A stretch of 34,363 nt of DNA from Betaproteobacteria bacterium (GTDB lineage: Bacteria; Pseudomonadota; Gammaproteobacteria; Burkholderiales; Rhodocyclaceae), in NCBI GenBank assembly GCA_028065725.1, contig JAPTVL010000118.1:1-34363 (forward strand). The letters run 5' to 3'. Below are positions 1 through 34,363 of this stretch, piece after piece (within the stretch, counting starts at the first letter, position 1; each line of letters starts with the position of its first letter). The position numbers and the translations under genes were made by a program. The notes below the pieces were generated by a model. The model had not been told where the DNA came from, did no database searches, and worked only from the letters and a program-made list of their open reading frames with translations.

Positions 1-1
1 C

Positions 2-163
2 AAGTGCTGGACCGAGGGCGTGCAGCGCATGAAGCCGGGTGGCAAAGCCAGGCTGACCTGCCCGCCCGCCATCGCCTACGGCGTGCGCGGCGCCGGAAAC
101 GTGATTCCGCCCAATGCAACCCTGCAATTCGAGATCGAGCTGCTGGACATCGTCCGCCGCTGA
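2..163 (+). CDS. FKBP-type peptidyl-prolyl cis-trans isomerase, C-terminal part
   Basis: This is the last 53 residues of a protein whose start lies outside the window. The reading frame opens at base 2 and stops with TGA at 161-163. The residues GVQRMKPGGKARLTCPP, AYG and NVIPPNATLQFEIELLDI are the classic end of the FKBP fold: the central helix region, the tyrosine-glycine of the active site rim, the IPPN loop and the last beta strand. FKBP enzymes catalyse cis-trans isomerisation of peptidyl-proline bonds and act in folding. In Gram-negative bacteria this type is often periplasmic, but the signal peptide would be outside the window, so location is unknown. The sequence ends cleanly after the family's usual last strand. 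Confidence 0.9.
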   Translation, partial: KCWTEGVQRMKPGGKARLTCPPAIAYGVRGAGNVIPPNATLQFEIELLDIVRR

Positions 164-272
164 CTCTGACGACTGCTCGGCGAACGGCTCGAATTGCTGA
201 CACGCGGCGACGACAACGTGGTCACCTTGAAGCGACGCAGTAAGGCAGCGGAATCGCTCACCGCCTGAATGC

Positions 273-311
273 AATTAACCAACTTGCCAAATGAAACCGA
301 ATAGGTTAATT
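273..311. promoter_or_regulatory. Inverted repeat upstream of mqsRA, candidate MqsA operator
   Basis: AATTAACC at 273-280 is mirrored by GGTTAATT at 304-311, a perfect 8-base inverted repeat with a 23-base gap, ending 8 bases before the mqsR start. MqsA of E. coli represses its own operon by binding AACCT/AGGTT-type palindromes. The half-sites here share the AACC/GGTT core, but the spacing is longer than in E. coli. Assignment as the autoregulatory operator is inference from position and motif. Confidence 0.45.
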
Positions 312-318
312 TGAAGCC

Positions 319-616
319 ATGGAGAAAAGGACGCCGCACTGCCCGCTGCCAGTGATCAAAACCCTGATCGAGGCCGGCAAGGTGCGAACCACACATGCGG
401 CGCGTAGCGGCGCCAACGCTTTGGGGTTCGACTATGCCGAAATGCTGGCGGTGGTGGCAGGACTCAAACCGACGGACTTATTACAAGAGCATGACCACGC
501 ACGCGGATCACACCATCTGGCAGGATGTCTATCGCCCCAGCACTGCGGTAGGTGACGTCTATCTGAAACTGACCGTGATCGACGACGTGCTGATCGTGTC
601 CTTCAAGGAGCTATGA
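319..616 (+). pseudogene. mqsR: MqsR-like mRNA interferase toxin, frameshifted
   Basis: MqsR is a RelE-fold ribonuclease that cleaves mRNA at GC-containing sites. The first frame starts at 319 (MEKRTPHCPLPVIKTLIEAGK) and keeps the family sequence to about residue 53 (LKPTD). The match then continues one frame over with YYKSMTTHADHTIWQDVY and ends VLIVSFKEL at 616. Removing one base in the run ttattac near 478-485 joins the two parts into 98 residues, the normal MqsR length. The first frame as it stands runs on to a stop at 553-555 with unrelated residues. The missing C-terminal half carries the fold's later strands and catalytic residues, so the toxin is probably inactive unless the frameshift is a sequencing error. 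The end overlaps mqsA by four bases (ATGA). Confidence 0.8.
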
Positions 617-618
617 CC

Positions 619-1020
619 ATGAAATGCCCAGTTTGCGGCGCGGCAGAACTGATCCACGACACGCGCGACATGCCCTACACCTACAAGGGCGAGACCACCC
701 TGATCCAGGCGGTGACCGGCGATTACTGCCCGGCCTGCGTGGAATCCCTGCTCGATATGGACGAGACGGATCGCGTCATGAAGGAAATGCGCGAATTCTC
801 GAAACAGGTAAATGCCGCCATCGTCGATCCGCAATTCATTGCCGGCGTGCGCAAGAAACTGAAACTCGACCAGCGCGAAGCGGCCGAACTCTTCGGCGGC
901 GGCGTGAATGCCTTCTCGCGCTATGAGAACGGCAAGACCAAGCCACCGCTGGCCTTGGTGAAACTGCTCAAGGTGCTGGACCGACATCCAGACCTGCTGA
1001 ATGAAGTACGAGCAGCGTAA
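619..1020 (+). CDS. mqsA: MqsA-like antitoxin and autorepressor
   Basis: MqsA neutralises MqsR and represses the operon. The 133-residue protein has the expected two domains. The N-terminal zinc-binding domain has cysteines 3, 6, 37 and 40 (CPVC and CPAC). The C-terminal helix-turn-helix of about residues 75-125 includes LDQREAAELFGGGVNAFSRY and the ENGKTKPP loop that reads DNA in this family. An ATG at 613 overlaps the mqsR stop as ATGA, but the ATG at 619 has AAGGAG (605-610) at an 8-base distance and gives the family's usual first residues MKCPVCG, so 619 is preferred. The gene appears intact although its toxin is frameshifted. Confidence 0.9.
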   Translation: MKCPVCGAAELIHDTRDMPYTYKGETTLIQAVTGDYCPACVESLLDMDETDRVMKEMREFSKQVNAAIVDPQFIAGVRKKLKLDQREAAELFGGGVNAFSRYENGKTKPPLALVKLLKVLDRHPDLLNEVRAA

Positions 1021-1192
1021 GCCGGCAGATATAACGACCGCTGCCAACGGCGAAGCCGCCGCCTGCGACGCCTGGTTCAAGGCACAGGTACACCAGGCGA
1101 TTGACGACCCGCGTCCGGGGATACCCGCCGATGCGGCCCGCGAACACTTTGCCGCCCGGCGCGACGCGCTACGCTGGCCATCGGTCGAATAG
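1001..1192 (+). CDS. Small PaaA2/stability-determinant-like antitoxin candidate
   Basis: This 63-residue ORF overlaps the last 20 bases of mqsA in another frame. Its C-terminal part, CDAWFKAQVHQAIDDPRPGIP followed by ARRDALR, resembles the stability determinant/PaaA2 type of antitoxin (pattern W-x-A-x-V-x-x-A-x-D-D-P-R-P-x-I-P). Such antitoxins normally precede a ParE/RelE-type toxin gene. No toxin ORF follows before the tRNA-Pro, so it would be an orphan or the remnant of a second module. The start is uncertain, since the first 15-20 residues overlap mqsA and may not be translated. The assignment rests on the motif only. Confidence 0.45.
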   Translation: MKYEQRKPADITTAANGEAAACDAWFKAQVHQAIDDPRPGIPADAAREHFAARRDALRWPSVE

Positions 1193-1342
1193 CCGCAGGC
1201 AGAATACAGAACCTCCTGGACGCCCCAGAAATCCCTGCACGCCACATAGGGCAAGCAAACCCGCCTGCACCCTTCAAGCACGTTCGAGGTTACAGCAGAT
1301 CGCTTGGTATACCCTGACGTATACCCTAGCGGCGCCCCAATG

Positions 1343-1376
1343 AAAAAGGGCTTCCAGCTTGTGACTGGAAACCCTT
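1343..1376 (-). terminator. Rho-independent terminator after tRNA-Pro
   Basis: Read on the minus strand, AAGGGTTTCCAG and CTGGAAGCCC form a stem with a short loop, followed by five T residues (1343-1347 on the plus strand are A). It lies just downstream of the tRNA-Pro gene. Confidence 0.8.
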
Positions 1377-1384
1377 GGTATTAC

Positions 1385-1461
1385 TGGTCGGGGCGGCGGG
1401 ATTCGAACTCGCGACCCCTTGCACCCCATGCAAGTGCGCTACCAGGCTGCGCCACGCCCCG
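1385..1461 (-). tRNA. tRNA-Pro (anticodon GGG)
   Basis: The minus strand reads a full cloverleaf of 77 bases. The acceptor stem CGGGGCG pairs with CGCCCCG, the D arm is GGCGCAGCCTGGTAGCGC, the anticodon arm has loop ATGGGGT with anticodon GGG, and the T arm carries GTTCGAATC. The CCA end is encoded. It lies downstream of the ihfA-merR genes on the same strand and may be cotranscribed with them. Confidence 0.95.
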
Positions 1462-1497
1462 ACAGACCAAATTATAACAAAGGAAACGGCCGAGAAC

Positions 1498-1869
1498 TCA
1501 GGCCGCGCGCAGGAATTCGATGATCGAAGCGAGCTCTGCACGCACCGACATGCCGCCGCTGCCGACCGACGTATCCGGCGCGTCGAGCATCTTGCCCGGA
1601 CCATCCTCCAGGCGATTGCGCGCGCCGCTGATGGTGAAGCCTTCCTGATACAGCAGTTCGCGGATGCGCCGCACCAGCAGGACTTCATGGTGCTGGTAAT
1701 AACGCCGGTTGCCGCGCCGCTTGACCGGTCGCAGCTGGGTGAATTCCTGTTCCCAATAGCGCAGAACATGCGGCTTGACGCCACACAGCTCGCTGACTTC
1801 ACCGATGGTGAAGTAGCGCTTGGCGGGGATCGGCGGCAACTCGTCCCGGCTATTGCTGGCTGCTGCCAC
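1498..1869 (-). CDS. MerR-family transcriptional regulator downstream of ihfA
   Basis: The 123-residue protein carries a MerR-type winged helix-turn-helix at about residues 19-87: [20 protein letters not shown], then RYWEQEF, then [20 protein letters not shown] short helix with [12 protein letters not shown] follows. The C-terminal tail is short and has no cysteine pattern for metal binding, so its effector is unknown. Its start overlaps the end of ihfA by 20 bases, which implies translation coupled to ihfA. A MerR-like gene directly after ihfA is a common arrangement in beta- and gammaproteobacteria. The target genes are unknown. Confidence 0.9.
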
Positions 1870-2155
1870 GCGGGAAAGCCTCGACCGCCGCCTTGAGCTT
1901 CTGGCTGGCGTGGAAGGTGACGACGCGGCGAGCCGTGATCGGTATCTCTTCGCCGGTCTTGGGATTGCGTCCGGGACGCTGCGGCTTTTCGCGCAACTGG
2001 AAATTGCCGAAACCCGAAAGTTTGACGCTGTCGCCCTTTTCCAGCGCCAGGCGGACTTCGTCGAAGAAAGCTTCGACCATGTCCTTGGCTTCGCGCTTGT
2101 TGAGGCCGACTTTTTCGAACAACAGATCGGCGAGTTCCGCCTTGGTCAATGTCAT
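1850..2155 (-). CDS. ihfA: Integration host factor subunit alpha
   Basis: IHF-alpha pairs with IHF-beta and bends DNA at specific sites, acting in transcription, replication and site-specific recombination. The 101-residue sequence is typical of the family: [20 protein letters not shown], a dimerising helical core, the strand [20 protein letters not shown], the beta arm [19 protein letters not shown] with the intercalating proline, and the C-terminal [11 protein letters not shown] helix. It follows pheT by 17 bases, the conserved pheST-ihfA order. IHF-alpha is distinguished from HU by the [16 protein letters not shown] end. Confidence 0.96.
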
Positions 2156-2172
2156 ATCAGCTCCGACTGCAT

Positions 2173-4551
2173 TTATCCGCGCAACGACGCATTGAAGTCC
2201 CGGCTGGCGACTGCCAGCAGTTCGGCGATCACCGCCTCCACTTCCGCATCCTCGAGAGTACGTTGAGTATCTTGCATAACTATACGGAAGGCAAGGCTCT
2301 TTTCGCTTTCCGCAAGGCCTTTTCCCTGATACACATCGAATAATGCAACATCGCGCACGATGGCCGGCGCGGCGAGCTTCAATGCTGCCAGCAGGGGGGC
2401 CAGCGGCTGGCTGTGGGGCACCACCAGGGCGAGGTCGCGCGTCACCGCCGGGAAACGGGAAACCTCGGAATACACGGGGAACGGCGTCGCCAGCAGGGCT
2501 GCCAGTTCAAGTTCGAACACCACCGGAGCGGTGCCGAGCTCGTATTTTTGCACCCAGCGCGGATGCAGTTCGCCAATCACGCCCACGATTCGCCCATCGA
2601 GGCTGACGCTGGCACAACGTCCGGGATGCAGAGCCGGATGCTCGGCCTTGATGAATTCCAGGCGGCGCGGGGCAAACAGGGCTTCGACGTCGGCCTTGAC
2701 GGCGTAGAAGTCCACCCGGGTGGCCGCCGCACCCCATTGCTCGGGAAGCGCCGAACCTGCTGCCAGGCCGGCCAGGCGCAGCGGCTGGTCGAATCCAGCG
2801 ACCGGACCCGCAGCGGCGTCGCGCTTGAAGCAGCGCCCCAGTTCGAAAATGCGCACCCGTTCCGTCTGCCGCTTGCGGTTGGCAACCAGGGTGCCGACCA
2901 GACCGCCGATCAGCGTCGAGCGCATGACGCCCATCTGGCTGGCAATCGGGTTGGCGAGCACGACAGCGGCGGCATTGCCGGCGAAATCGGTCTCCCACGC
3001 TGCCTCGACGAAGCTGTAGGTCACGACTTCGTGATAATCCCGTTCCGCCACCAGGCGACGCAAATTCATCGGCGTCCGGCGCTGCTCGGTGGCCGGCATC
3101 ATGGCCATCTGCGCCACCGGCGGCCGCGACGGAATGTTGTCGTAACCGTAGATGCGCGCGATTTCCTCGATCAAGTCTTCTTCGATCTCGATGTCGAAGC
3201 GGAAGGACGGCGGCGTGACCAGGAAATCATCGCCCAGCCGCTCGACGCCGAGACCCAGGCCCCTCAGCATGCCTTCGATGCGCTCGGCGGCAAGCTGGAT
3301 GCCCAGCACTTTCACGGCGCGCGCCGTGCGCAGGCGCACCGCATTGCGCGCCGGCAGATGCGCGGCCGAAACCGCTTCCACCACCGGGCCGGGCTGTCCG
3401 CCGCAGGTGTCGACGATCAGTTGCGTCGCGCGCTCGATGGCCTTGCGCTGCAGTTCGAAATCGACGCCGCGCTCGTAGCGGTGCGAAGCGTCGGAGCTGA
3501 AGCCCAGCGCACGGGCCTTGCCGGCGATTGCGGAAGGCGGGAAAAAGGCGCTTTCGAGGAACAGGTCCTTGGTCTGCTCGCCGATGCCGGAATGCTCGCC
3601 GCCCATGACGCCGGCCATCGCCAGCGGCTTTTCGTCGTCGGCGATCAGTGCGGTGTCGGCCGATGGCGTTACGGTCTGTTCGTTCAGCAGCAGCAATTTT
3701 TCGCCGACTTTGGGCAGGCGCACGTGGATCGCACCGGAAAGTTCGGCATCGTCGAAGGCGTGCAGCGGCTGGCCGAGTTCGAGCATCACGTAGTTGGTGA
3801 CGTCGACCAGGAAAGAGATGGCGCGAATGCCGCTGCGTTCGATGCGCCGCTTCATCCATTCCGGGGTCGAGGCATTCGCGTTGACGCCGCGAATGATGCG
3901 GCCGCAGTAGCGTGAGCAGAACGCGGGAGCATCGAGCACCACCTGCCGCGTGTCGGTCACGGCGGCGACGACCGGCTTGATCTCGGGCGCCAGCAGCGGC
4001 GCACCGGTCAGTGCCGAAAGTTCGCGCGCGATGCCGAGCAGCGACAGGCAGTCGGCCCGGTTGGGCGTCAGTTTGAGGGTGATCAGTTGGTCGTCGAGAT
4101 CGAAATGGCGGCGGATGTCCTCGCCTACCGTCGCATCGGCGGCCAGCGGCAGCAGTCCGCCGTGATCCTCGGAGAGCCCCAGCTCGCGCGCCGAGCAGAG
4201 CATGCCGAAGCTCTCGATGCCGCGCACCTTGGCCCGCTTGATTTCGATGCCCGGCAGCTTGGCGCCGACCCTTGCGCACGGCACCTTCATGCCGGCAGCA
4301 ACATTCGGCGCGCCGCAGACGATCTGCAAAGGAGCGGATTCGCCGACATTGACCGAGCAGAGCTTGAGCTTGTCGGCATCGGGGTGCTTCTCGACGCTCA
4401 GCACCTCGGCCACGACGACACCGGAAAAGTCGGCGCCGGCGGCACGGCGTTCCTCGACTTCGAGGCCGGCCATGGTCAGCAGGTGGCACAGCTCTTCAGT
4501 GGAGAGCGCGGGATTGCAGAGGCTGCGCAGCCAGGATTCGGAAAATTGCAT
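2173..4551 (-). CDS. pheT: Phenylalanyl-tRNA synthetase beta chain
   Basis: PheT and PheS form the alpha2-beta2 enzyme that charges tRNA-Phe. At 792 residues this is the normal bacterial length. Domains in order: the N-terminal region [17 protein letters not shown]; the EMAP-like tRNA-binding domain about 39-150 ([20 protein letters not shown]); the B3/B4 editing domain about 210-380 ([16 protein letters not shown]); the B5 domain about 400-470; the catalytic-like core about 480-680; and the C-terminal FDX-ACB anticodon-binding domain about 695-790 ([14 protein letters not shown] to VIAELLA). It starts three bases after the pheS stop, so the two subunits are translationally linked. Confidence 0.97.
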
Positions 4552-4554
4552 GGT

Positions 4555-6247
<1,693 letters not shown>

Positions 6248-6320
6248 CGAAGAATCTCCCTATTACATGGCTGCCAGGTGTTTCCCGCCTTGGGAACGCT
6301 TGGTGACCCGCAACCACTTC

Positions 6321-6350
6321 TTGTTTCCGCATGCCAGGCATGCGGAACAA
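6321..6350 (-). promoter_or_regulatory. Stem-loop in the infC-rpmI spacer
   Basis: CCGCATGC and GCATGCGG pair around a three-base loop, extended by TTGTT/AACAA after one bulged base. This gives 13 pairs directly after the infC stop. No T run follows, so it is not a standard terminator. In E. coli the rpmI leader folds to mimic the L20 site on 23S rRNA. A role here as an L20-responsive element or mRNA-processing site is inference. Confidence 0.5.
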
Positions 6351-6362
6351 ATTCTCAAAAAC

Positions 6363-6890
6363 TTAATGCGGCTTCTTCTTCGAAGCGGCCAGCACCATGA
6401 TCAACTGACGTCCTTCCATTTTCGGCCACTGCTCGACCATCGCCTGCTGCTCGAGGTCGGTCTTGATTCTTTCCAGCATGCGCATGCCGATTTCCTGGTG
6501 CGCCATTTCACGTCCGCGAAAACGCAGGGTTATCTTTGCCTTGTCGCCATCGCTCAGAAACTTGATCACATTGCGCAGCTTGATCTGGTAATCGTTCTCG
6601 TCCGTACCCGGGCGGAACTTGACTTCCTTTACTACCACCTGCTTCTGCTTCAGCTTGGCCTCGTGCTGGCGCTTCGCTTCCTGGTACTTGAACTTGCCGA
6701 TATCCATGATCTTGCAAACTGGCGGCACGGCCGTGGGCGCGATTTCCACCAGATCCACGCCGGCCTCTTCGGCCAACGCCAGCGCCTGACGAATCGGGAC
6801 GATGCCCAGTTGTTCTCCGCCTTCCCCGACCAAGCGAACCTCGGGGGTGGTGATCTCTTCGTTGAGACGCTGCGACTTTTCCTGAGCGAT
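6363..6890 (-). CDS. infC: Translation initiation factor IF-3, AUC start
   Basis: IF-3 binds the 30S subunit, prevents premature 50S joining and checks start-codon pairing. The first ATG-type start would be internal (6833), cutting the N-domain. Extending upstream adds [20 protein letters not shown], the family's usual N-terminus, beginning at an ATC codon (6888-6890) eight bases after GGAG. This makes 175 residues. The N-domain ends near residue 80. The linker [20 protein letters not shown] leads into the C-domain with [18 protein letters not shown] non-AUG start is characteristic of infC because IF-3 represses its own translation by rejecting it. Confidence 0.95.
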
Positions 6891-6917
6891 GGTTAAATCT
6901 CCAAAAAATTCAAAAAA

Positions 6918-8834
6918 TCAGACCGTTGCGCTTCTGCTGCACTGTTCATGCAACAGACGCTCGATCAAGGCCTGGGGGGACATCTGCCCGAGATCCTGAT
7001 TGCCGCGGGCACGTAAAGCGACCAATCCGGCGGCCTTTTCCTTGTCGCCCACGACAACGATATAAGGCCGCTTCAACAAGCTATGTTCACGTATTTTATA
7101 GTTTATTTTCTCGCCGCGCAAATCGCTCTCGACCCGCAAACCGGCCTCGCGCAGCATTTTCGCCACATTTTCGGCGTATTCGGTCTGTGCTTCGGAGATA
7201 TTCATGACCACCACCTGTACCGGCGCCAGCCAGAGCGGGAAGGCGCCGGCATGGTTTTCCACCAGAATGCCGATGAAGCGCTCCAGCGAACCGAGGATCG
7301 CGCGATGCAGCATCACCGGGGTATGGCGACTGTTGTCTTCGCCGACATACTCGGCGCCAAGGCGCCCGGGCATCGAAAAATCGACCTGTACCGTGCCGCA
7401 CTGCCAGGAGCGGCCGATGGCATCCTTGATATGGAATTCGATCTTGGGCCCGTAGAAGGCGCCCTCGCCGGGAAGTTCCTCCCAGGAAAGGCCGCTTGCC
7501 GTCAGGCCTGCGCGCAACGCGTTTTCGGCCTTGTCCCAGAGGATGTCCTCACCGACCCTGCCCTCGGGACGCAGCGCCAGCTTGACCGCGACCTCGTGGA
7601 AACCGAAATCGGCATAGACCTTGCGCACCAGGTCGTTGAAGGCCGTGACCTCGACCTGGATCTGGTCCTCGGTGCAGAAAATGTGGCCGTCGTCCTGGGT
7701 GAAGCCGCGCACACGCATCACGCCATGCAGCGCTCCCGAGGGTTCGTTGCGATGGCAGGAACCGAATTCGCCGTAACGCAGCGGCAGATCGCGGTAGGAA
7801 CGCACGTCGGTATTGAAAATCTGCACGTGGCCCGGGCAGTTCATCGGCTTCACCGCGTAATCGCGGTTTTCGGAGGACGTGGTGAACATGTTGTGGCTGT
7901 AATGTTCCCAGTGGCCGGAACGTTCCCACAAGCTGCGGTCCAGTATCTGCGGGCAGCGCACTTCCTGGTAGCCGTTCTCGCGATAGATGCGGCGCATGTA
8001 TTGCTCCACTTCCTGCCACACCGTCCAGCCGTGCGGGTGCCAGAACACCAGGCCGGGTGCTTCTTCCTGCAGGTGAAACAGGTCGAGCTGGCGGCCGAGC
8101 TTGCGGTGGTCGCGCCGCTCGGCCTCCTCCAGCATGTGCAGATAGGCCTCCAGCTCATCCTTCTTGGCCCAGGCCGTGCCGTAGATGCGCTGCAACTGCT
8201 CGTTCTTCTGGTCGCCGCGCCAGTAGGCACCAGCCACCTTCATCAGCTTGAACACCTTGAGCCGGGAGGTGGAGGGCACGTGCGGCCCGCGGCAGAGATC
8301 GATGAAATCGCCTTCGCGGTACAAGGACACGTCCTCGCCCTGCGGAATCGCGGCGATCAGTTCGGCCTTGTAGTGCTCGCCGATCGACTTGAAGAATTCC
8401 ACCGCCTTGTCGCGCGCCCAGACTTCGCGGGTGACCGGAAAGTCCTTCTTCGCCAGTTCGGCCATGCGTTTCTCGATGGCTTCGAGGTCTTCCGGGGTGA
8501 ACGGCCGCTTGTAGGCGAAGTCGTAGTAGAAGCCGTTGTCGATCACCGGGCCGATGGTCACCTGCGCCTCGGGAAACAGTTCCTTGACGGCATAGGCCAG
8601 CAGGTGCGAGGTCGAATGGCGAATGATGTCGAGGCCGTCGGTATCCTTTTCGGTGACGATCGCCAGCTGCGCATCGCGCTCGATCAGGTAGGAGGTATCG
8701 ACCAGCGCCCCATCGACGCGACCGGCGAGCGCGGCCTTGGCCAGACCAGCGCCAATCGACGCCGCGACTTCCGCCACCGTCAGCGGCTGAGGATATTCGC
8801 GCTTCGATCCATCGGGCAGGGTGATCACCGGCAT
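6918..8834 (-). CDS. thrS: Threonyl-tRNA synthetase
   Basis: ThrRS charges tRNA-Thr. The start at 8834 ([15 protein letters not shown]) follows GGAG at a 9-base distance and gives 638 residues, normal for the family. Domains: TGS about 1-62; the N2 editing domain about 63-225 with zinc-site motif HSTSH at 73-77 and the later [12 protein letters not shown]; the class II catalytic core about 240-535 with [22 protein letters not shown] and motif 3 [17 protein letters not shown]; and the anticodon-binding domain about 540-638. It is the first gene of the thrS-infC-rpmI-rplT-pheST-ihfA cluster, and its leader contains a long hairpin likely to regulate it. Confidence 0.97.
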
Positions 8835-8852
8835 TTGACGTGCTCCAGAAAG

Positions 8853-8903
8853 CAACAGGGCGCACGGTTCACGCGGAAATCACGCGGTGCGCCCTGCCTG
8901 TTG
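8853..8903 (-). promoter_or_regulatory. Long leader hairpin before thrS, candidate ThrRS operator
   Basis: In the mRNA sense, CAACAGG and GGCGCAC pair with GTGCGCC and CTGTTG, with a four-base bulge, giving about 13 pairs. The roughly 21-base apical loop contains two copies of CGCGTGA. The hairpin ends 18 bases before the thrS start, next to the Shine-Dalgarno sequence. E. coli ThrRS represses its own mRNA by binding hairpins that present CGU as in the tRNA-Thr anticodon. The doubled CGU here fits that idea, but the protein contact is inferred. Confidence 0.55.
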
Positions 8904-8978
8904 ATTTAGCTAAATTTTATCACAGCGGCCGGGCGCCTTACGGCATGATTCCGCTCTGGGCAGCGAGGGGAGGCGTTC

Positions 8979-9404
8979 ATGGACATCGACGGATTCATGG
9001 AGAACTACAAACGGGCGTGGGAAACCAGCGACGAGCATCTGCTGGCTACGCTATTCATGCCTGACGGTACTTACCGCAACACCCCGTTCGCCGTGCAACA
9101 GGGACATGAGGCGATCAAGCTGTACTGGCAGCGCACCAAGCTGCAGAGCGACATCCACCTCAGCTACGAAGTGTTGCAGCGTCACGCCACGGGCGGCATC
9201 GCGCACTGGCACACCACCTATCAGGTGACCTCGGAAGACATGTTCAAGATGTGGGCCGCCTCGACCGGCACCAACATGTTGGCACGCCAGCCCGGCGATC
9301 CTCTGCCGCGCCTGGCGCTCGACGGCATCACCATCGTCGAATTCGACAGCGGCGGCCTGTGCCGCGACTTGCGCCTGTGGTGGCACAGCCGGATCGACGA
9401 CTGA
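8979..9404 (+). CDS. NTF2/SnoaL-like protein of unknown function
   Basis: The 141-residue protein has the pattern of the NTF2-like cone fold. A first helix (DGFMENYKRAWETSDEHLLA) leads into TLFMPDGTYRNTPFAVQQGH, and then EAIKLYWQ. Later strands such as HWHTTYQV and the final VEFDSGGLCRDLRLWWHS match the SnoaL/DUF4440 style, in which an acidic residue and aromatic residues line a pocket. No signal peptide is seen. Family members include isomerases, hydrolases, dehydratases and many uncharacterised stand-alone proteins, so no substrate can be named. It is divergent from thrS and isolated from its neighbours. Confidence 0.8.
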   Translation: MDIDGFMENYKRAWETSDEHLLATLFMPDGTYRNTPFAVQQGHEAIKLYWQRTKLQSDIHLSYEVLQRHATGGIAHWHTTYQVTSEDMFKMWAASTGTNMLARQPGDPLPRLALDGITIVEFDSGGLCRDLRLWWHSRIDD

Positions 9405-9565
9405 AGCGGCGCATGCTGCAACGGAATGCGCGCATGGCCTGGACCCGCGTGAACGCCTTGCGACTTTAGCCGCCATCATGCAGCGCCCTGATCGGTGCCT
9501 GTCGGCCCAGGATTCCTGTCAGCCAAAGAATATGGCCATCAAAACATCCTGCCTGCCGCCAATGC

Positions 9566-9591
9566 AAAAAGCCACCCCGCGGTGGCTTTTT
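9566..9591 (-). terminator. Terminator after tRNA-Val, bidirectional
   Basis: AAAAAGCCACC and GGTGGCTTTTT form a perfect stem with a short CCGC loop. It has A and T runs on the two sides, so it can work in both directions: for the tRNA-Val on the minus strand, and for the NTF2-like gene on the plus strand. Confidence 0.85.
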
Positions 9592-9625
9592 CGTGGCATC
9601 GACTACCTGATTTCCTGCGGAATCC

Positions 9626-9702
9626 TGGTAGGCGCGATTGGACTCGAACCAACGACCCCCACCATGTCAAGGTGGTGCTCTAACCAGCTGAGCTACGCGC
9701 CT
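9626..9702 (-). tRNA. tRNA-Val (anticodon GAC)
   Basis: The minus strand gives a full 77-base cloverleaf. The acceptor stem is AGGCGCG with CGCGCCT, the D arm has AGCTCAGCTGGTTAGAGC, the anticodon stem CCACC/GGTGG has loop TTGACAT (anticodon GAC), and the T arm is GTTGGTTCGAGTCCAAT. CCA is encoded at 9626-9628. Confidence 0.95.
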
Positions 9703-9926
9703 GCTGAAGAGCGCGCAGTATAAGCACGCCGGAAGCAAAGTCAAGATATTCCCTGAAAGCTCTTAACGCGGCAAAGGCATCAAATCCGTCAAGAACGATA
9801 TGATTGGCGAAGGCGGACAGCAAGTCCGATCGACGCTTGCGGGCCCGGGCGGCATATGCATACACTGTTACTGGCTGCTGTGAATTCAGCCACATGCCGA
9901 CGATGATTTCGACCGCCCGCAACGAT

Positions 9927-11279
9927 ATGAAATGGCCAAAGCGCATCCTGATCGCACTCGCAGTGCTGATTGCACTGGCCGCCCTGTTGCCGTTCTTCGT
10001 CTCGCTCGACGATTACATTCCGCGCATTGAAAAACAGGCCTCGGCCCGCCTCGGGCAGCCTGTCAGCATCAAACGCATCCGCCTGGCGACCCTGCCCTGG
10101 CCGCACGTGACTGTCGAAGGCGTACGCATGGGCCGGGCCGACGAACTCACGCTGGAGCAGATCAGACTGACCCCCGGGCTGCTATCGCTGCTGCAAGCCA
10201 CTCGTGTCATCAGCAGTGTCGAAATCGAATCGCTGATGGTGACGCGCAAGGCGCTCGACATGATCATGGCATTGAGCGCATCCGCTGCCGCCGAACCATC
10301 CCGGCCGCAGGCCGTCCGCATCGAACACATCCGTCTCGAAAACGTCGTGCTCAGGCTCGACAAGACCGACGTCGGCCCCTTCGATGCGCGACTGACACTG
10401 GACGCCGCGGGCAAACCCGGGGACATTTCGCTCACCACCCGCGACGGCAAGCTCAAGGCGACGATCACCCCCGACCAGTCGAACTACCTGATCGATGTCA
10501 GTGCCAGGGCGTGGACGCTGCCGGCCGGACCCGCGCTGCTGTTTGACGAACTGCAGATCTGCGGCGTGGCGACGCAAAAGGATGCGCGTCTCGACCAGGT
10601 CAGCGCCCGCCTGTATGGCGGCACGGTGCTCGGCAAAATCAAGCTCGGCTGGCAGAAGGGTATGCGCCTCGACGGCAACCTCGACATCGGCGAACTCGAG
10701 TTGCGGCAGGTCGCATCCCTGTTGTCGCCGGGCAGCCGGATCAGCGGCAAACTCAGCGCCAAACCGGTATTCTCCGCCGCGGCACCCGCCGCCGACAAGC
10801 TGGCGAAGGCATTACGACTGGAAACCGATTTCAGGGTCCGCGACGGCGTGCTGCACGGCGTCGACATCCAGCAAGCCGCCACCCAGATGACCAAAAAAGC
10901 GGCGACCGGCGGCGACACCCGCTTCGATCAGTTGTCCGGCCACCTGCTGGTGTCGCAGGGCAGCCGCCACTTGTCGCAACTCCAGATCGCCTCGGGAGCG
11001 CTGGCGGCCGACGGCGCAGTCAGCATCTCGCCGCAAAAGGAGCTGTCCGGCCGCATCAACGCCCAGGTCAAGCTGGCCGGCGTCGGCACCAAGGTGCCGC
11101 TCAACGTCAGCGGCACGCTGGACTCGCCCCTGCTCTATCCCACCGGCGCCACCATCGCCGGCGCCGCCGTCGGCACTGCCGTCATGGGCCCGGGCTTCGG
11201 CACCTCGGTCGGCGCCAAAGTCGGCAACTGGGCCGAAAGCCTGTTCGAGTCGAAGCCACAGCCGGCGCCGAAACGCTAA
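9927..11279 (+). CDS. AsmA-family protein
   Basis: The 450-residue protein begins MKWPKRILIALAVLIALAAL, a single membrane anchor, followed directly by the AsmA-type sequence SLDDYIPRIEKQASARLGQP and VSIKRIRLATLPWPHVTVEGV. The rest is repetitive beta-rich periplasmic sequence (LRLDKTDVGPFDARLTLDAA, GKIKLGWQKGMRLDGNLDIG). It ends with the DUF/AsmA_2-like segment QLSGHLLVSQGSRHLSQLQI followed by a small Gly/Ala-rich tail (TIAGAAVGTAVMGPGFGTSV). AsmA-like proteins are inner-membrane anchored, and some larger ones carry phospholipids to the outer membrane. The role of this shorter form is unknown. The start is chosen to place the membrane segment at the N-terminus; upstream in-frame ATGs (9894, 9804) exist but have no better ribosome site. 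Confidence 0.85.
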   Translation: MKWPKRILIALAVLIALAALLPFFVSLDDYIPRIEKQASARLGQPVSIKRIRLATLPWPHVTVEGVRMGRADELTLEQIRLTPGLLSLLQATRVISSVEIESLMVTRKALDMIMALSASAAAEPSRPQAVRIEHIRLENVVLRLDKTDVGPFDARLTLDAAGKPGDISLTTRDGKLKATITPDQSNYLIDVSARAWTLPAGPALLFDELQICGVATQKDARLDQVSARLYGGTVLGKIKLGWQKGMRLDGNLDIGELELRQVASLLSPGSRISGKLSAKPVFSAAAPAADKLAKALRLETDFRVRDGVLHGVDIQQAATQMTKKAATGGDTRFDQLSGHLLVSQGSRHLSQLQIASGALAADGAVSISPQKELSGRINAQVKLAGVGTKVPLNVSGTLDSPLLYPTGATIAGAAVGTAVMGPGFGTSVGAKVGNWAESLFESKPQPAPKR

Positions 11280-11464
11280 ACCAGGCAGTTCAGGAGTCGC
11301 GCCACGGCGACATCGGCAGGAAACCCCGTGCCCTTGCCAAAATGCCGGATAAATCGTTAGTGCGATTTCCTTCGCGTCACTCTGATTTCACCCATTGATT
11401 GTTTATATCGCCGTGTCACCAGCGCCGACTCTCTGCCCGGATTGCCGCAGAGGGTCCTGGGCGA

Positions 11465-12859
11465 CTACATGCGCCACTCTACATAGGAATAGATGTAGTT
11501 CGAGCCGCCGTTGACGTTGCCGAGCAGGCGCGAGGTGCCGAAGATTCCCGAGCGGTGGGTGACGCCGACACCGAGGTAGGTTTCGCCCATCGACCTGACG
11601 CCGATCAGGTCGCCGAGGCTGATGTCGATGCTCGGATCCAGGTAGTTGAGCAGCCTGGAACTGCTGCGTCCGCGCGCCAGCTGGTCGCGCATCTCGACGA
11701 AAGGCACGCGCTCGGCATAGGAGATGCCGACGCCGAGCCCAAGCCGGGTGCGCACGCGGTCACTCCACGGGAATCCGTAGTAGTAGGCCTTCATATAGGC
11801 GTTGGCCTGCCAGGAATTCTCCTGCAGGCCACGTTCGTGGTGGCGTAACAGGCCGACATAACCGACGAAATCCAATGGCCAGCCGTTCAGGCGCTCGACG
11901 AAGGGGCGGCCCAGTTCGATGCCGGTGACGCGCGTCTGGTCCACCGTATTGGTCGAGAAACATTTCAGCAGCATCACCTGGGCCACGTCGCAATCGGTGG
12001 CCTTGCCATGCAGCAGCTTGACGATCAACGGCCTGCCATCGGGCCATGCATCGTGCCCGGGCGAGAAATCGTAGGCCACGCCGAGATGCCCGGCGAGCTG
12101 GCTGCGGTTGTCCACGATGGGGCTGGCGCGCACGCCGGATGCCCAACGCGTGGCCGATACGCCGCCGATCAGGCGCCAGCGTTCGGATAACCGGTAGGCG
12201 GCGGACAGGGCCAGTTCGGCATTGACGCCGCCGCCCGGCTCGTAAGCGGGGCGCGTCGTCGTGGCTTCCGACGGGCGCACGCCGTAGTAGTAATTGTTAA
12301 GCCGGGCATCGCGTGCCGCAAACGTCAGTTGCGGTTGCAGTTGCAGCTTGCCGAGCTGCCAGTCGTAGCGGTAACCCAGCCGGATTTCGCTGCCGCCCGA
12401 TCCGCTGCCGGCATCGGTCAGCACTTCGCCGAACAGCGTACCCCACTCCATGCGCTGCCGATAGCCGATGCCCATATCGACGCCCGGCCCGCGATTGGCC
12501 ATGCCGGCCAGGCTGGCCGGAATGCGATCGTAGGGAAAGCCCTCGAAGCGATAGCCGACGAAGACATCGAAACGCGAGCCGGGCGTCGCGTCGAGTTTGA
12601 GGCCGATTCGATAGGCTTCGAGGAAGACGCGCTGGCCCTCGTAGATATAGATCGGCACGAAGTCGTGGCGCATACCCGCGTCACGATAGGGCGAGCTCTC
12701 GAAACGCATGGCCATGCCGAGGCCGGCGCCGCCTGTCGCCACGGGAACCGCCGCCGCGACGATCGGGACCGCGGCCTCCGCCGCCAGTCCGTGTGCGGAG
12801 AACAGGGACAGGCACAGCGCCGCCGTTGCCCGCAGTGAATGTCCGGATCCGGAAATCAT
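11465..12859 (-). CDS. MipA/OmpV-family outer membrane protein, enlarged form
   Basis: The start at 12859 (MISGSGHSLRATAALCLSLF) gives a signal peptide ending near AHGLAAEA and 464 residues. The first half, with FESSPYRDAG, FVPIYIYEGQRVFLEAYRIG, RFDVFVGYRFEGFPYDRIP and RQRMEWGTLFGEVLTDAGSG, matches the MipA/OmpV barrel, whose E. coli member binds the murein hydrolase MltA. The usual family is about 250 residues. The second half (GIELGRPFVERLNGWPLDFV to GVTHRSGIFGTSRLLGNVNG) looks like extra barrel strands and ends with an aromatic residue near the C-terminus (YVEWRM). It contains two cysteines (CDVAQVMLLKC) in a loop. Its function is not known. Confidence 0.8.
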   Translation of the reverse strand: MISGSGHSLRATAALCLSLFSAHGLAAEAAVPIVAAAVPVATGGAGLGMAMRFESSPYRDAGMRHDFVPIYIYEGQRVFLEAYRIGLKLDATPGSRFDVFVGYRFEGFPYDRIPASLAGMANRGPGVDMGIGYRQRMEWGTLFGEVLTDAGSGSGGSEIRLGYRYDWQLGKLQLQPQLTFAARDARLNNYYYGVRPSEATTTRPAYEPGGGVNAELALSAAYRLSERWRLIGGVSATRWASGVRASPIVDNRSQLAGHLGVAYDFSPGHDAWPDGRPLIVKLLHGKATDCDVAQVMLLKCFSTNTVDQTRVTGIELGRPFVERLNGWPLDFVGYVGLLRHHERGLQENSWQANAYMKAYYYGFPWSDRVRTRLGLGVGISYAERVPFVEMRDQLARGRSSSRLLNYLDPSIDISLGDLIGVRSMGETYLGVGVTHRSGIFGTSRLLGNVNGGSNYIYSYVEWRM

Positions 12860-12953
12860 TGCATGCACTCCACTTTCGCTGCGGCGGCTGCGGTGGACAC
12901 CGCTGGAGCCGCCGTCCGCAGTAAAAATCTTACCCGGGTTCGACTGGCAAAGC

Positions 12954-13493
12954 TTACATGCGGCCGAGATCCGCAATCGCATCCACTACCAGGCCGGTGC
13001 CGATCGCGATCATCAGTATGTCGCCGGCAACCCGCACGTAGCGATGGCCGGCCGGCGGCGGGCCGATCTGGATCACCAGCGCCGACGGAACATCGTAATA
13101 GATCACGTCGCGCGGCAACGGATGGCCGACCCGCCATTTCTTCGCCTGTCCCGGCGGCATGCAGCCATTGTTCTTCTTCGCCAGCCCCGGCGGGCAGCCG
13201 CGCCCGCGGTAATGCTCGGCGTAGTAGTCGCGCACCATCACATGCTGCTGTTGCTGGAAGTGGCGACGATCCCCGGAGGAATCGCGATCATTGTCGTTCT
13301 TCGACTTGCGGTCGTCATCTTTCCGGTCTTTCTTGTGATCCTTCTTGCGCTCTTTTTTTCCGTCATCGCGCTGATCGCCACCCTTGTCGTTGCCGGCCCA
13401 GGCGGGCTTGTCGGCCATGGCCGGGCCTACCGCGAAAATGCCGCCGACAAGCAGCGCCATCGCACATCTTGTTTTCAGGGTAAGGCGTTTCAT
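12954..13493 (-). CDS. RcnB-like periplasmic protein
   Basis: The 179-residue protein starts at 13493 after a GGAG site. A signal peptide, MKRLTLKTRCAMALLVGGIF to AMADKP, is followed by a strongly charged linker (about 35-75, K/D/R-rich: GKKERKKDHKKDRKDDDRK). The C-terminal region has CPPGLAKKNNGCMPPGQAKK, the signature of the RcnB/anti-sigma-like family (Pro-Gly-Leu-Ala-Lys-Lys repeats), and ends with a hydrophobic stretch GDILMIAIGTGLVVDAIADL. E. coli RcnB is a periplasmic modulator of nickel and cobalt efflux, but most relatives are uncharacterised. It lies 94 bases upstream of the MipA-like gene on the same strand. Confidence 0.75.
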   Translation of the reverse strand: MKRLTLKTRCAMALLVGGIFAVGPAMADKPAWAGNDKGGDQRDDGKKERKKDHKKDRKDDDRKSKNDNDRDSSGDRRHFQQQQHVMVRDYYAEHYRGRGCPPGLAKKNNGCMPPGQAKKWRVGHPLPRDVIYYDVPSALVIQIGPPPAGHRYVRVAGDILMIAIGTGLVVDAIADLGRM

Positions 13494-13641
13494 GTGGGTT
13501 CTCCAGGGCAGAAATTCATTGGGCAGCGAACTGACAAGGTTCAAGCATAGCCCGCACCGCAAAAAATCTCTGTGCGATACCTCACACTGGCGACTCTGCT
13601 GCCGCGTCGCCGAGCACGGTCATGGGCTTGAAAAACCCGGC

Positions 13642-13920
13642 AAGAAGACCGTCGCTCGGTGCGCGAATTGGTGGACTCGAAGGGGGGGAATTGCCTCGTC
13701 ATGGATTACCTGCCAGCCTATGCGCCGGAACTCAATCCCGTCGAGTACGTCTGGGGCTATCTCAAGAACCGCAAGATCGCCAACCTGTGCGCGACCGGCC
13801 TCCAGGAGGTTTCCGACTTCAGGCTTACTGCCGCCGCAGTCCTCGGTATCGGTTGCGAAGAAGCTGGAGCCGCCGCTGGACGTGGCGGCACTCAAGACGC
13901 GGCTGCAGGGCACGTGCTGA
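13642..13920 (+). pseudogene. IS630-family transposase remnant
   Basis: Only the C-terminal part of a DDE transposase remains. DRRSVRELVDSKGGNCLVMD is followed by LPAYAPELNPVEYVWGYLKN, the end of the catalytic domain with the last acidic residue (E in NPVE), and by RKIANLCATGLQEV. The expected N-terminal helix-turn-helix and first two aspartates are absent upstream. The downstream frame drifts into unrelated residues before a stop at 13918-13920. No terminal inverted repeats are recognised. It is an old fragment between rcnB-like and prpE genes. Confidence 0.8.
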
Positions 13921-13963
13921 GTCACGAGCGCCCTTCTTGAAGCGCTCGTGCCCCTGCCATGAC

Positions 13964-15856
13964 TCAAGCGGCCAAGGCCGCCTTGATCTGTTCCAGCGTT
14001 GATGGATCGTCGATGGTGGTCAGATCGCCGGCATCGCGACCTTCGGCAAGCGCCTGAATGGACCGGCGCAACATCTTGCCTGAGCGCGTCTTGGGCAGGC
14101 CGGTGACGAAATGAATCCGCTTCGGCCGGGCGATGGCACCGAGACTGTTATCGACCGCTTTCTTGATCTCCGCTTCCAGCGCCGTGCGCAATTCAAGCGT
14201 CGCAATCCGCGCCGCATCCTTGACCACGACGAAGGCCACCGGCTCCTGACCCTTCAACTGGTCATTGACGCCGACGACCGCGACCTCGGCGACCGCCGCA
14301 TGACCTTGCACCGCCTCTTCGATCTCGCGGGTGCCAAGGCGATGGCCGGCGACGTTGATGACATCGTCGGTACGTCCAAGTATGTAGTGATAGTTGTCCT
14401 CATCCCTGATACCCCAGTCGAAGGAGGAATACACCAGCGGTTCCTTGAACAGACTGAAATAGGTGCTGACGAAGCGCTCGTCGTCGCCCCACACGGTCGA
14501 CAGGCAACCGGGCGGCAACGGCGGCACGATGCCGACAATGCCCTTTTCATTGACGTCGCACACCGTGCCATCCTCGCGGAAGATGCGCAAGTCATAGCCA
14601 TAAACCGGGAAGCTCGGCGTACCGAACTTGATCTTGGTGTCTTCGACGCCGCGCACGGCGGACAACATCGGCCAGCCCGATTCGGTCTGCCAGTAGTGAT
14701 CGATGACCGGCAACTTCAGTTCGCCCATGATCCATTCGTGGGTCGGCTGATCCAGCGGCTCGCCGGCAAGAAACAGGTGCTTGAGCGACGACAGGTCGTA
14801 CTTGTGCAGCCAGCTGTTGTCATGTTTTTTCAGCACGCGAATTGCAGTCGGCGCCGAGAACATCACGTTTACCTTGTATTTCTCGACGAGTTGCCACCAG
14901 ATGCCCGGATCCGGACGAATCGGCGTGCCTTCATACATCACGGTGCACATGCCGGCAATCAGCGGCCCGTAGATGATGTAGCTGTGGCCGACCACCCAGC
15001 CGATATCCGAGGTGGAGAACATCGTCTCGCCCGCGAAACCGGTAAAAATATGCTTCATCGACGACGCCAGGGCCACGGCGTAGCCGCCGGTGTCGCGCTG
15101 CACGCCCTTGGGCTTGCCGGTGGTGCCGGAGGTGTAGAGGATGTAGGACGGCTCGGAGGATTCCATCCAGACGCAGTCGACCTGGGCATCCATGTGTTGC
15201 GCGCGCAAGCTGGCGTAATCGACGTCGCGGCCGGCAACCCTGGAAAAATCCTTGTCGAGGCCACGGTCGACCATCAGCACATTCTGCGGCGGGAACTCGG
15301 CCAGATTGCAGGCCTCGTCGAGCAAATGCTTGTAGGGCACCGCCTTGCCGCCGCGCATGCCCGCATCCGCCGACACAATCAGGCGGGGCTTGGCATCGTC
15401 GATACGGGTCGCCAGCGAACCAGAGGCAAAACCGCCGAACACCACCGAATGGATGGCACCGATGCGTGCGCAGGCCAGGATCGCAAAGGTGGCCTCGGCG
15501 ATCATCGGCATGTAGATCAGCACGCGGTCCCCCTTGACCACGCCGAGCGACTGCATGATCGCCGCCATGCGCATCACTTCCGCCTTCAGCTCGGCGAAGC
15601 TGTAGACCTTCTCCTCGTTGGTCTCGGTCGAGACGTAGATCAGTGCGCGGTCATTGGGACGCTTGGCGGCATGGCGGTCGACGGCGTTGTGGCAGAGGTT
15701 GATTTCGCCGCCGGAGAACCACTTTACAAACGGCGGCTTGCTGTAATCGCGGATCGCCTGCGGCGGCTTGTGCCAATCGACAAGTTTCGCCTCTTCGCTC
15801 CAGAAGGCTTCGGGCTGTTCGATGGAACGCTTGTAAAAATCCGAATATTTTTCCAT
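13964..15856 (-). CDS. prpE: Propionyl-CoA synthetase
   Basis: PrpE activates propionate with ATP and CoA via an adenylate. The 630-residue length and sequence fit the ACS-like family. The N-terminal domain contains WHKPPQAIRDYSKPPFVKWF and SGGEINLCHNAVDRHAAKRP. The ATP-binding loop is YILYTSGTTGKPKG (about residue 240), followed by GWVVGHSYIIYGPLIAG, DHYWQTESGWP and the hinge region GRTDDVINVAGHRLGTREIE. The catalytic lysine lies in the C-terminal loop GLPKTRSGKMLRR (about 595). The next gene upstream on the strand is acuI, and together the two could feed propionyl-CoA metabolism. Acetyl-CoA synthetase is the main alternative, but the NLCHNAVDRH and GGYAVALASSMKHIF segments favour PrpE. Confidence 0.93.
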   Translation of the reverse strand: MEKYSDFYKRSIEQPEAFWSEEAKLVDWHKPPQAIRDYSKPPFVKWFSGGEINLCHNAVDRHAAKRPNDRALIYVSTETNEEKVYSFAELKAEVMRMAAIMQSLGVVKGDRVLIYMPMIAEATFAILACARIGAIHSVVFGGFASGSLATRIDDAKPRLIVSADAGMRGGKAVPYKHLLDEACNLAEFPPQNVLMVDRGLDKDFSRVAGRDVDYASLRAQHMDAQVDCVWMESSEPSYILYTSGTTGKPKGVQRDTGGYAVALASSMKHIFTGFAGETMFSTSDIGWVVGHSYIIYGPLIAGMCTVMYEGTPIRPDPGIWWQLVEKYKVNVMFSAPTAIRVLKKHDNSWLHKYDLSSLKHLFLAGEPLDQPTHEWIMGELKLPVIDHYWQTESGWPMLSAVRGVEDTKIKFGTPSFPVYGYDLRIFREDGTVCDVNEKGIVGIVPPLPPGCLSTVWGDDERFVSTYFSLFKEPLVYSSFDWGIRDEDNYHYILGRTDDVINVAGHRLGTREIEEAVQGHAAVAEVAVVGVNDQLKGQEPVAFVVVKDAARIATLELRTALEAEIKKAVDNSLGAIARPKRIHFVTGLPKTRSGKMLRRSIQALAEGRDAGDLTTIDDPSTLEQIKAALAA

Positions 15857-15986
15857 TGCAATCCTCGCTGAATTTAGATACGGCCACTGCGTTTAATGCC
15901 GGTGAAGCTGAGCCAAGCCACCGCTGAAACTCCGCTTCGCTACGTTTTGTCGTGCGCTGATAATGGGCTATCGGTGGTTGGCGCCT

Positions 15987-16988
15987 TCAAGCCGCGATAT
16001 TGACCACCACGCGGCCTTTTGCCTTGCCCTGGATGAAGTCGTCGAATGCGGCGGGCAGATCGGCGAAAGCGATGTCGCGCACCATGCGTCCCGGCCCGGA
16101 CGCCAGGTGTGCCGGCCGCATGTCGGTCGCCAGACGCTGCCAGACTTGGGCCCGCTGCGACATCGGACAGTTCACCGAATCGATTCCGAGCAGGCTGACG
16201 CCGCGCAAGATGAATGGCATCACGGTCGTGTTGAGGCTGAAACTCGCGGCCAGTCCGATCGAAGCCAGCGCCCCGCCCACCTGCATGGTACTGGCCATCC
16301 AGGCCAACACATCGCCGCCCAGGTTATCCACCGCCCCGGCCCAGGTTTCCTTGCCCAGCGGCTTGATCTTTGACAAGTCAAGCGACTGGCGCAGCAACAC
16401 TTCCCTGGCACCGAGGCCCTTCAGATAGTCGGTTTCGGCTTCCTTGCCGGTCAAGGCGACGACATGATAGCCGCGCTTGGCCAGAATCTCGATCGCGATG
16501 CTGCCGACCCCGCCCGTGGCGCCCGATACCAGCACCGGACCCTTGTCCGGCGTCAGGCCCTCGTGCTCCATGCGCACCACCGCCAGGCCCGCGGTAAATC
16601 CGGCGGTACCCAGAGCCATGGCGTCGTGCAACGACAACCCCGCCGGCAGTTTGACCACCCAATCGGCCGGCAGGCGTGCCTTTTGTGCATAACCGCCGTG
16701 GTGGGCGACACCGATGTCGTAACTGGTTGCCAGTATCTCGTCGCCCGGCTTGAAGCGGGGATCCGTGCTGGCTTCGACGCGCCCGGCCAGATCGACGCCG
16801 CCGACGCAGGGAAAACGGCGAATGATGCGGCCGGCCCCGGTCGCGGCGAGGGCGTCCTTGTAATTGATACTGGAGTGGGTGACCGCAATGCTGACTTCAC
16901 CGGGATCGAGTTGCGCTTCGTCCATATCGGCGAATCGACTGACAACCTTGCCTTCTTCCTGATTGATCAGGTAAGCCTTGAAACTCAC
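15987..16988 (-). CDS. acuI: Acrylyl-CoA reductase (YhdH/AcuI family)
   Basis: This MDR-superfamily oxidoreductase (333 residues) uses NADPH to reduce acryloyl-CoA to propionyl-CoA. The N-terminal GroES-like domain contains ITHSSINYKDALAATGAGRI-type residues (here VTHSSINYKDALAATGAGRI) and FPCVGGVDLAGRVE. The Rossmann domain has SGATGGVGSIAIEILAKRGY (about 150-170). The family motif FSLNTTVMPFILRGVSLLGI is present, followed by DSVNCPM. There are no zinc-ligand cysteines of the alcohol dehydrogenase type, as expected for YhdH. It lies upstream of prpE on the same strand with a 130-base gap. The pair suggests detoxification of acrylate or use of 3-hydroxypropionate-derived acryloyl-CoA through propionyl-CoA. 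Confidence 0.92.
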   Translation of the reverse strand: MSFKAYLINQEEGKVVSRFADMDEAQLDPGEVSIAVTHSSINYKDALAATGAGRIIRRFPCVGGVDLAGRVEASTDPRFKPGDEILATSYDIGVAHHGGYAQKARLPADWVVKLPAGLSLHDAMALGTAGFTAGLAVVRMEHEGLTPDKGPVLVSGATGGVGSIAIEILAKRGYHVVALTGKEAETDYLKGLGAREVLLRQSLDLSKIKPLGKETWAGAVDNLGGDVLAWMASTMQVGGALASIGLAASFSLNTTVMPFILRGVSLLGIDSVNCPMSQRAQVWQRLATDMRPAHLASGPGRMVRDIAFADLPAAFDDFIQGKAKGRVVVNIAA

Positions 16989-17108
16989 GATATCCTCCTT
17001 GAGTTCGCGCCCTGCCAGCGGCGGACGTTGTTGTCTTTGTGCGTTTTGCAGCGATCGATTATAGCCAGACGAGACTTACGACACGCTGAATCGGCGGGGA
17101 CCAGAGGG

Positions 17109-17138
17109 TTTACAGATCATACCGATCAAGACTATAGT
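17109..17138 (+). promoter_or_regulatory. Sigma-70-type promoter directly before the NlpC/P60 gene
   Basis: TTTACA at 17109-17114 and TATAGT at 17133-17138 are separated by 18 bases. The predicted transcription start falls about 7 bases after the -10, within two or three bases of the ATG at 17147, leaving no room for a Shine-Dalgarno sequence. Confidence 0.6.
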
Positions 17139-17146
17139 CCGGCCCC

Positions 17147-17662
17147 ATGCACGGAACTCCCATCTATCTGGCAAGGATTTTGCTGCTTGCCGGCGTGTTT
17201 TTCTCCACCTGCGCCAATGCCGACGAAACCATCGTGGTTCCGCCACCATTGCGTGTTTCCTTCGTCGACCGGGCCACCGCAACGGCACAGGATGCGATCG
17301 ATAGCGCCATGGATCTGCTGGGTATCCGCTATCGTCGCGGCGGCAGTTCGCCGGAAGCCGGCTTCGATTGCTCCGGTTTCGTCAGCCATGTTTTCCGCGA
17401 GCGCCTGGGCCTGATACTGCCGCGCAGTTCCCGGGAAATGAGCAAGACCGGCGAGGCGATCAGTCGCGAGGAACTCCAGCCCGGTGACCTGGTGTTCTTC
17501 AACACTATGCGCAAAGCCTTTTCCCATGTCGGCATCTACCTCGGTGACAACCAGTTCGTCCATGCTCCGCGCAGCGGCGGCCATGTTCGCGTCGATGATT
17601 TGCGGAAAGGCTACTGGACGAAGCGCTTCAATGGAGCGCGGCGGATCAGCCTGGAACAGTAA
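17147..17662 (+). CDS. NlpC/P60-family cell-wall endopeptidase
   Basis: The 171-residue protein starts with a signal peptide (MHGTPIYLARILLLAGVFFS, cleavage near ANADET). The C40 peptidase domain covers about 45-168. The catalytic cysteine is in GFDCSGFVSHVF (about residue 75), the histidine in FSHVGIYLGD (about 126), and the third polar residue in the following FVHAPRSGGHV. NlpC/P60 enzymes cut gamma-D-Glu-diaminopimelate or related peptide bonds of murein. It has no lipobox cysteine, so it should be periplasmic and soluble. It is divergent from acuI. The start codon sits almost at the predicted transcription start, so its mRNA may be leaderless. Confidence 0.93.
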   Translation: MHGTPIYLARILLLAGVFFSTCANADETIVVPPPLRVSFVDRATATAQDAIDSAMDLLGIRYRRGGSSPEAGFDCSGFVSHVFRERLGLILPRSSREMSKTGEAISREELQPGDLVFFNTMRKAFSHVGIYLGDNQFVHAPRSGGHVRVDDLRKGYWTKRFNGARRISLEQ

Positions 17663-17714
17663 GCAGCCGCAGATCCCTTTCCCGAGGCCAGCCGCGCGCT
17701 GGTTTTATTTTGCC

Positions 17715-17743
17715 TTGCAATTGCGAATGATTCTTAATACAAT
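17715..17743 (+). promoter_or_regulatory. Promoter with overlapping Fur-box-like sequence before the iron-binding protein gene
   Basis: TTGCAA (17715-17720) and TACAAT (17738-17743), 17 bases apart, make a good sigma-70 promoter. GCGAATGATTCTTAATAC within it resembles the Fur consensus (GATAATGAT-type repeats) and would let Fe-Fur block the polymerase. The match was judged by eye only. Confidence 0.55.
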
Positions 17744-17778
17744 CATCAAACCCCTCATTTTCAAATGGAACCCGCATT

Positions 17779-18801
17779 ATGAAATCATCGCGCCTGCCCC
17801 TCCTCCTGCTCGCACTGCTCACGCTCGCTGCCGGCCCTGTGCCAGCGCAGGAGAAAGTGCTCAACCTCTACTCGGCCCGCCATTACCAGACCGATGAAGC
17901 CCTCTATGCCAACTTCACGCGGCAGACCGGGATCAAGATCAACCGCATCGAAGCAAAAGAAGATGAGCTCCTGGAGCGCATCCGCAACGAAGGCGCCAAC
18001 AGTCCGGCCGACATCTTTCTCACCGTCGATGCCGCACGCCTGGCCAAGGCTGACGAACTTGGCCTGTTCGCCCCGGTAAAGTCCAAACTGCTGGAAGACC
18101 GCATTCCGGGCAATCTGCGCAGCCCGGACTGGTTCGCGTTCTCGACCCGCGCCCGCGTCATCATTGCCAACAAGGATCTGGTCAGGACGGAGGACGTGCA
18201 GAACTATGAAGACCTGGCCGGTCCCAAGCTGAAGGGCAAGGTCTGCTCGCGCTCGGGCAGCCACCCTTACAACATTTCGTTGATGGCCGCGCTGATCGCG
18301 CACCTTGGTGAAACCAAAGCCGAGGACTGGGCGCGCGGCGTGGTCGGCAATTTTGCCCGTGCGCCCAAGGGCGGCGACACCGACCAGATCAAATCCGTCG
18401 CCGCCGGCGAATGCGGCGTGGCGGTATCCAACACCTACTACCTGGCCCGCCTGCTGCGCTCGGACAAGGCCGAGGATCGGCGCCTGATGGAACGCGTCAC
18501 GATCATCTGGCCGAACCAGAAGAGCTTTGGCGCCCACATCAACATCTCCGGTGGCGGCATGCTGAAGACCGCACCGAACAAGGAATCCGCCGTCAAGTTC
18601 CTTGAATACCTGGCCAGCGACGAGGCCCAGCGCTACTTTGCCGACGGCAACAACGAATGGCCGTCGGTTGCCAGCGCCGCGGTGAAGAATCCGGCGCTGG
18701 AAGCCATGGGCAAGTTCAAGGCCGACAGCCTGCCGGTCGCCACCCTGGCGAAGAATGCCGTCGCCGCACAGCGCATCTACGACCGCGCCGGCTGGAAGTA
18801 A
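17779..18801 (+). CDS. fbpA: Ferric iron ABC transporter, periplasmic binding protein
   Basis: The 340-residue protein has a signal peptide (MKSSRLPLLLLALLTLAAGP, cleavage near PAQEKV) and the FbpA/FutA/AfuA fold. It begins VLNLYSARHYQTDEALYANF, then has ADIFLTVDAARL. The iron-coordinating tyrosine pair lies in the segment VSNTYYLARLL (about 217), with another tyrosine near SARHYQTD. It ends with EFLEY-type helix KFLEYLASDEAQRYF and NNEWPSV. It carries ferric iron across the periplasm to the FbpB permease. The permease and ATPase genes lie 400 to 2100 bases downstream, on opposite strands. A Fur-like box in the promoter supports iron regulation. Confidence 0.93.
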   Translation: MKSSRLPLLLLALLTLAAGPVPAQEKVLNLYSARHYQTDEALYANFTRQTGIKINRIEAKEDELLERIRNEGANSPADIFLTVDAARLAKADELGLFAPVKSKLLEDRIPGNLRSPDWFAFSTRARVIIANKDLVRTEDVQNYEDLAGPKLKGKVCSRSGSHPYNISLMAALIAHLGETKAEDWARGVVGNFARAPKGGDTDQIKSVAAGECGVAVSNTYYLARLLRSDKAEDRRLMERVTIIWPNQKSFGAHINISGGGMLKTAPNKESAVKFLEYLASDEAQRYFADGNNEWPSVASAAVKNPALEAMGKFKADSLPVATLAKNAVAAQRIYDRAGWK

Positions 18802-18819
18802 CAGACAGTGGCAGCGGGC

Positions 18820-18854
18820 GCAGGAGTCGGCGCGCGGCCAGCACCGACTCCTGC
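18820..18854 (+). other. Stem-loop downstream of fbpA
   Basis: GCAGGAGTCGG (18820-18830) pairs perfectly with CCGACTCCTGC (18844-18854) over 11 base pairs around a 13-base loop. No T run follows, so it is a weak terminator or an mRNA-stabilising element at the 3' end of fbpA. Confidence 0.6.
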
Positions 18855-18960
18855 ATATCATTGTTCGCCCGCCCGAAACAAACTGTTCCCGATCAGCGAT
18901 ATCGCGTCATGGCGAATGTGCCTATAGTCTGCACTTCGCCAACCAGATCAGGAGAACAGC

Positions 18961-19200
18961 ATGTCCAAACCAGAAATCGCCGCAAAAACCCCTTTCGCCG
19001 TCGACGTGGAAAAAAGCAAGGATTACTACTGGTGTGCCTGCGGCAAGAGCAAGACCCAGCCATTTTGTGACGGCAGCCACAAGGGTTCCGAGTTCAGTCC
19101 GGTCAAATACACCGCCGAAGAGAGCAAGACCGTGTATTTCTGCGGCTGCAAGCAGAGCGGCAACGGCGCGCTATGCGACGGCACGCATAAGTCGCTTTAA
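18961..19200 (+). CDS. CDGSH-type iron-sulfur protein with two cluster motifs
   Basis: The 79-residue protein carries two CDGSH motifs, each binding a 2Fe-2S cluster with three cysteines and one histidine. The first is CACGKSKTQPFCDGSH (Cys25, Cys27, Cys36, His40). The second is CGCKQSGNGALCDGTH (Cys61, Cys63, Cys72, His76). This tandem form is the small bacterial type (MitoNEET-related class). There is no signal or membrane segment, so it is cytoplasmic. A TATAGT -10 element at 18923-18928 and an AGGAG site precede the start. It lies inside a ferric-iron transport cluster, which fits a role in iron or cluster handling, though the precise job of these proteins is unsettled. Confidence 0.93.
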   Translation: MSKPEIAAKTPFAVDVEKSKDYYWCACGKSKTQPFCDGSHKGSEFSPVKYTAEESKTVYFCGCKQSGNGALCDGTHKSL

Positions 19201-20879
19201 CAGGAACTGACCTCGCTGCGTCCGGCGGAAATCTGCCGGGCCAGCAGGATGATGGGCAACAGGCCCACCGCGACGATCGCCAGCGCTGCACTCGAGGCCT
19301 CGGCCAGGCGTTCGTCGGCCGCCAGCGTGAAGGTCTGCGTCGCCAGCGTGTCGAAGTTGAAAGGGCGCATCACCAGCGTGGCCGGCAGTTCCTTCATCAC
19401 ATCGACGAACACCAGCAGCGCGGCGGTCAACAGGCTGCCGCGCAGCAATGGCAGATGCACGCGGCGCAAGGTTTCCGCCGGACGGCTGCCGAGACTCTGC
19501 GCCGCCGCCTCCATGCTCGGCGTAATGCGACCCAGCCCGGCCTCGACGGATTGCAGCGCTATCGCCAGGAAGCGGGCGAGATAGGCATAGACCAGCGCGG
19601 CGATACCGCCGGTCAGGATCAGGCCGGGATTGGCGCCCGTCATCTGCTGCCACAAACCCGCCAGCCAGTGATCGAGCCGCGTCACCGGAATCAGTACGCC
19701 GACCGCAATGACCGAGCCCGGTACGGCATAACCGAGGCCGACGATGCGGCTCGCCGCGCGCGGCAATTTGTGGCCATTGCGCGCCGCGAAGCCGAGCAGC
19801 AAGGCCAGCAACGCGGCCAGCAGCGCAGCCAGCGCGGCGAGGGTAAAACTGTTGCGCGCCAGCACCAGAAAGCGTCCGGCAAATCCGCCGCCCGCTTCCC
19901 CCGGATCGCCCATCGACAATCGCAGCAGCAGCACGGCAGGCAAGGCAAAACCGATCACCACCGGAATCGCGCAGCCGATCTGCGCCAGCAGGGCATGCCA
20001 GCCGGTGAGCACCTGTCGCGTCGCTCGCCGCCGGCCACTCGTGTCGTGATAGCGGGCATGGCCGCGGCTGAAGCGTTCCAGCAGGATCAGCAGCGCGACG
20101 AAACCGAGCAGCGCGGCGGCCAACTGGGCGGCGGCGATGCGGTCGCCCAGCGAAAACCACGCGCGGTAGATGCCGGTGGTGAAAGTCTGTACCGCAAAGT
20201 AGGCCACCGTGCCGTAATCGGCCAGGGTTTCCATCAGTGCCAGTGCCATGCCGGCGGCGATCGCCGGGCGCGCCAGCGGGATCGAAACGCGCCAGAAGCC
20301 CTGCCAGGGATTGAGGCCGAGCGCACGCGCCGCCTCGATCATGCCGCCGGCGCGTTCGAGGAAAGCGGTACGCACCAGCAAATAGACATAGGGATAGAGC
20401 ACACAGGAAAACAGCACGATGGCGCCGCCCAGCGAACGCACGTCGGGAAACCAGTAATCGTCCTTGCGCCAGCCAAACGTCTCGCGCAAACCGGTCTGCA
20501 CCGGGCCGACGAACTGCAGGAAATCGGTATAGGTATAGGCCAGCACGTAGGCCGGCATGGCCATCGGCAACAGCAGTGCCCATTCCGCCATGCGCCGGCC
20601 GGGAAAGTCGTTGAGGGCCACCAGCCAGGCGGCGCCGGTGCCCATCGCGGCAACACCGATGCCGACGCCGAGGCAGAGCCAGATCGAGTTCGCCACATAC
20701 TCGGGCAGCACCGTCGCCATCAGGTGGCGCCAGGTCTCTGCGGTGCCACCGGCGAAGAGATTGGCGCCGACGGCGAGCACCGGCAGCGCGACCAGAACGG
20801 CAAGCGCGAAGGCGAATGCGGGAAGCGGCGAGGAGAAGAATGAGCGGGCCACGGCCAGCCGATTATAATTGAGACTCAT
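19197..20879 (-). CDS. fbpB: Ferric iron ABC transporter, fused permease
   Basis: This 560-residue inner-membrane protein is the typical FbpB double-length permease, two BPD_transp_1 domains in tandem with about 12 membrane helices. The first domain (about 60-265) has the EAA loop [20 protein letters not shown]. The second (about 330-555) has [20 protein letters not shown]. Both contact the ATPase. The start at 20879 ([15 protein letters not shown]) was chosen as the first ATG; a TTG three codons upstream is possible. A Fur-like box overlaps this start. Its last three codons overlap the end of the convergent CDGSH gene. It is divergent from the ATPase gene, an unusual split for one transporter. 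Confidence 0.93.
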
Positions 20880-20881
20880 TC
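20863..20881. promoter_or_regulatory. Fur-box-like sequence between fbpB and fbpC
   Basis: On the minus strand AATGAGTCTCAATTATAA resembles the AATGAGAATCATT form of a Fur site. It lies in the 30-base space between the divergent starts of the permease and ATPase genes and overlaps the proposed fbpB start codon. One site could control both genes. Judged by eye only. Confidence 0.5.
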
Positions 20882-20909
20882 TCCACAAGCCGCTATCTAC
20901 GCACCGATC

Positions 20910-21977
20910 ATGTCATTGCTCGAAGTAGACCGTGTCAGTCATGCCTACGGCAAGCAGGCCGTGGTGCGCGATCTGTCCTTCAATCTGGCGCAGGGCGAGA
21001 TTGCCTGCCTGCTGGGATCTTCGGGCTGCGGCAAGACCACCATGCTGCGGCTGATCGCCGGTTTCGAGGCGCCCTCGGCCGGCAGCATCCGCCTCAATGG
21101 CGTCACCATCGCCGACGAAAAAACCCAGGTACCGGCAGAGGTGCGCCGCATCGGCATGGTGTTTCAGGACTATGCCCTGTTCCCGCATTTGTCGATTGCC
21201 GACAACATCGGTTTCGGCCTGCGCAAACAGTCGGCGCCGGCGCGACGGCAACGCATCGACGAATTGCTGGAACTGATCGGCCTCGCCGGTCGCGGCGCAC
21301 GCTATCCGCACGAGCTTTCCGGCGGCCAGCAGCAGCGCGTGGCGCTGGCCCGCGCCCTGGCGCCGCAACCGCACCTGCTGCTGCTCGACGAGCCTTTCTC
21401 CAACCTCGACGTCGAACTGCGCGAGCGCCTGTCGCTGGAAGTGCGCGACATCCTCAAGCGCGCCGGCATGGCGGCGATCCTCGTCACCCACGACCAGAAC
21501 GAAGCATTCGTCATGGCGGACATGGTCGGCATCATGCGCGAAGGCCGCATCGAGCAGTGGGACACGCCCTACAACCTGTATCACCGCCCCGCCACGCGCC
21601 ATGTTGCCGACTTCATCGGCCAGGGCGTGTTCCTGCCCGGCGAAGTGCTGTCGCGCCAGGTGGTCGAAGTCGAACTGGGCCGGCTCGATTCCGAGGTGCC
21701 GATGGATTGCGCGTCGAGCTGCTTCGAGTGCCAGCGCAGTTGCCGGCTCGACGTGCTGCTGCGTCCCGACGACGTGATCCACGACGATGCCAGCGAGGTC
21801 AAGGCCGAGGTCGTGGCCAAGGCCTTTCGCGGCGCCGAATTCCTCTACACCCTGCGCCTCGCCTCGGGTGCGCAAGTCCTGTCGCTGGTGCCGTCGCATC
21901 ACAACCATGCGATCGGCGAGAAGATCGGCATTCGCCTCGACGTCGACCACGTCGTCACCTTCACCCAGGACCGATGA
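20910..21977 (+). CDS. fbpC: Ferric iron ABC transporter, ATP-binding protein
   Basis: The 355-residue ATPase powers the iron permease. Walker A is GSSGCGKTT (36-44), the Q-loop [12 protein letters not shown] (84-95), the signature LSGGQQQ (136-142), Walker B LLLLDEP (156-162) and the H-loop histidine 194. The C-terminal regulatory domain (about 240-355) contains [20 protein letters not shown], as in FbpC proteins. Odd feature: four closely spaced cysteines (267, 271, 274, 278; C-x3-C-x2-C-x3-C) in this domain, a possible metal or cluster site. The stop overlaps the aat start as ATGA, so iron transport and aat are cotranslated. Confidence 0.93.
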
Positions 21978-22690
21978 TCCCCTGGCTGCTGCAGGACCTG
22001 GTTTTTCCGCCGCTGGAATCGGCGCTCCGCGAACCCAACGGCCTGCTCGCCGCCGGCGGCGACCTGAGCCCGCAGCGCATCCTGGCCGCCTACCGGCGCG
22101 GCATCTTCCCCTGGTATTCGGCCGGCGATCCGATCCTGTGGTGGAGTCCCGATCCGCGCATGGTGCTGCTGCCGGAGCAGTTGAAGATTTCCCGCTCGCT
22201 GGCCAGGACCCTGCGCAATGCCGACTACGAAGTGCGCCTCGACACCGCCTTCGCCGCCGTGATCGGCGCCTGCGCCGGCAAGCCGCGCGACGGCCAGCCC
22301 GGCACCTGGATCACCCGCGAAATGCAGATGGCGTACCTGGAGCTGCATCGCCTCGGCCATGCCCACAGCGTCGAAACCTGGATAGCCGGCAGGCTCGCCG
22401 GCGGTCTCTACGGCATCGCGCTGGGGGCGGCGTTCTACGGCGAATCGATGTTCAGCGATGCGCGCGACGCCTCGAAAATCGCGCTGGCGCATTTGTGTGC
22501 GCACCTCAAATGCCGCGGATTCGGCATAATCGACTGCCAGATGGAAACCGCTCACCTCGCCTCGCTCGGCGCCCGACCGATTCCCCGCCGCGACTTTGCC
22601 GCGCGGCTAGATGAGTTGTGCCCGCGCGGCGATGCGCCGGGGCAGTGGCCGGCAGGTGCCATCGACGGTCACTACAGGCGCCGGCCATGA
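21974..22690 (+). CDS. aat: Leucyl/phenylalanyl-tRNA--protein transferase
   Basis: Aat attaches Leu or Phe to N-terminal Arg or Lys of proteins, making them ClpAP/ClpS substrates in the N-degron pathway. The 238 residues show the family signature: [20 protein letters not shown], then [20 protein letters not shown] and [20 protein letters not shown], then [20 protein letters not shown] with FYGESMFS, and [20 protein letters not shown]. The start ATG overlaps the fbpC stop by four bases. It is followed 7 bases later by bpt, the other transferase of the same pathway. Confidence 0.97.
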
Positions 22691-22697
22691 CCCACCC

Positions 22698-23426
22698 ATG
22701 ACGCACCTTCGCGATCTGCCGCCGTTTCCGCTGTTGCAGTTTTATGCCACGGCGCCCTATGGCTGCTCCTACCTGCCGGGACGCATCGCCCGTTCCCAGG
22801 TCGCCACGCCGACCCACCTGATCGACAGCGCGACCTACAGCGAACTGGTGCGCGCCGGCTTTCGCCGCAGCGGCGTATTCACCTACCGGCCCTATTGCGA
22901 TGCCTGCCGCGAATGCCAGCCGGTGCGGCTCGACGTTGCGGCCTTCGAGCCCAACCGCAGCCAGCGCCGCGCGCTGGTCCAGCACGCCGCGCTCGCCGCG
23001 CGCGAATGCAGCCTGAGTTTCCGCGAAGAGCACTACCAGCTCTACCAGCGATACCAGGCCGCACGGCATTCCGGCGGCGGCATGGACCAGGACAGCCGCG
23101 ACCAGTACGCCCACTTCCTGCTGCAGACCCATGTCGACAGCCGTCTGATCGAATTCCGCGAAAACGGCGTGCTGCGCGTGGTCAGCATCATCGACATCCT
23201 CGCCGACGGGCTCTCGTCGGTCTACACCTTCTACGATCCCGATGTGACCAACGCCAGCTACGGCACCTTCGCCATCCTCTGGCAGATCGCGCAGTGCCAG
23301 CACCTCGGTTTGCCCTGGCTGTATCTCGGCTACTGGATCCGCGACAGCCGCAAGATGGCCTACAAGGCCCGCTTCCGACCGCTCCAGGCGCTGCGCCACG
23401 GCGAGTGGCAGCCGGTCGAGGAATAG
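22698..23426 (+). CDS. bpt: Aspartate/glutamate leucyltransferase (ATE1-like, Bpt)
   Basis: Bpt moves Leu from leucyl-tRNA to N-terminal Asp or Glu, so together with Aat it widens the ClpS/ClpAP degradation route. The 242-residue protein contains [20 protein letters not shown], the N-terminal ATE domain cysteines ([13 protein letters not shown], about 70-82), and the C-terminal GNAT-like part with [40 protein letters not shown]. The start ATG at 22698 lies 7 bases after the aat stop. The aat-bpt pair is common in proteobacteria. Confidence 0.96.
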
Positions 23427-23471
23427 CGCAGGACTAAAAGTCGGCGCTGGCGGCACGGCGACAGCATCCGC

Positions 23472-25616
23472 CTAGTGCGCAGTCGCCGTCTCCCGCCGCC
23501 GGTAGCCGCGCCAGGCCGGCCAGATCGCCGCACCCAACACCAGCACGACCGCCAGCAGGGGCCACAGCACCGGCCGATTCCACTCGCTGCGGCGCTGCTC
23601 GCGCAAGGCGGCGTCCACGCGCTGGTACTTCAGCGTGTTGTGGCCGACCTTGCTCGGCTTGCGGTTGCTCAGCCAGGCATGGCGCAAGGTGTAGTCCTTG
23701 GGATGGAAGCCCCAGACCCAGGGCGCGTCGTGGCGCAGGATCTCCGTCATGCGGTCGATCAGTTCCTGCCGCAGCGCACCGTTCTCCATCGCCTTGACGC
23801 GCTCGAACAGGCTGTCGTACTCGGGATTCTCGTAGTTCGCCGCGTTCTCGCCGGTATGCCTGACCTTGCCCTGCTTGCCATGCAGCAGGAACAGGAAATT
23901 CTCCGGGTCGGGATAGTCGGCATTCCAGCCGAAATAGAAAAGCTGCACCGCGCCCTTGCGCACCTTTTCCTGGAAGCGGTTGTAGTCGGTGCTGCGCACC
24001 ACCAGCTGCGTGTCGATCCTGGCGAACTGCTTGTTGAGCCAGTCGATGCGGGCCTTGGCGCCGACCCCGGTGGCCGTGGTGTCGAGATTGATCACCAGCG
24101 GCTCGCCGGTTTTGGCATTGCGCCCGTTGGGCCAGCCGGCCTCGGCCAGCAGCCGCTTGGCTTCCGCAACCGGCTTGCGCCGCGGGTGGCCATCGACCCA
24201 GTCGTACATGTAGCGATTGATTCCTTCGGCACCCTCGCGGTGGCCGAAAATGCCTGGCGGGACCGGCCCCTGGGCCGCGACGCCGCGACCGTTCTGGAAG
24301 ATCGAAATGAACTCCTCCTGGTCGATCGCCAGCGAAATCGCCTGGCGCAGCTTGCGCGTACTTTCGGCCGTCTTCGGGTCGCTGCCGCCGACCAGCGGAT
24401 CCAGCCAATTGAAGCCCATGTAGAAGGTCGAGGTCGCCACCGAGGTGGTCAGCACGATGCCCTGCCTGCGCATGTCGTCGGACAGCGTGATCTCGCCGGC
24501 GGTCACCTGCACGGCCTGGTCGAAGGCATCCGAAGAGATTCCCGAGGCATCGTAGTAGCCCTGCAGGAACTTGTTCCAGTAGGGGATCTGCTCCTTCTCG
24601 CGGGTGAACACCACCTTGTCGATGAAGGGCATGGTCTGGCCGCAATCCTTGAGCAGCCCGGACTCCTTGTCCTCACCCTCGCCCTCGCAGGGATAGGTTT
24701 CCTGGCGAAAATTCGGATTCTTCTTCAGCACCATGCGCGCATTCGGATTGTTCTCGGTCAGCATATAGGGGCCGGTACCGATCGGATACCAGTCCAGCGT
24801 CAAATTCTTCTCCGCCATGCCTGGTTGGCTGTGGAACTTGTCGGCCTCCCAGGGCATCGGCGCGAAGAAGGGCATCGCCAGCCAGTAGAGGAACTGCGGA
24901 TACTTGCCCTTGACGCGGATGCGGTAGCGATAACGGTCGATGACCTCGGCGCCTTCGAGACGGTGTGCGCGCAGATCGATCCACGGCATGTCCTTTTCCG
25001 CCTGCAGGCGCTTGGCAAGATCGCCCAGACCGAGCACGTAGTCGTCCATCAAACCGAAAATCGGCGAATGCAGCCGCGGATGTGCCAGACGCTTGAGGCC
25101 ATAGACGTAGTCGTCGGCCGTCAATTCCCGCGAGTCGCGCAAGGCGAAATCGCCCAAGGCGGTGATGCCCGCCAGTTGCGCCGGAATCAGCGCGTGATAG
25201 GCGAATTCCGCGCCGCCGGCGTTGCGGGCGAAGGCCGGATGCGGCTGATAGCGGATGCCCGGCTTGATGGTGATGACATAGTCGGTGTAGGCGATCTGCG
25301 TCGCGTCGGCGTTGTCCGGTAGCAACCGTCCTCGTGCATCCAGATAGCGCGGCTGCGGCACCGCCTCGGCGGTCGCCGCGGCCAGCGCATAGGGCCGCTT
25401 GAGGTAGTGATATTGCAACGGCGGCTCGTAGATCTGCGCCGTAAAGGTGATCTCGTCCTCGCTGTAGGACTGCACCGGATCGAGATGTTTGGGCCGATCC
25501 GTGAAGGCGCTGTACAGAATGTTCTTCCCCCGCTCCGCCGCCGGATAGGGATCGTTCCAGGCGCTGCCGCAAGCATTCAGCAGCAGCACGAAAAGACAGG
25601 GAAATACGTAACGCAT
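23472..25616 (-). CDS. Family 5 solute-binding lipoprotein with C-terminal membrane anchor
   Basis: The start at 25616 (MRYVFPCLFVLLLNACGSAW) gives a lipobox (LLNAC) and 714 residues; longer frames run into fabI. The sequence is an extracellular solute-binding protein family 5 (oligopeptide/dipeptide type): YSEDEITFTAQIYEPPLQYH near the N-terminus, LTADDYVYGLKRLAHPRLHS, GPYMLTENNPNARMVLKKNP, LRQAISLAIDQEEFISIFQN and the end region RHDAPWVWGFHPKDYTLRHA. Unusually it ends with a membrane segment, NRPVLWPLLAVVLVLGAAIW followed by basic residues. It would therefore be held in the inner membrane as well as lipidated. No permease or ATPase genes accompany it here. The transported solute is unknown. 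Confidence 0.88.
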   Translation of the reverse strand: MRYVFPCLFVLLLNACGSAWNDPYPAAERGKNILYSAFTDRPKHLDPVQSYSEDEITFTAQIYEPPLQYHYLKRPYALAAATAEAVPQPRYLDARGRLLPDNADATQIAYTDYVITIKPGIRYQPHPAFARNAGGAEFAYHALIPAQLAGITALGDFALRDSRELTADDYVYGLKRLAHPRLHSPIFGLMDDYVLGLGDLAKRLQAEKDMPWIDLRAHRLEGAEVIDRYRYRIRVKGKYPQFLYWLAMPFFAPMPWEADKFHSQPGMAEKNLTLDWYPIGTGPYMLTENNPNARMVLKKNPNFRQETYPCEGEGEDKESGLLKDCGQTMPFIDKVVFTREKEQIPYWNKFLQGYYDASGISSDAFDQAVQVTAGEITLSDDMRRQGIVLTTSVATSTFYMGFNWLDPLVGGSDPKTAESTRKLRQAISLAIDQEEFISIFQNGRGVAAQGPVPPGIFGHREGAEGINRYMYDWVDGHPRRKPVAEAKRLLAEAGWPNGRNAKTGEPLVINLDTTATGVGAKARIDWLNKQFARIDTQLVVRSTDYNRFQEKVRKGAVQLFYFGWNADYPDPENFLFLLHGKQGKVRHTGENAANYENPEYDSLFERVKAMENGALRQELIDRMTEILRHDAPWVWGFHPKDYTLRHAWLSNRKPSKVGHNTLKYQRVDAALREQRRSEWNRPVLWPLLAVVLVLGAAIWPAWRGYRRRETATAH

Positions 25617-25639
25617 GCCGGCGAGTTTAGCTGATCCGC

Positions 25640-25668
25640 TATAATCCGCCGTCCGATTCAACCAAGGA
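25640..25668 (+). promoter_or_regulatory. Promoter -10 and ribosome-binding site of fabI
   Basis: A consensus TATAAT at 25640-25645 and an AAGGAA site at 25664-25669 lie in the 58-base space between the divergent SBP and fabI genes. The -35 is weak (TTTAGC near 25626-25631). An out-of-frame ATG at 25670 precedes the real ATG at 25675. Confidence 0.65.
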
Positions 25669-25674
25669 AATGCG

Positions 25675-26475
25675 ATGGGATTTCTCGCTGGCAAACGCAT
25701 TCTGATCACTGGTCTGATCTCCAACCGGTCGATCGCCTACGGCATCGCCAAAGCCTGCCACCGCGAAGGCGCCGATCTGGCCTTTACTTACCAGAACGAA
25801 CGGGTTCGCGACCGCATGGCCAAATTTGCCGACGAATTCGGCTCGAAGGCAATTTTCCCTTGCGACGTCTCCGATGACGCGCAAATCGACGCTGTTTTTT
25901 CCGAACTTGCCAAACACTGGGACGGGCTCGACGGCCTGGTGCATTCGATCGCCTTCGCACCCAACGAGGCGATTGAAGGCGACTTTCTCGAAGGCATGTC
26001 GCGCGAATCCTTCCGCATCGCCCACGACGTGTCCTCCTACAGCTACCCCGCCCTGGCCAAAGCCGCCCGCCCCCTGCTGCTGAAGGGCAACAACGCCTCC
26101 GTTCTGGCGCTGACCTATCTCGGCGCGGTTCGCACCATGCCCAACTACAACACCATGGGCCTGGCCAAGGCCAGCCTCGAAGCGGCGACGCGCTATCTGG
26201 CCTTCTGCCTCGGGCCGCAGGGCGTCCGCGCCAATGCGCTGTCTGCCGGCCCGATCAAGACGCTGGCTGCCTCGGGCATCGGCAACTTCGGCAAGCTGCT
26301 GGCCTACAACGCGCATCACGCTCCGTTGCGGCGCAATGTCACGATCGAGGAAGTCGGCAACGCCGCCGCCTTCCTGCTCTCCGACCTGGCCAGCGGCATC
26401 ACCGGCGAGATTCTCTACGTCGATGGCGGCACGCATACCACGGCCATGGGCAACGCCGACCCGCTGCCGGGCTGA
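25675..26475 (+). CDS. fabI: Enoyl-[acyl-carrier-protein] reductase (NADH)
   Basis: FabI catalyses the last reduction of each fatty acid elongation cycle and is the triclosan target. The 266-residue SDR protein begins [20 protein letters not shown] with the FabI cofactor motif G-x5-S-I-A-x-G ([12 protein letters not shown]). The catalytic Tyr-x6-Tyr-Met-Lys type region is altered: it reads [20 protein letters not shown], with the second tyrosine (about 156) and lysine (about 163) in place, while the first tyrosine of the usual pair lies in LTYLGA (about 146). The end is [11 protein letters not shown]. It is divergent from the SBP gene and convergent with ppiD. Confidence 0.96.
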
Positions 26476-26499
26476 AGCAGCCAGTCACTGCGCCCAAAC

Positions 26500-26529
26500 A
26501 AAAAGGCCCCGCACTGCGGGGCCTTTTTT
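26500..26529. terminator. Bidirectional terminator between fabI and ppiD
   Basis: AGGCCCCGCA-CT-GCGGGGCCT makes a GC-rich stem of about 10 pairs, flanked by A residues on the left and six T residues on the right, serving the convergent fabI and ppiD genes. Confidence 0.9.
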
Positions 26530-26536
26530 ATCAGCG

Positions 26537-28435
26537 CTACTTGTTTTCCAGCGCCGCCTTATTGACCTTGACCGGATAATTTTCCCTGAGGCTGGCCATC
26601 CAGGCCGCGAACTCCTCCTCGGCCACGATGCGCGCGTACTGCTGGGTCAGCGCGCGGGCACGAGGATCGTCCTTGCCCATCTCGCCGGCCTTGGTCGTCG
26701 AAGTGATTCGATACAACGCGTAGCCCTGGCCCGGATAAGCCACACCGGCATGCACCGGCAATTTCGCGACATCGGCGGCAAACACCACCCTCACGGATTC
26801 GGGCGGCAACCCCGGTGCCTGGGTGCGGCTGATCTTGCGCGCCGGCGACCACTTGATATCAGTCGCTTCGCCCTTGGTCAGCCGAGCCAGTTTTTCCTCG
26901 CCATCCTTGATCGCCAGTTTCACCGCTTCCTCGCGGATCAGGCGCTTCTCGATCTCGCCCTTGACAGCTTCCAGCGGCTGCAGAGCCGCCGGCTTGTGTT
27001 CGAGCACGCGCGCCGACACCAGGGTGCCAGGTGCAACTTCGACCGCCTCGGAGTTGCGCTTGTTCTTCAGGCCATCGTCGCTGAACAGGGCAGCTGCCAA
27101 TTTCTGGTTATCGAAGGGCGCCGCCAGCTTGCCGCCCTTTGCCAGCCACTGCGTCTGGCGCACTTCCAGTTTCCACTTCTCGGCAGCGGGCTTCAGGCTG
27201 TCGGCCTGCTCATAAACCATGTTGCCGAAAGCCTCGGCTGCCTCCGAATACTTCTTCATTCCCGTTTCGCGCTTGATTTCATCCACGATCTGCGCCTTGA
27301 CCTCCGCCAGCGGCTTGACCCGCTCGGGACGCACGCCCGTCACGCGAATGATGTGAAAGCCAAAGTCGGAGCGAACCACTTCCGAAATCTGCCCCTCCTT
27401 GAGCGTAAAGGCCGCATCCTCGAAGGTCTTGACCATCGCCCCGCGGGCAAACCAGTCAAGGTCGCCGCCCTTTGCGGCGGAGCCGGGATCCTGGGAATTG
27501 CTCTTGGCAATTCCGGCAAACTCGGCGGGCATCTTGCGCACCTGCGCCAAAAGCTGCTCCGCCTTGGCCTTTGCCGCTGCGGCTTCCGCTTCCGGCGCGT
27601 CCTTGGCGGCCCGGATCAGGATGTGGCTGGCGCGGCGCGTCTCGCCCTCCTTGTAGCGATCGGCATGCGACTGGTAGTAGGCCGTGACTTCCTCGTCACC
27701 GATGGACGCCCCGGCGGTCAGCGCGTCGCGGCTGAGCACCAGGTATTCGGCACGCACCTGTTCGGGCAATTCGAACTGCTTGCGGTTCGCCTCGTAGTAT
27801 TTCTGCACCGCATCGGCGGCAAGCTTGACCCGACCGGCATAACTGTCTGGCATCAGCGGCACCTCGCTGATTTCGCGCTGTTCCAGTTGTGTAGCCAGCC
27901 AGTGGCCGGTGGCGACCTGACCGCTGATCCCGGCTTCGGTCACCGGCAGCATCAGTTGCTGCATGGCCAGGTCCTGCCGCAGGCGTGCCTCGAACATTTC
28001 CTTGCTCATGCCCTGCGCCGCCACCAGCGCCTCATAGCGTTCCTTTGAAAATCTGCCGTTCTCCTGCAACGACGGCACGCCGGCAATGAACTGAACCAGT
28101 TGCTCGTTGCCGATGACCAGCTTGGATTTTTGCGCCTGCTGGGCCAGCAGGCGCTGCGTCACCAATGAGTCGAGCACGGCACGGCGCATTTGCGGCGTTT
28201 CGAACATGGCCGGATCCACTTTGCCGCCCAGCTGCGTGCGCAGTCGATCCTGCTGTTCGCGCATGGCAATCTGCAATTCCTGCTGCGAGATCTTGGCCGA
28301 TCCGACGCTGGCGACATCCGCCCCGCTGTCGATGTTGCGCACGTAGGATTCCACGCCCCAGAAAGCAAACGGGAGGGTGATCAGGACAAGGAAACCCTGC
28401 GTGACTCTCTTGTTGTTGCGAACGATATCGAACAT
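26537..28435 (-). CDS. ppiD: PpiD-like periplasmic folding chaperone
   Basis: PpiD is a membrane-anchored periplasmic chaperone near the Sec translocon. The 632-residue protein starts MFDIVRNNKRVTQGFLVLIT with one membrane helix (about 14-31). A SurA-like N-domain follows (about 35-250: FETPQMRRAVLDSLVTQRLL). The parvulin domain is at about 265-365 with ASHILIRAAKDAPEAE, DPGSAAKGGDLDWFARGAMV and FGFHIIRVTGV. The C-terminal helical part is about 370-632. E. coli PpiD has an inactive parvulin domain; this one keeps many family residues, so activity cannot be judged. It is the last core gene before the accessory island. Confidence 0.93.
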   Translation of the reverse strand: MFDIVRNNKRVTQGFLVLITLPFAFWGVESYVRNIDSGADVASVGSAKISQQELQIAMREQQDRLRTQLGGKVDPAMFETPQMRRAVLDSLVTQRLLAQQAQKSKLVIGNEQLVQFIAGVPSLQENGRFSKERYEALVAAQGMSKEMFEARLRQDLAMQQLMLPVTEAGISGQVATGHWLATQLEQREISEVPLMPDSYAGRVKLAADAVQKYYEANRKQFELPEQVRAEYLVLSRDALTAGASIGDEEVTAYYQSHADRYKEGETRRASHILIRAAKDAPEAEAAAAKAKAEQLLAQVRKMPAEFAGIAKSNSQDPGSAAKGGDLDWFARGAMVKTFEDAAFTLKEGQISEVVRSDFGFHIIRVTGVRPERVKPLAEVKAQIVDEIKRETGMKKYSEAAEAFGNMVYEQADSLKPAAEKWKLEVRQTQWLAKGGKLAAPFDNQKLAAALFSDDGLKNKRNSEAVEVAPGTLVSARVLEHKPAALQPLEAVKGEIEKRLIREEAVKLAIKDGEEKLARLTKGEATDIKWSPARKISRTQAPGLPPESVRVVFAADVAKLPVHAGVAYPGQGYALYRITSTTKAGEMGKDDPRARALTQQYARIVAEEEFAAWMASLRENYPVKVNKAALENK

Positions 28436-28456
28436 GCGATTAAAGCCCTAGATGCG

Positions 28457-28484
28457 ACAAAGGCGAACTCCTGTTCGCCTTTGT
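28457..28484 (-). terminator. Strong stem-loop upstream of ppiD
   Basis: ACAAAGGCGAAC (28457-28468) pairs perfectly with GTTCGCCTTTGT (28473-28484) around a four-base loop, 12 base pairs. Read on the minus strand it directly follows the tRNA-3'-like sequence, as a terminator of a tRNA gene would. The T run after it is short (TTTGTC). Confidence 0.65.
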
Positions 28485-28486
28485 TC

Positions 28487-28508
28487 GGTGGTGCTGACGG
28501 GGTCGAAC
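28487..28508 (-). other. tRNA 3'-end-like sequence, candidate island attachment site
   Basis: On the minus strand this reads GTTCGACCCCGTCAGCACC followed by ACC, like the T-loop, T-stem and acceptor end of a tRNA. The bases before it (TTAAA) do not pair as a T-stem, so no tRNA is present. A fragment beginning in the T-loop and followed by a terminator is what an element integrating into a tRNA leaves at its far end. The intact tRNA would lie beyond the window's right edge. The donor tRNA could not be identified. Confidence 0.4.
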
Positions 28509-28558
28509 TTTAACCCGCGAGACGCCCCAGCCCTAAAAGGAACAAATTTGTACTTGGC

Positions 28559-28578
28559 AGTTACTGTCAAAGTTACTG
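28559..28578. repeat. Short direct repeat at the left side of the island
   Basis: AGTTACTG occurs at 28559-28566 and again at 28571-28578, twelve bases apart (about one helical turn). Both lie within AT-rich DNA between the attachment-like site and the alpA-like gene. It may be a binding site for the AlpA-like protein or a recombination arm site. No function is shown. Confidence 0.35.
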
Positions 28579-28590
28579 ACATTAATTGCC

Positions 28591-28851
28591 CTAAAGGCCA
28601 ATTATATCTTTGTCACGCTGGGCTTGCCCAACTCTCGCCGCGCATTGTATCAAGTTCCGAATATCCTCAACTCGCCACGCGGTGATGCGTTCCCCTAGCG
28701 TTCGTACAGGCTGAGGATAGCGTCCCGATCTGACACCTGCCCACCACGTTGATTTGCTGACCGGGATTAGAGCCGGAATCGGTGGACTAGCCTTACGGTT
28801 GCCAATGATTTGTGGGAGTCGAAGGTAGCCAGTTTCGGGAAGCGTATCCAT
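28591..28851 (-). CDS. AlpA-family phage regulatory / excisionase-like protein
   Basis: The 86-residue protein contains the AlpA (MerR-like DNA-binding) pattern: GYLRLPQIIG near residue 8, then PALIPVSKSTWWAGVRSGRY, where P-V-S-K-S-T-W-W is the recognition helix, then PQPVRTLGERITAWRVEDIR. AlpA-type proteins activate integrase genes or act as excisionases in phages and satellites. A GGAG site lies upstream of the ATG at 28851. It is the last gene of a minus-strand run with the ssDNA-binding and replication genes. No integrase is found in the window. Confidence 0.85.
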   Translation of the reverse strand: MDTLPETGYLRLPQIIGNRKASPPIPALIPVSKSTWWAGVRSGRYPQPVRTLGERITAWRVEDIRNLIQCAARVGQAQRDKDIIGL

Positions 28852-28870
28852 AGCTAGATGCTCCAGACCA

Positions 28871-29182
28871 TCACACAGGGGCTGCAGGCTTCATCGGAGC
28901 TGCCGCTTTGGGGCGGATATCTACGATGATTTGCTGCGTCTTACTGCCATTGGTCACGGTATCCCACTCGACTTCGAATTCACCGGGCAAGGAAAACGTG
29001 GCGAGTCGGTCATACACCCCGGAATTGCCAGCGCTGAAATCCATACTGCAATGACCACGCCGAGTGCCGTTTCGGTCATCCATCTTGGTTTCGATATAGA
29101 CCGTGGTGGAATCGAATTGCTTGCCTTCGATATCGCCCTTGAACTTCTTCATACCGGTGACGCGTTCTACTGATTTATGCAT
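28871..29182 (-). CDS. Probable inovirus-type single-strand DNA-binding protein
   Basis: The 103-residue protein starts at 29182 with AGGAG seven bases upstream. It is predicted beta-rich: VTGMKKFKGDIEGKQFDSTT, VYIETKMDD, then FSLPGEFEVEWDTVTNGSKT and QQIIVDIRPK, with a Pro/Ala tail. Size, OB-fold-like strand order and the T-N-G-K/S-T segment recall the small ssDNA-binding proteins of filamentous phages (gene V/RstB type). It sits just downstream of a rolling-circle Rep, as in those phages. The family assignment is by resemblance and memory, not by search. It might be an unrelated small element protein. Confidence 0.6.
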   Translation of the reverse strand: MHKSVERVTGMKKFKGDIEGKQFDSTTVYIETKMDDRNGTRRGHCSMDFSAGNSGVYDRLATFSLPGEFEVEWDTVTNGSKTQQIIVDIRPKAAAPMKPAAPV

Positions 29183-29275
29183 GATGTTTCTCCTAACAAG
29201 TGGATTGGGATGAATACCCTTGAGCCGGTGACCATCCCGAATCACCGAGGGAAAGAGGAAGAGGAAGCAGAGCCA

Positions 29276-29704
29276 TCACACACGCTCCAATTGATCGTTG
29301 AACCAAACGAACTTCACGCCGAACAATTCGCAGGAACCAACGCAGACCAAGGAGTCCCAGGCCTCTTGAAAGGCTTTCTTGAGGGCTTTCCTCAACTGGG
29401 TGGCGAATTCATCCGGGGGCAAATGGGAAAGCGTGCTGGCGAACTCATGCCGCTCGGGCATGGCCTTGATAGCCCGCCGCAGGGCTTCACGCATTGGCCC
29501 CATAGGGCGATCCGGTTTCGACTGGGAGAACCGCACCAGCCCGTCCTGATCCCCGCAGTATTGGGAGACGATGTAACGGGACAGACGGCGGGCATCCTTG
29601 GTACTGCTGCCGATCCGCTTGACGTTCACATGAAAGGCCCCGTGAATGTCTTTCCAGTTCTCTTGCAGCCAGGAGAACTCGATATAGAAGGAACGCCCTC
29701 TCAT
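29276..29704 (-). CDS. Rolling-circle replication protein, C-terminal half (split Rep)
   Basis: The 142-residue ORF starts at 29704 with an ATG overlapping the stop of the preceding ORF (ATGA). It continues the replication protein fold where the other ends: FYIEFSWLQENWKDIHGAFH, VNVKRIG, then DARRLSRYIVSQYCGDQDG, in which Tyr44 and Tyr49 are candidates for the DNA-nicking tyrosine. The remainder is a helical tail (MREALRRAIKAMPERHEFAS) ending VGSCELFGVKFVWFNDQLER. In relatives I recognise, these two halves form one chain. Here it is in the -1 frame relative to the upstream part, either through a one-base indel or as a two-gene arrangement coupled by the ATGA overlap. Confidence 0.7.
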   Translation of the reverse strand: MRGRSFYIEFSWLQENWKDIHGAFHVNVKRIGSSTKDARRLSRYIVSQYCGDQDGLVRFSQSKPDRPMGPMREALRRAIKAMPERHEFASTLSHLPPDEFATQLRKALKKAFQEAWDSLVCVGSCELFGVKFVWFNDQLERV

Positions 29705-30174
29705 TGCTCGGGTTCCTTCCAGGCCAGGATCATATGCAGGACGCCATGACCTTCGCGGGTATCGACGCAAATGTATTGCACGCTTTCATAGCCCAATTCA
29801 CGGGCCATGCGCTTACGCAGGATTTGGAAGTCCCTCCGCAACTGGGCGGCAGGGCTGGATGGGGAGGATGTCAGGGTGACCCACAGGCATTGATAGCCAT
29901 GAGCCATCCAATAATTCAGGCGATCAAGAACGGCACGCCGAGTGACCCACTGCTTCCGCGACCATGGCGGACGGCCCTCTGGTTTTGGCACGTTTCCGCA
30001 CCCTATATCAAGAAAAGGGGCGGCTGCGCCGCCGGGTGCGGGAGCGCCTTGCGGTGCATCCCCCACCCGCTCGCCGCAGCCGCCGCTCACCGATTCAGGC
30101 GCAACAAAGGGCGCAGCAGAAGGCTGTTGCGCCGTGGAAACTGGAATAGATGGGTCATAGCTGTTCATAGCCAT
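29701..30174 (-). CDS. Rolling-circle replication protein, N-terminal half (inovirus Gp2-like)
   Basis: The 157-residue ORF has a Pro/Ala/Gly-rich N-terminus (about 1-68) of low complexity. A HUH-Rep-like core follows: QCLWVTLTSS (about 95-104) fits motif I, and QYICVDTREGHGVLHMILAW (about 133-152) occupies the place of the metal-binding motif II. Only one histidine of the usual His-hydrophobic-His pair is obvious (HMI), with another at GHG three residues before. It stops at TGA 29701-29703 and the fold continues in the overlapping ORF. The start is uncertain: ATG at 30174 and 30168 both lack a good ribosome site. Members of this group start rolling-circle replication of filamentous phages and related elements. 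Confidence 0.7.
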   Translation of the reverse strand: MAMNSYDPSIPVSTAQQPSAAPFVAPESVSGGCGERVGDAPQGAPAPGGAAAPFLDIGCGNVPKPEGRPPWSRKQWVTRRAVLDRLNYWMAHGYQCLWVTLTSSPSSPAAQLRRDFQILRKRMARELGYESVQYICVDTREGHGVLHMILAWKEPEQ

Positions 30175-30184
30175 GACTATAGCT

Positions 30185-30239
30185 GGGTACAGGCTACCCC
30201 GCTAGGTATATCGTCCCCACTACTGGGGATAGTGTACCC
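30185..30239. repeat. Nested inverted repeats upstream of the split rep gene
   Basis: GGGTA/TACCC (30185-30199) forms a small hairpin. Next to it TCCCCA-CTAC-TGGGGA (30214-30229) is a perfect six-base palindrome, flanked by GGTA (30205) and TACC (30235). GGGTAC at 30185 and GTACCC at 30234 mirror each other across the whole unit. It lies between the rep start and the upstream unknown gene. It could be the double-strand origin nicked by Rep, or the operator of rep. Confidence 0.5.
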
Positions 30240-30242
30240 TTT

Positions 30243-30626
30243 TTACAACGCTAGCTCTCGCCGCCGTTCCCGCAGCTCGTCGTCCTTGATCTCGCCATTG
30301 ACGCCTTTCCAGAAATTACCGAGCCTCGTGACGATCTCATAGGCGAGGGATTTATCCGAAAATTCTGTGGTCGGCTCAAACTCATCCCGTATGTTGATGT
30401 TCCCAAGGATTTCTTCGTATTTGCGAATTGTGCGTTTGTTGTGGATCAGGACAATGACTTTCCAGCCCACCAATCGACCCAGCATGTACATGCCAATAGC
30501 GGCTTCAAGATCATCGAACTGACCTTCGAAGTTGACGGCGATATGGTCTAGGCGGGTGACAAGCTCCTGTGCTTCTTGGGGCTTGACGGTAGGGGCTTGC
30601 CGGGGTGGCTTCTTGGCTTTGGGCAC
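30243..30626 (-). CDS. Unknown protein, first gene of the minus-strand replication module
   Basis: I do not recognise this 127-residue protein. The start is taken as GTG at 30626 (VPKAKKPPRQAPTVKPQEAQ), because GGAGG lies eight bases upstream; the longer frame would begin with TTG inside that site. A basic proline-rich N-terminus is followed by a probable compact domain (about 20-110) with LVTRLDHIAVNFEGQFDDLE, AAIGMYMLGRLVGWKVIVLI and a charged C-terminal helix (KDDELRERRRELAL). There are no cysteines, no signal peptide, and no transmembrane prediction beyond a short hydrophobic strand (WKVIVLI). It is on the rep strand and shares the palindrome-rich DNA on both sides, so it is part of the mobile element rather than of the RT system. 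Confidence 0.6.
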   Translation of the reverse strand: MPKAKKPPRQAPTVKPQEAQELVTRLDHIAVNFEGQFDDLEAAIGMYMLGRLVGWKVIVLIHNKRTIRKYEEILGNINIRDEFEPTTEFSDKSLAYEIVTRLGNFWKGVNGEIKDDELRERRRELAL

Positions 30627-30644
30627 GGTGGCTACCTCCAAGTG

Positions 30645-30675
30645 GGTCTAGTGGGTAACGATAACCCATTAGACC
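30645..30675. repeat. Hairpin GGTCTA-TGGGT / ACCCA-TAGACC
   Basis: A 12-base-pair stem with one G-T pair and a seven-base loop (AACGATA). It lies 19 bases upstream of the GTG start of the unknown minus-strand gene, where an operator or an origin could sit. Half-site GTGGGTAACG recurs inverted at 30710-30719. Confidence 0.6.
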
Positions 30676-30715
30676 GCTTTAAGCAATTCTGCTCTGTGCC
30701 TGGTTACCGCGTTAC

Positions 30716-30765
30716 CCACCGCGCCGCCGCCTCATGCCATATAGGGGCAGTCGGCGGCGCCGTGG
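30716..30765. repeat. GC-rich hairpin with CCAC / GTGG outer arms
   Basis: CCAC-C-GCGCCGCCG (30716-30729) pairs with CGGCGGCGC-C-GTGG (30752-30765): 13 of 14 positions, with a single C-C mismatch. The 22-base loop can fold again through TGCC/GGCA. This is the most stable structure in the island. Candidate roles are an inovirus replication origin or packaging signal, a terminator-like barrier between modules, or part of a structured RNA. Confidence 0.65.
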
Positions 30766-30959
30766 ATAACGCACCACCCAATAACTAGCGCAAGTGCTCT
30801 TACCGATTTGGCATTTTAGACATCAACTGAAACCAAAATGAGCTACAAAGCCCCAAGTGCACCTTACAAGCGGTTGCCGATCAAACCAGATCGTCATAAA
30901 CTGGCCCGAGATAGCCGCAATTATCCACTTCCACGCTTTCAGACTCAAAGGCGAGGTAT

Positions 30960-32231
30960 ATGTACGACCAGTCATATAACGCTTTCACTCTCTCCTCGCG
31001 TTCGATTCTAAAAAAAGGCGACTTCAGGAAAATTCCTAAGACCTTTAGAGACGCGTATCGAAAAACAATTGTGGATGATGCAACGAAATCTGCCCATTCT
31101 ATTTTCGATGGCAAAAATCCAATCCATGCTTTCCACTTAAAGAAAAAGTCAGCCTACAAAATACGGAGTCTCAAGGACGATTTGGTAGTACGAAAACTCG
31201 CGCTTAACCTAAAACGCCTTACTAGGCTTCGCACTCCAGGCAGATCATTCGTAATATCCAATCTGCGACACTTCCTTGAGGAAGGAATTCCGTATCGCGT
31301 CTACAGATTAGACGTAAAGAGTTTCTACGAGTCGTTCTTGATCGAAGATATAAAAGCAGCGGTCTCAGCCCTACGCTCCCTAACACCGCTGAGCAAGCGG
31401 CATCTGACCGCGCTGCTAGATCACTATGCAGCTATCGGGGGGAAAGGACTTCCCCGCGGCATGGGAATCAGTGCTGTTCTTTCAAATTGGCTTATGTCCA
31501 ATTTCGACTCTGAAATGAACGCCCACCCTGCCGTATACTTCTACGGAAGATATGTTGACGACATTACGATAGTCACAAATCGAACAGAAGATGAAGCTGC
31601 ATTCTTGAGCAAAATTGGAGAACAGCTTCCCACTGGCCTCCGCTTGAATGAGAAGAAAACCAGCGTCCACGCTTGCGATAGAAAGCTGACTCCCGTCGCG
31701 CCTCCCGCTAAGTCGCCGATCCCCAGATTCAACCTCAGCTATCTGGGCTATCAATTCTCAGTTCTTGATCCCGTCAGAAGCAACAAAACCAATCGCTCCG
31801 AGTTTCGACTGGTTCGGGTCGAAATTGCTCCCGAGAAAATACAGAAAATCAAACAAAGGATAGTGCGCTCGTTCATCGCGTTTAAAAGTAATCGCGACGA
31901 CTCTCTCCTCGTAGACCGAATTAAATTCCTAACCTCCAACTTCAGCGTATACGACAAAAATTCTGGAAAACGTCAGCTATCAGGAATCTTCTACAGCTAC
32001 CCGCTTCTCTCTGAGATGTCAGAAAGTCTCGCGGAATTGGATCAGTTCCTTAAGAACGCGGTGCTCTCAAAACGAGGACGGCTTTTTTCAGCAACAGCAC
32101 CTTTGCTATCCAGCACAGTTAAACGGCGCCTTCTGTCGCTAAGCTTCACACACGGACATATGACCCGGCACTTTATGAACTTCTCGCCAAGAAAAATACA
32201 TGACATTCAGGAGTGCTGGATCTATGAATAA
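30960..32231 (+). CDS. drt3a: Defence-associated reverse transcriptase, DRT type 3 first subunit (UG3-like)
   Basis: The 423-residue protein is a reverse transcriptase of the unknown-group (UG) type. Motif A is YRLDVKSFYESF (Asp118), motif B region GKGLPRGMGISAVLSNWLMS (161-180), motif C YGRYVDD (195-201, catalytic YVDD), motif D LRLNEKKT (227-234). A basic N-terminal extension (about 1-110) and a C-terminal part (about 245-423) without a recognised nuclease domain complete it. AAAGG eight bases upstream supports the ATG at 30960. It overlaps a second RT gene by eight bases. Two adjacent RTs of these sizes are the hallmark of DRT type 3, which protects against phages with a non-coding RNA. 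GC content is visibly lower than in the core genes, a sign of transfer. The subtype is assigned from architecture, not by search. Confidence 0.88.
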   Translation: MYDQSYNAFTLSSRSILKKGDFRKIPKTFRDAYRKTIVDDATKSAHSIFDGKNPIHAFHLKKKSAYKIRSLKDDLVVRKLALNLKRLTRLRTPGRSFVISNLRHFLEEGIPYRVYRLDVKSFYESFLIEDIKAAVSALRSLTPLSKRHLTALLDHYAAIGGKGLPRGMGISAVLSNWLMSNFDSEMNAHPAVYFYGRYVDDITIVTNRTEDEAAFLSKIGEQLPTGLRLNEKKTSVHACDRKLTPVAPPAKSPIPRFNLSYLGYQFSVLDPVRSNKTNRSEFRLVRVEIAPEKIQKIKQRIVRSFIAFKSNRDDSLLVDRIKFLTSNFSVYDKNSGKRQLSGIFYSYPLLSEMSESLAELDQFLKNAVLSKRGRLFSATAPLLSSTVKRRLLSLSFTHGHMTRHFMNFSPRKIHDIQECWIYE

Positions 32232-34203
32232 AGGAATGAAAGCAAACCGCATAAAGAAAAACGATTACAGCCGCGTACTAGTCACTGAAACGCTTCCTTA
32301 TGAGACACCAATAATATTTTCCAATGACGGCCTATACGAACGAGTTGTCGGTATCGAAACGTCAGATCAGATTCAAAAAACACTGATTCGAGCTTTGGTT
32401 TTTGGAGAAAACGAACCGGAAAACATCCATTCTTGTATTCCTTACCTTTATAAAATTCGTAAGAACTCGACTGAGTTTAGACGGCTCGGGTTACTGCATC
32501 CCCGCTCGCAGTGGAAGGTCAAAGAATTTTATGAGAAGTATGAAGATCTGATTCTCTATCATTGCTCGCAAAGTGCTGCATCAATCAGGTCACCAGAGAA
32601 GGTTGCAGGAAGTTTCTTCTTCAAAAGCGTCAATGAGAACTTAAACCAGTACAAATCTGGATCCGTCTCGCTTCTATCACTAGATCAAGTCACAAAGCAT
32701 AGCCCATCTTTCTTCTCTTACCGAGGATTCGATAGGCTCTACAAATTTTTCGAATCACGTGACTACTACCTGCTTGAAAAGCGATTTGCATTTTCTTTAA
32801 CGCTCGATGTTTCCAAATGCTTTGACAGCATCTACACGCACACACTGTCGTGGGCTGTAAAAGACAAAGAGTTCACAAAGACGAACGTCGGCAATAAGGC
32901 AACATTTGCTCAAGAGTTTGATGCTGTGATGATGCACTCTAATCACAATGAGACAAATGGAATCGTTATCGGTCCCGAAGTAAGCCGAATATTTGCCGAG
33001 ATATTGTTTCAAGAAATTGACTGCCGCGTAATCCTACGGCTTTCAAGCAAGCCAAATTACATATTTGGGCAGGACTATCTTTTCCGACGCTATGTGGACG
33101 ACGTTTTTATATTTGCGAAATCTGAAGAGGCTGCCAGAACAGTCTACAAAATTTATGCTGATGTCTTGTCATCATTCAATCTTCATGCCAACTCAGCAAA
33201 GAGCATCGGCATGGCCCGGCCCTTTGTTACCAATAAATCCAGGCTGATTCATGCGGCCAACCTTGAAGTAAATAGGTTCATCGAGAAATTTCTTGACGCT
33301 AACGCTGACGGAACTGTGCTGTCGCCAAAATTAATTCATTCTAGATGGCGATTGACTAGAAGCTTCATCGAGGCCATCAAGACGATTTGCTCGCACAACC
33401 AAGTTAACTATGATGAAGTCGCTTCATATCTAATTGCGGTCCTAACTGAGCGCGTCAAGAAAATTGTATCTATTAGTACGATAAGTACCCCAGATGCAGC
33501 TGAGCTGCTATACAGAGATTCACTTCTTGTTTTACTCGATGTGCTCTATTTTTTATATGCAGTTTCGCCATCCGTAAGCGCCTCGTACAAACTCTGCACA
33601 TCTGTCATCTTGATAATTCGATTCACTAGGCAGCATTTGCCGAGACTTGAAAATACGATCGCTCACGCGATATATGAGTTAACACAAATGCTGCTTTCGG
33701 AGTATGACGCAAGCAATCCAGACGGCATAGATGGACTCTTACCGTTAGAGGTTCTTAATGTGATACTTGCGGCAAAAGAGCTCGGCCCGAACTACCTCAT
33801 ACCTGAAGACACAGTAAGTACTCTTTTTGCTGATGGTCCAGCCTACTCATATTTCAGCATAGTGTCCTGTTTGTTCTACATTCAGGATGAGCCAGGCTAT
33901 GATCGCCTTAGAAACTCTATGCTCGCCGCAGCAGAAGAGAAACTTTCTGACCTTAAAGACATAAGAATGAACAGCGAGAAGGCGTATCTACTACTCGACT
34001 TGCTGACATGCCCCTACATCCCGGATAAACGAAAGAAGGTCTGGATAAGAAACGCGTTCGCTGCGCTAGCTATCCAGAAGCCAACTAACGCTCAACTTGC
34101 TCCCTTCCTTCTTGTCGCGAACAATTCGCACATTCAAATCAATTGGAAGGAAGTTGACCTGCTAAGTTCACTGGAAAAGAAAGAGTTGAAACAAGCATAT
34201 TGA
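32224..34203 (+). CDS. drt3b: Defence-associated reverse transcriptase, DRT type 3 second subunit (UG8-like)
   Basis: The start at 32224 (MNKGMKANRIKKNDYSRVLV) has AGGAG (32209-32213) ten bases upstream and overlaps drt3a by eight bases, giving 659 residues. RT motifs: A FSLTLDVSKCFDSIYTH (Asp195, preceded by Leu-Thr), B NGIVIGPEVSRIFAEILFQE (245-264), C FRRYVDDVFIF (YVDD 290-293), D FNLHANSAKS (318-327). The N-terminal region of about 185 residues is longer than in retron RTs. The C-terminal 320 residues are predicted helical, with no known enzymatic motif that I can see. In DRT3 the two RTs work together; as I recall, one copies a repeat from the RNA and the other makes the complementary strand. 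AT-rich codon use marks it as acquired. Confidence 0.88.
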   Translation: MNKGMKANRIKKNDYSRVLVTETLPYETPIIFSNDGLYERVVGIETSDQIQKTLIRALVFGENEPENIHSCIPYLYKIRKNSTEFRRLGLLHPRSQWKVKEFYEKYEDLILYHCSQSAASIRSPEKVAGSFFFKSVNENLNQYKSGSVSLLSLDQVTKHSPSFFSYRGFDRLYKFFESRDYYLLEKRFAFSLTLDVSKCFDSIYTHTLSWAVKDKEFTKTNVGNKATFAQEFDAVMMHSNHNETNGIVIGPEVSRIFAEILFQEIDCRVILRLSSKPNYIFGQDYLFRRYVDDVFIFAKSEEAARTVYKIYADVLSSFNLHANSAKSIGMARPFVTNKSRLIHAANLEVNRFIEKFLDANADGTVLSPKLIHSRWRLTRSFIEAIKTICSHNQVNYDEVASYLIAVLTERVKKIVSISTISTPDAAELLYRDSLLVLLDVLYFLYAVSPSVSASYKLCTSVILIIRFTRQHLPRLENTIAHAIYELTQMLLSEYDASNPDGIDGLLPLEVLNVILAAKELGPNYLIPEDTVSTLFADGPAYSYFSIVSCLFYIQDEPGYDRLRNSMLAAAEEKLSDLKDIRMNSEKAYLLLDLLTCPYIPDKRKKVWIRNAFAALAIQKPTNAQLAPFLLVANNSHIQINWKEVDLLSSLEKKELKQAY

Positions 34204-34267
34204 TAGGATAACCTCTAAGGCGAAAGGTGGATGAATCGTAAGCGTCGCCCCAAGGCCGCATTGACAA

Positions 34268-34363
34268 TCAGAACTTGATTTCGCTGAGGAGGGCGTTGGT
34301 GTCGGAGGGATTGAAGGCAGTCGGGTCGAACTGTCCGCCGCACCAATCGAGCATATCCTGATG
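34268..34363 (-). CDS. pRiA4b ORF-3-like protein, C-terminal end
   Basis: The window's right edge cuts a minus-strand gene. The last 31 residues read HQDMLDWCGGQFDPTAFNPS, then DTNALLSEIKF, and stop at 34268-34270. The M-L-x-W-x-G-G-x-F-D-P-x-A-F pattern is the typical C-terminus of the plasmid pRiA4b ORF-3 family, found in many mobile and chromosomal loci, with unknown function. It converges on drt3b with 64 bases between them, so there is little room for an RNA gene downstream of the RTs. Confidence 0.75.
   Translation of the reverse strand, partial: HQDMLDWCGGQFDPTAFNPSDTNALLSEIKF

Follow-up and report, generated by a model that had tools for sequence, protein, structure and literature searches.

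The question raised by this locus is whether two neighbouring reverse transcriptase (RT) genes in a betaproteobacterial genome form a complete DRT3 defence system or only the protein part of one. The window, that is, the whole stretch of DNA that was analysed, is 34,363 nucleotides long, and the following features of its right-hand end are used below.

30960..32231, + strand: drt3a, UG3 reverse transcriptase, 423 aa (motif A D118, YVDD 198-201)
32224..34203, + strand: drt3b, UG8 reverse transcriptase, 659 aa (ATG at 32224)
34207..34229, + strand: remnant of the 5' end of the DRT3 ncRNA gene, a -10-like box and the start of the closing stem (GATAACCTCTAAGGCGAAAGGTG)
34230..34237, no strand: GATGAATC, putative left copy of an 8-bp target-site duplication, directly before the IS66 terminus
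34238..34363, no strand: end of an IS66-family element, terminal repeat GTAAGCGTCGCC first, running on past the window
34268..34363, - strand: C-terminal 31 codons of a pRiA4b ORF-3 passenger gene, belonging to the IS66 element

Identity of the RT gene pair

The initial annotation described two overlapping RT genes of 423 and 659 residues, and this description was confirmed. Both open reading frames are intact and lie on the + strand with drt3a first, and they overlap by 8 bases; the open reading frame list also holds an alternative drt3b start, an ATG at 32200 that gives a 667-aa form. The YVDD centre spans residues 198-201 in Drt3a and 290-293 in Drt3b, and the motif A aspartate is D118 and D195, respectively. 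Each protein contains one RVT_1 domain (40.3 and 38.8 bits, Pfam cut-off 29.6), and the Pfam search placed no other family above its cut-off in either of them. The GC content is 0.465 in drt3a and 0.430 in drt3b vs 0.628 for window positions 1-28435, so that the genes are indeed lower in GC than the core.

The naming of the pair as DRT3 (UG3+UG8) was upheld at the protein level. The PADLOC model scored 435.8 bits for Drt3a vs 79.2 for the best other-family model, and 728.7 bits for Drt3b vs 136.9; the scores of 435.8 and 728.7 exclude chance. Both NCBIfam equivalog cut-offs were passed (NF041747, Drt3a, 368.6 bits, cut-off 200; NF041748, Drt3b, 673.4 bits, cut-off 350). Membership in another UG group or among the group II intron RTs was ruled out, because the other models were far weaker, and the profile margins were judged sufficient for this assignment. 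Among known structures, chain A of PDB 9z6y matched Drt3a with 272.2 bits over residues 1-422, while Drt3b matched 9z6y chain H with 534.7 bits and 26cz with 318.9 bits. Their PDB names or their match mark these two entries as DRT3 proteins, and they presumably belong to the E. coli work. The homologs do not always occur alone, as a drt3a match adjoins drt3b in 58 of 64 relatives. The six loci without an adjacent drt3a are L011, L033, L052, L053, L054, and L059, and the sequences of L011, L054, and L059 start at or near drt3b; L051 was left out of the analysis of these loci. Judged by its proteins, the gene pair is DRT3, and Drt3a is predicted to carry out RNA-templated poly-(dTdG) synthesis.

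Gate, catalytic, and priming residues of Drt3b

Drt3b carries the nucleotide-gate residues E27, R86, and R255, the catalytic residues D195 and D292, and the priming residue Y659. In the EcoDRT3 study, the equivalent residues are linked to nucleotide choice, catalysis, and priming (PMC13174585). In the alignment to 26cz, E27, R86, D195, R255, D292, and Y659 correspond to the identical residues E22, R71, D182, R241, D278, and Y666 of EcoDRT3b. All six are identical throughout alignment A1, whose 39 sequences are the window and 38 relatives hand-picked among 120 listed of 1859 matches. Across the proteins of 56 loci, R86, D195, R255, D292, and Y659 are invariant, and position 27 is E in 53 and D in 3. 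This count dropped 8 of the 64 relatives that were truncated or out of frame as extracted (L011, L022, L025, L030, L044, L052, L053, and L054), and L051 was also unused. The Drt3b monomer model had a pLDDT of 75.5 and was poor at residues 1-25 and 654-659; the best matches in a structure library reaching to 2026-04-08 were DRT6, UG15/DRT4, and AbiK, not DRT3. From their sequences, both RT enzymes look intact.

The ncRNA gene in related loci

ACACAC is the template within the ncRNA of intact DRT3 (PMC13174585). Of 63 relatives, 59 have this motif in the first 200 nt past drt3b, vs 1 of 63 on the other strand. The count left out L022, which has 15 nt downstream only, and L051 was unused; the misses are L017, L019, L025, and L029. 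In the Snodgrassella loci L017 and L019, both RT genes are retained, and the 320 nt that follow drt3b contain no ACACAC. L069 has an open drt3b, the only gene looked at there, and also no ACACAC downstream. As L017 and L019 indicate, a system without ACACAC close by is not necessarily inactive.

The DRT3 loci of Burkholderiales and kin (L001-L008 and L014), whose Drt3b is 54-59% identical to that of the window, have the ncRNA 5' element directly past the drt3b stop, as the window does. Unlike the window, they continue into an ncRNA that measures about 180-200 nt and carries its ACACAC 164-184 nt beyond the drt3b stop. When 395 genomes of the family to which the L003 genome belongs were sampled, 2 had a Drt3b relative at E 1e-60, namely the genomes of L003 and L041 themselves. 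The ncRNA alignments A2 (15 relatives) and A3 (14, L028 omitted) consist of hand-picked close relatives. Covariance model R1 was applied to the window and to 39 of the 64 loci; the 14 training loci were matched by construction, and 9 of the 25 loci beyond them were recognised (E up to 1), so that R1 is reliable for close relatives only.

The ncRNA remnant in the window

The segment 34207-34229 begins 3 nt past the drt3b stop, the same place as the 5' element of the relatives. With a 23-column weight matrix built from 15 relatives, the window excluded, it ranks 1 among 68,682 window positions at 15.5 bits vs 14.0 bits for a close runner-up at 31012 on the opposite strand. Leave-one-out scores of the 15 matrix relatives range from 9.2 to 25.8, and 18 more distant relatives score just -6.5 to 7.2 for the same element. 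The -10-like box within the segment is our reading of the sequence; a promoter scan made no call at 34207-34229, and the promoter and terminator scans returned no more than shuffles did. Since the window keeps an ordinary ncRNA 5' element, its ancestor probably had an ordinary ncRNA.

The body of the ncRNA does not follow. Over 34204-34363, the best R1 match was 1.8 bits on the wrong strand, and R1 still detects three relatives trimmed to 160 nt (65, 25.8, and 17.1 bits); an ncRNA that runs off the window end was thereby ruled out. When the whole window was scanned with filters off, the top R1 match reached 11.3 bits (E 0.024) and covered a stem but not the body of the ncRNA. An ncRNA elsewhere in the window was ruled out because ACACAC occurs 3 times vs 8.2 expected by chance, at 32148 and 32840 inside the RT genes and at 29278 inside another listed open reading frame. 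A search of the window for CACACACTCAG gave 2 two-mismatch matches vs 6.5 expected. Within the window, there is no intact downstream ncRNA with ACACAC, and the 5' element alone is left. Rfam found two tRNAs only in the window. A Drt3a-only search of viral contigs yielded no relative, and no phage DNA matching 28436-34363 was found.

The IS66-family terminus

At 34238, which is 34 nt after the drt3b stop, the sequence switches to an IS66-family terminus that starts with GTAAGCG, is followed by the end of a pRiA4b ORF-3 gene, and appears to interrupt the ncRNA gene. Positions 34238-34363 show 71-76% DNA identity to the ends of such elements on plasmids of Burkholderia and Mycetohabitans (10 listed of 18 records). 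The listed alignments begin at window positions 34232-34238, where the ncRNA remnant stops, and five element ends align from the first base. An intact ncRNA antisense to the pRiA4b gene was ruled out by this alignment with IS66 ends from the first base. All 31 residues of the pRiA4b ORF-3 fragment align, at 58.1% identity, with a protein of the same family encoded on a plasmid (E 2e-5); the PF07929 match of the fragment, to the profile C-terminus, is weak at 15.3 bits, under the 26.6 cut-off.

The elements of Burkholderia anthina (L071) and Mycetohabitans rhizoxinica (L073) share with the window the terminal repeat GTAAGCGTC and a spacing of 30 nt between the terminus and the pRiA4b ORF-3 stop, which is also found in L072. 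In L071 and L073, genes for an IS66 transposase, TnpB, and a further transposase adjoin the pRiA4b ORF-3 gene; in L072 and L074, no IS66 transposase is annotated directly beside the match. L071 4007-7088 is a complete plasmid copy with both terminal repeats and TGTGAAAC flanking each side as an 8-bp duplication, and L071 alone among the four fetched plasmid copies had its far end located by exact motif. In contrast to L071 and L073, the window shows only one terminus and the 126 nt that start with it, and the transposase genes and the second end lie outside. In the window, the target-site duplication is inferred, because its right-hand copy would lie outside. A search for flanking repeats gave nothing convincing.

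Interpretation of the locus

The locus resembles EcoDRT3 (PMC13174585): there are two RTs of similar size in the same order, and the ancestral ncRNA of the window stood in the same downstream place. It differs in its betaproteobacterial host, which is most likely Sulfuritalea-like, in an interrupted ncRNA gene whose first bases are followed by an IS66-family terminus, and in having no ACACAC downstream of drt3b within the window. In intact DRT3, Drt3a is reported to copy the ncRNA ACACAC into poly-(dTdG), while Drt3b makes poly-(dCdA), primed by its C-terminal tyrosine and templated by side chains; the strands are described as annealing into duplex DNA, which leads to abortive infection when a phage blocks RecBCD (PMC13174585). 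Most probably, the locus is an ordinary DRT3 locus whose ncRNA gene was interrupted by an IS66-family insertion and which was hence inactivated. Within the window, the ncRNA retains its start alone ahead of the element; therefore, Drt3a should lack a template and the system should not protect. Drt3b might still produce poly-(dCdA), an activity that requires no ncRNA in the published work (PMC13174585).

The working system with its ncRNA implied by the initial annotation is not supported, as the terminus cuts the ncRNA gene and no ncRNA of its family was found elsewhere in the window. The extent given there, 30960-34203, holds for the RT genes and omits the informative 34204-34363 with the ncRNA start and the IS66 end. 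A system that works nonetheless, the terminus being an assembly fault or minority variant or the ncRNA being supplied elsewhere in the genome, is rather unlikely. The intact RTs are in its favour, as are a 99% identical Drt3b in another metagenome contig and the fact that the window ends after 126 nt of the element, contigs presumably often stopping at repeats. However, the change falls at the first base of the element, next to a plausible 8-bp target, as in real transposition, and R1 found no full ncRNA elsewhere in the window. There is only a slender chance that the RT pair acts without a canonical ACACAC ncRNA, through Drt3b alone or a divergent RNA, and that the insertion is not inactivating. 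The reported ncRNA-free synthesis by Drt3b and the absence of downstream ACACAC in L017, L019, and L069 would fit such action, but mutations of the ncRNA template abolished EcoDRT3 defence (PMC13174585), and the window retains the ordinary 5' element with no sign of a replacement. It is also very unlikely that the insertion is a selected, possibly reversible disarming that leaves Drt3b as a stand-alone poly-(dCdA) maker with its own role.

The interrupted locus is filed as a disrupted DRT3 and not as a complete DRT3 system, because the complete class takes an intact ACACAC ncRNA and the window holds none. DRT3 itself is already characterised in print (PMC13174585), and the locus is probably an inactive copy of a known defence system, not a new one. 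Protein models alone (PADLOC and NCBIfam) would probably call it DRT3, and its RNA part appears cut, which suggests that a DRT locus be taken as active only once its ncRNA has been checked for integrity. As a candidate natural ncRNA-minus DRT3, the locus makes it possible to ask whether cells that lack the Drt3a template tolerate Drt3b on its own, or whether the enzyme is active in them.

The reverse transcriptase gene pair

Two overlapping reverse transcriptase (RT) genes lie where they had been proposed, with proteins of the proposed sizes, and the open reading frames confirm the 8-base overlap between them.

30960-32231: drt3a, open reading frame of 423 amino acids
32224-34203: drt3b, open reading frame of 659 amino acids

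Each protein has a single RT domain above the Pfam cut-off and no other family above it. Both genes are indeed low in GC (0.465 for drt3a and 0.430 for drt3b, versus 0.628 in window 1-28435). The naming of the pair as UG3 and UG8 of a DRT3 system is upheld by profile searches with PADLOC and NCBIfam models, in which Drt3a and Drt3b stand far above the rest. Drt3a scores 435.8 bits with its PADLOC model (best other-family model, 79.2) and 368.6 bits with the NCBIfam equivalog (cut-off 200); Drt3b scores 728.7 bits (best other-family model, 136.9) and 673.4 bits (cut-off 350), respectively. The nearest solved structures by sequence are the Drt3a (272.2 bits) and Drt3b (534.7 bits) chains of PDB 9z6y. 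The AlphaFold2 model of Drt3b (pLDDT 75.5, pTM 0.75; residues 1-25 and 654-659 below 50) has DRT6, UG15/DRT4, and AbiK as its best structural matches.

Drt3b also matches PDB 26cz, a SUMO-tagged RNA-directed DNA polymerase, at 318.9 bits. This entry is taken to be the E. coli protein (EcoDRT3b) of PMC13174585, because a numbering offset of 108 (by our own arithmetic, 775 residues minus the 667 of EcoDRT3b) gives the published identities at 71, 182, 241, 278, and 666. In the alignment to 26cz, EcoDRT3b E22, R71, D182, F187, R241, Y276, V277, D278, and Y666 correspond to window E27, R86, D195, F200, R255, Y290, V291, D292, and Y659, all identical; their roles are taken from PMC13174585. None of the nine varies across an alignment of 39 sequences. 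Among the proteins of 56 loci, E27 is retained in 53 and replaced by D in 3, V291 is retained in 54, and the other seven do not vary.

The non-coding RNA in relatives

The third part of DRT3 is a non-coding RNA (ncRNA) from a gene downstream of drt3b; Drt3a copies its ACACAC as template, and mutating this motif abolished defence (PMC13174585). A review also describes all three parts as essential (PMC13314766). Genome contigs supplied 54 related loci and viral contigs another 11; the analysis used 64 of them. ACACAC occurs within 200 nt downstream of drt3b on the coding strand in 59 of the 63 relatives with at least 200 nt there, and on the other strand in 1 of 63. In 33 of these 59, including the closest relatives of the window, it lies 119-184 nt past the drt3b stop. 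An alignment of 15 close relatives places a 5' element directly after the stop, then a closing stem, with the template towards the 3' end; of the 24 base pairs predicted over the alignment, 16 show a change of both partners in one sequence or more.

A second layout, with the first ACACAC 29-57 nt past the stop, is found in 25 of the 59 (L031-L050, L052-L054, L064, and L065), whose Drt3b is 28-33% identical to that of the window; one further locus (L027) has it at 76 nt. In a Janthinobacterium DRT3 (L029:6984-7170), AACACAAT lies near the site where the second-layout group carries ACACAC, possibly as a template variant or a decayed template. Three of 14 Snodgrassella genomes (L017, the same genome as L068; L019, the same stretch as L070; and L069) have an open drt3b that is not followed by ACACAC within 320 nt. 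The presence of drt3a is confirmed for L017 and L019. A divergent ncRNA is possible in these three loci, because the downstream stretch retains conserved pieces.

The probable ncRNA remnant and the IS66-family terminus

The window ends only 160 nt beyond drt3b. The 5' element of the same 15 relatives, the window left out, was turned into a 23-column weight matrix. Among 68,682 positions on the two strands, its top score (15.5 bits) is at 34207, 3 nt past the drt3b stop; the runner-up (14.0 bits) is at 31012 on the other strand. Leave-one-out scores of the training relatives are 9.2 to 25.8, and those of 18 relatives further removed are -6.5 to 7.2. Score and position together indicate that the window once had an ordinary ncRNA gene. 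A covariance model of the ncRNA from 14 relatives (R1) found none in 34204-34363, where its best score, on the wrong strand, was 1.8 bits. Three relatives trimmed to 160 nt gave 65 bits (L003) and 25.8 (L011) within the training set and 17.1 (L016) outside it. R1 is weak for distant loci: of 25 loci that were not used to train it, it recognised 9 at E up to 1. Across the whole window with filters off, its best hit (11.3 bits, E 0.024) was a stem without the ncRNA body.

Two features were identified beyond the 5' element.

34238 onwards: IS66-family terminus, the same as in L071, preceded by GATGAATC
last 96 bases of the window, minus strand: C-terminal end of a protein of the pRiA4b ORF-3 family (31/31 residues aligned, 58.1% identity)

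Pfam support for this C-terminus is weak and below the cut-off. In the best 10 of 18 records, the window DNA is 71-76% identical, over at most 34232-34351, to pRiA4b ORF-3 gene ends on Burkholderia and Mycetohabitans plasmids, and the alignments start at 34232-34238. On the plasmids of Burkholderia anthina (L071) and Mycetohabitans rhizoxinica (L073), the pRiA4b gene is immediately adjacent to genes for an IS66 family transposase, TnpB, and another transposase, and all share one orientation. For plasmid copies L072 and L074, the gene tables, which are incomplete, show no IS66 transposase next to the match; both have IS21 genes nearby, and in L074 the annotated IS66 transposase is about 3.4 kb distant.

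IS66 elements typically have GTAAGCG ends and 8-bp duplications. L071 shows both: its element begins with GTAAGCG (4007), ends with CGCTTAC (7088), and has an identical 8-base sequence, TGTGAAAC, at either flank. In L072-L074, a search for an exact copy of the far-end motif where it was expected gave none. When aligned, five element ends match from the first base. The plain reading of these sequences is a transposition of an IS66-family element into the ncRNA gene, a few bases in from its start. The implied working DRT3 with its ncRNA is not supported, since the ncRNA gene in the window breaks off early at an IS66 terminus, and R1 finds no ncRNA.

Host and neighbourhood

Threonyl-tRNA synthetase, the one gene used, has a best match of 96%, and Sulfuritalea sp. 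accounts for 7 of the 120 matches listed (90-94%), which places the host closest to Sulfuritalea-like betaproteobacteria. The DRT3 locus sits within a lower-GC region, with a GC of 0.548 in the stretch before drt3a (28436-30959). This stretch is preceded by a peptidylprolyl isomerase gene (match below the NCBIfam cut-off), which we read as PpiD-like. A small minus-strand cluster occupies 28591-30641.

within 28591-30641, minus strand: AlpA-like regulator (12.5 bits, below cut-off)
within 28591-30641, minus strand: member of the phage protein family phrog_4994 (83 bits)
29701-30174, minus strand: upstream one of two overlapping frames, with a weak match (14.3 bits, under the cut-off) to a replication protein of phage or plasmid type

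The two overlapping frames are perhaps one frameshifted gene. Among 395 genomes sampled from the family of the genome carrying the DRT3 locus L003, only two Drt3b relatives were found, both among the loci already analysed.

State of the locus

DRT3 and its mechanism are already in print (PMC13174585). Among the matches listed for open-licence PubMed Central papers, no title or abstract start mentions an insertion-disrupted DRT3 ncRNA. Another disrupted DRT3 was observed in L025:3849-5972, where the Drt3b frame ends after 243 codons, the following frame resembles a transposase by eye, and Drt3a also looks truncated.

The window locus is filed as a disrupted DRT3. As judged from sequence, both RT genes are intact with conserved working residues, and the start of the ncRNA gene runs into an IS66 terminus. 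The template part, if still there, would lie about 3 kb away beyond the element, severed from the start and the closing-stem strand. Drt3a without a template would make no duplex, and the locus would give no protection. Any idea that the insertion was selected, or can be reversed, is speculative. Drt3b needs no ncRNA in vitro (PMC13174585) and may still act without it.
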